Shown: in pieces, positions 1 through 64,000 of the stretch
Numbering within the stretch: the stretch's first letter is position 1
Layout of the letters: every line of letters starts with the position of its first letter
Source of the DNA: Pseudomonadota bacterium
Lineage (GTDB): Bacteria > Pseudomonadota > Alphaproteobacteria > Acetobacterales > Acetobacteraceae
Assembly: GCA_021781835.1 (NCBI GenBank)
Contig: JAJXWD010000005.1
Location: 57,896-121,895 of the forward strand
Reading direction: 5' to 3'
DNA length: 64,000 nt
The notes under the pieces: generated by a model
Databases searched by the model: none
Told to the model about the DNA's origin: nothing
What the model saw: only the letters and a program-made list of their open reading frames with translations
Position numbers and translations under genes: made by a program

Positions 1-1360
1 CCAGCACCAAGATCCCGTCCAATAACAGCGAATGTCCGGGGGAGAGCCAGAGATCGCGCCGCGGCAGCCCCCCGCCCAGCGCCCCCGCTTGCAGCCTGAT
101 CGGCAGTTTCTCCCGGTTCCCGGCAATGAACCGGCCATCATAATGCTGTTCCCCGATCCATTTGATCCGCTGCCCCCCGCCAAACCGGGTCACCACCTCA
201 TCCCCGGCGCGCAGGCTCTCGATCAGCCGCTCGCCTGTTGGCGTCTCGATCCGCGTGCCGGCCAGATGGCACACCGCCGGGCTGAAATAATAAGCGCCGT
301 CGGCGGCCAAAAACTCATCGCCCGTGCCGCTGGTATAGAGGTTGTAAAGCTGCGTAGCCGTCACCTCGAACTTGACCTGGGCGGTGGTGTAGGTGCCGCC
401 CACCTCGGCATAGCCCCAGGGATTGTACAAAATATAATCGCCCGTGCTCTGATCGACGCCCAGAACCGCGAACATATGGCTCGACATCAGGCCATAAGAT
501 GTATTGGTGTTGGAGGCGAACATGACATCCAGCCCGTGCTGGGTGTCATAGAGAATCTGGTTATAAACCGCCCCCCCGGAGGCCAGCGCCGAGAGATTGT
601 CGAGCTGGTATTGCGTCGTCATCCGGCCGGTCATGGCCAGCATCATCTCATCCCAGCCGCCATTCGAGACCATGGTGTAATTATTGGCCACGGTCTGGCC
701 TTCGGTCATCGGAAAGGTCAGGCCCGCGGCCTCGGCCTCCACAAAAGCCTTCTCCAGCACACCAATCCAGATCGAGCCGTCGGTGGTATAGGCGCTCTCG
801 TAATATCCGCCGCCCGCCACATACATCAGGTCGGAATTGACCGTGACATAGACATACCCGGTGGGTGAGCAAAACCGCACCCCATAGGTGCCGTTGCTGT
901 TCTCCCAGAGCATGGAGGACAATGCCGAGGGGTTGACGGCATCGGTCTCCATGGCCGCGGCGACCAGCCAGCAATCGCCGTTATTATAGCCCTGATCGGC
1001 GGTCATGTAGGCGGTGGCAATGTCTGCCGGAAACAGCGAGGAGCCGGTCTGGCTCACCATCGCCGCGCCGGTCAGCGGCGTCGGGTCATTGGTGCCCAAA
1101 AACCACGTATTCACCAGCCCAGTGAGCTGCGCCTTGGTATCCCCCGCGGCGCCGCCGCTGGCCACCACCTCATCGAGAATCGAATAGACATAAGACACCG
1201 TGCCGTCATTGGCGGCCACGTCCTGCAACAAGGTCTGCAGGCTGGCCGCCTGGGCCGATGTGAGGCCCGAGCTACCAATCTGCCCATCCAACGTCTGGAG
1301 ATCGTTCAGAACCGTGGCGAATGAATAGGTGGTGGACGACAACTCCCAACCCCCGCGCAA
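1..1360 (-). CDS. Calpain-like (C2 family) cysteine protease fused to C-terminal Hint domain (Hint_2-like); 3' end beyond window
   Basis: Reverse-strand translation is open across the edge. Motifs read directly: ADQGYNNGDCWLVAAA (calpain Cys), SIWIGVLEKAFVE (calpain WxxLLEKAY-like), LMSSHMFAVLGV (His), YILYNPWG (Asn), then CHLAGTRIETPTGERLIESLRAGDEVVT...LPIRLQAGALGGGLPRRDLWLSPGHSLLLDGILVL (Hint_2). Start uncertain (TTG at 1342 or 1360; in-frame stop just upstream). Confidence 0.85.
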   Translation of the reverse strand, partial: MRGGWELSSTTYSFATVLNDLQTLDGQIGSSGLTSAQAASLQTLLQDVAANDGTVSYVYSILDEVVASGGAAGDTKAQLTGLVNTWFLGTNDPTPLTGAAMVSQTGSSLFPADIATAYMTADQGYNNGDCWLVAAAMETDAVNPSALSSMLWENSNGTYGVRFCSPTGYVYVTVNSDLMYVAGGGYYESAYTTDGSIWIGVLEKAFVEAEAAGLTFPMTEGQTVANNYTMVSNGGWDEMMLAMTGRMTTQYQLDNLSALASGGAVYNQILYDTQHGLDVMFASNTNTSYGLMSSHMFAVLGVDQSTGDYILYNPWGYAEVGGTYTTAQVKFEVTATQLYNLYTSGTGDEFLAADGAYYFSPAVCHLAGTRIETPTGERLIESLRAGDEVVTRFGGGQRIKWIGEQHYDGRFIAGNREKLPIRLQAGALGGGLPRRDLWLSPGHSLLLDGILVL

Positions 1361-1366
1361 AACAGG

Positions 1367-1398
1367 ACAACACTAAACCAAGACAACACTAAACCAAG
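1367..1398. repeat. Perfect 16-bp tandem duplication (acaacactaaaccaag x2)
   Basis: Direct reading; lies immediately upstream of the calpain-Hint ORF. Confidence 0.85.
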
Positions 1399-1529
1399 AC
1401 AAGGCACGGCAAAAAACGCCCCCGCCGCGCCCCAAAAGCTCCGGGCGCATTGTGGCCAGCTCACCTTAAGCTTGGCTTAAAAAAACCGCCCCCATATGAG
1501 CCAGCCAGGGCGCCCGCGCGTGCCGTTGC

Positions 1530-2762
1530 CTACACGGCTTTGCCGCCGGTTTCCAGCATGGCCGGGTCGGCCACCTCCACCAGCAGCGCCCGGTCAAACC
1601 CATTGAAGGCCGTGCGCAGGCTCGTGCCATAGGCGCCCACCTGGCCAATCTCGATCCAGTCGCCCTCCTTGGCATCGGCGGGCAGCATGAACGGCCCGTT
1701 CATGACATCGAGCGCATCGCAGGTCGGCCCAAAAAACCCGAACGCGGCATCGGGCGCCCCTATATCATTATGGCCGGGCCGGATCAGGCGGGTGGGAAAG
1801 CGGAAATTCAGCACCCCGGCATCGGCCAGCGCGCCATAAACCCCGTCATTGATATAAAGCATCCGGTCCTTGCGCAGCTGCACCTGCACCACCACCGAGC
1901 CGCCGCCGGCAACCAGCGCCCGGCCCGGCTCGGCCCACAGCTTCAAGCCCGGCATGTCAAGCTCGGCATAAGCCGCGTCGATCGCCTCCATGAACGCGCC
2001 AAGCGCCGGCGGGTCCATATCGGGGTAAGCCACCGGGAAGCCGCCGCCGACATCGAGCACCTCCACCCGCACACCCGCCGCCCGGATGACCGCGCCGCTC
2101 AGCCTGATGGCCTCCCGCCAGGCTTCCGGCTCAAGACATTGCGACCCCACATGAAAGGCCAGCCCCAGCCGCCCGGCACGCCCCCGCGCCAAGGCCAGCA
2201 GCCGGGCCGCCAGCTCCGGCGGCGCGCCAAATTTCTTCGAGAGATTGATCGCCGCCCCGGTCTCGGGCAGCCCAACGCGCACAAACAGCCCCGGGCGGGC
2301 ATCGGGCCCAAGCTCGGCCAGCAGCTTGTCCAGCTCCTCTTCCGAGTCCAGCACGAAATCGCGCACATGGTGCACATCCCAGGCCTCGCGGATGGCCACG
2401 CGGGACTTGACCGGGTGCATGAAATGGATTTCGGCGCCCGGAAACAGCCGGCGCACAAGCTGGACCTCGGAAATCGAGGCGCAATCGAAATGCCGGATCC
2501 CGCCCTCCCACAGCGCGCGCAGCACCGTCGGCTCGGGGTTGCATTTCACGGCATACAGCACCTCGCCCTTGAACCCATGGCGAAACGCCACGGCATTCGC
2601 CGCGATCACGCCCGGCCGGATGCAATGCATCGGCTCGGAGGGGCGCAGCGCCGCGACCATTTCATCGACACTGGGCAATCTCTGCTCATCGGGCCGCAGG
2701 CTTAAACGATGGACAAGCGGCTCCACGACCGCACGGGACTGAACAAGGCTCATATCGGACAC
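1530..2762 (-). CDS. Ornithine/lysine decarboxylase, PLP fold type III
   Basis: AVKCNPEPTVLRALWEGGIRHFDCAS, HVGSQ, DVGGGFP, EPGR, FFGPTCDALD motifs. Confidence 0.92.
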   Translation of the reverse strand: MSDMSLVQSRAVVEPLVHRLSLRPDEQRLPSVDEMVAALRPSEPMHCIRPGVIAANAVAFRHGFKGEVLYAVKCNPEPTVLRALWEGGIRHFDCASISEVQLVRRLFPGAEIHFMHPVKSRVAIREAWDVHHVRDFVLDSEEELDKLLAELGPDARPGLFVRVGLPETGAAINLSKKFGAPPELAARLLALARGRAGRLGLAFHVGSQCLEPEAWREAIRLSGAVIRAAGVRVEVLDVGGGFPVAYPDMDPPALGAFMEAIDAAYAELDMPGLKLWAEPGRALVAGGGSVVVQVQLRKDRMLYINDGVYGALADAGVLNFRFPTRLIRPGHNDIGAPDAAFGFFGPTCDALDVMNGPFMLPADAKEGDWIEIGQVGAYGTSLRTAFNGFDRALLVEVADPAMLETGGKAV

Positions 2763-2852
2763 ATCCTCAAACGCCCTTCACGCACCACGACCAGCGCGAA
2801 GGGGATAACAACAAGATCGCAAAAAGCACGCCATGGGCGCGCGGCCACGGGC

Positions 2853-2885
2853 TCAAGCTGAAATGAGGGTGTTCGTACTTCGCAT
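2853..2885 (-). other. Candidate leader uORF (MRSTNTLISA) in the ornithine decarboxylase 5' region
   Basis: ATG..TGA 10-codon ORF ~90 nt upstream of the decarboxylase start; no independent support. Confidence 0.25.
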
Positions 2886-3129
2886 GGTGATATTGCGTTC
2901 CAGCAACTCAAACGGCTCCCAACTGGTCGACCCCGTTGCCAAACCGGGAGGCCGAGAGACCGGGACGCGCTTCGCGGATACCCCCCCCAAGGGGGCGCCA
3001 CCCGGCTGACGCATCTGGTGCGTTCCATGTTCATCGCACACGCATCTTCATACGGTATCCTGTCCGGAAGTTGCTATGCAATCTCCGCATGGCGCGGCTG
3101 GCATAGCGCGGCCCGCGCCCCCTGGCGGT

Positions 3130-3172
3130 AAAACCACACAAAACCACATTTTTTGTGGCTTTGTGTGGTTTT
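3130..3172. terminator. Long AT-rich inverted repeat (19-nt arms, one mismatch)
   Basis: AAAACCACACAAAACCACA-ttttt-TGTGGCTTTGTGTGGTTTT. Confidence 0.7.
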
Positions 3173-3230
3173 TGATTGATTTTTCGCCGTCCCGCCGTCA
3201 TGCCTTACGCAACTTCCACAGGGGACGGGC

Positions 3231-5672
3231 ATGAGCGGCTTTCCAACACAGGCGCGCGCGGTGATCATTGGCGGCGGCATCATCGGCTGCTCGACCGCCT
3301 ATCATCTCTCCCGGCTCGGCTGGGAGGTGGTGCTGATCGAAAAAGGTCAGCTGACCTCCGGCTCCACATGGCACGCCGCCGGGCTGGTTGGGCAGTTGCG
3401 CACATCGGCCAATATCACCCAGCTGCTGGGGGAATCGGTAAAGCTTTATAAAACTCTTGAAGCCGAAACCGGCTTGGCCACCGGCTGGAAAATGAATGGC
3501 GGGCTGCGGCTGGCCTGTAACGAGGAACGCTGGATCGAGGTCAAGCGCCAAGCCACCACGGCGCGCTCATTTGGGCTGGACATGCACCTGCTCACCCCGT
3601 CGGAGGCGCAAAAATTATGGCCTTTGATGGATGTTTCGGATGTCATCGGCGCGGCCTTCCTGCCCACCGACGGTCAGGCCTCGCCGTCCGATATCACCCA
3701 GTCCCTGGCCAAGGGCGCGCGCATGGCGGGCGCGCGGATTTTTGAAAATACCGAGGTTACGGGCTTTGCCATCAAAAACCGCCGGGTCGAGGCGGTGCTC
3801 ACCGCCAGGGGCCGGATCGCCTGCGAAGTGGCGATCAATTGCGCGGGGCAATGGGCACGTGAACTTGGCGCGATGGCCGGGGTGAATGTGCCACTCGTAT
3901 CGGTTCAGCATCAATATCTCATCACCGAGCGGATTGCGGGTGTGACGCCGGATTTGCCGACGCTCCGCGACCCCGACCGGCTGACCTATTATAAAGAAGA
4001 GGTCGGCGGGCTGGTGATGGGCGGTTATGAGCATGACCCGATCCCCTGGGCGGAGCGGGGGTTTCCGAAACATTTTGAATTCCAGCTGCTCGATTCGAAT
4101 TTCGACCATTTCCACCCCTTGATGGAACAGGCCCTGGGGCGCGTGCCGGCGCTGGAAACCGCGGGAGTCAAGCAACTCATCAACGGCCCGGAATCCTTCA
4201 CCCCCGACGGCAATTTCATTTTGGGCGAAGCCCCGGAAGTGGCCGGTTTTTTTGTCGGCGCGGGGTTCAATGCGTTTGGCATCGCCTCGGGCGGCGGGGC
4301 GGGCAAGGTGCTGGCCGAATGGGTGGCGGGGGGCGAAGCGCCTTATGATCTGTGGCCGGTGGATATTCGGCGGTTTGGGCGCAACCACCATGATGTGAGC
4401 TGGGTGCGGGCACGTACGCTCGAAGCCTATGCACACCATTACTCGATCGCCTATCCCAATGAAGAGCTGGTCTCGGGCCGGCCGCTGCGGCGCTCGCCGC
4501 TTTATGAGCGGCTTCGGGGCCAGGGGGCGGTGTTTGGCGAAAAGCTTGGCTGGGAGCGGCCAAACTGGTTTGCCGCCGACGGCGAGGCCGCGCAAGATAT
4601 GTACACTTATAAACGCCCCACCTGGTTTGGGGCCGTGGCGCGCGAGCATAAGGCGGTGCGTGAGGCGGTGGGGGTGTTTGACCAGACCTCGTTCGCCAAA
4701 TTCCGGCTTTTGGGCCCGGAGGCCGCGCGGGCGCTCGACTGGATTTGCGCCAATGACGTGACGAAGATGCCGGGCAGCCTGACTTACACGCAGTTGCTGA
4801 ACAAGCGCGGCGGCATTGAGGCTGATTTGACGGTGGCGCGGCTGGCCGAGGATGAATTTTACATCGTCACCGGCACCGGCTTCGCGACGCATGATTTCGA
4901 CTGGATCTCGCGCAACATTCCGGCCGGGTATGATGCCAAACTTGTCGATGTCACCTCGCATAATGCCGTGCTGAGCCTGATGGGGCCGCGCGCGCGCGAT
5001 GTGCTGGCGAAGCTCACGGCGGATGATGTTTCCAACGCCGCCCTGCCGTTTGGTTCGGCGCGGGTGCTGAGCGTGGCGGGCGCGCCGGTGCTGGCCTTGC
5101 GCGTGACTTATGTGGGCGAGCTGGGGTGGGAATTGCATATTCCGGTCGAGTTCGCGCTCACGGTTTACGAAAAGCTCATGGCGGCGGGGGCGGAATTTGG
5201 CATTGTGAATGCCGGCTACCGGGCCATTGAGACATTGCGCCTGGAGAAGGGTTACCGGGCCTGGGGGGCGGATATCGGCCCTGATTATACGCCGCTCGAA
5301 GCGGGGCTGGGGTGGGCGGTGAAGCTGCGCAAGGACATTCCCTTTCTTGGCCGCGAGGCGCTGCTGACACAAAGGCAGGACGGGGTGAAGAAGTTGCTCG
5401 CCACCTTCACGGTCGATGACCCGGCGGTGATTTTGCTTGGCCGGGAGACGATTTATCGCAATGGCGAGCGGGTGGGGTGGCTGGCCTCGGGCGGGTTTGG
5501 GCATATGGTGCAAAAGCCCATTGGGCTTGGCTATGTGCGCGACAAGGCGGGGGTGAGCGCGGAATTTGTGGAAAGCGGGATTTATGAGCTGGAAGTGGCG
5601 GGCGCGCGCGTGCCGGCGAACGTGACGTTGGCACCGCTCCATGACCCCAAAATGGAACGCATCAAAGCCTGA
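3231..5672 (+). CDS. FAD-dependent oxidoreductase with GcvT-like C-terminus (dimethylglycine/sarcosine dehydrogenase family)
   Basis: N-terminal AVIIGGGIIGCSTAYHLSRLGW DAO fold; C-terminal GcvT/aminomethyltransferase motifs (YVGELGWELHIP, GYRAIETLRLEKGYRAWGADI). Confidence 0.93.
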   Translation: MSGFPTQARAVIIGGGIIGCSTAYHLSRLGWEVVLIEKGQLTSGSTWHAAGLVGQLRTSANITQLLGESVKLYKTLEAETGLATGWKMNGGLRLACNEERWIEVKRQATTARSFGLDMHLLTPSEAQKLWPLMDVSDVIGAAFLPTDGQASPSDITQSLAKGARMAGARIFENTEVTGFAIKNRRVEAVLTARGRIACEVAINCAGQWARELGAMAGVNVPLVSVQHQYLITERIAGVTPDLPTLRDPDRLTYYKEEVGGLVMGGYEHDPIPWAERGFPKHFEFQLLDSNFDHFHPLMEQALGRVPALETAGVKQLINGPESFTPDGNFILGEAPEVAGFFVGAGFNAFGIASGGGAGKVLAEWVAGGEAPYDLWPVDIRRFGRNHHDVSWVRARTLEAYAHHYSIAYPNEELVSGRPLRRSPLYERLRGQGAVFGEKLGWERPNWFAADGEAAQDMYTYKRPTWFGAVAREHKAVREAVGVFDQTSFAKFRLLGPEAARALDWICANDVTKMPGSLTYTQLLNKRGGIEADLTVARLAEDEFYIVTGTGFATHDFDWISRNIPAGYDAKLVDVTSHNAVLSLMGPRARDVLAKLTADDVSNAALPFGSARVLSVAGAPVLALRVTYVGELGWELHIPVEFALTVYEKLMAAGAEFGIVNAGYRAIETLRLEKGYRAWGADIGPDYTPLEAGLGWAVKLRKDIPFLGREALLTQRQDGVKKLLATFTVDDPAVILLGRETIYRNGERVGWLASGGFGHMVQKPIGLGYVRDKAGVSAEFVESGIYELEVAGARVPANVTLAPLHDPKMERIKA

Positions 5673-5729
5673 CGCCCGTTGCCCTTGCGGCACGTGGGGG
5701 CCGCGCCCTCAAGCGCAAAAGTTTTTGGT

Positions 5730-5751
5730 GCCGCTTTTTTCAAAAAGCGGC
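5730..5751. terminator. Bidirectional intrinsic terminator between convergent genes
   Basis: GCCGCTTTTT-tc-AAAAAGCGGC. Confidence 0.8.
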
Positions 5752-5781
5752 CTCTTTATCTTACGCCTTGCCAGCTTCCCC

Positions 5782-6543
5782 TCACCCGCCGCCGAACAGC
5801 AGCTGGGTGTTGGCCTCGGCGCAGAGGGTCACGAATTCGCGCGCTGGCGGGGCGTTGGTGATGAGCAGGTCGGCCTCGTGCAGGGGGCAGACGCGCACGG
5901 GAGCCTCGCGGCCGAATTTTGAGGCGTCGGCGACGAACCAGGCTTCCTCGGCGCGGGCCATGGCGGCGCGGGCGAATTCGGCTTCGTGCATGTGAAAATC
6001 GACGAAATCGCCCCGCCAGTTGATGCCGGCGGTGGAGAGGATGGCGGCTTTGACATCGAACTGGCGCATGAACTTGATCACAGGCGGGCCAAAGGCCGCC
6101 GCGTCGTCGCCCGCCAGCTCGCCGCCCGCCATGAACACGCGGTTATTGGCATGACCCGCCAGACGGCTGGCGATTTGGGCGGAATTGGTGACCACCACCA
6201 GTTTCGCGCGGGCGCGCAGGGCATCGGCCACATAGGTGGTGGTGGTGCCGTTATCGAGAATCAGGGCATCGCCATCTTTCACCAACCCCAGAACCAGGGC
6301 CGCGACATCGCGTTTGGGCAGGGCGTTATGGGCCAGGCGGCGCTGGAAGGGTGGCTCGTCCTCGGTGGGGGGCAGCATGAGGCCGCCGTGGAAATGCACC
6401 AGCTCTCCGGTCGCCAGCAAGGGTTTGACGGTGCGGCGGATGGTCTCGGTGGTGACGCCGAGGCGGGCCGCCAGATCGGTGATGGCGCAGGAGCCGAGAA
6501 GGCGAAGCTCGGTCAGGATCTGACCTTGGCGTTTGAGTGACAT
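5782..6543 (-). CDS. DeoR/GlpR family transcriptional regulator
   Basis: MSLKRQGQILTELRLLGSCAITDLAARLGVTTETIRRTVKPL..HGG..LILDNGTTTTYVADAL. Confidence 0.92.
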   Translation of the reverse strand: MSLKRQGQILTELRLLGSCAITDLAARLGVTTETIRRTVKPLLATGELVHFHGGLMLPPTEDEPPFQRRLAHNALPKRDVAALVLGLVKDGDALILDNGTTTTYVADALRARAKLVVVTNSAQIASRLAGHANNRVFMAGGELAGDDAAAFGPPVIKFMRQFDVKAAILSTAGINWRGDFVDFHMHEAEFARAAMARAEEAWFVADASKFGREAPVRVCPLHEADLLITNAPPAREFVTLCAEANTQLLFGGG

Positions 6544-6544
6544 T

Positions 6545-8041
6545 TCAGCCCGCGAATGGCTTGGCGGCCAGAAAATCCTGCCAGCGTTTGAGAAGCGGCC
6601 GGTCGGCGGCCAGCGCCGCGTGGGCGCACCAGCCGGTGACGATGCCCGCCGCGCGGGCGGCCGGGAGGGAAGATTGACCGAGGCGGGCCAGCAGGGTTTG
6701 GGCGGTGGCGAGGTCGTTGAGGGTGCCCAGCTCTTCCTGCAGGGCCGCGGCGGCCTCGGCATAGGCGCGCACGCGCGATTTTGGCTCGTAGAGCCCGCCG
6801 AACAGGTCGGTGGCGTAGCGGAGTTTTTTCAGCTCGATGCGCAGGAGGTGCCGCGCGGCGGCGGGTAGATGGCGCAGATGCTTGCCGCGCTTGCGCACCT
6901 TGCGGTGCAGGCGGGTGAGCTGAAGGGTGGCGAAGCCGGTGGCCGGGGCGGCCAGGCTTGGCAGGGATTCAGGGGGGAGCGCGCCGCGCCAGCCGCGGCG
7001 GGCGAGAAACTCCTCGAGCGCCAGCACGAACAAAGTGGGGCCTTGGGAGGTGAGCAGCGCCTCGACCGCCTGATAGCCTTGCGCCCGCTGCTCGGCGCAT
7101 TGGGCGTAAAGCTCGGCAAAGCCTGGCTCGGCGCCAAATATCTGCCCGGGACCGGATTTGAGCAGGGCGGTGAACACATCCCAGTTACGGGCCTCGCCCA
7201 TGGTGGCGGCGATGTGTTTGGCCTCGGCCCGGAAGCCCGCGAACTCGGGCGCGGGCAGATGGCGGGCAAACAGGCCGAGCACCGAGCGCAGGCGGCGCAT
7301 GGCGACGCGCATCTGGTGGATGGCGTTGACGGCATCGCCCGTGAAGAAAGCCTGCCAGTTGGCGGTGAACTGGGTGAGGCAGGCGCGGAGCAGCAGGATG
7401 ACGGCATCGTCGAGCGAGGGATGGCCGGACAGGCCGGGGCCGGCGCGCATGACGGGGGGCGGGGCATCGGTGACCAGGCGGGTGCCGCGGGCGGGCAAGG
7501 GCTCGGGGTCGAGGCGGAGATCATGTTCGGCGGCCAGGGCCAGGGCGGTTTTGGCGGCCAGGGCTTCCGGCCCCTCGACCACCAGGGCGGAGACCGGCAG
7601 CTTGGCGGTTTCGGTGGCGAGGGTGCCGGTTTCGAGCGTGACCGAGACGCCCACCTGGCCGGCCGTGACGCGCTTGAGCTCGGCGGTGAACTGGGGCTCC
7701 AGGGGGGTTTCGGCGATGAGGGCGCCGAGGCTCTCGGCCCATTCGGGGCCCAAGGCGGCCGGTAGGGGCACGGCGCTTGGGGCGGGCACCTCGAGCAGGG
7801 CCGTGGGGGTTTGCAGGCGCAGACGCCAGCCCCGCCCGCGCCGGACGATGGAGAGGCGCAGACCGGCCCGGCCCAAGGCGCGCTCTGGCGTGTCGAACCA
7901 GGTCTCGACGCGTTTTTGGCCACGGGCGGCCAGCTGGGCGGCCAAGGGCTTTTGCGCGGCCCGGGGAACCGCGAGGCGCAGCAGCACCTGGGGCGATGAG
8001 GCAGGCGCGGGATCTGGGGGCGCGGGGGCTGGCTCTGTCAC
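6545..8041 (-). CDS. CYTH and CHAD domain-containing protein
   Basis: N-terminal CYTH (KRVETWFDTPERALGRAGLRLSIVRRGRGWRLRLQ), C-terminal CHAD (AVNAIHQMRVAMRRLRSVLGLF; LRIELKKLRYATDLF). Confidence 0.9.
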   Translation of the reverse strand: MTEPAPAPPDPAPASSPQVLLRLAVPRAAQKPLAAQLAARGQKRVETWFDTPERALGRAGLRLSIVRRGRGWRLRLQTPTALLEVPAPSAVPLPAALGPEWAESLGALIAETPLEPQFTAELKRVTAGQVGVSVTLETGTLATETAKLPVSALVVEGPEALAAKTALALAAEHDLRLDPEPLPARGTRLVTDAPPPVMRAGPGLSGHPSLDDAVILLLRACLTQFTANWQAFFTGDAVNAIHQMRVAMRRLRSVLGLFARHLPAPEFAGFRAEAKHIAATMGEARNWDVFTALLKSGPGQIFGAEPGFAELYAQCAEQRAQGYQAVEALLTSQGPTLFVLALEEFLARRGWRGALPPESLPSLAAPATGFATLQLTRLHRKVRKRGKHLRHLPAAARHLLRIELKKLRYATDLFGGLYEPKSRVRAYAEAAAALQEELGTLNDLATAQTLLARLGQSSLPAARAAGIVTGWCAHAALAADRPLLKRWQDFLAAKPFAG

Positions 8042-8089
8042 CCCCCCATCATAACGCTGTATCGCCCGGGTTTGAAGGGCTTGGCGGCG

Positions 8090-8194
8090 CTAGAGCGGGA
8101 TGCGTTATGACGCACCCGCTCTAGTCATATTTTGACGATCAATTTCATTGGTTTAGCTTACGTCTGTCGACTCAATCTAAACCAATATTGATCT
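8090..8194 (+). repeat. 105-bp dispersed intergenic repeat, copy 1
   Basis: CTAGAGCGGGATGCGTTATGACGCACCCGCTCTAG hairpin plus second inverted repeat GATCAATttcATTGGTTTA...TAAACCAATATTGATC; near identical to 17745-17849 (inverted) and 23165-23269. Confidence 0.95.
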
Positions 8195-8207
8195 CGTTTT
8201 GGCGCGT

Positions 8208-9149
8208 TTACGCGCGGGTGATGGTTTGGGCGAAGAGCGCGGTGCCGTGCTCGTCGATCAGGCTGTAGTGAAAGCCGTTGGCCGAGAGGGAAGCCGCCAT
8301 GAAGCCATGCGCGCCGGACGCGAAACCCTGGGGGCGCAGCGCGGCGGGCGGGGTGTAGGTTTGCGAGCCGGCGCCGGTGACGATGTGGGTGAGGCCGGCC
8401 ATGTGCACGGATTGCAGCGTGTGGTCGTGGCCGCAAATATAGACCGGCACGTTATGGCGCTGAAGAATGGGCAGGAGATGGGCGATCAGGTCGGGCTGGT
8501 CGTGGTCGTGGTCGGGGTCGGCGGCGGGAATGATGGCCGTGTAGATCGGGTGATGGCCGATGACGATGTTCCACTCGGCCCGGCTGGCGGCCAGGGCGGT
8601 ATCGAGCCAGGCAAGCTGGGCGGCGGGGTTTTGGCCCTCGACCCGAACCGTGGAGCCGTAATATTTTTGGATGAAGGGCGAGGTGTCGAGGAAATAGAAG
8701 GCGGCGGTGGCGCCGCCGGGCAGGGCGTGGGTCTCGTGCCAATAGCGCGCGGGCATCTGCCAGCGGGGGGAGTGCTGGGCGTAGGCGAGCTGGGCCTCGA
8801 CATTGCCACGATAATCGTGATTGCCGAGCAGGACCTTCCAGGGGGATTGCAGGGCGGGGGCGGTGTAGACCTGCTCGAAGCTCTGCCGCCATTGCGGGTC
8901 ATCGAGGCTGGTGACGCCGTTTTCGTAGAAATTATCGCCGACCGAGATGGTGAAGGCGCTGCCAAGCTCGGCCGCGCTCTTGCCCATCTGGGCGGCGACG
9001 GCGGCTTGATGGTCGGCGCCGTGCCGGCCCCAATCGCCGATGAGCACGATGTTCAGCCCCGCCTGCGCGGCGGCGGCGCGCTGGCTGAACGACGCCGCCA
9101 CACCGGAGAGGGCGGCGGAGGCGATGAAATGGCGGCGGGTGAGGGTCAT
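8208..9149 (-). CDS. Tat-exported metallophosphoesterase (purple acid phosphatase-like)
   Basis: TRRHFIASAALSG Tat signal; GDWG, GDNFYENGV, GNHDY, GHHP, GHDH motifs. Confidence 0.92.
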   Translation of the reverse strand: MTLTRRHFIASAALSGVAASFSQRAAAAQAGLNIVLIGDWGRHGADHQAAVAAQMGKSAAELGSAFTISVGDNFYENGVTSLDDPQWRQSFEQVYTAPALQSPWKVLLGNHDYRGNVEAQLAYAQHSPRWQMPARYWHETHALPGGATAAFYFLDTSPFIQKYYGSTVRVEGQNPAAQLAWLDTALAASRAEWNIVIGHHPIYTAIIPAADPDHDHDQPDLIAHLLPILQRHNVPVYICGHDHTLQSVHMAGLTHIVTGAGSQTYTPPAALRPQGFASGAHGFMAASLSANGFHYSLIDEHGTALFAQTITRA

Positions 9150-9221
9150 GCGAGGCTCCTGTGGCGTGACGCTGGGTAGCAGCCCGGCCTAGGGATGACC
9201 ATGACGGATTTGCGACAAAAA

Positions 9222-9253
9222 AACCGCCCCGGCTTACGAAGTCCGGGGCGGTT
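9222..9253 (-). terminator. Rho-independent terminator of the prp operon
   Basis: AACCGCCCCGG/CCGGGGCGGTT arms followed on minus strand by T-run. Confidence 0.85.
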
Positions 9254-9313
9254 CCAAGGTACCGGCCGCCCATGTTTCAGGGGGGAAGGCGGCGGCCGGC
9301 AGGGAGGCGAAAT

Positions 9314-10228
9314 TCAGCCGATGGGCTCGGGCACGATGGTTTTGACGATCGTGGAGTCCAGGGCCTCGAAGCCTTCATAGTCGATGGTGCTGTAGAGATC
9401 CTTGCGGGTCAGCATCTGGTCCACGCAGTTCTGGGCGCCGCCATCGCGGGCGATGGCGGTGTAGAGCTTCTGCTGGGCCAGGGCGGCAACGCGGAGGCTG
9501 GTGACGGGCCAGATGACCATTTTATAGCCGAAATCCTCGAATTGCTGCTTGGTGTAGAAGGGCGTGCGGCCGAACTCGGTCATGTTGGCGAGCAGGGGCA
9601 CACCGGGCATGCGCTTGGCGAATTCGCGAAACATTTCCTCGGTGTTCAGGGCTTCGGGGAAGATCGCGTCGGCGCCGGCTTCCATGTAGAGCTTGGCGCG
9701 GGCGACGGCGCCCTCGATGCCCTCGGAGGCCGCGGCGTCGGTGCGGGCGATGATGTAGAGATGACGGCGGGCATGACGGGCGGCGGCGACCTTGGCCGCC
9801 ATGTCTTGCGGGCTGGCCAGCTTCTTGTCGTTCAGGTGACCGCATTTCTTGGGCAGCACCTGGTCTTCGAGCTGGATGGCGCCGGCGCCGGCATCCTCGA
9901 AGGTGCGCACCGTGTGCATGACGTTGAGCGCCTCGCCATAGCCGGTGTCGCCGTCGGCCAGGATGGGCAGGCCGGAGGCGCGGGCGATCTGGCGGATGAA
10001 GAAGGCGACCTCATCGACGGTGATGATGCCGAGATCGGGCAGACCCATCGAGGCGGTCATGGCCGCGCCGGAGAGATATACCGCCTCAAATCCAGCCGCC
10101 TTGGCCTGCCGCGAGGCCAGGCCGTTATGGGCGCCGGGGATGCCGAGGATGCCGGGACGGTTGACCAGGGCACGGAAACGCTCGCCCGCGGGGGTGGGAT
10201 CGTAGTGAGAGGCGCTCAGATAGGTCAT
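9314..10228 (-). CDS. prpB: 2-methylisocitrate lyase
   Basis: GAHNGLASRQAKAAGFEAVYLSG, DGDTGYGEALNVMHTVRTFEDAGAGAIQLEDQ, PKKCGH motif. Confidence 0.94.
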   Translation of the reverse strand: MTYLSASHYDPTPAGERFRALVNRPGILGIPGAHNGLASRQAKAAGFEAVYLSGAAMTASMGLPDLGIITVDEVAFFIRQIARASGLPILADGDTGYGEALNVMHTVRTFEDAGAGAIQLEDQVLPKKCGHLNDKKLASPQDMAAKVAAARHARRHLYIIARTDAAASEGIEGAVARAKLYMEAGADAIFPEALNTEEMFREFAKRMPGVPLLANMTEFGRTPFYTKQQFEDFGYKMVIWPVTSLRVAALAQQKLYTAIARDGGAQNCVDQMLTRKDLYSTIDYEGFEALDSTIVKTIVPEPIG

Positions 10229-10275
10229 GGGATGCTCCTGTTTGGTCTTTTTGACAAAGAACCAAAAATTTTGGC

Positions 10276-10304
10276 GCCGGCGTGCGCGTGGAGCGCACGC
10301 CGGC
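10276..10304. terminator. Intercistronic hairpin between prpC and prpB
   Basis: GCCGGCGTGCGC-gtgga-GCGCACGCCGGC, 12-bp perfect arms. Confidence 0.7.
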
Positions 10305-10312
10305 GGTTCAGG

Positions 10313-11461
10313 TCAACGATCGGCGAGCGGCACGAAGGTCAGGTTCTCGGGGCCGGTGTAATTGGCGCTCGGGCGGATGATCTTGCCGTCGATGCGCTGC
10401 TCGATGACATGCGCGCTCCAGCCCGAGGTGCGGGCAATGACGAAGAGCGGCGTGAACATGGCGGTGGGCACGCCCATCATGTGGTAGGAAACGGCCGAGA
10501 ACCAGTCGAGGTTCGGGAACATCTTCTTCACTTCGGCCATCACGCTCTCGAGACGCTCGGCGATGTCGAACATCTTGGTGCTGCGCGCCTCATCGGAGAG
10601 ATGCCTGGCGACGCGCTTGATGACGACGTTGCGCGGATCGGAGATGGTGTAGACCGGGTGGCCGAAGCCGATCACCACTTCCTTGCGCTCGACGCGGGCG
10701 CGGATGTCGGCTTCCGCCTCGTCGGGGGTGGCGTAGCGCTTCTGGATTTCGAACGCCACCTCGTTGGCGCCGCCATGCTTAGGGCCACGCAGCGCGCCGA
10801 TGCCGCCCGCGATGGCGGAATAGAAATCAGACCCCGTGCCCGCGACCACGCGGCAGGTGAAGGTGGAGGCGTTGAACTCATGCTCGGCATAGAGGATGAG
10901 CGAGGTGTGCATGGCGCGCACCCAGCTCTCCTTGGGCTCCTCGCCATGGAGCAGGTGCAGGAAATGGCCGCCGATGCTGTCATCGTTGGTTTCGACCTCG
11001 ATGCGCCGGCCGTTGGTGGCGTAATGATACCAGTAGAGCAGCGCCGAACCCAGCGAGGCCATCAGCTTGTCGGCGATATCACGCGCGCCCGGAACGTTAT
11101 GGTCGTGCGCCTCGGGCAGGAGGGTGCCGAGCACGGAGACGTAGGTGCGCATCACATCCATCGGGTGGGCGGCGGCGGGGATCTGCTCGAGCACCGCCTT
11201 GGCGGCGGCGGGCAGGCCGCGCAGGGATTTCAGCTTGGCCTTGTAGGCGGCCAGCTCGGCGATGTTGGGCAGGGCGCCGTGAACGAGCAGATGGGCGATT
11301 TCCTCGAACTCGCAGCTATCGGCGAAATCGAGAATGTCATAGCCGCGGTAATGGAGATCGTTGCCGGAACGGCCGACGGTGCAAAGCGCGGTGTTGCCCG
11401 CGGCAACGCCCGAGAGGGCAACGGATTTTTTCGGCTTGGGCAGGGTGGAAGCTTCGTTCAT
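10313..11461 (-). CDS. prpC: 2-methylcitrate synthase (citrate synthase family)
   Basis: [61 protein letters not shown]. Confidence 0.94.
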
Positions 11462-11553
11462 GACGGTCTCCTGTGATCGGCGGCTTATCGGGTGCCGCCC
11501 GGTTGGGGGGCTTGGCGGGGCGGGCGGGCGAGGCCGCCTGGCAAGCGAAACAT

Positions 11554-12561
11554 TCAAAAAATTCCGGGCTTCGATTCATCCAAGGCCCCGGCCGGAACGG
11601 CGACATTGAGACTACTCAGCTCTCCGGCCGTCAAGCGGTGCAGGTTTTGCACAGATTCGAGGAAACGGTTGCGCTCCCGGGTGGTGATGAGCCCCTCGGT
11701 CAGCGCCAGGAAATTGGCGATTTGCGCCGTGCGCCCGGGCGGGGCGGCGGCGAGAATGGCGGTTCGGGTCTCGCCCGCTTCGGGCAGGCGGATCTGGCAC
11801 TGGGCCGGGCTGGCCATGAGCATGAAAATTTCGCTCTCATCGGCCGGGTTGGGCGCGCCCGCGCCGCGCATGGCGTGGTCCACGGCCTCTATGGCGAGCT
11901 TGCCGGCATGGGCCGGGGCGAAAACCGGCCAGGACGAGACCAGGCCCGCGCCCCCCAGGGCCGGCACGCACGAGACATGCACCGCCTGTTGCAGCGCCTG
12001 ATGGATGGTTTCCTGCTTCAGCCCGAGCAGCGCGCCGAGGCCGGCCGCCTGGGCCGGGGCGAGATGGGCCATGGGCGAACGCGGACGGGCGGGGAGATCG
12101 AGCCCCTCGCGCAGGGCGGCGTGAATTTCGGCCGCCGCCACCACGGCGCGGATGAGGTCCCGGCCGGATTTTTCGCGGGCCTGGGCGACCGCCAGCAGAG
12201 GGGGCAGCAGATCGGCCAGCGAGGGCGCGGCCGCGCCTGCCAGGGCGCGCACCGCCGTGCCGTTGGCCCAGGCGGCCCAGCCGGCGCTGACCCCGATGCG
12301 CGAGGGCACGCCGAATAGCTGCGCGCCGCCGGCTTTTTTGGCATGCGCCAGAGCCGCGCCGCGCGCCGACACCGCCGGGGCGCTGTTGAGGGCGGCCAGA
12401 GCGGCGGCGGCATTGGCGAGCAGCTGGCCGACGATGAGGGAGGCGGCATCCTTGGCCGTGGGCGCGCGCGCGGCGGCGACGCCGGCGAGCTTCCAGGCGA
12501 GCTGGTCTTCACGGGCGGGCATGGCCTGGGCGAGGCTTTGTCTGACGTCGTGAAGCTTCAT
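11554..12561 (-). CDS. MmgE/PrpD family protein (short; 2-methylcitrate dehydratase-like)
   Basis: PrpD-like helical region and operon context with prpB/prpC; ~335 aa. Confidence 0.72.
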
Positions 12562-12672
12562 GCCCTGCCTCCTCCGTGTGGTTGCGCCGTGTGGACCGGG
12601 TCCTCCTTTCGCGCCGATGGGCCGCAACGTCTAGCTGTCTTGGTGCGGATTAGAGCGAAGCGCTTGCGCCGG

Positions 12673-12689
12673 TTTGCAAAGCTTGCGAA
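12673..12689. promoter_or_regulatory. Candidate operator in the prp / regulator divergent promoter
   Basis: TTTGCAAA palindrome followed by CTTGCGAA half-site. Confidence 0.5.
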
Positions 12690-12697
12690 GATTGCCG

Positions 12698-14101
12698 ATG
12701 GCTGGAAAGAAAATCTTTGCTGGTGAGCGGCTGCGCCGGGGCCGCGAGCGGCTGGGGCTGAACCAGGCGCAGCTGGCGGCGCGGCTGACCATTTCGCCCT
12801 CTTATCTGAACCAGCTGGAGCGCGACCAGCGGCCGCTGACCGGGCCGCTGCTCGAACGGCTCTCGGTGATGCTGAAAGTGCCGAAAACCTATTTCGCGGA
12901 TACCCAGGACGCCAAGCGCGAGGCGCAGCTGCGCGAGTCACTGGCCGACCCGCTGTTTCGCGCTACCCCCAAGGCACTGGGCGAGATCGGCGCCGTGGTG
13001 CGCGCGGCGCCGCATGTCGCGGAAGCCTTCATGACCCTCTATGAAGCCTATACGGCCCGCGCCGAGTTGCTGGCCACCGCCAACCCCGCCGGCCCGCCGC
13101 GCTTTCCCTATGACGAGGTGCGCGACTGGGTGCAGGGGCGGGTGAACCATTTCGACAGCCTGGACCGCGCGGCGGAGGCGGTGTTTGAGGACCGGCATTT
13201 CGAGCCGCGGAATTTGCGCGAGGATTTGCGCCGCTATTTGCGCGACCGGCACGGCATTGTCACCGCCTCGGACCCTGGGCTGCTGGGGGCGGGCTTGTTT
13301 TGGCGGCTGAGCCGGCAGGCGCGGCGGCTTTATCTGGCGGAAGACGCGGCGCCCGAGAGCCAGATGTTTTGGATGGCCCATGTCATTGGGCAGCTGGAGC
13401 ATGGCGCGCTGATTGAGAAGGAGGTGCGGCGGGTGGCGTTTTCATCCGAGGAGGCGCGGGGGCTGGCGCGCATCGCGCTGGCCAATTATTTCGCGGGCGC
13501 TCTGATTTTGCCCTACCGGCGCTTTCATGAGACGGCGAAGCTGGTGCGCTATGACATTCAGCGCCTGCAACGCCAGTTCGGGGCGAGCTTTGAGCAGATC
13601 TGCCACCGGCTCTCGACGCTGCAACGGCCCGGACTGCCGGGGATACCGTTTTACTTCGTGAAGACCGATATTGCCGGCAATATCCTCAAACGCTCCTCGG
13701 CCACGCGCTTTTCCTTCGCGCAGTTTGGCGGGCCTTGCCCGCTTTGGAATGTTTACCGGGCCTTTGCGCATCCGGGCGAGATATTGGTGCAGATGGCGCA
13801 GACGCCCGACGATGTGACCTATTTGAACATCGCCCGCACGGTCGGGCGGGGGGGCGGGGCTTATCTCTCGCGGCCGCGCGCGGTGGCGGTGGTGCTGGGG
13901 TGCGAGATTTCCTACGCCCCCGAAACCGTTTACGCGGCCGGGCTGGACCTGAACAACCGCGCGGCGCCCGACCCGATTGGGCCAGGCTGCCGGGCCTGCG
14001 AGCGCACCAATTGCCGCCACCGCTCGGTGCCGCCGCTGGGGCTGGGGCTGGATATGGGCACGATTGAGCGCGGCATGGTGCCTTACCAGCTCAAAGGCTG
14101 A
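12698..14101 (+). CDS. XRE family short-chain acyl/propionate-responsive regulator (ScfR/RamB/PrpR-like, HTH + IrrE-like + DUF2083-like)
   Basis: HTH GERLRRGRERLGLNQAQLAARLTISPSYLNQLERDQRPLT; long C-terminal Cys-rich region CRACERTNCRHR; divergent from prp genes. Confidence 0.9.
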   Translation: MAGKKIFAGERLRRGRERLGLNQAQLAARLTISPSYLNQLERDQRPLTGPLLERLSVMLKVPKTYFADTQDAKREAQLRESLADPLFRATPKALGEIGAVVRAAPHVAEAFMTLYEAYTARAELLATANPAGPPRFPYDEVRDWVQGRVNHFDSLDRAAEAVFEDRHFEPRNLREDLRRYLRDRHGIVTASDPGLLGAGLFWRLSRQARRLYLAEDAAPESQMFWMAHVIGQLEHGALIEKEVRRVAFSSEEARGLARIALANYFAGALILPYRRFHETAKLVRYDIQRLQRQFGASFEQICHRLSTLQRPGLPGIPFYFVKTDIAGNILKRSSATRFSFAQFGGPCPLWNVYRAFAHPGEILVQMAQTPDDVTYLNIARTVGRGGGAYLSRPRAVAVVLGCEISYAPETVYAAGLDLNNRAAPDPIGPGCRACERTNCRHRSVPPLGLGLDMGTIERGMVPYQLKG

Positions 14102-14103
14102 GA

Positions 14104-15804
14104 TCAGCCCTCGCCCCAGCAGGCGAATTTGGAGGTTTGGCCGATGCCGGGGTTGAAGCAGTTGCAGGGATCGAGCGCCTTGTAGTGCGCGGCCAGGGCC
14201 GGCTTGGCCTTGTAGAGATGACCGACATTATGCTCGGCCGGGTATTCGGCGCCGCGCTCATCGAGCAGGGCCCACATCTCATGCTCAATGGCGAGCGGGT
14301 CGGCGCCTTTTTGCACGATATAGTCCTGGTGGAAGACGTGACAGAAGAAATGCCCGTAATAGAGCTTGTGGAGGAGGCGCTGGTTCAGGCCATCGGGGAG
14401 ATGTTCCTGCCATTGTTCATCATTGCGGCGGAGCGCGATGTCGAGGGCGACGATGTCTTCGACACTGTTTTGGTGGATGGCACGGTAGCGTACCGCCGCG
14501 CCCGCCACCGCGAAACGGTGCAGGAAGGCCTTGGCGGCCTCGGCGGGCGTGCATTCGAAATAATCGCCGCCGGCGGAGGGGAACGAGGTGGCGAGATAGG
14601 CGCGGGCTTCCTCGATGCCCTCACCCGCCATTTTGAGCAGCAGGTGATGCTCGAAGCGGTCACGCCAGGTGAGCATGCGGGCGGGCAGATGCTGGGGGAA
14701 GAGATGGCTGGCGGCCTGCATCAGCCGGTCTGAGAGGAAGCGCGGCAGGAGGGGGACGCGGGCGGCGGCCTGGTCGAAGCGGGATTTGAGGGCGAACAGG
14801 GCGGGCAGGCGGTCTGTGCCGAGCTTCTCGATGGCGAGGAACATGTCCTTGCCGTATTTGACCGCGATGTCGAAGGCGGTGCGGTGAATATATTCACCCG
14901 CCACCGGCAGGGACTGGAAATTTGCCAGTATGTGGCGGCGCAGGCGGGTGAGCTCGACCGGGTCGTTGGTGCCGATATAGAAGGTGGCGATGTGCTCATC
15001 CTGGGGGAAGGTGTCGAGGCGGGTGGCGAAGATGGCGACCTTACCGGCCGAGCCGGACGCCTCGAACAGGCGCCTGGGGTCGGCGTTGAAGCGGGCCGGG
15101 GTGGGGGCCGTGACGTCACGCACATGGGTGGCGTAGTCGGGGTCGGAGGCGGCGCGGGTGGAGGGCTGGTCGATGTCGCCTGGGGCGAAATCGCCGGCTT
15201 CCAGGCGGGAGAGGATGGTTTCGGGCTCGTTGCCGAGGTTGATGCCCAGATGATTGACCAGTTCCAGCGCGCCGGACGCGGTGACGCGCGCGAACAGGGC
15301 CAGCTCGGTGTAGGCCGGGCCGCGGCGGATGAGCGCGCCGCCGGAATTATTGGCGATGCCGCCATTGACCGAGGCGCCCAGGCAGGACGAGCCGATGACG
15401 GAATGGGGCTCGCGCTTGAAGGGGCGGAGGGTCTTTTCGAGCTGGAACAGCGTGGCGCCGGGCAGCGCCACCACCTGCGACGCGCCGGGCAGGACGTGGA
15501 GTTTGGCCAGGCGCAACGTGTTGATGATGACGATGGGGCGGTCATAGGCGGTGCCGTCGGGGGTGGAGCCGCCGGTGAGGCCGGTATTGGCGGCCTGCAT
15601 GATGATGATGACCCCCGCCGCGTGGCAGGCCTGGAGCGCGCGCCATTGCTCGATGAGCGAGCCGGGGCGCACCACCGCCAGCACCGCCCCTGAGCCGAAA
15701 CGAAAGCCGGTGGCGAAGCGCGCCGTGGCGCGCGGGCCGGTGAGCACGTGGCGGCGGCCTGAGATGGCAGTGAGGCTGTGGAGGAGGGCGGCATGGTCGG
15801 TCAT
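14104..15804 (-). CDS. dld: D-lactate dehydrogenase (quinone, FAD-binding)
   Basis: AANTGLTGGSTPDG, NTLRLAKLHVL, GASVNGGIANNSGGALIRRGPAYTELALFA, HHLLLKMAGEGIEEA. Confidence 0.95.
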   Translation of the reverse strand: MTDHAALLHSLTAISGRRHVLTGPRATARFATGFRFGSGAVLAVVRPGSLIEQWRALQACHAAGVIIIMQAANTGLTGGSTPDGTAYDRPIVIINTLRLAKLHVLPGASQVVALPGATLFQLEKTLRPFKREPHSVIGSSCLGASVNGGIANNSGGALIRRGPAYTELALFARVTASGALELVNHLGINLGNEPETILSRLEAGDFAPGDIDQPSTRAASDPDYATHVRDVTAPTPARFNADPRRLFEASGSAGKVAIFATRLDTFPQDEHIATFYIGTNDPVELTRLRRHILANFQSLPVAGEYIHRTAFDIAVKYGKDMFLAIEKLGTDRLPALFALKSRFDQAAARVPLLPRFLSDRLMQAASHLFPQHLPARMLTWRDRFEHHLLLKMAGEGIEEARAYLATSFPSAGGDYFECTPAEAAKAFLHRFAVAGAAVRYRAIHQNSVEDIVALDIALRRNDEQWQEHLPDGLNQRLLHKLYYGHFFCHVFHQDYIVQKGADPLAIEHEMWALLDERGAEYPAEHNVGHLYKAKPALAAHYKALDPCNCFNPGIGQTSKFACWGEG

Positions 15805-15861
15805 GGCATAACCTTATCACATAGCGCGCGGGGCGGGTGGAGCCCCACCCCGCGTTTTGCC

Positions 15862-17475
15862 TCAGCCCAGGTGCGGGATGACCCAGGGAATGAGGAACTG
15901 AATGGCGGCGACCAGCCCGGCCAGGGCCAGGGTGAGCACCACCGAATGAATGAACACACGGGCGAACACCTTGCCCTCATGGCCGTTCATGCCCGTGACC
16001 GAGCAGCCGGTGGAGATGTTTTGGGGCGAGATGATTTTGCCCATGACGCCGCCCGCCGAGTTGGTGGCCGCGAACAGCACCGGGCTGAGCGAAAGCTGCT
16101 TGGCCGCCACCACCTGCAAATTGCCGAACAAAGCGTTGCCTGAGGTGTCGGAACCCGAGAGCATGACCGCGATCCAGCCCAGGAAAGGCGAGAGGATGAC
16201 GAAGACCCCGCCCGTGGCCGCGACGCCAGCACCCAGCGTGTAGGCGAGACCGGCATAGTTCATGAGGAAGGCCAGCGCCACAATGCTGACCACCGTGACC
16301 GTGGGCAGGAAGATTTGGCGCAGCGTTTGCCCCAGCGCGGCGAGCATGGATGAGAGCGAAAGGCCGCCCAGCAGCCCGGTGAGCAGGGCCGCGAGCAAAA
16401 TGGCCGTGCCGGTGGTGAGCGGCTGGAAGAGGAACACCGCCGGGTAGGGCTTGGCGTTGTAGAGGGTGATGGAGATGGCCTTGTTGAGACCCGGCCAGGG
16501 AATGGCGTGGGCGCCGAGGGCGGCGAGCTTCAGGTTTGTCCAGGCGATGACGACCACCGACACGATGACCCAGGGCAGCCAGCCCGACCAGGGATGGCGG
16601 GTGGATTTGGCGGGCGCGCCGTGGAGCAGCTCATCGCGCACGGCGAAGGCGGCATCGGGGGCGGGTTTCCAGACTTGCAGGAACAACAAGGTGAAAATGA
16701 GCGAGCCGAGGGAGGAGAGCACGTCGGTGAGGGCGTAGTCGAGCAGGTTGGAGGCCACGAACTGCATGGCCGCGAACGAGCCGCCCGCCGCCAGCAGCAG
16801 GGGCCAGAGCGCGCGGAGCGAACGGAACCCGCCATAGAGCGCCATGACATAGAACGGCAGGGCGAAGGCGACGACGGGCAGCTCGCGCCCGACCATGGCG
16901 CCGAGCGCGGTGGCCGGCAGGCCGGTGACCGCGCCCAGCACGGTGACGGGCACGCCGAGCGCGCCGAACGCCACGGGGGCTGTGTTGAAGATGAGCACGA
17001 AGACCAGGGCCTCGAGCGCCGGAAAACCGACCAGCATGAGCAGCGAAGAGGTGATGGCGACCGGCGTGCCGAACCCGGCCACGCCTTCGAGCAGCGCGCC
17101 GAAGCAGAAGCCGATGACCACCAGCACGACCCGGCGGTCGTTGGGCAGGTGGGTGACCACCCAGGAGCGGAAGGCATCGAAAAACCCGGCGCGCACGGAA
17201 ATGTTGTAGAGCAGCAGGGCGTTGAGGACGATCCACATCACCGGCCAGAGGGCGAAGGCGGCGCCATTGGCGATGGCGGCCAGCGCCAAATGGGCCGGCA
17301 TGGCCCAGAGCGTGGTGGCGATGATGAGACACAGCGCCAGCCCCGCCAGCGCCGCCTGCCAGGCCGGGCGGCGCAGCACGCCGAGCAGCACGAGCACCAG
17401 CGCCACCGGCAAGGCGGCGACCAGAAAAGACGGCAGCAGCGCGCCGCCAATGGGGGTGATGAGTTGCGCGAACAT
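15862..17475 (-). CDS. lldP: L-lactate permease family transporter
   Basis: Polytopic; GVAGFGTPVAITSSLLMLVGF, SGSDTSGNALFGNLQ, NSAGGVMGKIISPQNIS motifs. Confidence 0.94.
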   Translation of the reverse strand: MFAQLITPIGGALLPSFLVAALPVALVLVLLGVLRRPAWQAALAGLALCLIIATTLWAMPAHLALAAIANGAAFALWPVMWIVLNALLLYNISVRAGFFDAFRSWVVTHLPNDRRVVLVVIGFCFGALLEGVAGFGTPVAITSSLLMLVGFPALEALVFVLIFNTAPVAFGALGVPVTVLGAVTGLPATALGAMVGRELPVVAFALPFYVMALYGGFRSLRALWPLLLAAGGSFAAMQFVASNLLDYALTDVLSSLGSLIFTLLFLQVWKPAPDAAFAVRDELLHGAPAKSTRHPWSGWLPWVIVSVVVIAWTNLKLAALGAHAIPWPGLNKAISITLYNAKPYPAVFLFQPLTTGTAILLAALLTGLLGGLSLSSMLAALGQTLRQIFLPTVTVVSIVALAFLMNYAGLAYTLGAGVAATGGVFVILSPFLGWIAVMLSGSDTSGNALFGNLQVVAAKQLSLSPVLFAATNSAGGVMGKIISPQNISTGCSVTGMNGHEGKVFARVFIHSVVLTLALAGLVAAIQFLIPWVIPHLG

Positions 17476-17586
17476 CAGGCGAAAACCTCCGCCCGCGCGG
17501 GCCGGTGAATGAGCATGGGACCTCCCGTTCTGTTTTGACTTGGACAGAAGGCCAAATAACATGGCTGATTATTTTTTGGCAAATAA

Positions 17587-17614
17587 ATTTTACCATTAAA
17601 ATTTATGGTAAAAT
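17587..17614. promoter_or_regulatory. Inverted repeat upstream of lactate permease (candidate operator)
   Basis: ATTTTACCAT-taaaattt-ATGGTAAAAT, 10-bp perfect arms. Confidence 0.6.
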
Positions 17615-17744
17615 CACCAGGCGTTTACAGAAAAGCCGGCGCGTTGGCGCCGGCCCGGTTTGCCGCTGGGGCGATGGTTCAGACATTCACGTCATCAAAC
17701 AGCGTGACGGTCTGACGCTGACCTCCGCCAGATTATTGATTTTT

Positions 17745-17849
17745 AGATCAAAATTGGTTTGGGTTGAGTCGACAGACGTAAGCTAAACCAATGAAATTGA
17801 TCGTCAAAATATGACTAGAGCGGGTGCGTCATAACGCATCCCGCTCTAG
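17745..17849 (-). repeat. 105-bp dispersed intergenic repeat, copy 2 (inverted)
   Basis: Reverse complement of copy 1 with few substitutions. Confidence 0.95.
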
Positions 17850-17904
17850 TGTCCCGCCGCCGCGATCTCGTGGTGTTCAGACGCGGGAGGCCAGGGTTGC
17901 GCGG

Positions 17905-18315
17905 CTACTGGCTCTGCTCGGGCATGAGTTTTTGGCGATGCACCGGACGCACCCATTGGCGGAGATGGGGCTGGAGAGCGCCATCGGCTATTTTGGTGAG
18001 GTCTTTGTCGAGCGTGCCGGCCAGCTTGGCGGCGGCCGGCTTGGTGAGGTGGCCCTTGATGACGCCCAGCACATGGGCGGGAGCGACCAGCACCAGCTCA
18101 TCGTAAGAATCGGCGTGGGTGCTCAACTGCCCGGCCACCCAGGCGGCGAATTTGCCGGGATCGCGCAGATGCGGCTCGGCGGCCTCGCCTTTGCGGCCCT
18201 CCTCGGGGAGCACGCGGCTGGCGGAATGGAGGGTATTGTCCTCGGGCGCGGGGCGGATGAAGCGGGCATGCTCGCCATCGGCCAAAGCGAAGAGGATGCG
18301 GAGATGAATGGCCAT
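17905..18315 (-). CDS. Host attachment protein family (PF10116-like)
   Basis: LVLVAPAHVLGVIKGHLTKPAAAKLAGTLDKDLTKI pattern. Confidence 0.75.
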   Translation of the reverse strand: MAIHLRILFALADGEHARFIRPAPEDNTLHSASRVLPEEGRKGEAAEPHLRDPGKFAAWVAGQLSTHADSYDELVLVAPAHVLGVIKGHLTKPAAAKLAGTLDKDLTKIADGALQPHLRQWVRPVHRQKLMPEQSQ

Positions 18316-18396
18316 CCGGGTGGCCTCCTTGTTATCAACGAACAAAGGATGCGCCCGGATGGCGGGAAGCTCATTGATTCTGGTCAAATCCCCGCC

Positions 18397-19326
18397 TCAG
18401 GGGGCGGTGAGGGCGGCGTTGACGCCATCGAGCGCCAGATGGCCCATGGCGGTGCGGGTTTCGATGGTGGCCGAGCCCAGATGCGGGATGAGCACGGCGT
18501 TTTCGAGAGCGTAATAGCCGGGGTGGATGTCGGGTTCGTTATTATAGACATCGAGCCCGGCGGCGCGGACATGGCCCGATTTCAGCGCCGCGATGAGGGC
18601 TTCGTCATCGACGATGGGGCCGCGGCCGGTATTGACCACGATGGCGCCCGGTTTGAGCTGGGCGATGCGCTGGGCATTGAGCCAGCCATTGGTGCTGGGG
18701 CTGCCCGGCGCGTTGATGGAGAGGAAGTCGATGGCGGGGAGGAAGCTCTCGGCGGTGGCGTGGTAGACGGCGCCTTGCTCAAGCGCGGGCGGCAGGCGGG
18801 TGCGGTTGTGGTAATGGATGGTCATGTCCAGCCCGCGCGCGAAGCGGGCGAGCACCTGGCCGATGCGGCCCATGCCGTAAATGCCCAGGGTTTTGCCCGC
18901 GACATCATGGCCCAGCAGGAAGGTGGGGGCGATGCCCCGCCATTTGCCCGCGCGCAGCAGGCGCTCGCCCTCGCCCGCCCGGCGCGCGGCCATGAGCAGC
19001 AGCAGGAGCGACATTTCGGCGGTCGCGCGGTCGAGCACGCCGGGGGTGTTGGCGATTTTGATACCGCGCGCGGCCGCCGCCGCCAGATCGAGATGCTCGG
19101 TGCCGACGCTGTAGGTGGCGATGACCCGCACGCGGGCAGGCAGGGCGTTGATGATGTCGGCGGTGAATTTATCGGCCGTGTTGCAGAGAATGGCATCGAC
19201 GCCCTCGCAGGCGGCGAGCAATTTGGCGCCGTCGAACGGGCCGGCCATGCGCAGTTCGCGCACCTCGTGCTCGGCTTTGGCGCGGACCAGCACATCGGGC
19301 AGGATTTCACGGGTGATGAGGAGCAT
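18397..19326 (-). CDS. D-isomer 2-hydroxyacid dehydrogenase (glyoxylate/hydroxypyruvate reductase-like)
   Basis: GKTLGIYGMGRIGQVLARFARG, NTGRGPIVDDEAL, LIPHLGSAT. Confidence 0.94.
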   Translation of the reverse strand: MLLITREILPDVLVRAKAEHEVRELRMAGPFDGAKLLAACEGVDAILCNTADKFTADIINALPARVRVIATYSVGTEHLDLAAAAARGIKIANTPGVLDRATAEMSLLLLLMAARRAGEGERLLRAGKWRGIAPTFLLGHDVAGKTLGIYGMGRIGQVLARFARGLDMTIHYHNRTRLPPALEQGAVYHATAESFLPAIDFLSINAPGSPSTNGWLNAQRIAQLKPGAIVVNTGRGPIVDDEALIAALKSGHVRAAGLDVYNNEPDIHPGYYALENAVLIPHLGSATIETRTAMGHLALDGVNAALTAP

Positions 19327-19335
19327 GGGCGGGCC

Positions 19336-20775
<1,440 letters not shown>

Positions 20776-20838
20776 GGAGAGAGTGTGCGGTCGGGGCGCG
20801 ATCTTATCAAGAGGGGAGCAAGGCTCTATGTGAGGGGC

Positions 20839-21843
20839 ATGAGCGAAAATGATGTGCGCGCCGCACTGGCGCCTTTTGGAATGAATGGCCGGATCGACGG
20901 CGTGTTTGTGAAAGACGGGCTGGTGCAGGTGAGCCTGACCGCCACGCGCGAGGAGGCGGCGAGGCTGGAAGCCACCCGCCAGGACATGCAGGCGGCGCTG
21001 GGGGATATGCCGGGCGTGAAAAACGCCCTTGTGGTGTTTACCGCCGCCAAGGTGCCCGCCCCCGAAGCCGCCCCGGCCCCGGCCTTGCTTACGGATGTGG
21101 CGCATGTGGTGGCCGTGGCCTCGGGCAAGGGGGGGGTTGGCAAATCGACCGTGGCGGCGAACCTCGCCATTGCGCTGGCCCAGGGCGGCCTGGCGGTGGG
21201 GCTTTTGGACGCGGATATTTACGGCCCCTCGCTGCCCACCATGCTCGGCAGCCATGCCAAGCCGGAGGTGCGCGACGGCATGATCGAGCCGCTCGAGCGG
21301 TTTGGGGTGAAGATGATGTCGATCGGGCTGCTGGTGCCGGCCGAAAAGGCGCTGGTGTGGCGCGGGCCGATGGTGATGGGGGCGCTCAACCAGATGCTGG
21401 GGCAGGTGAAGTGGGGCAGGCTGGATGTGCTGGTGGTGGACTTGCCCCCCGGCACGGGCGATGCCCAGCTGACACTGGCGCAAAAGGCCAAGCCCGCGGG
21501 GGCGGTGATTGTCTCGACGCCGCAGGATGTGGCGCTGATCGATGCGCGGCGGGGCGCGCAGATGTTTGCCCAGGTGAATGTGCCGGTGCTCGGGATTGTT
21601 GAGAATATGAGCTATTTCTGCTGCCCCGCCTGCGGGCACCGGGCGGAGATTTTTGGCCATGGCGGGGCCAGGGCGGAGGCTGCGAAGATCGGCGTGCCGT
21701 TCCTGGGGGAAATTCCTCTCGAGCTGGCGGTGAGGGAAAGCGGGGATGCGGGACGGCCGGTGATCTTGGCCGCGCCCGAGAGCGCCGCGGCCCTGGCGTT
21801 TATGGCGCTGGGCGCGCGGGTGAGAGGTGCGCTCGGGGCATGA
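20839..21843 (+). CDS. apbC: Mrp/NBP35 family iron-sulfur carrier ATPase
   Basis: VASGKGGVGKSTVAANLA, DADIYGPSLPTMLG, MSYFCCPACGHRAEIFGHGG. Confidence 0.95.
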   Translation: MSENDVRAALAPFGMNGRIDGVFVKDGLVQVSLTATREEAARLEATRQDMQAALGDMPGVKNALVVFTAAKVPAPEAAPAPALLTDVAHVVAVASGKGGVGKSTVAANLAIALAQGGLAVGLLDADIYGPSLPTMLGSHAKPEVRDGMIEPLERFGVKMMSIGLLVPAEKALVWRGPMVMGALNQMLGQVKWGRLDVLVVDLPPGTGDAQLTLAQKAKPAGAVIVSTPQDVALIDARRGAQMFAQVNVPVLGIVENMSYFCCPACGHRAEIFGHGGARAEAAKIGVPFLGEIPLELAVRESGDAGRPVILAAPESAAALAFMALGARVRGALGA

Positions 21844-22289
21844 GCCAGATCGGGTTCTACCACCTCACGCGCTCGGATTTGTTCGCCGCCCTGCCCGCCC
21901 TGCTGGGCCGGACGCTGGCGGCGAACGAGACCGCGCTGGTGGTGTGCCCCGATGATGTGACACTGCGGATGCTCGATGAGCGGCTATGGACCTGTGCCAG
22001 CCCCGATTGGCTGCCGCACGGCACGCGCGCCACGCCCCACCCGGAATGGCAGCCGGTGTTTTTGACCCTGACGGCCGAGGAGAACCCGGCCGGGGCGCGG
22101 TTTTTGTTTTGCGTGAACGGCGCGGGAGCCGGGGCGGCGGGCGGCTTTACGCGGGTGTTCGATTTGTTTGACGGCAATGACCCAGACGCCGTGGCCGCCG
22201 CGCGCGGGCGCTGGAAGGCCGCCAAGGAGGCCGGCCATGAGCTGGCCTACTGGAAGCAGGAAGAGAGCGGCTGGGTGAAGGCGGGGTAG
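21840..22289 (+). CDS. holC: DNA polymerase III subunit chi
   Basis: IGFYHLTRSDLFAALPALLGRTLAANETALVVCPD; ATGA overlap with apbC. Confidence 0.92.
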   Translation: MSQIGFYHLTRSDLFAALPALLGRTLAANETALVVCPDDVTLRMLDERLWTCASPDWLPHGTRATPHPEWQPVFLTLTAEENPAGARFLFCVNGAGAGAAGGFTRVFDLFDGNDPDAVAAARGRWKAAKEAGHELAYWKQEESGWVKAG

Positions 22290-22351
22290 AGCAACATCCG
22301 ATCAGGTCGCGGCATCCGGTTGGGTGAAGCTGAGCGTTGAAACAACGAGCC

Positions 22352-22391
22352 AGGGCATGTTTCATGAGCCTGGGCGAATGAAAAACGCCCT
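22352..22391. repeat. Imperfect hairpin in holC-lysE intergenic
   Basis: AGGGCATGTTTCAT...ATGAAAAACGCCCT (12/14 matched). Confidence 0.6.
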
Positions 22392-22440
22392 GACTTGGGG
22401 GCGCGATGCCCGTTTGGGTTTGACAGGGAGGATGAGCAGG

Positions 22441-23085
22441 ATGGCGGGGCTGGGCATGGTCAATTTTCCTCTGCTGCTCGCTTTTGTGGCGGCGGCCTCG
22501 GTGCTGACGATCACGCCGGGGGCGGATACGGCGATGGTGCTCCGGGCGGCGACGGTGGAGGGACGCCGGGCGGCGAGCCTGGCCGCTTTCGGGGTGGCGC
22601 TGGGCTGCCTGTGCTGGGGCGCCTTTACCGCGCTGGGGCTGGGCGCGCTGCTCCGCGCCTCCGAGCTTGCTTATTCGATCGTCAAATGCGCGGGGGCGGG
22701 GTATCTTTTGTGGCTGGGCGCCCGGCTGCTGATATGGCCGCGCGCGGCGCTGGAAGGCGCGCCGCACAGGCGGCGGGCGGGCAGCGGCCGGGAGGCGTTT
22801 TGGCGGGGGTTTTTCACCAACCTGCTGAACCCGAAAATCGGCCTGTTTTACGTGACCTTTCTGCCGCAATTCGTGCCGGTGCACGCGGGGGTCGCCGGGT
22901 ATTCGTTTGGCCTCGCCTGCCTGCATGTGCTGCTGACGCTGGCCTGGTTCACGGCCCTGATCGCCGCCACGGCGCCTTTGGGCAACTGGCTCCGGCGGCC
23001 CGCCGCCGTGCGGCTGCTGGACCGCCTGACGGGCGGCATTTTCGTGGCGTTCGGACTCCGGCTGGCCAGCTCGACGGTTCGGTGA
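22441..23085 (+). CDS. LysE family translocator
   Basis: FVAAASVLTITPGADTAMVLRAATVEGRRAA, GAGYLLWLGARLL, FFTNLLNPKIGLFYVTFLPQF. Confidence 0.93.
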   Translation: MAGLGMVNFPLLLAFVAAASVLTITPGADTAMVLRAATVEGRRAASLAAFGVALGCLCWGAFTALGLGALLRASELAYSIVKCAGAGYLLWLGARLLIWPRAALEGAPHRRRAGSGREAFWRGFFTNLLNPKIGLFYVTFLPQFVPVHAGVAGYSFGLACLHVLLTLAWFTALIAATAPLGNWLRRPAAVRLLDRLTGGIFVAFGLRLASSTVR

Positions 23086-23164
23086 CGGGCCGCCAGCCTC
23101 GATCAATATCGGGGTCGATCGCGGTGGCGGATGCAAGCCACCCCAATGAAAGTGAATGCCAAAA

Positions 23165-23269
23165 CTAGAGCGGGATGCGTTATGACGCACCCGCTCCAGT
23201 TATATTTTAACGATCAATTTCATTGGTTTAGCTTACGTCTGTCGACTCAATCCAAACCAATATCGATCT
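23165..23269 (+). repeat. 105-bp dispersed intergenic repeat, copy 3
   Basis: Same element as 8090-8194 with a few substitutions. Confidence 0.95.
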
Positions 23270-23282
23270 AGAGGAGAGCGGG

Positions 23283-23693
23283 TCAGGGTTTGACCTGGGC
23301 GAGCCAGTCTTCGAGGTTATAATAATTGGTGACGCGGGTGATGCGGCCATTGGCAATGGCGAAAAACGCGCCGCCGGGCAGCAGATAGCGTTGGCCGGAG
23401 GCCGCGGGCAGGCCGGGCTGGCTGGCGAGGTAGGCCCCGTGCACGACATATTCGGCCGCGGCGCGGGTGCCGTCGGCCGTGGCCATGATGGTGATATCGG
23501 TCAGGTGTTCATCGTAGGCGCGGCGCATTTCGGCCATGAAGGCCGCGAAGGCCGGCTTGCCGTGCGCGGGCGGGCTTTGGTTGATGTCGTGGCGGACATC
23601 GTCGGCCAGCAAGGCGAGCATGGCGGGGTGATCGCCGGCATTGAAGGCGGCGTAATAGGCGGCGATGAGGGCAAGGGCGGCGGCGTGGGGCAT
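23283..23693 (-). CDS. SnoaL-like/NTF2-fold polyketide cyclase-ketosteroid isomerase family protein
   Basis: YYAAFNAGDHPAMLALLADDVRHDINQ ... FFAIANGRITRVTNYYNLEDWLAQV. Confidence 0.87.
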   Translation of the reverse strand: MPHAAALALIAAYYAAFNAGDHPAMLALLADDVRHDINQSPPAHGKPAFAAFMAEMRRAYDEHLTDITIMATADGTRAAAEYVVHGAYLASQPGLPAASGQRYLLPGGAFFAIANGRITRVTNYYNLEDWLAQVKP

Positions 23694-23702
23694 GGGGGGC
23701 TT

Positions 23703-25454
<1,752 letters not shown>

Positions 25455-25493
25455 GGGCGCCGTTTAGCATGATTGTCCGAGTCTCGGGAAAGA

Positions 25494-27281
25494 TCAGGAG
25501 ACGGCGGCGCGGATGGTGGCCCGGGCAACGGCGCGCGAGGCCGGCTCGCCCAGCAGCGGCCCCTGCCCCGTATGGCAGCCTTGGGCGCGGAGCAGGGTGA
25601 GCTGGGCCTCCTGCTCGATGCCCGGCGCGGTGACGGTGAGGTGCAAATTGGCGGCCAGGGAGAGAATGGCGGCCACGATGGCGTCGGCCGTCTGGTCCTG
25701 ACCGAGTTTTTGGGTGAAGCGCCGGTCGAGCCGGAGGCGGGTGACCGGCAGATTGACCAGGGCGCCGAGCGAGGAGGCGCCGGAGCCGAAATCTCCCAGC
25801 ACCACGCCGATATTTTGCCCCCGCAAGGTGGCGATGAGGCCCAAGGCCTGCTCGCGGCGGGCGGAAAGCTGGGATTCGCTCAGCTCGATTTCGAGCTGCT
25901 CGGGTTTGAGGCCGGTTTTGCGCAAGATGGTCTGGAGGCGGGGGATCAGGTGCGGGTCCTGGAGCTGGCTGGCCTCTAAGGCGAGCGACACGCGCGGGGC
26001 GCCGGCGCTTTGGGCCTCGGCGCAGGCGCGCTCGATGAGCTGGGCGCCAAGCTCGAGCGCGAGGCCGGCCTCCTCGGCGGCTTGCATGAATTGCTCGGGC
26101 GCCAGCAGGCCCTGGGCCGGGTGGTGCCAGCGGGGCTGGGCCTCGAACCCGGCGAGGCTCATGTCGTGCAGATTATAGATGGGCTGGTAGAGCAGGCGGA
26201 TTTCGCCGCGGGCGATGGCGCTGTGCAGCTCATCGCGCAGATGGGGCGGCGCGGGCGGCGGCGGGGCTTCCAGCGCCACGGGGGCGGCGCGGGGGCGGGC
26301 GACATCTTCGTGACGAAACATATGCAGGCGCCCGCCGCCCGCGCGCGCCGCCTGGAGCAGGGCCTGCTCGCCCGCCGCCATCAGCTGGTCGGCGTCGGCC
26401 GCGTGGTCGGGGCACAGGGCCAGGCCGATGGAAAGCTGCACCGTGACCAGCTGGCCGTGCAGAACGAACGGCTCGCCGCAGGACGCCATGATCTGGCCCC
26501 CCAGGGAAAGGCCGCGATTGGGCGCGCTGGTGGCGGGCAGGAGCAGGGCGAATTTATCGCTGCCCAGGCGGGCGAATATGTCGTCCTTGGCCAGCATGGC
26601 GCCCAGGCGGTCCGCGAATTGACGCAGCAGCAGGTCGCCGGCATCGCGGCCATGCTGCTCGTTGACGCGCTTGAACTGGTCGATATCGGCGAGGAACAGG
26701 GTGACGGTGCCATGGCCCTGGGCGGCGACGGCCTGGCGCAGCAGATCGGTGAAATGGGCGCGGTTGGGCAGGCTGGTCAGCGGATCAAAGCGGGTGAGGC
26801 GGGCGATTTTGGCGGCGTCTTCGGTTTGGCGGGAAATGTCTCGCAGGGCGGTGGCGGTGGCGGGCTGGCCGTCGAATTCCAAGGCACGCGAGGCGATCTC
26901 GACCAGCAGCTCGGTTTTGTTGGCGCGCAGAAGGTGGAAGCTGGCAAGCTCGGGGCCGGGCGCCTCGAGCGCGGCGCGCAGGGCGGCGACCTCATCGGCG
27001 CGGGCGAGGGTGGCGAAACTCTGCCCCAGCCACTCACGCTCGCGCACCCCGAGCAGGCGGGTGAGCGCGCTGTTCATGAACAGGATCACCCCTTGGCGGT
27101 GGATGAGCAGGCCGTCCAGGCTGGCATCGCCCAAGGCGCGGCTCCACAGGCGCTGGCGGGCGAGCTGGCGCTCATATTCACGGCGGATGAACGCCCCCTG
27201 GACCCATAAAAACACCAGCGCCCCGCCCAGCAGGCCAAGTGCCGCCAACAGCCCGAACCCGATGAAGCCTTGTGCCGACAT
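25494..27281 (-). CDS. Membrane PAS-GGDEF-EAL protein with degenerate signature motifs
   Basis: N-terminal TM, FDPLTSLPNRAHF, LGSDKF in place of GGDEF, FEAQPRW in place of EAL, GDFGSG in place of DDFGTG. Confidence 0.92.
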   Translation of the reverse strand: MSAQGFIGFGLLAALGLLGGALVFLWVQGAFIRREYERQLARQRLWSRALGDASLDGLLIHRQGVILFMNSALTRLLGVREREWLGQSFATLARADEVAALRAALEAPGPELASFHLLRANKTELLVEIASRALEFDGQPATATALRDISRQTEDAAKIARLTRFDPLTSLPNRAHFTDLLRQAVAAQGHGTVTLFLADIDQFKRVNEQHGRDAGDLLLRQFADRLGAMLAKDDIFARLGSDKFALLLPATSAPNRGLSLGGQIMASCGEPFVLHGQLVTVQLSIGLALCPDHAADADQLMAAGEQALLQAARAGGGRLHMFRHEDVARPRAAPVALEAPPPPAPPHLRDELHSAIARGEIRLLYQPIYNLHDMSLAGFEAQPRWHHPAQGLLAPEQFMQAAEEAGLALELGAQLIERACAEAQSAGAPRVSLALEASQLQDPHLIPRLQTILRKTGLKPEQLEIELSESQLSARREQALGLIATLRGQNIGVVLGDFGSGASSLGALVNLPVTRLRLDRRFTQKLGQDQTADAIVAAILSLAANLHLTVTAPGIEQEAQLTLLRAQGCHTGQGPLLGEPASRAVARATIRAAVS

Positions 27282-27422
27282 GCTGCCGCGCCTCCGCGCC
27301 GAATGGTAAATGGCCCAGCAAGAATGACGGCAAATGCTTAAACCTTGCTCAATGGCTCCTGGGAAAATATTCTTCGTGAAAATTACCAGGCCGGCGCGCC
27401 GGCGACGCCACAGGGGGGTTGA

Positions 27423-28139
27423 GTGAAAGTTCTTGTTTTTCAGCATGTTGCTAGTGAAAATCCGGGCAGTTTCGGCGAGGTCATGCGCGCGCGGGGGGTG
27501 GCGTGGGAGGCCGTGGAGCTGGATGAGGGCGAGCCGATACCCGATCTGGCCGGCTATGACGCGCTGCTGGTGATGGGCGGGCCGATGGATGTGTGGGAAA
27601 CCGACGCCCACCCCTGGCTGGTGGCGGAACTGGCGGCCATCCGGGACTGGGTGGCGGCCGGGCGGCCTTATCTGGGCGTGTGCCTGGGCCACCAGCTGCT
27701 GGCCACCGCGTTTGGCGGCCATGTGGCCACCATGGAGCAGGGGCCGGAAGTGGGCATAATGCGCGTGGCGGTCGAGGATGACCCGCTATTCGCGGGCATT
27801 ACCCCGGTATGCACCGGCTTTGAGTGGCACAATGCCGAGGTGAAGCGCCTGCCCGAAGGCGCGAAAGTGCTGGCGCGCGGCGCCCATTGCCCGGTGCAGG
27901 CCATGAAGCTGGGACAAAATGCCTATGGCATACAGTTTCACATGGAGCTGATGCACCATACCGCCGAAGCCTGGGCGGAGATGCCGGAATATCGCGCGGC
28001 GCTGGAGCGGGTGCGCGGCTCGCTGGCCGAGGTGCAGGCGGAAGTGACGGCGCATTTCGGGCCGCTTTACGGCGATGCCACGCAACTGTTTGGAAACTTC
28101 TTGAAGATTGCGGAGCAGCGGGGAAGTGTGGCAACATAA
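27423..28139 (+). CDS. Type 1 glutamine amidotransferase (GMP synthase-like)
   Basis: YDALLVMGGPMDVWE, PYLGVCLGHQLLATAFGG, QFHMEL. Confidence 0.93.
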   Translation: MKVLVFQHVASENPGSFGEVMRARGVAWEAVELDEGEPIPDLAGYDALLVMGGPMDVWETDAHPWLVAELAAIRDWVAAGRPYLGVCLGHQLLATAFGGHVATMEQGPEVGIMRVAVEDDPLFAGITPVCTGFEWHNAEVKRLPEGAKVLARGAHCPVQAMKLGQNAYGIQFHMELMHHTAEAWAEMPEYRAALERVRGSLAEVQAEVTAHFGPLYGDATQLFGNFLKIAEQRGSVAT

Positions 28140-28146
28140 AGTTGCA

Positions 28147-28773
28147 ATGAAAGCCGCCAAACTCGCCTTTTTGTCTCTGCTTCTCGGTCTGCCCGGCGCG
28201 GCCTTGGCCCAAACCACCGCCGCCGCGCCGGTGATTGCCAGCTTCAGCGCCGTGGGGCCGGGAGACAGCCCGGCGCCGGGAGATCCGGCGGCGGGGGCAG
28301 GGCCGATGAACATTACCTTCAGCGACGGCACCAGCGCCGCCTTTGGGCTGGAAACCGATGCGGTGTACGGCGACCAGGTGGGGTTTTTGGATGTGCAGCT
28401 AAGCCCAGACAAGACCACGCTGGGGTATTTGGAAAGCTTCGACGATTGCATCCAGCCCAGCCCGTGCGCGATGGAGCTGAGCCTGTGGCGGGGCGGCAAG
28501 GTGGTGTACCGGTTCCGGCCGCAGGTGGGCATGGTGTGGGGCTGGCAATTCTCGCCCGATGGCCGGGCGATTTATGTGCAGACCGGCTATCCGCAAAATG
28601 ACACGGTAGGGGTGTATCACGAGATTTTGCTCGGCTCCGGCCGGGAGGCGGCAACTTATGACCCTGACAATGAGGATGGCCAGGCGCCGCCGCCGGCGGG
28701 CGGGGCGGGGAAACCCGCCAGCGCAGCCGCCAAGCCGGACTGGGTGGCGAATTTCAGGGACCCGACGCAGTAA
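28147..28773 (+). CDS. Hypothetical secreted protein (beta-propeller-like)
   Basis: Signal peptide MKAAKLAFLSLLLGLPGAALAQ; no family firmly recognised. Confidence 0.7.
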   Translation: MKAAKLAFLSLLLGLPGAALAQTTAAAPVIASFSAVGPGDSPAPGDPAAGAGPMNITFSDGTSAAFGLETDAVYGDQVGFLDVQLSPDKTTLGYLESFDDCIQPSPCAMELSLWRGGKVVYRFRPQVGMVWGWQFSPDGRAIYVQTGYPQNDTVGVYHEILLGSGREAATYDPDNEDGQAPPPAGGAGKPASAAAKPDWVANFRDPTQ

Positions 28774-29320
28774 AGCGCCAGATTTTCACCTGCGCCTTGC
28801 CGTGTGAGCGCGCGGCCAGAAGCGCGGGGGTGGCCATGTCATCGCCCGGGCCGAACTCGGCCACGATGACCGCGCCCTCGGCCAGCCAGCCCCGCGCGGC
28901 CAGGGCGGAGAGCGCCTGGGGCACCAAATTCTGGCCGTAAGGCGGGTCCAGAAACACCAGATCATGCGGCGTGCCGGGCGGGCAGGAACGCACATCACCC
29001 GGCTGCACGCGCGCGCGGGCCTCGGCCCCGCAAGCCGCGATGTTGGCCCGCAAGGCCCGCAACGCCGCCCCCGACTGCTCGAAAAACACCGCCTGCCCGG
29101 CCCCGCGCGACAAGGCTTCCAGCCCATAGGCGCCGGTGCCCGCGAATACATCGAGCAGCTTGGCGCCGCGCAGCTCGCACCATGGAGTATGGGCCAATAT
29201 GTCAAACACCGCCTGGCGCGCCCGCACATTGGTCGGGCGCGTCTCCTGGCCATCGGGGGCTTGCAGCCGGCGGCCGCGCCAAAGCCCGGCGACAATCCGC
29301 GGTCCTTGGGCGATGGTCAT
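28754..29320 (-). CDS. rsmD: 16S rRNA (guanine966-N2)-methyltransferase
   Basis: RIVAGLWRGRRLQAPDGQETRPTNVRARQAVFDIL, LLDVFAGTGAYGLEALSRGA, LVFLDPPYG. Confidence 0.94.
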   Translation of the reverse strand: MTIAQGPRIVAGLWRGRRLQAPDGQETRPTNVRARQAVFDILAHTPWCELRGAKLLDVFAGTGAYGLEALSRGAGQAVFFEQSGAALRALRANIAACGAEARARVQPGDVRSCPPGTPHDLVFLDPPYGQNLVPQALSALAARGWLAEGAVIVAEFGPGDDMATPALLAARSHGKAQVKIWRFTASGP

Positions 29321-29329
29321 GGTTGGTGT

Positions 29330-29508
29330 GCTCCCCAAGGGGGCGCTGCCCCCCTGGACCCCCTGCCAGGGGCCGAGCCCCTGGACCTCAATAATCGGCT
29401 TGTCCTGGGTACCCCCCTTGTGGGGGTACCCAGGACAAGCCGGGTGGGTTCCAAGGGCCTCTCGGCCCTTGGCGGGGGATCCAAGGGGGCAGAGCCCCCT
29501 TGGGGAGC
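29330..29508. repeat. Nested multi-hairpin intergenic element A
   Basis: 24-nt outer arms (1 mismatch), two 8-9-bp hairpins, perfect 21-bp central IR CGGCTTGTCCTGGGTACCCCC. Confidence 0.9.
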
Positions 29509-29522
29509 GCACAAACCCATGG

Positions 29523-30263
29523 TCATTTGCCGCGCAGGAACGGGATTTGTTCGCGCAGGATTTTGCCGTTGACTTCCTCGACGGCGCCGCGCGGCAGGTT
29601 GCCGAGTTGGAAGGGGCCGTAGGCGACGCGGATGAGGCGGGTGACGGGCAAAGCGAGGGCTTGCATGACGCGGCGGATTTCGCGGTTTTTGCCTTCCTTG
29701 AGGCTCATATGCAGCCAGGTGTTGGAGCGTTGGACGGAGTCTATGCCGGCGGTGATGGGGCCGTATTTGACGCCTTCGACGGTGATGCCGTTTTCCAGGC
29801 GTTTGAGCACTTCGGGGTTAACGCCGCCATGGACGCGCACGCGGTAACGGCGCAGCCAGCCGGTGGTGGGGAGTTCGAGCTCGCGGGCGAGGGCGCCGTC
29901 GTTGGTAAGCAGCAGCAGGCCTTCGGAGGTGAGGTCGAGGCGGCCGACGGAGATGACGCGGGGCATGTCCTCGGGCAATTTTTCGAAGACGGTTGGGCGG
30001 CCCTCGGGGTCTTTGTGGGTGGTCACCAGGCCGTCGGGCTTGTGGTAGCGCCAAAGGCGCGTGCGCTCGGGCTCGTTGACGGGTTTGCCATCGACCAGCA
30101 CCATGTCGCCGGGTTTGACGAACACGGCGGGGTGGGTGACGGGCTCGTTGTTGAGCTTGACGCGCCCGGCCTCGATCATGGCCTCGGCGTCGCGGCGCGA
30201 GGAGATGCCGGCGCGGGAGAGGAATTTGGCGATGCGCTCGCCGCGGGTTTCGGTGTCACTCAT
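29523..30263 (-). CDS. rluB: Pseudouridine synthase RluB/RsuA family
   Basis: S4 domain ERIAKFLSRAGISSRRDAEAMI; VGRLDLTSEGLLLLTNDG; EGKNREIRRVM. Confidence 0.95.
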   Translation of the reverse strand: MSDTETRGERIAKFLSRAGISSRRDAEAMIEAGRVKLNNEPVTHPAVFVKPGDMVLVDGKPVNEPERTRLWRYHKPDGLVTTHKDPEGRPTVFEKLPEDMPRVISVGRLDLTSEGLLLLTNDGALARELELPTTGWLRRYRVRVHGGVNPEVLKRLENGITVEGVKYGPITAGIDSVQRSNTWLHMSLKEGKNREIRRVMQALALPVTRLIRVAYGPFQLGNLPRGAVEEVNGKILREQIPFLRGK

Positions 30264-30966
30264 GGCAGGCCTGGATGAATGCGGCGTAGAGGGCGTGGTC
30301 GCCTGGATCGACGAAATATTCGGGGTGCCATTGCACGCCGATGCAGAATTTGCGGGAGGGATCCTCGACGCCTTCGATCACGCCGTCGGGGGCGATGGCG
30401 TTGATCTTGGCGTGGCCGTGGCGGCGCACCGCCTGGTGGTGGGAGGAATTGACCTGCATGCGCGCGCCGACAATGGCATGAAGGCGGGTGCCTTGGAGAA
30501 TCTCGACCTCGTGGGCGGGGGCGTAGTGCATGGTTTTCTGCTCATGCTCGAGGCCGGCGGGGAAGGCATCGGGGATGTGCTGGTGGAGCGTGCCGCCGAG
30601 CGCCACGGCCAAAAGCTGCTCGCCGCCGCAAATGCCGAGCACGGGCATGTCGCGCGCCATGGCGCCCTTGAGAAAGGCCAGCTCGGCGGTGGTGCGGTCT
30701 TCCTTGAGGAGCACCGTTTCGTGGCGCTCATGCTCGCCATAGAGGCCGGGATCGACATCGAAAGCGCCGCCGGTGACGATGAGGCCGTCGAGCTGGTCGA
30801 GATACGCGTTGGCCAGGGCGCTGTCGTGCGGGAGGGCGATGGCCAGGCCGCCATGACGGTTCACGGCGTCAAAATAATTCTGGCGCAGCGCGTACCAGGG
30901 GTATTTCGACCAGCCGCCTTCGGGTTCGGCGTCGAGCGTGAGGCCTATGAGCGGGCGTTTTTTCAT
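30256..30966 (-). CDS. Gamma-glutamyl-GABA hydrolase family class I amidotransferase
   Basis: PLIGLTLDAEPEGGWSKYPWYALRQNYFDAVNRHGG, DMPVLGICGGEQLLAVALGGTLHQHI, GVQWHPE. Confidence 0.93.
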   Translation of the reverse strand: MKKRPLIGLTLDAEPEGGWSKYPWYALRQNYFDAVNRHGGLAIALPHDSALANAYLDQLDGLIVTGGAFDVDPGLYGEHERHETVLLKEDRTTAELAFLKGAMARDMPVLGICGGEQLLAVALGGTLHQHIPDAFPAGLEHEQKTMHYAPAHEVEILQGTRLHAIVGARMQVNSSHHQAVRRHGHAKINAIAPDGVIEGVEDPSRKFCIGVQWHPEYFVDPGDHALYAAFIQACHE

Positions 30967-31012
30967 GTTCTCCCCCTAGACCGGCGGGCGGGGGGAATGC
31001 AAACGGAGACGC

Positions 31013-31453
31013 ATGATGGAGCGGGCGATAGAGGCGGCAAAGGCGGCGGGGCGGGCGGGGGAAGTGCCGGTGGGCGCGGTGGTGACCGGACCCGATGGCG
31101 CGGTGCTGGCCGTGGCGGCGAACGAGGTGGAGCGCCGGGCCGACCCGCTGGCCCATGCCGAGATGCTGGCGCTGAGCCAGGCGCGGGCGCTGCGCGGGGG
31201 GAAATATCTCTCGGATTGCGTGCTGACCGTGACGCTGGAGCCGTGCGCGCTGTGCGCCGCCGCCATTGCCGCCTTGCGCGTGGGGCGGCTGGTGTTTGGC
31301 GCCTATGACCCCAAGGGCGGCGCGGTGGAGCATGGGCCGCGCCTGTTTTCGCAGCCGACCATTCACCACCGGCCCGAAATGGTGGGCGGCGTGCGCGAGG
31401 CCGAATGCGCGGCGCTGCTGAAAGAATTTTTCGCGGACCGGCGCGATGCCTGA
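31013..31453 (+). CDS. tadA: tRNA-specific adenosine deaminase / nucleoside deaminase
   Basis: [23 protein letters not shown]. Confidence 0.94.
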
Positions 31454-32033
31454 TCTGAGCTTTGAGCAGGCCGTGGGCGGGATTGTGGCCGGGGTGGATG
31501 AGGTGGGGCGCGGGCCGCTGGCCGGGCCGGTGGTGGCCGCGGCGGTGATTTTGCCAAGCCGCCTTGGCCTGCTCGCGGATCTGCTCGATGATTCGAAGAA
31601 GCTCTCTGGGGCCAGGCGGGCCAGGGCTTATCAGGCCTTGAGGGCGGCGGGCGCGGTGATTGGGGTGGGGGCGGCGTCGGTTTCCGAGATCGGGCGGCTG
31701 AATATTTTATGGGCCTCGATGCTGGCGATGGAGCGGGCGGTTTTGAAGCTGAGCGTGGCGCCGACGCATTTGCTGGTGGATGGCAACCGCGCGCCGCGCA
31801 CGGCCATTGCCGCCACCTGCGTGGTGAAGGGGGATGCGCGGTCTTTTTCGATCGCGGCGGCGTCGATCGTGGCCAAGGAGATACGCGACCGGCTGATGAG
31901 GCAGCTCGATGCGCGCCACCCCGGCTATGGCTGGGCCGGCAATGCCGGCTACCCCGCCCCCGCCCACCGCGCGGCGATTTTGCGGCTGGGGCCGACAAAG
32001 CACCATCGGGCGGGATTTGGCAGCCTGCTGTGA
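31446..32033 (+). CDS. rnhB: Ribonuclease HII
   Basis: [45 protein letters not shown]. Confidence 0.97.
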
Positions 32034-32084
32034 GGACATGACGATAAATCTTGCCAGATCATGAACTGGCCGCTAGGGGGGCGG

Positions 32085-32258
32085 CAGATGATGGTGGCCC
32101 TGGAAGCAGGGCTGAAACGGGAACGGGGTTGGGCAGGTGCCCGGCAAGCCCCGGCTGCCCCCGCAACTGTGAACGGCGAGCAACACCCCCTTGGCCATTG
32201 CGGCGACGCGAGAAGGCGGGGTGAGGCGGCGACCCGTGAGCCAGGAGACCGGCCCTCA
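32085..32258 (+). ncRNA. Cobalamin riboswitch upstream of btuB-like receptor
   Basis: gaaacgggaacggggttgggc...gccccggctgcccccgcaactgtgaacggcgag...gccattgcggcg...cgtGAGCCAGGAGACCGGCC (B12 box). Confidence 0.93.
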
Positions 32259-32379
32259 TCGAGACTTTTGCGCTGAGCTGGGCGGGGTGCACCAGCGATG
32301 AAGGGGTGAAGCCCCCGAGCCGATGTCGCTTTTTAAAAACGGGTGGCGATGGCCGCCCCAAGCGATGGGGGCAGACATG

Positions 32380-34350
32380 CTCAGATTGCGTTTATTGTTT
32401 CTGGTTTCCCTCTCGGCGCTGGCCGTGCGGGCGGCCCATGCCGATGATTCACCCATTACCGTGACCGCCACGCGCGTGGCGAGCCCGGCCGACAAGGTGC
32501 CGGCCAGCGTTACCATTCTCACCCGCAAGGATTTTGCCGCCAAGGGCGCGACCACCCTGGCCCAGGCGCTGACCGGCGTGCCGGGGGTGAATGTGGTGCA
32601 GGCGGGCGGGGATGGCGGGCAGACCAGCCTGTTCATGCGCGGCACCGGGTCCTCGGACGTGCTGGTGCTGCAAGACGGCGTGCCGGTGAACGACCCGGTG
32701 AGCGCCAACGGCGAATATAATTTCGGCACGCTCACGCTCGACGATATCGAGGAGATCGAGATCATCCGCGGGCCGCTGGCCGCGCAATATGGCTCGAGCG
32801 CGCTGGGCGGGGTGATCAACATCATCACCAAGCGCGGCACGCGCCCCAACAGCACCAGCGTGACCCTGGCCGGCGGGTTTCCGCTCCAGGGGCGGGTGAG
32901 CGCCCAGACCTCGGGCGTGCGCGGGCCGCTCGATTACGCGCTGACCGGCGCGCTGGCGGGCGAGGAAGGGTTTGACAACACGCCCCAGCGCATGACCAGC
33001 GTTTACGCCAACCACCGCGATGCCTACCGCTCGAAGATGGCCTCTTTGCAGCTGGGCTATGAGGTGGCGCCCGATACCCGGGTTTATGCCATCCTGCGCG
33101 GGCAAAGCACCCATTCGGCGTTTCCCGACCTTGGCTATCCGGTGTTTGACGACCCCAACCAGACCGACGACATCGCGCAATATTTCGGCAAGCTCGGCGT
33201 GTCCTCGACCCTCGCCGGGGGGCGCTGGCAGACCGGCCTGTTCGTGGCGCGGCTCGATTCGCAGACGCATTACCAGAATATTTACGACGCCACCGACCCG
33301 AACGGCATGGCGATCAATGAGCTCGATGCCGGCGGGCGGACGGATGCGCAATGGAACAACAGCTACCGCCTGCCCGATGCCGGCGCGCTGCGCTTCACCA
33401 CCCTCACCTTCGGCGCCGAATATGCCGACAACACGGCGCGGGAAAAATCCTTCAGCTCCTATTTCGGCTATCCGTACAATACCTTCGTCCATGCCAGCCA
33501 GCATGAATGGGCCGGACATGCGGGCGTGCAGACGACCATCGCCAACCGGCTGATCATGACCGGGGCGCTGCGCGACGACGCGGTTTCGGGCTATGGCAAT
33601 GCCGCCACCTGGCAGCTGGGCAGCGTGCTCGAGCTGCCAGAAATCGATGCGCGGCTGAAAGCCTCGGCGGGCACCGGGTTCGAGGCGCCCTCGCTGTTCG
33701 ATCTGCACTACACCGCCTATTCGGGCGGCGCGCTGGTGGATTTCGGCAACCCCGCGCTGCGCCCGGAATATTCGCTCGGCTGGCAGGTGGGGCCGGAATT
33801 CTCCCTGCCGCTGTTTGGCCGCGACGATGGCGCCGATCTGTCGGTGACCTATTTCGCCAGCGACATGCGCGATTTGATCGTGAGCGTGCCGGTGGGGAGC
33901 TTTTACACGGAAGCCAACGTGTACCGGGCCCATATCTCGGGCGTGGAAAACAGCCTGACGCTGCGCCCCTGGCGCTGGCTGACGGCAAATGTGAACTACA
34001 CCTATACCCATATCGACTCAGCCGATGAAAGCGCGCGGCTGCGCCGGCCGACCAGCCAGGCCGGGGCCAGCCTGACCGTTACCCCCCTGCCCCGCCTGAG
34101 CGTGACCGCCAATGTTGATTATACCGGGCGGTTTTTGGATTATGTGTATGACAATAACGGCTACCCGCTGGGGGTGCGCAGCTCGAACCCCGGCACGGTG
34201 GTCAATCTGGCGGCGCGCTATGATATCAATGCGCGCTTCACCGGGTTTGTCTCGGCGCTCAACCTGTTTGATTCGCGCTTTGAGCCGGTGAACGGCTACC
34301 AGATCAACGGGCCTTCGGTGCTGTTTGGCATTACCGCCCGGACGGAGTGA
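32380..34350 (+). CDS. btuB: TonB-dependent receptor, BtuB-like vitamin B12 transporter
   Basis: Signal peptide, plug (TLAQALTGVPGVNVVQAGGDGGQTSLFMRGTGSSDVLVLQDGVPVND), beta-barrel; downstream of cobalamin riboswitch. Confidence 0.93.
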   Translation, partial: LRLRLLFLVSLSALAVRAAHADDSPITVTATRVASPADKVPASVTILTRKDFAAKGATTLAQALTGVPGVNVVQAGGDGGQTSLFMRGTGSSDVLVLQDGVPVNDPVSANGEYNFGTLTLDDIEEIEIIRGPLAAQYGSSALGGVINIITKRGTRPNSTSVTLAGGFPLQGRVSAQTSGVRGPLDYALTGALAGEEGFDNTPQRMTSVYANHRDAYRSKMASLQLGYEVAPDTRVYAILRGQSTHSAFPDLGYPVFDDPNQTDDIAQYFGKLGVSSTLAGGRWQTGLFVARLDSQTHYQNIYDATDPNGMAINELDAGGRTDAQWNNSYRLPDAGALRFTTLTFGAEYADNTAREKSFSSYFGYPYNTFVHASQHEWAGHAGVQTTIANRLIMTGALRDDAVSGYGNAATWQLGSVLELPEIDARLKASAGTGFEAPSLFDLHYTAYSGGALVDFGNPALRPEYSLGWQVGPEFSLPLFGRDDGADLSVTYFASDMRDLIVSVPVGSFYTEANVYRAHISGVENSLTLRPWRWLTANVNYTYTHIDSADESARLRRPTSQAGASLTVTPLPRLSVTANVDYTGRFLDYVYDNNGYPLGVRSSNPGTVVNLAARYDINARFTGFVSALNLFDSRFEPVNGYQINGPSVLFGITARTE

Positions 34351-34447
34351 CAAGCCGCGCCCGCCCCGCGCGGGGTGGGCGCGTTTTCATGGAAGCGTTG
34401 CAGCAGGGTCATAGGATGGACCGCACGGCTTTGGTAGCAACAAGACA

Positions 34448-35347
34448 ATGAGACTGGCTGTGAAAATCGCGCTTGGAAGCATTCTGGTCGGCGGCGCCGT
34501 GTTTGGCGCCAAGCTGGCGGCGGCGCATGTCAGCCACTCGACCGCGCTGTTTTCGGACGCGCTGGAGGCGATGGTCAATGTCGCCTCGTCGCTGCTGGCG
34601 CTCTATGCTCTGATTTTGGGCGCCAAGCCGGCCGATCAGGTGCATAATTACGGCCATGCCAAGGCCGAGCTGATCTCGGCGGTGGCCACGGGGGCGATGA
34701 TTTTGATCGCCGCCATGCTGATTTTCCAGCGCGCCATGGCCACGGTGGTGCACCCGCCCGCGCTTGAGCCGCTGACGGGCGGGCTGGGGGTGGGCTTGGC
34801 GCTCAACGGGGTGGCGGGGGCGATCAACGGCCTCTGGGCCATGATGCTGATGCGCGTGGGGCGGGCGCATAAATCTCCCGCGCTGGTGGCCGACGGCAAG
34901 CATCTGCTCTCCGACCTCATCACCACCATCGGCATTCTGGCGGCGCTGCTGCTGGCCTCGTTTCTGCACATGCCGGTGCTGGACCCGGTGGTGGCGCTGC
35001 TGATCGCGGTGCAGATCGCCTGGATCGGCGGGCATACGGTGATGGACAGCCTCTCGGGGTTGATGGACCGCGCGCCGCCGCCCGATATGCAAGAGCGCAT
35101 ACAGGCGGCCGTGCGCGAACATGCCACGGGCGCCATCGAGGCGCATGATCTGCGCATACGCGAGGTGGGCGCCGCCGGGTTTTTGGAGTTTCACCTGGTG
35201 GTGCCGGGCGAAATGAGCGTGAATGACTCGCACGCCATTTGCGACCGGATAGAAGCCGCGCTGAAACAGGAAATGCCGGGGGTGGTTATCACCATCCATG
35301 TCGAGCCGCCGGAGAAGGCGAAAACGGACGGGGCGATCGTGCCGTAG
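34448..35347 (+). CDS. Cation diffusion facilitator family transporter
   Basis: STALFSDALEAMVNVASSLLALYAL, HNYGHAKAEL, DGKHLLSDLITTIGIL. Confidence 0.94.
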   Translation: MRLAVKIALGSILVGGAVFGAKLAAAHVSHSTALFSDALEAMVNVASSLLALYALILGAKPADQVHNYGHAKAELISAVATGAMILIAAMLIFQRAMATVVHPPALEPLTGGLGVGLALNGVAGAINGLWAMMLMRVGRAHKSPALVADGKHLLSDLITTIGILAALLLASFLHMPVLDPVVALLIAVQIAWIGGHTVMDSLSGLMDRAPPPDMQERIQAAVREHATGAIEAHDLRIREVGAAGFLEFHLVVPGEMSVNDSHAICDRIEAALKQEMPGVVITIHVEPPEKAKTDGAIVP

Positions 35348-35465
35348 GCGCGTCTTTAAGCATCGTGCCGTAGGCGCGTCGCTAAACATCGTGCCGTAAG
35401 GCGCGTCTTTAAACATCCTGCCGTAGGCGCGTCGCTAAACATCCTGCCGTGAGGCGCGTTTCAGC
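35339..35465. repeat. Tandem repeat, ~26-27 bp unit x ~4.8
   Basis: gtgccgtaggcgcgtctttaagcatc / gtgccgtaggcgcgtcgctaaacatc / gtgccgtaaggcgcgtctttaaacatc / ctgccgtaggcgcgtcgctaaacatc / ctgccgtgaggcgcgttt. Confidence 0.93.
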
Positions 35466-35474
35466 TACCCGCGG

Positions 35475-36353
35475 CTATGGGCCGCCCTCGATGACGCGCG
35501 GCAGGCCCTCATAGACATGAGGCAGGCCGGGCGGCGGCGCGCCGGGGGGCTCGTTGAGCGCATAGACATGCACCGCGCGGGCGGCGGCGGTTTGGAGCAC
35601 GACATTGCCGTCTGGCACGGGGGCGCTGGCCGGGGTCAGGCCGCTGGGGCCGGGGCCGGTGAGGGTGGCGAGGTCGAGCGGCATGTTGCCCATGCGCCGC
35701 CAGGCCGCCAGCACCAGGCGCTGATAGGGCAGGCCGAGATCGGGGGAGGCGGAGTGGTAATCGGCGATGGCCGTGGCCCAGCTGCCGGTCTGGCCCTGGA
35801 GCTGGACCAGGAAGCGGGCGGCGTAATCGGCGTTTTGGGCGGGGTCGAAGGCGTCATCGAGGCTGGCGAATGCCTCGGGGTGGGCTTGCAGGCTGACCTG
35901 GAAGCAACCGACATCGACATCGTGCGCCCCCGAGGACAAGGCCAGGCGGGCATAGGCGATGGCCGCCGGCTTGGAGGCGAAATACCGGCCTTGGCCATCG
36001 GCGTTCACGGTCCAGGGCCAGGGGGCAACGCGGCCGGTGAGGGCATCGGCGCGGCCGGATTCGACATCGCCGATCGAGATGAGCAGGTTGGCGGGCAGGC
36101 CATGGGCCTTTTCGGCCTGCTGGCCGGCGGCGGCGCACAAGGCTTCATCGGGGCCGGAAACCGGGGCGATGTCGCCCGCCGGCGGCAGGCCCGCGCGGCG
36201 CGTGAACGCGGGCAGCGCCACGGGACCATCGGGGCCGAAAATCAGCTCAGGCCCGGCCATGGTGAGCGCGTAGACGCGCGGCAGCTCGGCGGCCCCTACC
36301 GCCTGCCCGCTCACCACGCCCAGCACCACCGCCAAAATAAGCCGCAATTTCAA
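35475..36353 (-). CDS. Lytic transglycosylase domain (SLT-like) secreted protein
   Basis: Signal peptide; NLLISIGDVESGRADALTGRVAPWPWTVN, DVGCFQVSLQAHPEAF, NADYAARFLVQLQ. Confidence 0.88.
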   Translation of the reverse strand: MKLRLILAVVLGVVSGQAVGAAELPRVYALTMAGPELIFGPDGPVALPAFTRRAGLPPAGDIAPVSGPDEALCAAAGQQAEKAHGLPANLLISIGDVESGRADALTGRVAPWPWTVNADGQGRYFASKPAAIAYARLALSSGAHDVDVGCFQVSLQAHPEAFASLDDAFDPAQNADYAARFLVQLQGQTGSWATAIADYHSASPDLGLPYQRLVLAAWRRMGNMPLDLATLTGPGPSGLTPASAPVPDGNVVLQTAAARAVHVYALNEPPGAPPPGLPHVYEGLPRVIEGGP

Positions 36354-36567
36354 CCCTCAATTGGTTCCTGGCCGGTATTACACCCAATTCATGCGCGAGC
36401 GCGAGGGTTTAATGCCGCGCGGGCCTGCCGTGCGCGGCCAAATTATAGCTCGCTTTTGCGGCGCAATATGGCTATGGGAGGCGCAAATCATCAACGGACC
36501 ATCGGGCCGGGCCGGACATCTCTGGTGTCGCGGGCTGGTTTTGCTGTTCCAAACCTTGGGTAATTTC

Positions 36568-38403
36568 ATGTCCGCGCCGAAAATCCGCAACATTGCCATT
36601 ATCGCCCACGTTGACCATGGCAAGACCACGCTGACCGACCAGCTCCTCAAGCAGTCCGGCGCCTTTGCCGCCCACCAGGCCGTGGCCGAGCGCGCGCTCG
36701 ACCGCAATGACCTGGAAAAGGAGCGCGGCATCACCATTTTGGCGAAAGTGGCCTCGGTGGTGTGGAACGATACCCGCATCAACATCGTCGACACCCCCGG
36801 CCACGCCGATTTCGGCGGCGAGGTCGAGCGTATCCTCTCGATGGTGGACGGCGCCGTGCTGCTGGTGGACGCCGCCGAGGGCGTGCTGCCGCAGACCAAG
36901 TTCGTGCTCGGCAAGGCGCTGGCGCGCGGGCTGCGGCCGATGGTCGTGGTCAACAAGATCGACCGTGGCGATGCCCGCCCCGACGATGTGCATAACGAAA
37001 TCTTCGACCTGTTCGCGGCACTCGGCGCCAATGAGGCGCAGCTCGACTTCCCGACCCTGTTCGCCTCGGGCCGGCAGGGCTGGGCGGTGGCCGATCTCGA
37101 CGAGCCGCGCGAGAATCTGGGGCCGCTCTTTGAGCTGATCCTGCGCCATGTGCCCGCTCCCAACCTCAACACCGATGGCCCCTTCGCCATGGTCGCCACC
37201 ATTTTGGAGAGCGACAACTTTCTGGGCCGCGTGCTGACAGGGCGCGTGGAGCAGGGCCGCGCCACGATGAACATGCCCGTGAAGGTGCTGGGGCTGGATG
37301 GCAAGACCATAGAAACCGGGCGCCTGACCAAGCTGCTCTCCTTCCGCGGCCTGGAGCGCGTGCCGGTGGATGAGGTGCAGGCTGGCGATATCGTCGCCGT
37401 GGCCGGCCTCTCGGACGCCACCATCCCGCACACCATCTGCGCCCCGGAAGTGGCCGAGCCGCTGAAGGCCACGCCCATCGACCCGCCGACCCTCTCGATG
37501 ACTTTCCGCATCAATGACGGCCCGCTCGGCGGCCGCGAGGGCAAGAAGGTCACCTCGCGCCAGATCCGCGACCGTTTGTTCTCGGAAATCGAGGGCAATG
37601 TCGCCATTCAGGTGAAAGTCTCGACCGAAACCGACGCCTTCGAGGTGTTTGGCCGTGGCGAATTGCAACTCGGCGTGCTCATCGAAACCATGCGCCGCGA
37701 GGGCTTTGAGCTGACCATCGGCCGCCCGCGCGTGCTGACCCGCCTGAACGATGAGACCGGCGAGCGCGAGGAGCCTTATGAGGAAGTACTGATCGACGTG
37801 GATGAGCCCTATGCCGGCGCGGTGGTGGAAAAGATGAGCCGCCGCAAGGGCGAGCTGATCGATATCCGCCCCTCTGGCGGTGACAAGCAGCGCCTGACCT
37901 TCAAGATCCCGGCGCGCGGGCTCATCGGCTATCACGGCGAGTTCCTGACCGATACGCGCGGCACCGGCGTGATGAACCGCCTGTTCGCCGGCTACGGCCC
38001 GTGGAAAGGCAAGATCGAGGGCCGCCGCAATGGCGCGCTCATCTCGTCCGAGGACGGCGAGGCCGTGCAGTACGCGCTGTTCTACCTCCAGGAGCGCGGC
38101 GTGCTGTTCGTGAACCCGGGCGAGAAGGTTTATGTGGGCATGATCCTCGGCGAACATTCGCGCGAGAACGACCTCGACGTGAACCCGATCAAGGAAAAGA
38201 AGCTCACCAACATCCGCGCCGCCGGCAAGGACGAGGCCCTGCTGCTGACCCCCCCGCGCCGCATGTCGCTCGAGCAGGCCATCGCTTACATCGAAGACGA
38301 CGAGCTGGTCGAGGTCACCCCCTCCGCCGTCCGTATCCGGAAGCGCTACCTCAACCCCAACGACCGCAAGAAAGCCGAACGCCGCGCCGACGACGCGGCC
38401 TGA
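36568..38403 (+). CDS. typA: Translational GTPase TypA/BipA
   Basis: KIRNIAIIAHVDHGKTTLTDQLLKQSG, ERGITILAK, VDTPGHADFGGEVER, NKIDR. Confidence 0.98.
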   Translation: MSAPKIRNIAIIAHVDHGKTTLTDQLLKQSGAFAAHQAVAERALDRNDLEKERGITILAKVASVVWNDTRINIVDTPGHADFGGEVERILSMVDGAVLLVDAAEGVLPQTKFVLGKALARGLRPMVVVNKIDRGDARPDDVHNEIFDLFAALGANEAQLDFPTLFASGRQGWAVADLDEPRENLGPLFELILRHVPAPNLNTDGPFAMVATILESDNFLGRVLTGRVEQGRATMNMPVKVLGLDGKTIETGRLTKLLSFRGLERVPVDEVQAGDIVAVAGLSDATIPHTICAPEVAEPLKATPIDPPTLSMTFRINDGPLGGREGKKVTSRQIRDRLFSEIEGNVAIQVKVSTETDAFEVFGRGELQLGVLIETMRREGFELTIGRPRVLTRLNDETGEREEPYEEVLIDVDEPYAGAVVEKMSRRKGELIDIRPSGGDKQRLTFKIPARGLIGYHGEFLTDTRGTGVMNRLFAGYGPWKGKIEGRRNGALISSEDGEAVQYALFYLQERGVLFVNPGEKVYVGMILGEHSRENDLDVNPIKEKKLTNIRAAGKDEALLLTPPRRMSLEQAIAYIEDDELVEVTPSAVRIRKRYLNPNDRKKAERRADDAA

Positions 38404-38420
38404 TCGTCAGGGCCAGTACC

Positions 38421-38620
38421 CAAGGGGGGCTTTGCCCCCCTTGACCCCCCCACCAGGGACCGAGTCCCTGGACCTCAAAAGTTTTTAAGCCTCAAAAAAG
38501 GGGGCCGCTCCTGCCATTGCGATGGCACGGGCGGCCCCCTTTTTTGAGGCTTGAAAACTTTTGAGGTCCAGGGGCTCGGCCCCTGGCTAGGGGGTGCAGG
38601 GGGGACAGCGTCCCCCCTGC
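38421..38620. terminator. Nested multi-hairpin intergenic element B between convergent genes
   Basis: 38-nt central arms (38471-38508 / 38531-38568, one mismatch), inner TGCCAT/ATGGCA stem, flanking 7-11-bp hairpins. Confidence 0.92.
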
Positions 38621-38638
38621 GGCACCAAACCCATGAGC

Positions 38639-39034
38639 TTAATCCCCGAGATAGGATGCGAGTTCGATGAGATTGCCGTCGGGGTCTCGGCAATAGACCG
38701 AGACCATATCGCCGAGCGCGCCGATGCGTGTGACCGGGCCGCGTTCCACGGTCACGCCGCATATATGGAGCTGGCTGATCACGTCTTCGGGGCGCACGGC
38801 GACGATCAGGCAAAAATCCAGCGTGCCGGGCATGGCGGTGGCGGCGTGCAGCGTGCCTTCGGAACCGACCTCGTGCAAATTCAGCTTGGCGCCGCCAAAG
38901 CGCAGCGCGGTGCGGTTTTTGCCGCCATATTCCTCGCGTTCCATGCCCAGCACGCGCTGGTACCAGCTGGCCGTGGTTTCAATGTCACGGCAGACGAGCA
39001 CGAGATGGTCAACACGGTCGACGGTGAATTTCAT
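38639..39034 (-). CDS. VOC/glyoxalase family protein
   Basis: VDRVDHLVLVCRDIETTASWYQRVLGME ... YCRDPDGNLIELASY. Confidence 0.92.
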   Translation of the reverse strand: MKFTVDRVDHLVLVCRDIETTASWYQRVLGMEREEYGGKNRTALRFGGAKLNLHEVGSEGTLHAATAMPGTLDFCLIVAVRPEDVISQLHICGVTVERGPVTRIGALGDMVSVYCRDPDGNLIELASYLGD

Positions 39035-39093
39035 GGCGCCTCACGGAAATAAGCCCCGCGCCGGGTGGGCGCGGCACGGGGAGGGTGGCAATA

Positions 39094-40740
39094 TCAGGCC
39101 AGATCGGCGAAGAAATCATTCCCCTTGTCATCGACCACGATGAAGGCCGGGAAATCCTTGACCTCGATCTTCCAGACCGCCTCCATGCCGAGTTCGGGAT
39201 ATTCCAGCACCTCGACCTTGGTGATGTTGTTTTGCGCGAGCACGGCGGCCGGGCCGCCGATGGAGCCGAGATAGAACCCGCCATAGGTCTTGCAGGCTTC
39301 CGTCACGGCCTTGGAGCGGTTGCCCTTGGCCAGCATGACCAGCGAGCCGCCGGCTTTTTGGAACTCGGCCACGTAGCTGTCCATGCGCCCGGCGGTGGTG
39401 GGGCCAAACGAGCCGGTGGGCATGCCCGCGGGGGTTTTGGCGGGGCCGGCATAGTAAACCGGATGGTCCTTGAGATAGTGCGGCAGGCCTTGCCCGGCAT
39501 CGAGCCGCTCTTTCAGCTTGGCATGGGCAATGTCGCGCGCCACCACGATGGTGCCGGTCAGCGCCACGCGGGTTCTGATCGGGTATTGCGAGAGCGTGGC
39601 GCGGATGGCGTCCATCGGCTGGTTGAGGTTGATATGCACCACCTCGCCGCCCAGATGCTCATCGGTCACCTCGGGCAGGTATTTGGCCGGGTCGGTCTCC
39701 AGCTGCTCCAAAAACACGCCCTCGGCGGTGATCTTCGCCTTGATCTGGCGGTCCGCCGAGCAGGAGACGCCAATGCCGATGGGGAGCGACGCGCCATGGC
39801 GCGGCAGGCGGATGACGCGCACATCATGGCAGAAATATTTGCCGCCAAACTGCGCGCCGATGCCGATCTTGCGGCTGATCTCGAGCACTTTTTGCTCCAT
39901 CTCCAGGTCGCGGAAGGCGTGGGCGGTGATATCGCCGGTGGTCGGCAGCTCATCGAGATAGCGGGTGGAGGCGAGCTTCACGGTTTTGAGATTTTGCTCG
40001 GCCGAGGTGCCGCCAATGACGATGGAGAGATGATAAGGCGGGCAGGCCGAGGTGCCGAGCGTTTTCATTTTGGCTTCCAGAAAGCCATAAATCTTCTCGG
40101 GCGTCAGCGTCGCGCGGGTTTCCTGGTAGAGGAAGGTCTTGTTGGCCGAGCCGCCGCCCTTGGCCATGAACTGCAAATGGAACTCGTCATCATCATGCCC
40201 GGCGGGGGCGGCGTAAATGTCGAACTGCACGGGCAGGTTATTGCCGGTGTTCTTCTCGGTGAACATGTCGAGCGGCGCCATCTGCGAATAGCGCAGATTG
40301 GTTTCCGTGTAGGTGCGCGACACGCCGTAAGACAGCGCCTCCTCCTCATCGCCCTGCACCCACACGCGCTGGCCCTTTTTGCCAAACACGATGGCCGTGC
40401 CGGTATCTTGGCACATGGGCAGCACGCCGCCGGCCGCGATCACGGCGTTTTTCAAAAACTCCATGGCCACGTAGCGGTCGTTTTCGGAGGCTTCGGGGTC
40501 TTTGAGGATGTTGGCGAGCTGCTGCAAATGCCCCGGGCGGAGCAGATGCGAGACATCGTGAAACGCCGCCACGGCCAGGTCTTCGAGCGTCTTGGGCTCG
40601 ATTTTGAGCACGCGCCTGCCCTCGACCTCGATGGTCGAGACCCCGCCGATCTCGAGCTTGCGATAGGGCGTGGTGTCTTCGCCCAGGGGAAACATGGTCG
40701 AGAACGTGAACCCTGCGCGGGTCGGCTGGTTGGTGCTCAT
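39094..40740 (-). CDS. Class I fumarate hydratase
   Basis: [56 protein letters not shown]. Confidence 0.95.
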
Positions 40741-40786
40741 GGTCTTGGCTCCTGCGATCTGGGCGCGGCGGGCGCGTCGTTTGTGG

Positions 40787-41299
40787 TCAATCTTTCTGGC
40801 GGCGGCGGAAGGCGTCCAGGCTCACCACGTCGGCCGGGCCATCGGTGGGGCGGGCGGGCACGTCGTCGCCTTCGGGCACGGGAATGTCGGCGACCTTGAT
40901 CGGCTCGGGCACCACGACCTCGAAATGCAGCCCGAAGCGCACTTCGGGGTCGGCAAAGGCGGTGATGGCGGCCAGCGGGATGATCAGGGTCGAGGGAATG
41001 CCGGAGAAAGACAGCCCGACCGACATCACCTTGCCCTCGTCATCGACGGTGAGGCTGTGGAACTGATGCTGGAGGACGATGGTCATTTCCTCGGGGTACT
41101 GGACGCGCAGCCGGTCGGGGATCTGGACGCCCGGATAATCGGTGCGGAAGGTGATGTAGAAATGATGCCCGCCAGGCAGCCCCGCCGCCGCCGCATGGCG
41201 CAGCGCGCTCACCACCACCTGGCGCAGGGCCTCCTGGGTCCAGTCATCGTAAGGCAGCAGCGAGTCGGGCAGGTTCAGCTCGTCATCGTCGTCAGACAT
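40787..41299 (-). CDS. sspB: SspB family ClpXP adaptor-like protein
   Basis: [42 protein letters not shown] ... [27 protein letters not shown] pattern. Confidence 0.92.
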
Positions 41300-41406
41300 A
41301 TCTTAATCCTTCAAGCGGGGCCTTGGGGTGGTCCCCTTGGCCGGCGTCCCAATTTTGTGGTTTGTGCGGGCTGCTGCGGTCCCGCGCAAGGCGGGGGGCG
41401 GGGCGT

Positions 41407-41817
41407 TCATGCCTTGGGCCGCCGGCCGAACAGCTCGATCTTGATGGTATCGACCTCGAACCCCTGGGTGCGGGCGATCTCGCGCAGCTTGGTCTCGGCC
41501 TCGGGGGCGGAAAACTCGACCACCGAGCCGCTTTCCTTGTCGATCAGATGGAAATGATTGCCATCGCCATTGGGCTCGTAGCGCGCGCGGCGCGACCCCA
41601 GCTCGCGACGGGCGAGGATGCCCTTGGCCTCCAGCAGCCGCACGGTGCGGTAGACCGTGGCCAGGGAGATGCGCGGATCGAGCCGGTTGGCGCGGCGGTG
41701 CAGCTCATCCACGTCCGGATGGTCCGTGGCTTCGGAGAGCACGCGCGCGATGACCCGGCGCGGGCCGGTCATTTTCAGGCCGTTCTCTATGCACAGGCGC
41801 TCGATGCTTATATCCAT
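41407..41817 (-). CDS. Fur family transcriptional regulator
   Basis: MTGPRRVIARVLSEATDHPDVDELHRRANRLDPRISLATVYRTVRLLEAKGI. Confidence 0.93.
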   Translation of the reverse strand: MDISIERLCIENGLKMTGPRRVIARVLSEATDHPDVDELHRRANRLDPRISLATVYRTVRLLEAKGILARRELGSRRARYEPNGDGNHFHLIDKESGSVVEFSAPEAETKLREIARTQGFEVDTIKIELFGRRPKA

Positions 41818-41873
41818 CGGCGTGCCTTCTGGCGCATGTTTTCGCTCCGGTCCAGCCCAAGAGGAGAAGTCTG

Positions 41874-42122
41874 GTGAGTTTAACCGCTTTGCCCGCCCAT
41901 GATAAGGCCATCGACATTACCAACGAGACCTGCCCGATGACCTATGTGCGCACGCGCCTGGCGCTGGAGGCCTTGGCGGCCGGGCAGGTGCTGCTGGTGC
42001 GGCTGAAAGGCGAAGACCCGGTGCGCAACGTGCCCCGCGCCGCCGCCGATCATGGGCACGACCCGCTCGAGCTCATCGCGCTCGAGGATGGCACGCATCT
42101 GCTGGTCATCCAGAAAGGCTGA
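41874..42122 (+). CDS. TusA family sulfurtransferase-like protein
   Basis: IDITNETCPMTYVRTRLALEALAAGQVLLVRL. Confidence 0.9.
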   Translation: MSLTALPAHDKAIDITNETCPMTYVRTRLALEALAAGQVLLVRLKGEDPVRNVPRAAADHGHDPLELIALEDGTHLLVIQKG

Positions 42123-42235
42123 CCCGCGCGCAAAACGCCCCGCAACACCACAATTTGCGGGGCACGAACCCCAAAACGCCAAAAGCCGCGGAACGGGATG
42201 TTCCACGGCTCAAAACCGGCGCTGGGAAGGCTTGT

Positions 42236-42439
42236 TTAGAAGCCTTCGCGCTCGACGCGCTTGCGCTCCATCTTGCGGGCGCGGCGCACGGCCTCGGCGG
42301 CTTCGCGGGCGCGACGCTCGGAGGGCTTCTCGTAATGGCGACGCAGCTTCATCTCACGGAACACGCCTTCGCGCTGCAGCTTCTTCTTGAGCGCCTTCAG
42401 CGCCTGATCGACGTTATTATCACGGACGAGAACTTGCAC
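42236..42439 (-). CDS. rpsU: 30S ribosomal protein S21
   Basis: [56 protein letters not shown]. Confidence 0.97.
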
Positions 42440-42577
42440 CGGGTTGCCAGCTCCAAACAGGGTTTAAAAACAAAACGGTTCGCGGCCTCATTCAAGACCG
42501 GTTCCGCAAAAGTGAGCGGCCCTATAGCACAGATTTTCGGCTCGCCAAATGATTTCTGCGGGGGCAATGATGCAAAT

Positions 42578-43111
42578 ATGACGATTCTGAAAATCGCCCG
42601 CATGGGCCACCCCGTGCTGCGCGCCCCGGCAGACGCCGTGGCCGACCCCACCACGCCCGATCTGCGCCGGCTGGTGCGCGCCATGACCACAACCCTCGAA
42701 GATGCCGGGGGCGTCGGGCTGGCCGCGCCACAAGTGCATGAACCGGTTCGGCTTTTTCTGTTTTTCGTGCCCCCCGCGCGCGACCCCGCCGGGGGTGGGC
42801 GGGGGCTGATGGCGGTGTTCAACCCGGTGCTCACCCCGCTTGGCGATGAGCGTGTGCTGGGCTGGGAGGGGTGTCTTTCGGTTCCCGGGCTGCGGGGCGC
42901 GGTGGCGCGCCATAAAACCGTGCGGATGACCGGGCTGGATGGCGAGGGGGCGCCGGTGGATGAGGTGCTGAGCGGATTCGCCGCGCGGGTGGCGCAACAT
43001 GAGGCGGACCATCTGGACGGGGTGCTCTACCCGGCGCGGGTGGAGGATTTCAGGGCTTTCGGGTATAGCGAGGAGCTGGAGCGCTACCCCTATCCGTTGA
43101 CCCAGGGGTGA
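42578..43111 (+). CDS. def: Peptide deformylase
   Basis: GVGLAAPQV, EGCLSVPG, QHEADHLDG motifs intact. Confidence 0.94.
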   Translation: MTILKIARMGHPVLRAPADAVADPTTPDLRRLVRAMTTTLEDAGGVGLAAPQVHEPVRLFLFFVPPARDPAGGGRGLMAVFNPVLTPLGDERVLGWEGCLSVPGLRGAVARHKTVRMTGLDGEGAPVDEVLSGFAARVAQHEADHLDGVLYPARVEDFRAFGYSEELERYPYPLTQG

Positions 43112-43126
43112 GGAGCAGGACGCCGC

Positions 43127-43732
43127 ATGACCCAGGACCAGAAAACCGCGCAATTGCTTGATGCCGTGGCCGCCGAGGCGGCGTTCGAGGGCTGGACCAG
43201 GGGCGCGCTGGGCGCGGCGCTCCGCCAAATGGGCCGGGCGCCAGTCGAGGCGACGCTGTTTTTCGAGGGGCCCGACGACATGATCGAGGCCTGGTTCAGG
43301 CTGGCCGATGACCGGCTGGTGGAGCGGCTGCGGGGGGCTTGGACGGAAACCGGACTCGGCCGGCGGGTGAAGGCGGCGCTGCTGGCGCGCTTTGAGCTGT
43401 GGGCGGGCGAAAAAGAGGCGGCGCGGCGGGCGATGGCGCATTTGCTGCTGCCGACCCAGGCGGCGCGGCTGGCGCGGGTGGTGGCGCATATGGCGGATTC
43501 GGTGTGGTATGCGGCCGAGGACCGCTCGGCGGATTTTTCGTGGTACACCAAACGGGCGATGCTGGGCGGGATTATCCTGGCGGCGCTGCTGTACTGGATT
43601 GCCGACCACGCCAATGACGATGAGAAATTCTCGGGCTTTCTCGACCGCCGGCTGGCGGGCGTGGCGCGGGTGACCAGGCTGCGCCAGGGCTTGAGCGCGA
43701 AGCTGGCGTGGTTTGCGCCCCGGGCCGCGTGA
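43127..43732 (+). CDS. COQ9 family protein
   Basis: AHMADSVWYAAEDRSADFSWYTKRAMLGGIILAALLYWIADHAND. Confidence 0.92.
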   Translation: MTQDQKTAQLLDAVAAEAAFEGWTRGALGAALRQMGRAPVEATLFFEGPDDMIEAWFRLADDRLVERLRGAWTETGLGRRVKAALLARFELWAGEKEAARRAMAHLLLPTQAARLARVVAHMADSVWYAAEDRSADFSWYTKRAMLGGIILAALLYWIADHANDDEKFSGFLDRRLAGVARVTRLRQGLSAKLAWFAPRAA

Positions 43733-43766
43733 AGGCGCGACAATAGGGTTTAAACGTTTTTTTTGG

Positions 43767-43823
43767 CCGCCCCTTTAAAAAGGGGCGGAAAAGATGTGGG
43801 GGCTTTTTGAAAAAAGCCCCCAC
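43767..43823. terminator. Two tandem bidirectional terminator hairpins between convergent genes
   Basis: CCGCCCCTTT-aa-AAAGGGGCGG and GTGGGGGCTTTTT-ga-AAAAAGCCCCCAC. Confidence 0.88.
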
Positions 43824-43845
43824 GCCCGCAAAAACTTTTGCGTGT

Positions 43846-44952
43846 TTACGCGGCGCGGCCCTGGACGGGGACGAGGTTTTCGAGAAAACGCTCGGCGCAG
43901 GCGCGCCAGGAATAGGTTTCGGCGAAGGGCCGGCAGGCTGTGCGGTCTATGTCGAGGGCTCGCAGGCAGGCCTGGCGCAAATCCTCATCGAGCGCGCCGA
44001 CGGGCGTGGCGGATTCGGCCAATATGTCCTTGGGGCCGGTGACCGGATAGGCCGCGACCGGCAGGCCGGATGCCAGGGCCTCGAGCACCACGAGGCCGAA
44101 CGTGTCGGTTTTGGAGGGGAACACGAACACATCGGCCCCCGCATAGGCCGCCGCCAGGGCCGCGCCATGGCGGGCGCCGGCGAAATGCACCTGGGGAAAC
44201 TCGGTTTCCAGCTCGTGTTTTTGCGGGCCATCGCCAACCACCAGCTTGGAGCCGGGCAAATCGAGCTTGAGGAAGGCGCGGAGGTTTTTCTCGACCGCCA
44301 CGCGCCCGACATAGAGAAAGATCGGCCGCGGCAAATCCCAGGGTTCCCTGGCATCGGGGCTGAAGGCGGAGAGATCGACACCGCGCGACCAGGGGCGGAC
44401 ATGCGAGAAGCCGCGCGCCACCAGCTCATCTCGCAAAGACTGGGTGGCGACCATGACCGCGGCGCCGCCCGCGTGAAACCAGCGCAGCCAGGCATAGGAC
44501 ACGAACTCGGGCAGCCCCGTGCGCGCCCGGAGATATTCGGCGAAGCGCGTGTGAAAGGCGGTGGTGAAGGCAATGCCGGTTTTGACGGCAATGGCGCGCG
44601 CGGCCATGCCGAGCGGGCCCTCGGTGGCGATGTGCAGCGCGTCGGGCTGGAAATCCGCGATGATCCGGCCAAGCTTCTTGCGCGCGAACAGGGCCAGGCG
44701 AATCTCGGGGTAGCTGGGCATGGGAATGGTTTTGAAGCGGTCGGGACCGACGATCTCGACCACATGGCCCATGGCGCGCAGCTCCTCGGCGACCGTCCGC
44801 AGCGTTCTCACCACCCCGTTCACCTGGGGGGTCCAGGCGTCCGAGACAATGAGAATGCGTTTGGGGGCGGGCTGGTCCTGGGGCTCAGATTTCAGCGGGG
44901 ACAGGGCTGGCCTCGTCGAGTTCGCGCGTGACGGCGCTGAGCTGGGCGACAA
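43846..44952 (-). CDS. GT4-type glycosyltransferase (Agt/MgtA-like)
   Basis: RILIVSDAWTPQVNGVVRTLRTVAEELRAMGH, GVDLSAFSPD, FVFPSKTDTFGLVVLEALASGLPVAAYP; start codon ambiguous. Confidence 0.92.
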   Translation of the reverse strand: MSPSSAPSRANSTRPALSPLKSEPQDQPAPKRILIVSDAWTPQVNGVVRTLRTVAEELRAMGHVVEIVGPDRFKTIPMPSYPEIRLALFARKKLGRIIADFQPDALHIATEGPLGMAARAIAVKTGIAFTTAFHTRFAEYLRARTGLPEFVSYAWLRWFHAGGAAVMVATQSLRDELVARGFSHVRPWSRGVDLSAFSPDAREPWDLPRPIFLYVGRVAVEKNLRAFLKLDLPGSKLVVGDGPQKHELETEFPQVHFAGARHGAALAAAYAGADVFVFPSKTDTFGLVVLEALASGLPVAAYPVTGPKDILAESATPVGALDEDLRQACLRALDIDRTACRPFAETYSWRACAERFLENLVPVQGRAA

Positions 44953-45793
44953 CCTCGCGCACGGCGGCGGATTTGGTGGCGTTGAGGCGCGCGCCCGGCT
45001 TGGCCAGCATGGACAGCTTGTTGCACGCCACCCAGTCGATCAGCTCCATCCGGCCATCGACATGCTCGACCAGCGCGGTGCAGCTTTCCACCCAGTCGCC
45101 GTCATTCATGTACATCACGCCGTTCACCATGCGCATTTCGGCATGGTGGATATGGCCGCACACCACGCCATCGAACCCGCGGGCCTTGGCATCGTCGGCC
45201 AGCGCCGTCTCGAAACGGTCGATCGCCTTGACCGCCTCCTTCACTTGCAGCTTGAGCCAAGCCGAGAGCGACCAGTAGGGGTAGCCGAGCTTGAGGCGGA
45301 CCATGTTGAAATAACGGTTGACGATGAGCGCCATCTCGTAGGCCCAGTCGCCCAGCAGGGCGAGCAGGCGGGCATGGCGCACCACGCTGTCAAACTGGTC
45401 GCCATGGGTGATGAGCAGACGCTGGCCGGCGGCGGTGGTGTGCTCGGCCTCGAGCTGGATCTTGACGCCGCACACCTCGATGCCGAGCGCGAGATATTTG
45501 CGCAGCATCTCATCGTGGTTGCCGGGCACATAAATGACATTGGTGCCATGACGCGCGAGCTTGAGCACGCGGCGCAGCACCTTGTCATGGTGCTTGTCCC
45601 AGAACCAGGAGCGCTTGAGGCGCCAGCCATCGATGATGTCACCAACCAGAAACAGGTTTTCACAGGTGACGGTTTTGAGGAAATCCGCCAAAAACTCGGC
45701 GCGGCAGCCGCGCGTGCCGAGATGCGTGTCTGAGATGAACACGGTGCGGTAAACGTGCTGGCCGCGAAGGGCCTGAGATGAACTGCCGGTCAT
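44885..45793 (-). CDS. Metallophosphoesterase, PlcP/LpxH-like
   Basis: VFISDTHLGTRGCRAEFLADFLKTV, LVGDIIDGWRLKRSW, VPGNHDE, THGDQFDSVVRHARLLALLGDWAYE, CGHIHHAEMR. Confidence 0.91.
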   Translation of the reverse strand: MTGSSSQALRGQHVYRTVFISDTHLGTRGCRAEFLADFLKTVTCENLFLVGDIIDGWRLKRSWFWDKHHDKVLRRVLKLARHGTNVIYVPGNHDEMLRKYLALGIEVCGVKIQLEAEHTTAAGQRLLITHGDQFDSVVRHARLLALLGDWAYEMALIVNRYFNMVRLKLGYPYWSLSAWLKLQVKEAVKAIDRFETALADDAKARGFDGVVCGHIHHAEMRMVNGVMYMNDGDWVESCTALVEHVDGRMELIDWVACNKLSMLAKPGARLNATKSAAVREVVAQLSAVTRELDEASPVPAEI

Positions 45794-45871
45794 GGACCCG
45801 CCATAGTCCCCAACCACGCGTTCAGGACAGTGAAAATTAAATGACGATGCTGTAAAGTTGTGGATTTTTTG

Positions 45872-45911
45872 GTTTCATCCCAGCGTCACGCGGCTGTCAT
45901 CGCGTCGTCAT
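45872..45911. promoter_or_regulatory. Candidate Pho box (11-bp spaced direct repeats)
   Basis: GTTTCATccca GCGTCACgcgg CTGTCATcgcg TCGTCAT; TCA cores exactly 11 bp apart. Confidence 0.65.
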
Positions 45912-45961
45912 GGCATTGGGTCAATTAGTCTTTTTTTCGAGGATAGCGCCCAGGGGCTGAC

Positions 45962-46846
45962 ATGCTGGTGATTTTCAACCCGACCGCCGGGCGCCGGCGG
46001 ACGGCGCATTTGTGGCGCGTGCTCGACCTGTTGCTGGAAAACGGCGTGGAGGTGGAGGTGGCGGAAACCACCCATGCCGGCCATGCCGTGGGGCTGGCGC
46101 GCGCCGCCGCCATGGCCGGCGCGCCAATGGTGGTGGCCGCCGGGGGAGATGGCACCATTGCCGAGGTGGCCAACGGGCTGATCGGGGGGCGCACGCAGCT
46201 CGGCGTGATTCCGCTGGGCACCGCCAATGTGCTGGCGCGCGAATACCGCCTGCCCTTTGGCCCGCGCGGCATTGCCCATGCGCTGGCCTATAAGCGCACC
46301 CGCCCGCTTTGGCCGGGCGTGGCCGAGCTGGAGGATGGCGGGGCGCATGTGTTTGTGCAGATGCTGGGGCTGGGCTTTGACGGCGCGGTGGTGTGGGGGC
46401 TCAAACGCGGCCTGAAGCGGGTGATCGGCCGGGGGGCTTATGTTTGGCAGTCGCTCTGGGAGAGCGTGGCTTATCGGTTTTCTCCCCTGACGGTCGAGAT
46501 CGACGGCGAAACCCATGAGGCGGCCAGCGTGGTGGTGAGCAAGGGCCGGCTTTATGGCGGGCCGTTTCTGCTCGCCCCCGAGGCCCGGCCCGGCGAGCCG
46601 GGATTTTGGGTGGCACTGTTTGAGCGCCCCGGCACCCTGCCCGCCCTGACCGCCGGCGCCGCCCTGCCGCTCGGCCTGCTGCCCCATTGCCCCGGCGTGC
46701 GCCTGCTGCCCGCCCGCGAAGTGCGCTTTGGCCCCCAAAGCCCCCCCGCCCAGGCCGATGGCGACGCGCTGCGCCGGCATGTGCGCGCCGTGCGCAGCGC
46801 CGCGCGGCCAATTTCCTTGATTGTGGGCGAGGCTGGGCCACCCTGA
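45962..46846 (+). CDS. Diacylglycerol kinase family lipid kinase
   Basis: LVIFNPTAGRRRTAHLWRVLDLL, VVAAGGDGTIAEVANGLIGG, GVIPLGTANVLAREY. Confidence 0.94.
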   Translation: MLVIFNPTAGRRRTAHLWRVLDLLLENGVEVEVAETTHAGHAVGLARAAAMAGAPMVVAAGGDGTIAEVANGLIGGRTQLGVIPLGTANVLAREYRLPFGPRGIAHALAYKRTRPLWPGVAELEDGGAHVFVQMLGLGFDGAVVWGLKRGLKRVIGRGAYVWQSLWESVAYRFSPLTVEIDGETHEAASVVVSKGRLYGGPFLLAPEARPGEPGFWVALFERPGTLPALTAGAALPLGLLPHCPGVRLLPAREVRFGPQSPPAQADGDALRRHVRAVRSAARPISLIVGEAGPP

Positions 46847-46915
46847 CACAGGGGCTTGACCTGACGGGGCAAGGGTCTAAGGGGAAGCTGCCCTCAAGAA
46901 GGAGACATAAGAGAC

Positions 46916-47896
<981 letters not shown>

Positions 47897-47920
47897 GCCG
47901 GCTTAACAAGCCAGACGGAA

Positions 47921-47946
47921 AAGGCCGGAGCGCAAGCTTCGGCCTT
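47921..47946 (+). terminator. Intrinsic terminator downstream of mdh
   Basis: AAGGCCGGAGC-gcaa-GCTTCGGCCTT followed by T-run. Confidence 0.85.
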
Positions 47947-48203
47947 TTTATTGTGCATGTGCGAAGGTACAAATAAGCGACTGCATAAAAAATCTTGAAA
48001 CGCCGATGCACACATGCCAAGCTGATAACATGCGTTTCACTCAGGTGTTATACACGCCCAATTTCAAGGCAGAGATGTTGCTTCTCTGCGCGCGGATCGG
48101 CTTTAGCCCCCACCGGGACTGAACGGCCGGCGCTGCCTTGCGTGCGCGCCCCGGCCTGACAATAAAATCAGACCATATCAGCAAATCCGTTAAGGAATCC
48201 AAA

Positions 48204-49583
48204 ATGTTGGACAATATTGACGCTGCCATGAACTGGCAAGCGCTTGACGCCGCGCATCATCTGCACCCCTTCACCGACCACAAGGACCTGCACCAGCGGG
48301 GCGTGAAGGTGATTGAGCGCGCCGAGGGCGTGTTTTTGTACGATGCCAAGGGCAACAAGATTCTCGATGGCATGGCCGGTCTTTGGTGTGTCTCGCTCGG
48401 CTATAGCCGCCCCGAGCTGGTGGCGGCCGCCACCACCCAAATGACCACCCTGCCTTATTACAACACGTTTTTCAAAACCACGAACAAGCCCGCCGTGGCC
48501 CTGGCCGCCAAGATCGCCCAGCTTGCCCCCGAGGGCATGAACCATGTGTTTTACGGCTGCTCGGGCTCGGAGGCGGTGGATACCGCGCTGCGCACCGCGC
48601 GCGTGTACTGGCAGACCCTGGGCAAGCCCGAGAAGAAGATCGTCATCGGCCGGGAATATGGCTATCACGGCTCGACCACGCTTGGCGCCTCGGCCGGCGG
48701 CATGGTGGATATGCACCGCCAGTCGGGCGATATGCCCAATTTCGTGCATGTTGTGCCGCCTTACTGGTATGGCAAGGGCGGGCAGATGAGCCCGGAGGAA
48801 TTCGGCCTGTATGCCGCCCGGCAGGTGGAAGCCAAGATCAAGGAAATTGGCGCCGACAAGATCGCCGCCTTTATTGGCGAGCCGATCCAGGGGGCTGGCG
48901 GCGTGCTCATTCCCCCCTCGACCTATTGGCCCGAGATCAACCGCATCTGCAAGGAAAACGACATTTTGCTGATCGCCGATGAGGTGATCTGCGGTTATGG
49001 CCGTTTGGGCACCTGGTTCGGCTCGGATTATTTCGGCATCAAGCCGGATATGATGACCACCGCCAAGGCGCTGACCTCGGGGTATCTGCCGCTCTCAGCG
49101 TTGATCGTGCATGACCGCGTGGCCGAGGTGCTGGTGAACGAGACGGGTGAATATTATCACGGCTTCACCTATTCGGGTCATCCGGTTTCCTGCGCGCTGG
49201 CGCTCAAGAATCTCGAACTCATCGAGTCCGAGGGGCTGGTGGCCGGGGCGGCGCAGAAGGGCGAGGTGCTGCGCGCCAAGCTGAACGAGGCGCTGGGCGA
49301 GCACCCGATGGTGGGCGAGATCCGGGGCATCGGGCTGATCGGCGCGATCGAGCTGACGGCGGACAAGCGCACGCGCAAATTCTTTGAGAAGAACGGCCGG
49401 GTCGGCACGATCTGCCGTGATTTCTGCATCGAGAACGGGCTGATCATGCGCGCGGTGCGCGATACCATGGTGTTCTCGCCGCCGCTGATCATTTCGGATG
49501 AGGAGATCGACCAGTTCGTGCGCCTGGCCAAGAAATCCATCGACCAGACCTATGAGAAGGTCAAGGATGAGGTGACGGCGTGA
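48204..49583 (+). CDS. Class III aminotransferase (putrescine/omega-amino acid:pyruvate-like)
   Basis: DGMAGLWCVSLGYSRPELVAAA, GCSGSEAVDTALRTARVYW, LLIADEVICGYGRLGTWFG, MMTTAKALTSGYLPLSA. Confidence 0.94.
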   Translation: MLDNIDAAMNWQALDAAHHLHPFTDHKDLHQRGVKVIERAEGVFLYDAKGNKILDGMAGLWCVSLGYSRPELVAAATTQMTTLPYYNTFFKTTNKPAVALAAKIAQLAPEGMNHVFYGCSGSEAVDTALRTARVYWQTLGKPEKKIVIGREYGYHGSTTLGASAGGMVDMHRQSGDMPNFVHVVPPYWYGKGGQMSPEEFGLYAARQVEAKIKEIGADKIAAFIGEPIQGAGGVLIPPSTYWPEINRICKENDILLIADEVICGYGRLGTWFGSDYFGIKPDMMTTAKALTSGYLPLSALIVHDRVAEVLVNETGEYYHGFTYSGHPVSCALALKNLELIESEGLVAGAAQKGEVLRAKLNEALGEHPMVGEIRGIGLIGAIELTADKRTRKFFEKNGRVGTICRDFCIENGLIMRAVRDTMVFSPPLIISDEEIDQFVRLAKKSIDQTYEKVKDEVTA

Positions 49584-50944
49584 ACAGCATGACCGAAGAC
49601 ATCGCGGCCAAGGCCGCGCTGATGGCGCAGAGCGATTTCGTCGAGGCGTTCATTGTCGATGTGAATGGCGTGCTGCGCGGCAAATGGTTGCAGCCGGGCA
49701 AATCGAAGTCGCTGTTCGGGCCGGGGCTGGCCATTCCGCGCTCGGTGTTTCTGCTCGACATCTGGGGCAATGACATCATCGAGGATGGCATCGCCCAGGA
49801 TACCGGCGACCCGGACGGGCTGTGCACCGCCGTGCCGCACTCGATCACGCGCATGAACTGGTCGGACGGGAATGTGACCCAGGCCCTGCTGACCATGAAA
49901 GAGGCCGATGGGAGCTATTACTTCCTCGACCCGCGTGGCGTGCTCTCGCGGATACTCGACCGCTACAAGGCGGCCGGGCTCACCCCCGCGCTCGGCGTGG
50001 AGCTGGAGTTTTATCTGGTCGATTCCGACAAGCATGGGGGGCTGAAAATCGCCCCCCGCGGCGCCGATGAATCAGGCTGGCGCGGCTGGCGGGTGGATGC
50101 CGTGGGGCTTGGCGAAATCCGTGAATATGAGCCGATTTTGCGCGAGATGATGGCGACCGCGCGCGCCCAGGGCATTACCCTCGAGACGCTGATCTCGGAG
50201 AACGGGCCGGGGCAGTTCGAGGTGACGCTGAAATACTCGACCGATGCGCTCTTGATCGCCGATCATGCGGTTTTGTTCAAGCGCACCATCAAGGAGGTGG
50301 CGCGCAAGCACGGGCTCACCGCCACCTTCATGGCCAAGCCTTACGGCGATTGCGCGGGCTCGGGCATGCATGTGCATATGTCGGTGCTCGATGAGGCGGG
50401 CAACAACATCTTCGCCAACAACCCCGAGCGGGGATCGGCGCGGCTGTATCAGGCGGTGGGCGGCATCATCCATGCCATGCCCGACACCATGATCATGCTC
50501 GCCCCGCATGCCAACTCCTACCGCCGGTTCGCGCCCGGCGTGCACGCGCCCACCTATGGCGACTGGGGGCATGACAACCGCATGGCGGCGCTGCGCGTGA
50601 TTACCGCCGATGTCGCGGCCTCGCGGCTTGAGCATCGCGTGGCCGGGGCGGATTGCAACCCGTATCTGGCCTTTGCCTCGCTGCTCGGCTCGGCGCTGAT
50701 CGGGCTGGAGACGCAGGCGAGCCCGGGGCCGGAAAGCATCGGCACGGCGCGCAGCGCCTCGGCGCCGCCACTGCCCATCGCCTGGTCGAGCGCGGTGGAC
50801 CGGTTCGCCAACTCCGCCGTCATCACCGACATATTCGGCCCCGATTTCCAGCGTTTGTACACAGCCTGCAAACGCCAGGAAATTTCCGAGATGCGCAAGC
50901 GGATCTCGGATGTCGAGTATGACGCGTATCTGAAAAACGCCTGA
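49580..50944 (+). CDS. Glutamine synthetase family (gamma-glutamylputrescine synthetase-like)
   Basis: VELEFYLVD, ENGPGQFEVTL, GSGMHVHMSVLDEAGNNIFA, RRFAPGVHAPTYGDWGHDNRMAALRV. Confidence 0.92.
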   Translation: MNSMTEDIAAKAALMAQSDFVEAFIVDVNGVLRGKWLQPGKSKSLFGPGLAIPRSVFLLDIWGNDIIEDGIAQDTGDPDGLCTAVPHSITRMNWSDGNVTQALLTMKEADGSYYFLDPRGVLSRILDRYKAAGLTPALGVELEFYLVDSDKHGGLKIAPRGADESGWRGWRVDAVGLGEIREYEPILREMMATARAQGITLETLISENGPGQFEVTLKYSTDALLIADHAVLFKRTIKEVARKHGLTATFMAKPYGDCAGSGMHVHMSVLDEAGNNIFANNPERGSARLYQAVGGIIHAMPDTMIMLAPHANSYRRFAPGVHAPTYGDWGHDNRMAALRVITADVAASRLEHRVAGADCNPYLAFASLLGSALIGLETQASPGPESIGTARSASAPPLPIAWSSAVDRFANSAVITDIFGPDFQRLYTACKRQEISEMRKRISDVEYDAYLKNA

Positions 50945-50962
50945 AGCCAAGGAGCAGGCCAT

Positions 50963-51853
50963 ATGCGTAATGTCACGGTTGCAGCCACGCAGATGGCCTG
51001 CTCGGACAAAGCTGGCGAAAACATCGCCAATGCCGAAAAACTCATCCGTCAGGCAGCCAAGCAGGGCGCGCAGATCATCCTGATTCAGGAATTGTTCGAG
51101 ACGCTCTATTTCTGCCAGGATCAGATTTATGACTTTTTGAACTTCGCCGTGCCGCTCGCGGAAAATCCGGCGGTGAAGCGCTTCGCCGAGCTGGCGCGCG
51201 AGCTCGATGTGGTGCTGCCCGTCTCGGTTTATGAACGCGCCGGGCAGAGCCTGTTCAACAGCGTGGTCATCATCGATGCCGGGGGCGAAACCCTCGGCCA
51301 TTACCGCAAATCGCATATCCCCGACGGGCCGGGATATTCGGAGAAATTCTATTTCTCGCCGGGCGATACGGGCTTTAAGGTGTGGGATACCAAATTCGCC
51401 CGCATCGGCGTCGGCATATGCTGGGACCAGTGGTTTCCCGAATGCGCGCGCGCCATGGCCCTGATGGGGGCGGAACTGCTTTTCTACCCCACCGCCATCG
51501 GCTCGGAACCCCAGGACACGACGCTCGACAGCGCGGGCCATTGGCAGCGCACCATGCAAGGCCACGCCGCCGCCAACCTGACACCGCTCGTCGCCTCCAA
51601 CCGCATCGGCCGCGAGGCCGGGCAAAAAGGCACGCATATCACCTTTTATGGCTCCTCCTTCATCGCCGACCAGACCGGCGCCAAGGTGCAAGAAGCCAAC
51701 CGGGCGGATGAAACCGTGCTCACCGCCACCTTCGACCTCGACGCCGTGAGACAGCAACGCAACTCCTGGGGCGTGTTCCGCGACCGCCGGCCCGAACTCT
51801 ACACCCCGCTGCTCACCCTCGACGGCAGCACACGCCACCAGGCGGCACCATGA
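50963..51853 (+). CDS. aguB: N-carbamoylputrescine amidase
   Basis: VAATQMACSDKAGENIANAEKLIRQAAKQGAQIILIQELFETLYFCQ, YRKSHIPDGPGYSEKFYFSPGDTGF, GVGICWDQWFPECAR. Confidence 0.96.
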   Translation: MRNVTVAATQMACSDKAGENIANAEKLIRQAAKQGAQIILIQELFETLYFCQDQIYDFLNFAVPLAENPAVKRFAELARELDVVLPVSVYERAGQSLFNSVVIIDAGGETLGHYRKSHIPDGPGYSEKFYFSPGDTGFKVWDTKFARIGVGICWDQWFPECARAMALMGAELLFYPTAIGSEPQDTTLDSAGHWQRTMQGHAAANLTPLVASNRIGREAGQKGTHITFYGSSFIADQTGAKVQEANRADETVLTATFDLDAVRQQRNSWGVFRDRRPELYTPLLTLDGSTRHQAAP

Positions 51854-52932
51854 CGCCGCGTGAGGCTGGGTTTGCGATGCCGCCGGAGTGGGCGGCGCAT
51901 GAGGGGTGTTGGATGATCTGGCCCGAGCGGCCGGACAATTGGCGGCTGGGGGCGAAGCCCGCGCAGGCGGCGTTTACGGCGGTGGCGGCGGCGATTTCGC
52001 GGTTTGAGCCGGTGACGATGATGGTGAGCGCGCGCCAATTTGAGAATGCGCGGGCGGTGCTGCCGGCTTCGGTGCGGGTGGTGGAGATGAGCACCAATGA
52101 TTCGTGGGCGCGCGATGTGGGGTGTTCGTTTCTGGTGGGGCCCGATGGCGCGCTGGGCGGGGCGGACTGGCCTTTCAACGCCTGGGGCGGGCTGGAGGGC
52201 GGCTTGTATTTCCCCTGGGATCTGGACGATTTGGTGGCGCGCAAGATGCTCGAGCTCGCGGGCGGCCGGTGGTTCCGGGCGCCGCTGGTCATCGAGGGCG
52301 GGGCCATTCATGTGGATGGCGAGGGCAGCGCGCTGGTGTGCGAGGAATGCGGGCTGAACGAGAACCGCAACCCCACCGTGACGCGCGCCGCGATGGAGGA
52401 AATGCTGAGGGCGTATCTTGGCGTTTCCACGGTGATTTGGGTGGAGCGGGGCGTGCCCGGCGATGAGACCAACGGGCATATCGACAATCTGGCCTGTTTC
52501 GTGCGCCCGGGTGTGGTGCTGCTCTCGTGGTGCGACGACCCGGCCGACCCGCATTATGAGGTTTCGCGCGCGGCCGAGGCGCGGCTGAAGGCGGCTTTTG
52601 ACGCCAAGGGCCGGGCCCTGGAGGTGGTGCGCATGCCGATGCCGGCGCCGATGTTTTACACGGCCGACGAGGCCAATGGCATTGACGCCACGGCTGCGGG
52701 CATGAACCGGGCGGCGGGCGAGCGCATGGCGGCCTCTTATGTGAATTTCTACATCGCCAATGGCGCGATTATTGCACCGGCTTTTGGGACCGAGACTGAC
52801 GCACCCGCGCGCGACGTGCTGGCACGTTTATTCCCGGATCGTGAGGTGGTGCAGGTGATGGCGCGTGAAATCCTGCTGGGTGGTGGCAATATTCATTGCA
52901 TCACGCAACAGCAACCTGCAACAAGAGCGTAA
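51850..52932 (+). CDS. aguA: Agmatine deiminase
   Basis: MPPEWAAHEGCWMIWPERPDNWRLGAKPAQ, NDSWARDVGCSFLV, GGNIHCITQQQPA. Confidence 0.96.
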   Translation: MTPREAGFAMPPEWAAHEGCWMIWPERPDNWRLGAKPAQAAFTAVAAAISRFEPVTMMVSARQFENARAVLPASVRVVEMSTNDSWARDVGCSFLVGPDGALGGADWPFNAWGGLEGGLYFPWDLDDLVARKMLELAGGRWFRAPLVIEGGAIHVDGEGSALVCEECGLNENRNPTVTRAAMEEMLRAYLGVSTVIWVERGVPGDETNGHIDNLACFVRPGVVLLSWCDDPADPHYEVSRAAEARLKAAFDAKGRALEVVRMPMPAPMFYTADEANGIDATAAGMNRAAGERMAASYVNFYIANGAIIAPAFGTETDAPARDVLARLFPDREVVQVMAREILLGGGNIHCITQQQPATRA

Positions 52933-52949
52933 CCATAAGGGAGACGGGT

Positions 52950-54326
52950 GTGAGTACGAAACTTAAAGCGAATTCGCTGTCCTTTTTTGAATCCATCATC
53001 ATGGGCGTGGCCGGATCCGCCCCCGCCTACTCCATCGCGGTGGCGATTGCCGGGCTGCTCTCGACGGCGGGCATGGTGTCGCTCAACGCGCTGCTGATTT
53101 TCGCCGTGCCGATGCTGGGCATCGCGGTGGCCTATAAGGGCCTGACCGCCAAGATGGCCAATGCCGGCGCCGCCTATGAGTGGACCAAGTCTGTTTTTGG
53201 CGGGTTTTTTGGCTATTTTTCGGGCTGGGCGCTGCTGATTGCGGCAATGGTGTTCATGGTCACCGGCTCGGTGCCGCTGGGCACGGCGACCATCGACCTG
53301 TTCGACCCCAACCTCGCCAACAACGTGCTGCTCACCACCGGCATCGGCGCGGTGTGGTTTCTGGTCATCGGGGTGGTGCTGATTTCGGGCATCGAGCTGA
53401 CCAGCCGCATCCAGGTGGTGATGAGCACCATCGAGCTGGGAATTTTGTTCATCATCGCCATCGCCGCCTTTGTGCATTCGGCCGGCCATACCGCCAATCC
53501 CTTCTCGTGGTCGTGGTTCGGCTTTGGCTATCCGGCCGGGCAGTTTGCCCCCGCCGCGCTGGCCACGGTGTTTTTGTACTGGGGCTGGGACGTGACCGCC
53601 AACCTCGCCGAGGAGACCAAGGGGCACGAATATAACGCCGCCGGTCAGGGCGGGTTTCTCTCGATTTTCGCCACCATCGCCTCGTTCATCGCCTTCACGC
53701 TGGCGGCGCTGCTGATCTTCTCGCTCTCCGATGCCTCGGGCTTCTCGGACAATCTGATCTACCATGTCGCCGTGGCCTCGGGGCTGGGCAAGGTGGGCGG
53801 GTATGCCGCGTCGCTGGCGCTGATCCTCTCGTCGGTCGCCACCCTCGAGACCACCATGCTGCAATTCTCGCGCACCCTGTTCGCCATGGGCCGCGACCGC
53901 GCCCTGCCGACCTATTTCGGCCAGGTGCATGAGCGCACCGTGACCCCGGTGCGCACCATGTATCTGCTGCTGGTGGTGGGCGTGGTGGTGATCTTCATCT
54001 CCAGCTTCATGCCCAGCATCTCGACCATTCTGAACGACTCGGTCAGCGCCATCGCCGTGCAGGTGTGCTATTATTACGGCCTCGCCGGGCTGGTCTGCGC
54101 CTGGGTGTACCGCGACAGCCTCAAGAGCTCGGCCTGGGATTTCGCGCATTATGTGCTCTATCCCGGCCTCTCGGCGCTGTCGCTGTTCGGGCTGGGGCTT
54201 TATGCGCTCACCACCTTCAACCTCACGGTCAAGATCGTGGGCATTGGCGGGCTGGTGATCGGCATCATCTTCTTCCGCCCCTCGGGCTATGGCACGCGGG
54301 TCGCGGACATCGTGGCCGAGGAGTGA
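52950..54326 (+). CDS. APC family amino acid/polyamine permease
   Basis: GTG start; SLSFFESIIMGVAGSAPAYSIAVAIAGLL, polytopic, FLYWGWDVTANLAEETK. Confidence 0.92.
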   Translation: MSTKLKANSLSFFESIIMGVAGSAPAYSIAVAIAGLLSTAGMVSLNALLIFAVPMLGIAVAYKGLTAKMANAGAAYEWTKSVFGGFFGYFSGWALLIAAMVFMVTGSVPLGTATIDLFDPNLANNVLLTTGIGAVWFLVIGVVLISGIELTSRIQVVMSTIELGILFIIAIAAFVHSAGHTANPFSWSWFGFGYPAGQFAPAALATVFLYWGWDVTANLAEETKGHEYNAAGQGGFLSIFATIASFIAFTLAALLIFSLSDASGFSDNLIYHVAVASGLGKVGGYAASLALILSSVATLETTMLQFSRTLFAMGRDRALPTYFGQVHERTVTPVRTMYLLLVVGVVVIFISSFMPSISTILNDSVSAIAVQVCYYYGLAGLVCAWVYRDSLKSSAWDFAHYVLYPGLSALSLFGLGLYALTTFNLTVKIVGIGGLVIGIIFFRPSGYGTRVADIVAEE

Positions 54327-54347
54327 GCCGCGCGGCCGGCGCCGGGG

Positions 54348-54884
54348 TTACTGGCGCCGGCGCCAGGCCGTGAAGGTTAACTCCCAAACCTCCTGCTCAT
54401 AGAGCGCGGGATCGACGAAACGGGCGGGCTCCACGTAGCGCAACGTGGCGCCCGCTTTTTCTTTCACGCGGCGCGAGCGGGCATTGCCGCGCGCATTGTC
54501 GAGACGCAGGCGCTCAAAGCCCAGCACCATGAAGGCATGGGCGGTGACGGCGCGCTCGGCCTCGCTCATGATCCCCTGCCCCCAAAAGGCGCGGCCAAGC
54601 CAGAAGCCACGGTTGCAGCCCTCGCCCGCGCGCAGCTCGATGATGCCGATGGCCTCATCGGGGCGGGATTTGAGGCAGATGGCCCACACCCAGCGGGCAT
54701 GGCCCTGGGCGGGCAGGATGGATTTGATGAACCACGCCACGCCATTTGGCGGGTAGGGCCAGGGCACATGGTGGCTGAGCCAGCGTATCACCTCGTAATC
54801 ATTGAAATGGCGTTGCAGGCTGGGGGCGTCGGCGGGCTGCACGCCGCGCAGGAGCAGGCGGCTGGTTTCGAGGGTGGCGATCAC
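54348..54884 (-). CDS. GNAT (RimJ-like) N-acetyltransferase
   Basis: LETSRLLLRGVQPADAPSLQRHFND ... FWGQGIMSEAERAVTAHAFMVLGFERLRL. Confidence 0.93.
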   Translation of the reverse strand: MIATLETSRLLLRGVQPADAPSLQRHFNDYEVIRWLSHHVPWPYPPNGVAWFIKSILPAQGHARWVWAICLKSRPDEAIGIIELRAGEGCNRGFWLGRAFWGQGIMSEAERAVTAHAFMVLGFERLRLDNARGNARSRRVKEKAGATLRYVEPARFVDPALYEQEVWELTFTAWRRRQ

Positions 54885-55504
54885 AGCGCGCGCCGGAAGG
54901 TGAGGTTGTAGCGCAGGCCGAGCGGGTGGGGCCCCGGCTTCAAGGGCGCGACACCGTGGAAATTCAGCCGCGCCGGGCCGCCCCAGACCACCACGTCGCC
55001 GCTTCCGAGGAGGAGTTTGCGCGGCTTGTCGGCGCGCCCGGCGCCGCCCCAGAGAAACATGACCGCCAGCCCAAGCGAGACGGAGACGATGGGGGCGGTG
55101 AAGTCGGCCTCGTCGCGGTCCTGGTGGAGGGCCATTTTGGCGCCCGGCTCATAGCGGTTGATGAGGCAGACATCGGGGGTGAAGCCCGGGAAGCCGGCCT
55201 CGTGGGCGGCGCGCCGGGCGAGACTTTGGAACAGGCAGGGCAGGGCGGGCCAGGGGCGGCCGGTGAGCGGGTCGGTGCGCTCATAGCGATAGCCGCGACG
55301 GTCGCTGACCCAGCCGGCCTGGCCGCAATTGGTCATGGCCGCCGAGAGCCGCCCGCCGCCAGGGGTGAGCATGACGCGAAACGGCGCCATGGCCGCGATG
55401 GCGCCGATCTGGGCCAGGAGCGCGGGTTCCTCGGCGGCGGCCAAGCCGGGCAGCTGGCAGAGGCCCGGGGTTTCGACGCCAAACAGCGAGGCGCTCATGC
55501 TCAC
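54881..55504 (-). CDS. alkB: Alpha-ketoglutarate-dependent dioxygenase AlkB
   Basis: DVCLINRYEPGAKMALHQDRDEADFTAPIVSVSLGL; NFHGVAPLKPGPHPLGLRYNLTFR. Confidence 0.96.
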   Translation of the reverse strand: MSMSASLFGVETPGLCQLPGLAAAEEPALLAQIGAIAAMAPFRVMLTPGGGRLSAAMTNCGQAGWVSDRRGYRYERTDPLTGRPWPALPCLFQSLARRAAHEAGFPGFTPDVCLINRYEPGAKMALHQDRDEADFTAPIVSVSLGLAVMFLWGGAGRADKPRKLLLGSGDVVVWGGPARLNFHGVAPLKPGPHPLGLRYNLTFRRAL

Positions 55505-55689
55505 CCGCTGAGCAGCAGCAGCACGACCAGCCCAACCGCCACCGCCTGCAACGTGACGCGCAGGCGCATGAGCCGGTTGGAGGCGCGCGGGTCGCGGTCT
55601 GGCCTGGCCATGCCGAACGCGCCCGCGAACATCACGCCCAGCACGGCGAGCATGTCGAGCGCCAGGAGGATGAGCAGAACCGTTTTCAT
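55501..55689 (-). CDS. HIG1-like/twin transmembrane small protein
   Basis: Two TM segments, ASNRLMRLRVTLQAVAVGLVVLLLL; ATGA-type overlap with alkB. Confidence 0.83.
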   Translation of the reverse strand: MKTVLLILLALDMLAVLGVMFAGAFGMARPDRDPRASNRLMRLRVTLQAVAVGLVVLLLLSG

Positions 55690-55770
55690 GACGCGAATAT
55701 AATCATGGAATTTCAAATTCCCATAGGCGCGCATGGTTGACAGCGGCGCCCCGCGGTTTCACCTGCCAGC

Positions 55771-57999
55771 ATGCGCCTGCCCGCCCTCATCGTGTTTTTG
55801 GTCCTGCTGCTGCCTTGCGCGGCCGGTGCCGCCGCGCCCACCCCAGCCGCGCCGGCCGCGGCCGCGATCATTCCCGGCTCGCCGCTCGCGGTGCTGGCCG
55901 CCAAGGCCGCCGCCACGCCCGCCCCCACCCCCGATACCGACACCCCCTTTGGCACCAGCGCGCTGGGCTTTGCCCCCGGCGCCGCGCTGGCCGGCGAGAC
56001 GGTGGGCGCGCTCGGGCGGTTTTTGACCAATCTGCACAACGCCACGCGGCTAACCCCCGTGGTGAGCTGGGCCGCCAGCCTGCCGGGCCAGCCCGCGCAC
56101 CGGGCCGCCTTGCTGGCGTTCGCGCGGGCGCTGGGCAGCACCTTGCTGCCCGCCCTGGCCGGCTGGGCCATCCTCGCCCGCCTGCTGCGCCGGCCCTTGG
56201 CCTGGTGCGCGCGCAAGGCGCGGCCATTGCCCCGCGAATTTTTGCCCGATGCCGACAATCAGGGCCTGGCCGATGCCGAGGCCGGCGCCAGCGAGGCGCA
56301 GGGCGCGCCGCGCGTGTCGGTACAGGCCTGGGCCCGGCGGCTGAGCTTCGCGCTGCTGGCCATGCTGGTCCGGCTGCTGCCGCTGCTGGGCTTTGCGCTG
56401 GGGCTGGGCGGGCTGCTGGCGCTGGGCGTGCCCGGCTCGCGCGCGGGCACGCTGTTCGTGGTTGGGCTGGGCAACGGGTTTTTGCTGTGGCGCGGCGCGC
56501 TGCTGGCGCTGGATGTGCTGGTGGCCCCGGCCGCGCCGAGCCTGCGGCTGGTGCAGCTGGCCACGCCGCGCGCGCAATGGGCACGCAGCTGGGGGGGCAT
56601 GCTGCTGGGCACCGTGTTCGCCGGCTATTGCCTGGTTTCCACGACCGAGATTTTGGGCCTCGACCGGGTGGCCGCCGCCGCCTTGACCAAGCTGGTGGTG
56701 CTGGTGGTGCATATAGAGGTGGCGCTGGCGGTGTGGCAGGGGCGCCGGCCGGTGGCGCGCTGGCTGTGCGGCGCGCCCGGCCGGGCCGGGGTGGGCGCCG
56801 ATTTGCGCCGCCGGCTGGGCGCGGTGTGGCACTGGCCGGTGATGATTTATGTGCTGGCGCTGTGGCTGGCCTGGGCCGGGGGCGTGGCCAATGCCCAGGC
56901 CGCGATGCTGCGCTTTGTGCTGGTGCCGGTGGTGGGGCTGGTGCTGGGGCGGCTGGCCTGGGCCGGGCTGGTGCTGGCGCTGGAGCGTATTTTGCCGCCC
57001 CACCATCACGAGGCCGATGCCCCGCCCCCGCGCCACCCGCTGCTGCATGCCCGCGCGCGGGCTTATCTGCCGTTCATGCGCCTGGTGCTGGGCGCGGTGG
57101 TTTTGCTCGGCACGCTGCTGCTGGTGTTGCAGGGCTGGGGCATTGGCGTGCTGGGCTGGCTGCTGGCCGACCCGCTGAGTCATGCGCTGATGGCCGCGCT
57201 GGTCTCGGTGGCGGTGACGGTGGCGCTGGCGCTGGCACTGTGGGAGGGCTTCAACATCGCGCTGCAAACCCGCATAGAGCGGCTGACGGCGGCGGGGCGG
57301 ACGCGGCAATCGGCCCGGCTGCGCACGCTGCGCCCGATGCTGCGCACGCTGGTGGCCATTATCGTCGGCACGGTGGCGGGGCTGACGGGGCTGGCCCAGA
57401 TCGGGGTGAATGCCACGGGGCTGGTGGCGGGCGCCTCGGTGATCGGCATCGCGGTGGGGTTTGGCAGCCAGAAGCTGGTGCAGGATGTGATCACCGGGCT
57501 GTTTCTGCTGCTCGAGGACGCCTTGCAGGTGGGGGATTATGTGTCGGTCGGCGGGCTGAACGGGGTGGTGGAGCAGCTCTCCATCCGCACCATCAGGCTG
57601 CGCGGCAATGACGGCTCGCTCAACATCATCCCGTTCTCCTCGGTCGGCACCGTGACCAACATGACGCGCGATTTCTCTTATGCCGCCTTTTCGGTGCAGG
57701 TGGAGTACCATGCCGACCCGCGCCAGGTGTTTGGCATCATCCGCGAGGTGGCGGCCGAGCTGCGCGAGGATGAGGCCTTTGGCCCGATGATCCGCGATGA
57801 GTTGCAGCTTTACGGGCTCGATGAGCTCTCGATGAACGGCATGGTGTTCACCGGGCGGATCCGCACCGGGCCGGGCCAGCATTGGGCGGTGCGGCGCGAA
57901 TTTTATGCCCGGCTCAAGCCCCGGCTCGATGCGGCGGGGGTGGCGTTTCCCTACAGCTATTATTTCACGCCGCCAGCGGCCCAAAACCAAACGAAGTGA
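55771..57999 (+). CDS. Mechanosensitive ion channel (MscS family)
   Basis: Signal peptide, multiple TMs, GFGSQKLVQDVITGLFLLLEDALQVGDYVSVGGLNGVVEQLSIRTIRLRGNDGSLNIIPFSSV. Confidence 0.94.
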   Translation: MRLPALIVFLVLLLPCAAGAAAPTPAAPAAAAIIPGSPLAVLAAKAAATPAPTPDTDTPFGTSALGFAPGAALAGETVGALGRFLTNLHNATRLTPVVSWAASLPGQPAHRAALLAFARALGSTLLPALAGWAILARLLRRPLAWCARKARPLPREFLPDADNQGLADAEAGASEAQGAPRVSVQAWARRLSFALLAMLVRLLPLLGFALGLGGLLALGVPGSRAGTLFVVGLGNGFLLWRGALLALDVLVAPAAPSLRLVQLATPRAQWARSWGGMLLGTVFAGYCLVSTTEILGLDRVAAAALTKLVVLVVHIEVALAVWQGRRPVARWLCGAPGRAGVGADLRRRLGAVWHWPVMIYVLALWLAWAGGVANAQAAMLRFVLVPVVGLVLGRLAWAGLVLALERILPPHHHEADAPPPRHPLLHARARAYLPFMRLVLGAVVLLGTLLLVLQGWGIGVLGWLLADPLSHALMAALVSVAVTVALALALWEGFNIALQTRIERLTAAGRTRQSARLRTLRPMLRTLVAIIVGTVAGLTGLAQIGVNATGLVAGASVIGIAVGFGSQKLVQDVITGLFLLLEDALQVGDYVSVGGLNGVVEQLSIRTIRLRGNDGSLNIIPFSSVGTVTNMTRDFSYAAFSVQVEYHADPRQVFGIIREVAAELREDEAFGPMIRDELQLYGLDELSMNGMVFTGRIRTGPGQHWAVRREFYARLKPRLDAAGVAFPYSYYFTPPAAQNQTK

Positions 58000-58013
58000 C
58001 GCCGTGCGGGGGG

Positions 58014-58769
58014 TTAGCGGGAGGCGTCATGGCGCACCCGCGCCTGCCGGTGCAACGAGCCGGTGATGTCGGCGAAAACCCGCCGCCCCGCGCGCTTGGC
58101 GCGGGCGGGCATGATGCCGTGCACCGCCTTGCTGGCCTCGGCGATGGTGACGCCGGCGAAATGCGGCGCTAGGCGCGCGCCCAGCGCCTCGGTGGCGCCG
58201 AACAGGCCGAGCAGCGGCGGCCAGGAGACCGGCAGGGCGTAGAGCGCGTCACGCTGGGCCTCGACCTGGAAAAAGGCGCTGGTGAGCAGCCGGGCGATCT
58301 GGCGCTCGGAATAGGGCTCGCCATGGCCGAACGGGGTTTTTTCGGCATAGGCCCAGAGGCCGCGCCGGCTGGGGGTGACCACGATCAGCCGGCCATCATC
58401 GCGCAACAGGCGCCAGGCCTCGCGCAGATAGCGCCTCGCGCTGTCGGCATGTTCGAGCCCATGCACGATGAGGAGACGGTCGAACGATAAATCGGGGAAG
58501 GGAAGGCTGTCTTCGTCGCCGGTGCAGGCGAGGCCGGGGCGGCCGGCGGGCCAGGGCGCGGGACCCATGGCGGCGGGGGAAAAGGCAATGGTGCGCCGCG
58601 CGCCCCCCGCCCAGAGCGGCAGATACGGCCCGGTGAAGCCAAGACCCAGAATGTCCAGCCCGCGCGCCTCGGGCCAGAGGCCGGCCAGCGACGCGCCCAG
58701 CCGCGCCGCCACCTTGCGGCCCAGGGGCGTGGCATAAAATCCGGCGACGTCTCGTGCATCGATGGCCAT
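58014..58769 (-). CDS. Class I SAM-dependent methyltransferase
   Basis: GLDILGLGFTGPYL, LPFPDLSFDRLLIVHGLEHADSARRYLREAWRLLRDDGRLIVVTP. Confidence 0.92.
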   Translation of the reverse strand: MAIDARDVAGFYATPLGRKVAARLGASLAGLWPEARGLDILGLGFTGPYLPLWAGGARRTIAFSPAAMGPAPWPAGRPGLACTGDEDSLPFPDLSFDRLLIVHGLEHADSARRYLREAWRLLRDDGRLIVVTPSRRGLWAYAEKTPFGHGEPYSERQIARLLTSAFFQVEAQRDALYALPVSWPPLLGLFGATEALGARLAPHFAGVTIAEASKAVHGIMPARAKRAGRRVFADITGSLHRQARVRHDASR

Positions 58770-58809
58770 TGCGCCTATATAACCCCAACTGACGGAAGGA
58801 GCGACAGAG

Positions 58810-59535
58810 ATGACCGTGAACCTGCGGGCCGTGCCGATGTTTTCGGATAATTATGCCTGGATTCTGCGCGAACCCATCTCGGGGCTGGTGGGGGTGGTGG
58901 ATCCGGGCGAGGCCGGGCCGGTGGCAGACGCGCTGCGCGCGGAGGAAGGGCGGCTGGATTTCATTTTTCTCACCCACCACCATGCCGACCATATTGGCGG
59001 GGCGGACGAGCTGCGCGCGGCGTTTGGGGCCAAGATTGTCGGGTTCAAGGGCGATGAGGCGCGGCTACCCAGGCTCGATCTGGCGGTGGGCGAGGGCGAT
59101 GCGGTGCCCTTTGGCGCGGCCAGCCTGCGGGTGATCGAGGTGCCGGGCCATACGCTTGGGCATATCGCCTATTATATCGAGGACGGGCATATTCTGCTGC
59201 CCGGCGATACGCTGTTTTCGCTCGGCTGCGGACGGCTGTTCGAGGGCACGGCCGAGCAGATGTTCTCATCGTTCGCCAAGTTCGGGCCGCTGCCCGACGA
59301 TACGCTGGTGGCCTGCGCCCATGAATACACCGCCTCGAACGCCAAATTCGCCCTGCACGCGGACCCGGCCAACGCGGCGCTGATCTCGCGCGCGGCCGAA
59401 ATCAGCGCGCTGCGCGCGGCCGGGCTGGCGACGATTCCGGTGACGATGGGGATGGAGCGCGACACCAACCCGTTTTTGCGCGCGCAATCGGCCGAGGCGT
59501 TTGGCCTGCTGCGCGCGGCCAAGGACAGGTTTTAG
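58810..59535 (+). CDS. gloB: Hydroxyacylglutathione hydrolase (glyoxalase II)
   Basis: FSDNYAWIL, FLTHHHADHIGG, LPGDTLFSLGCGRLFEGT, CAHEYTASNAKFA. Confidence 0.96.
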   Translation: MTVNLRAVPMFSDNYAWILREPISGLVGVVDPGEAGPVADALRAEEGRLDFIFLTHHHADHIGGADELRAAFGAKIVGFKGDEARLPRLDLAVGEGDAVPFGAASLRVIEVPGHTLGHIAYYIEDGHILLPGDTLFSLGCGRLFEGTAEQMFSSFAKFGPLPDDTLVACAHEYTASNAKFALHADPANAALISRAAEISALRAAGLATIPVTMGMERDTNPFLRAQSAEAFGLLRAAKDRF

Positions 59536-59551
59536 ATCAGGCGGGCTGAAC

Positions 59552-60949
59552 TCAAGGGCTGGGCAGGACGCGCCCCGGCTTGCGGGGGGTGAAGGCGCAG
59601 ACCTGGTAAGGCTGCACCGCCCGCGCGCCCGCCATGCGCATGAGGGTGGTTTGCAGGACGCATGAAGGCAGATGCGCGCGGGTGACCAGCAGGCCCGGCG
59701 TACTGGGCAGCATGGCTGGAGACGTGCCGGTGAGATCGGCCCAGCGCGGCGTGAACCCGATGATGCGCAGCCCCGGCGGGCCGTAAAAGGCGAGTTCCGA
59801 GGCCAGGGCGTAATCATCGGCGGTGATGTAGGGGGCTTTGAGGGCCGCGACCTCGGCCGTGAGGGCGCGCCAGCCGCTGAGCTGAAGGGCGATGGGGTCC
59901 AGGCGCGGCGACAAGGGCAGGGCCAGGGTGAGCGCCTGGGCATAAGCCAGCCCCGAGACCCCAAACCCCAGCGCCAGGGCGGGGGTGAACCAGCGCCGGA
60001 GCGCGGGCGCGGGCGGCAGGGCGGCCGCGATGACCAGCGAAGGGTAGAGAATGGCCAGCCAGTTGGCCTGCACGCGGCCGGTGAGCACATGCTCGAACAT
60101 GACCGCCGCCGGGATGAGGGTGAGCCAGAGCAGCAGGCCCGCGGCGGGCGAGCGGAAATGGCGCAGCCGCCAGGTGCCGGCCAGGGCCAGCACGAAAATA
60201 CCGGGCGTGAGCAGGCCGAGCTGGCCGAGGAGCAGCTCGGTCAGGAATTGCACGGAGCGGGCGGGCTTGAAGCCATCGACCCGGCCGCCCTGCTTGGCGT
60301 AGCTGACCCAGTGATGGGCGGCGTTCCAGGCGATGTCGGGGGCGAAGAGCAGCAGGGCCAGGGCGGCGGCCAGCCAGGGCCAGGGGGTACGCAGCCGCAG
60401 GCGGCCCCAGGGGCTGGCGAGCAGCCAGAAAAACGCCGCGATGAGAAACAGCAGCGCGGTGTATTTGGAGAGCAGCGCCAGCCCCATGGCGAGCCCGGCC
60501 GCCAGCCACCAGCGGCGCCGCCCGGTTTGGATGAGGCGCGCGACCGCGTTGAGGGCGGCCGACCAGAACAGGAGGAGCGGCGTGTCGGGGGTGATGATGA
60601 TGGCGCCGGCGCCGATCAGCAGGGTCGCGTTCATCAGCAGCGCGGCACGCCAGCCCGGTTTTTGGGCGGGAAACAGGCGGTCGGCGGCATCCCACACGAG
60701 CAGCGAGCCCAGCAGCGCGGAAAGCGGCGCCAGCAGCCGCACGCCCAGCGCGGTTTTGCCCCCCAGCGCCTCGCCCGCGCGGATGAACAGCGCCACCATC
60801 GGCGGGTGGTCGTAATAGCCGGGCTGGAGATGCGCGGCCCAGAGGGCGTAATAGGCCTCGTCGGGCGCCAGATCGAGCCGGGCGGCGACGAGGAGGCGGA
60901 GCAGGGTGAGCGCGGCCAGCGCCCCACCGATGAGCCAGCGCGCGCGCAT
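59552..60949 (-). CDS. GT39/ArnT-like membrane glycosyltransferase
   Basis: LDLAPDEAYYALWAAHLQPGYYDHPPMVALFIRAGEALGG; multiple TMs. Confidence 0.92.
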   Translation of the reverse strand: MRARWLIGGALAALTLLRLLVAARLDLAPDEAYYALWAAHLQPGYYDHPPMVALFIRAGEALGGKTALGVRLLAPLSALLGSLLVWDAADRLFPAQKPGWRAALLMNATLLIGAGAIIITPDTPLLLFWSAALNAVARLIQTGRRRWWLAAGLAMGLALLSKYTALLFLIAAFFWLLASPWGRLRLRTPWPWLAAALALLLFAPDIAWNAAHHWVSYAKQGGRVDGFKPARSVQFLTELLLGQLGLLTPGIFVLALAGTWRLRHFRSPAAGLLLWLTLIPAAVMFEHVLTGRVQANWLAILYPSLVIAAALPPAPALRRWFTPALALGFGVSGLAYAQALTLALPLSPRLDPIALQLSGWRALTAEVAALKAPYITADDYALASELAFYGPPGLRIIGFTPRWADLTGTSPAMLPSTPGLLVTRAHLPSCVLQTTLMRMAGARAVQPYQVCAFTPRKPGRVLPSP

Positions 60950-60956
60950 GGCCGCC

Positions 60957-62039
60957 CTACCGCACCCGCCAGACGAGCGTGGCGGAGACGGCGTAATTCC
61001 ACACCACCCCCACCACCGCGCCCGCCGCGCCCGCCGCCAGCCCATGGCCGTTTTCGGCATAGAGCGTGTTGGCGATGCCGATATTGGCGATGGCGCCCAG
61101 CCCGCACACCAGCATGAACAGCACCAGCCCGCGCCAGGCCCGCGCGCCCTTGAGCCGGTTGGCGCGGTAGGTGAGCTGGTTGTTCAGCTCGAAATTGGCC
61201 GCCATGGCGGCGATGGTGCCGATGGTCTGGGCCGCCGAAAAGCCGAGCCCGGCGCCGCGCGCGGCCTCGAGCACCACCAGATTGACCAGCACGCCCAGCG
61301 CGCCCACCAGCGCGAAGGCGATGAAGCGCAGCGGCACCACGCCGCCCAGCAGCCGGTCGAGCAGCATGCCGGCGAATTGCAGCATGACCAGAATGTCGAG
61401 CTTGCTCTCGCCGGTCTGGCGGGGGCGGAATTTATAGGGGATCTCGGCCACCTGGAGCGGGGTGGGCGAGGCCATGACCAGATCGAGCAGGATTTTGAAG
61501 CCCTGGCCGTTGAGGCGCCGGGCCAGCTGCTCGAACAGCGCGCGGCGGGTGAGGAAAAAGCCCGACATGGGGTCGGTGATGGCGGTGTGGGTGAATTTTT
61601 GCGCCCAGCCTATGCCGGTCTCGGAAAGCTTGACCCGCAAGGGCGAGGACAAGCCCGATGAATCACCGCCCTCGACATGGCGCGAGCCAATGGCCATGTC
61701 GGCGCCCTGCCGCACGGCCTGGAGCATCAGGGGCAGGCGGGTTTCATCGTGCTGGAGGTCACCATCGATGACGGCGACATGATCGGCGGAGGAGGACAGC
61801 GCGCCCTCGATGACGGCGGAAGACAGGCCGCGCCGCCCGATGCGGCGGAGGCAACGCACCCGCGCATCGGTCTGGGCGAGGCGCCGGGCTTCGGCGGCCG
61901 TGCCGTCGGGACTGTCGTCATCGACGAACACCACCTCCCAGCTGATGCCGGTGAGCGCGGCATCGAGCGCCGCCACCATGGGGGCGACGTTGGCGCGCTC
62001 GTTATAGCACGGCACCACGACGGTGAGGGCAAGCGACAT
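60957..62039 (-). CDS. GT2 polyprenol-phosphate glycosyltransferase fused to GtrA domain
   Basis: TVVVPCYNERANVAPMVAALDAAL, FVDDDSPDGTAAEA, DGDLQHDE; C-terminal GtrA. Confidence 0.95.
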   Translation of the reverse strand: MSLALTVVVPCYNERANVAPMVAALDAALTGISWEVVFVDDDSPDGTAAEARRLAQTDARVRCLRRIGRRGLSSAVIEGALSSSADHVAVIDGDLQHDETRLPLMLQAVRQGADMAIGSRHVEGGDSSGLSSPLRVKLSETGIGWAQKFTHTAITDPMSGFFLTRRALFEQLARRLNGQGFKILLDLVMASPTPLQVAEIPYKFRPRQTGESKLDILVMLQFAGMLLDRLLGGVVPLRFIAFALVGALGVLVNLVVLEAARGAGLGFSAAQTIGTIAAMAANFELNNQLTYRANRLKGARAWRGLVLFMLVCGLGAIANIGIANTLYAENGHGLAAGAAGAVVGVVWNYAVSATLVWRVR

Positions 62040-62051
62040 GGGCGCCGGCCT

Positions 62052-62531
62052 TCAGAGCGCTTCGAGCACCGCCTCGGCGCGGCTGACCTCGAAGCCGCCC
62101 GGCTCCTCGACGAACAGGCGGGTGACCACGCCATCCTCGGCGATGAGCGCGAAACGCTGGCTGCGCACGCCCATGCCGCGCGCCGTGAGGTCGAGCTCCA
62201 GCCCCAGCGCCTTGGTGAAGGCGGCCGAGCCATCGGCCAGCATGATGACGGCGTCAGCGGATTTCTGGTCCTTGGCCCAGGCGCCGAGCACGAAGGCGTC
62301 GTTGACCGCCAGGCAGACGATGCGCTCGACCCCCTTGGCCTTGAACTCGGGCGCCAGCTTGACGAAGCCCGGCACATGCTTGGCCGAGCAGGTGGGGGTG
62401 AAGGCACCCGGCACCGCGAACAGCACCACTTTGCCCTGGCCCAGAATCTCGGCCGTGTCGGCCTCGCGCGGGCCTTCGCCCGTGGCGACCATGAGCTTCA
62501 TGGCAGGTAATTTGTCGCCCAGTTTGATCAT
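62052..62531 (-). CDS. Peroxiredoxin (Prx5/AHP1 type)
   Basis: VVLFAVPGAFTPTCSAKHVPGFV, VNDAFVLGAWAK. Confidence 0.95.
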   Translation of the reverse strand: MIKLGDKLPAMKLMVATGEGPREADTAEILGQGKVVLFAVPGAFTPTCSAKHVPGFVKLAPEFKAKGVERIVCLAVNDAFVLGAWAKDQKSADAVIMLADGSAAFTKALGLELDLTARGMGVRSQRFALIAEDGVVTRLFVEEPGGFEVSRAEAVLEAL

Positions 62532-62715
62532 GCGGTCCCCGCTTGGCAATGATGGGAAGCGCGCCGCCGGGACCGAGCCGCCAGCCAGGCGGTGGCGCCC
62601 GCGCGCGCTCCAGATTACGGCTTCGTAGCCGAACTGGCCGCTTTGGTGAAGAGCGCCCCGCGCGCGCCATGTTCGGGGCTGGCGGGCGGGCGAGGCAGTG
62701 CCTTATATTAGGGCC

Positions 62716-63297
62716 ATGAGCGCACGAGATGACAAATCCGCCCCCCCCTGGCTGACCGGCCAGATCTTGATTGCCATGCCCGCGATGAGCGACACGCGCT
62801 TCGCCCAGAGCGTGATTTTCATGTGCGCCCACAGCGCCGAGGGGGCGATGGGGGTGGTGGTGAACAAGCCGCTCAAGAACCAGAAATTTCCCGAGCTGCT
62901 GCGCCAGCTGGGCGTGCAGCCCGCGCCGCCCCTGCGCGAGATTGCCCTGGGGGCCGGCGGGCCGGTGGACGATACGCGCGGCTTTGTGCTGCACACCGCC
63001 GACTGGTCCTCGGAGGCCAGCCTGGATGTGGACGGCACGCATCTGCTCACCGCCAGCCTGGATGTTTTGCAGGCGATCGCCGAGGGCGGCGGGCCGGCCA
63101 AGGCGCGGTTGGTGCTGGGCTATGCGGGCTGGGGCGCCGGGCAGCTGGAGGAGGAGATTTTGCAAAATGCCTGGCTGACCGTGCCGGCAGACGACGCCAT
63201 CATGTTCGATGCCAGGAACGAAGCCAAATGGGCGCGGGCGCTGGGGGTACTCAAGATCGACCCGGCGATGCTCTCGGGCGCGGCGGGGCACGCATGA
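62716..63297 (+). CDS. YqgE/AlgH family protein
   Basis: LTGQILIAMPAMSDTRFAQSVIFMCAHSAEGAMGVVVNKPL, GGPVDDTRGFVLH, LGYAGWGAGQLEEEI. Confidence 0.96.
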   Translation: MSARDDKSAPPWLTGQILIAMPAMSDTRFAQSVIFMCAHSAEGAMGVVVNKPLKNQKFPELLRQLGVQPAPPLREIALGAGGPVDDTRGFVLHTADWSSEASLDVDGTHLLTASLDVLQAIAEGGGPAKARLVLGYAGWGAGQLEEEILQNAWLTVPADDAIMFDARNEAKWARALGVLKIDPAMLSGAAGHA

Positions 63298-63878
63298 AGA
63301 CGCTGGTGATCGCCACGCGTAATGAGGGCAAGCTGCGGGAATTTTCGCCGCTGCTGGCGCCGCTGGGATTTGCGCTGAAAAGCGCCGGCGCGTTGGGGCT
63401 GCCGGAGCCCGAGGAAAGCGCGCCGGATTTCGCGGGCAATGCGCGCATCAAGGCCCTGGCGGCGGCGCGGGGCGCGGGGCTGGCGGCCCTGGCCGATGAT
63501 TCGGGCCTGAGCGTGGCGGCGCTGGGCGGGGCGCCGGGCGTGCACTCGGCGCGCTATGCGGGGGGCGATTATCCCGCCGCCTTTGCGCGCATTCTCAAGG
63601 CCGTGGCGGAAACCGGCGAGGCGCGGGCGCATTTTACCGCCGCGCTGTGTCTGGCGCTGCCCGACGGTACCACGCATACTTATGTGGGCGAGGCGCATGG
63701 GCATATCGCGCCCGCGCCGCGCGGGGCGGGCGGGTTCGGCTATGACCCGATTTTCATTCCCGATGGGTATGAGATGAGCTTTGCCGAGCTGGGGGCGGAG
63801 AAAGAGCGCATCAGCCACCGCGCCAAGGCCTTTGCGCAGCTGGCGGCGGCGCTGGCGGCCGGCACTATAAAGATTTGA
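63294..63878 (+). CDS. rdgB: XTP/dITP diphosphatase (RdgB/HAM1)
   Basis: LVIATRNEGKLREF, ALADDSGLSVAALGGAPGVHSARYAG, GGFGYDPIFIPDGY; ATGA overlap with yqgE. Confidence 0.96.
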   Translation: MKTLVIATRNEGKLREFSPLLAPLGFALKSAGALGLPEPEESAPDFAGNARIKALAAARGAGLAALADDSGLSVAALGGAPGVHSARYAGGDYPAAFARILKAVAETGEARAHFTAALCLALPDGTTHTYVGEAHGHIAPAPRGAGGFGYDPIFIPDGYEMSFAELGAEKERISHRAKAFAQLAAALAAGTIKI

Positions 63879-63944
63879 AATTATTATAGTGATTCACAAT
63901 AACAATGTTACGTGCTAATATCCGCGGGCTTTGCGGAGTTGGAT

Positions 63945-64000
63945 ATGAGCTATAGCATTGATTTACGTGAACGCGTTGTGGGCTATGTGCGTGGTGGTGG
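63945..64000 (+). mobile_element. IS630-family transposase, N-terminal fragment at window edge
   Basis: ATG AGC TAT AGC ATT GAT TTA CGT GAA CGC GTT GTG = MSYSIDLRERVVGYVRGG; AT-rich, compositionally distinct upstream flank. Confidence 0.8.

What the first reader, a model, noticed from the sequence alone, without database searches (positions are those of the whole stretch)
1..1360. Calpain-like protease fused to a Hint (self-processing) domain, missing from the ORF track
The minus strand encodes one continuous frame with all three calpain catalytic contexts (GDCWLVAA, SSHMFAVLGV, YILYNPWG) plus the calpain-type WxxxLEKAF segment. It is followed directly by CHLAGTRIETPTGERLIESLRAGDEVVT...AGALGGGLPRRDLWLSPGH, a Hint_2-type module beginning with the expected nucleophilic Cys. 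Hint domains act as self-cleaving units in hedgehog/intein proteins. A bacterial C2 protease upstream of one suggests the Hint module could release, lipidate or anchor the protease, i.e. a self-processing secreted enzyme. It was missed because the ORF leaves the window.
Basis: partly seen in the sequence, partly recalled or inferred. Interest (0 to 1): 0.72.

Follow-up and report, generated by a model that had tools for sequence, protein, structure and literature searches.

The report
Calpain protease with self-cleaving Hint tail
This bacterium makes a calpain-like protein-cutting enzyme joined to a hedgehog/intein-type domain that probably cuts itself off, and the same tail is found on many other apparently secreted proteins in its family, usually together with one particular export machine.

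Summary
The minus strand encodes an intact 648-aa protein (TTG start at 1342; stop 605 bases left of the window): a helical N-region, a calpain peptidase (Peptidase_C2, 42 bits, cut-off 23.8), a Hint_2 domain (136 bits, cut-off 28.4) and an unnamed C-terminal 'GWA' domain. The calpain Gln/Cys/His/Asn and the Hint Cys1 and block-B His are conserved, and both domains are under strong purifying selection. The same order occurs intact in three further genomes (one has two copies) and broken in two.

Hint_2 here is a general C-terminal module. The genome has eight, and relatives carry it behind subtilases, a GDSL lipase, RTX/M10-type proteins and repeat-rich adhesin-like proteins. One type I secretion locus is present in 32 of 36 Hint_2 genomes and 0 of 10 without Hint_2; on a species tree this reflects only about two joint losses.

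Best explanation: a type I-exported pro-calpain whose Hint_2 cleaves before Cys358, hedgehog-style, without splicing. Cleavage, export and any lipid or anchor are untested.

The parts
1..1342 (-). calpain-Hint_2 gene, 5' part (TTG start 1342-1340); the gene continues 605 bases left of the window to contig position C14:57291, 648 aa in all
   Evidence: start inferred from a TTG context shared with three homologues
995..1342 (-). N-terminal helical region (residues 1-116), no signal peptide; includes the WFLGT(N/D)DP segment shared by family calpains
350..994 (-). Peptidase_C2 (calpain) domain, residues about 117-331
   Evidence: Pfam 42.4 bits, cut-off 23.8; profile match to solved calpains E 7e-16
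992..994 (-). Gln117, oxyanion-hole position (loop QGYNNGDC is one residue longer in this clade)
   Evidence: invariant in 9 aligned calpains
971..973 (-). Cys124, calpain catalytic cysteine
476..478 (-). His289, calpain catalytic histidine
422..424 (-). Asn307, calpain catalytic asparagine (YNPWG)
1..271 (-). Hint_2 domain, first about 90 of 140 residues; the rest and the C-terminal GWA domain lie left of the window
   Evidence: Pfam 136 bits for the whole domain
269..271 (-). Cys358, Hint Cys1; predicted scissile junction Val357-Cys358
   Evidence: Cys in 36 of 36 Hint_2 domains compared
32..34 (-). His437 of the S/T-P-x-H block-B-like motif
   Evidence: His in 36 of 36 domains
1530..2762 (-). 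upstream neighbour, decarboxylase-like gene; same neighbour in the 85%-identical orthologue (synteny)
   Evidence: function name from reading the sequence, not from an HMM

Best explanation
The gene encodes a calpain-family cysteine protease made as a precursor with a C-terminal Hint_2 tail. Most likely the protein leaves the cell without a Sec signal through the type I secretion system that accompanies Hint_2 proteins in this family. Hint_2 then makes an N-to-S acyl shift at Cys358 and the thioester is resolved, by water or a small nucleophile, so that the calpain is released from the Hint plus GWA tail. No splicing is expected, because the terminal His-Asn of inteins is missing (x-E-[ST]-[YF] instead), as in hedgehog's Hog domain. 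Shown here: the fusion, conservation of both active sites, the swappable passengers, the co-occurrence with one T1SS. Inferred: the cleavage chemistry, the order of steps, T1SS export. Unknown: the substrate of the calpain and the acceptor of the thioester.
For: Both domains pass Pfam cut-offs. Gln, Cys, His and Asn of the calpain are invariant in 9 family calpains. Cys1, the S/T-P-x-H His, a later block-F-like His and a Glu are invariant in 36 distinct Hint_2 domains, and none of those read ends in His-Asn. dN/dS between window and L048 is 0.105 (calpain) and 0.106 (Hint) against 0.34 and 0.32 for the two ends. The Hint profile's best PDB match is the C. thermocellum bacterial intein-like domain (E 3e-4), and a low-confidence model still matches inteins, BIL and Vint first. 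Hint_2 follows subtilases, a GDSL lipase and RTX/M10-type proteins elsewhere. The own-genome Hint_2 proteins with a clear start lack signal peptides by a simple hydrophobicity test. A conserved T1SS locus (ABC, HlyD, Sel1-repeat protein) is present in 32 of 36 Hint_2 genomes and 0 of 10 without. Hog uses only the N-S acyl shift (PMC7664689).
Against: No cleavage, secretion or protease activity was measured. The T1SS association rests on about two independent joint losses on the species tree, and four Hint_2 genomes lack the locus, so it may be partly common descent. No Hint_2 gene lies in the T1SS loci examined. The structure models are poor (pLDDT 44 and 52), so active-site geometry is untested. 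The residue before Cys1 is variable, unlike the Gly of hedgehog.
Confidence: 0.5

Rival explanations
1. Hedgehog-like adduct or anchor: the Hint thioester is attacked by a lipid, sugar or surface nucleophile, so the calpain is fixed covalently to the cell surface, as a sortase-like step.
For: The Hog-like ending and the invariant Cys1 fit thioester transfer. Many passengers are repeat-rich adhesin-like proteins. Some Hint_2 proteins carry a glycosyltransferase after the Hint, and a homologue of the own glycosyltransferase gene lies in 18 of 35 of the T1SS loci.
Against: No sterol-recognition region or other acceptor domain is recognised; the GWA domain matches nothing in Pfam or credibly in the PDB. 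No acceptor is known.
Confidence: 0.17
2. Export tag only: Hint_2 plus tail is a folded C-terminal recognition module for the T1SS, and self-cleavage is slow or lost.
For: Constant C-terminal module with varied passengers, lack of signal peptides, T1SS co-occurrence.
Against: Strict conservation of Cys1, block-B His and other catalytic-type residues across 36 domains is hard to explain without catalysis.
Confidence: 0.15
3. The calpain does the cutting: it trims its own tail or neighbouring Hint_2 proteins, and the Hint is an inhibitory lid.
For: Both active sites are intact and the domains are adjacent, about 27 residues apart; calpains often self-trim (general knowledge).
Against: Seven of the eight Hint_2 proteins of this genome have no calpain, so the Hint is kept without it.
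Confidence: 0.1
4. Polymorphic-toxin-type protein in which Hint releases a toxin domain.
For: HINT domains process polymorphic toxins (PMC3482391).
Against: There the Hint lies just before a C-terminal toxin; here the enzyme lies before the Hint, no toxin domain follows and the flanking genes are housekeeping-like.
Confidence: 0.05

Closest known systems
Hint_2 (Pfam PF13403) proteins of Alphaproteobacteria
   Same: Same domain by curated score; C-terminal position; many copies per genome; Hint and RTX domains are reported as over-represented together in fast-responding Rhodobacteraceae (PMC12487129)
   Different: The calpain as passenger; I found no report of it in the papers searched
Hedgehog Hog domain
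   Same: Cys1, T/S-P-x-H block, no terminal Asn; N-S acyl shift only (PMC7664689)
   Different: No sterol-recognition region recognised; no conserved Gly before Cys1; no acceptor known
Bacterial intein-like (BIL) domains, e.g. C. thermocellum BIL 2lwy
   Same: Best PDB match by profile and second by fold; self-cleaving modules in variable bacterial proteins
   Different: Window Hint lacks the His-Asn end of A-type BIL (PMC7765530); B-type membership was not tested
Bacterial calpains (MEROPS C2), e.g. Tpr of Porphyromonas
   Same: Peptidase_C2 with Gln/Cys/His/Asn; patchy distribution; several thought to be extracellular (PMC4631099)
   Different: That survey lists WXG100, discoidin, PPC, HemolysinCaBind and other partners but no Hint or intein

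Membership tests
Calpain family C2 (Peptidase_C2) | Pfam score above cut-off | tested here: met
   42.4 bits vs 23.8
Calpain family C2 (Peptidase_C2) | Gln, Cys, His, Asn of the active site | tested here: met
   all invariant in 9 family calpains; aligned to solved calpains
Calpain family C2 (Peptidase_C2) | Active-site geometry in a model | tested here: inconclusive
   AlphaFold model of the L048 orthologue had mean pLDDT 44
Hint_2 (PF13403) | Pfam score above cut-off | tested here: met
   136 bits vs 28.4
HINT superfamily | Nucleophilic Cys/Ser at position 1 and block-B His | tested here: met
   36 of 36 domains
HINT superfamily | HINT fold | tested here: inconclusive
   low-confidence model, but the first 16 PDB matches are inteins, BIL and Vint, best E 0.035, probability 0.98
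Intein (splicing) | Terminal His-Asn and +1 nucleophile | tested here: not met
   x-E-[ST]-[YF] in place of His-Asn
Hedgehog protein | Hedge domain and sterol-recognition region | tested here: not met
   no such Pfam domain
Type I secreted protein | RTX repeats in the protein or adjacent T1SS genes | tested here: not met
   no RTX in this protein, no T1SS gene in the flanks; T1SS on contig C40
Type I secreted protein | Secretion depends on ABC/HlyD/TolC | not testable with these tools
   needs experiment
B-type BIL domain | B-type motif set of Amitai et al. 2003 | not tested
   original paper not read; no model available

The most novel reading that the evidence does not exclude
Hint_2 is the processing or attachment module of a dedicated type I secretion pathway of Acetobacterales: passengers such as calpain, subtilase, serralysin-like enzymes and adhesins are exported, then transferred by the Hint thioester to a surface acceptor, possibly a glycan made by the associated glycosyltransferases. 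That would be a sortase-like or hedgehog-like surface-display system in Gram-negative bacteria.
Probability: 0.12. Interest if true: 0.82.

Novelty: new variant of a known kind. Interest (0 to 1): 0.52.

Why it matters
Hint_2 is common in this bacterial family, but I found no experimental account of it in the papers searched; a recent bacterial-cellulose study lists a Hint domain-containing protein simply as of unknown function (PMC11999647). A small, well-defined precursor with an enzyme of known chemistry in front of the Hint gives a direct assay for cleavage. The T1SS co-occurrence makes a concrete, cheap test of how these signal-less proteins leave the cell.

Tried and rejected
The AlphaFold model of the full-length orthologue was too poor to use; the Hint-only model was used only as weak fold support. 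NCBIfam and PADLOC gave nothing. Literature searches for Hint_2 mostly returned the unrelated human gene HINT2. My first Hint profile mixed in wrong-strand translations and was rebuilt. A link between the GWA domain and a T1SS-locus glycosyltransferase was weak (hhalign probability 34%) and is not claimed. Closeness of Hint_2 genes to the T1SS locus was considered; none lies within the roughly 3-kb flanks taken. Polymorphic-toxin and intein readings were rejected on domain order and the missing His-Asn.

Full report
What is there. The window is contig C14:57896-121895 of a 2.9-Mb, 75-contig genome. The protein has 648 residues: N-region 1-116, calpain about 117-331, a short linker, Hint_2 from Cys358 to about 495, and a C-terminal domain at about 550-640 that I call GWA after its conserved motif. 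It starts without a hydrophobic, basic signal peptide.

Is it more than chance. Pfam scores are above cut-off for both domains. It is the only calpain but one of eight Hint_2 proteins of the genome. Homologues with the same architecture: L048, a MAG of the same genus at 85% identity with the same neighbours; L049 and L050, two paralogues on one contig of another MAG, 63% and 61%; and a further same-genus genome, G342, calpain profile E 4e-111 with Hint_2 at 135 bits. Other genomes of the same genus lack it, so it is patchy. Two more genomes carry the pair but broken: G084 has one in-frame TAA inside the calpain and G273 a frame change between calpain and Hint. A scan of 386 genomes drawn from the class found no other match to this calpain type, so the fusion looks confined to this family or close to it. 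dN/dS for the closest pair is 0.105 in the calpain, 0.106 in the Hint, and 0.34 and 0.32 in the two ends: both domains are kept.

Active sites. Gln117, Cys124, His289 and Asn307 are invariant in nine family calpains; the loop between Gln and Cys is one residue longer in this clade. A profile of these finds solved calpains at E 7e-16, aligned through all three catalytic sites. In 36 distinct Hint_2 domains, Cys1, the His of S/T-P-x-H, a later His and a Glu are invariant, and the Asp seven residues before the S/T-P-x-H His is present in 32. None of the sequences ends in His-Asn. The ending, H-D-x-x-x-A-E-G-x-x-x-E-[ST]-[YF], resembles the end of hedgehog's Hog domain by eye; that resemblance is from memory. 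The G342 copy, not among the 36, reads S-A-G-H. The Hint profile's best PDB match is a bacterial intein-like domain (E 3e-4). The Hint-only model is of low confidence (pLDDT 52), yet its first 16 Foldseek matches are inteins, BIL and Vint.

The wider setting. I compared 36 Hint_2 domains from this family and the named relatives. The passengers include subtilases (L080, L081), a GDSL lipase (L076), RTX proteins with M10-type domains (L066, L072, L077), repeat-rich adhesin-like proteins, and calpain. Three carry a group-1-type glycosyltransferase after the Hint: L065 and L068 by Pfam, L073 by reading. The GWA domain occurs after the Hint in many of them. So the module is the constant part and the enzyme is one of many loads.

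Export. The genome has one T1SS by HlyD score, on contig C40: an ABC transporter of 797 aa, HlyD, a Sel1-repeat protein and glycosyltransferases. A tree of HlyD proteins from the 46 family genomes examined has one clade that holds this protein. Its members come from 32 of 36 Hint_2-bearing genomes and from none of 10 Hint_2-free genomes (Fisher p 2.5e-7; by genus 22 of 26 against 0 of 7, p 8e-5). The ABC gene of that clade is 48-90% identical to the window genome's, against 26-38% elsewhere, and a homologue of the Sel1 gene lies in 30 of 35 clade loci and 0 of 27 others. Caution: on an rpoB tree of 42 of these genomes the absences fall mainly into one large clade and one small genome, so there are about two independent joint losses, and within the large clade a few genomes keep one or two Hint_2 genes without this T1SS. 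G004, with four Hint_2 genes and no HlyD hit, is fragmented and sits beside a genome that has the locus. I read this as moderate support. The order of the Fisher test's samples was partly chosen by me (genomes with calpains plus arbitrary handles), not a random draw.

Mechanism. Most likely a type I-exported pro-calpain, cleaved before Cys358 by the Hint. Shown: the parts, their conservation, the module's use elsewhere and the co-occurrence. Inferred: chemistry, timing, export. Not addressed: substrate, acceptor, calcium.

Known or new. Calpain and Hint_2 are known families, and membership of both is met. A 2015 survey of bacterial calpains lists other partner domains but no Hint, and a 2022 paper on cyanobacterial calpains mentions none. 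Only openly licensed papers were searched, and annotation databases may list the pair. I rate it a new variant of a known kind.

Taxonomy. The nearest named Hint_2 relative is Dankookia rubra, order Acetobacterales, so Acetobacterales is my inference.

Noticed in passing
L065:827-6025, L068:2129-6178, L073:346-9810: Hint_2 proteins with a group-1-type glycosyltransferase downstream of the Hint and GWA domains in one polypeptide; a glycosyltransferase would not be expected to be secreted, which suggests the Hint splits two products.
   Followed up: partly
L080:1320-5720, L081:2854-6150, L076:2816-4972, L066, L072, L077: Other enzyme-Hint_2 fusions in the family: subtilases, GDSL lipase, RTX/M10-type proteins.
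   Followed up: yes
L060:3840-9418 (contig C40): Conserved T1SS locus: ABC with an N-terminal extension, HlyD, Sel1-repeat protein, glycosyltransferases; in the sample found only in Hint_2-bearing genomes.
   Followed up: yes
L049:8001-9917 and L050:8001-9965: One MAG has two diverged calpain-Hint_2 paralogues about 60 kb apart with different neighbours.
   Followed up: partly
L061:4018-8568 and L098:558-6930: Two calpain-Hint_2 genes are broken (in-frame TAA; frame change); assembly error or decay not resolved.
   Followed up: no
window 1371-1402, minus strand: Two tandem copies of TTGTCTTGGTTTAGTG about 30 bases upstream of the start codon.
   Followed up: no
L023:1674-2471, L081:5949-7217, L153:5220-6314: GWA-type domains also occur in proteins without a Hint.
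   Followed up: no
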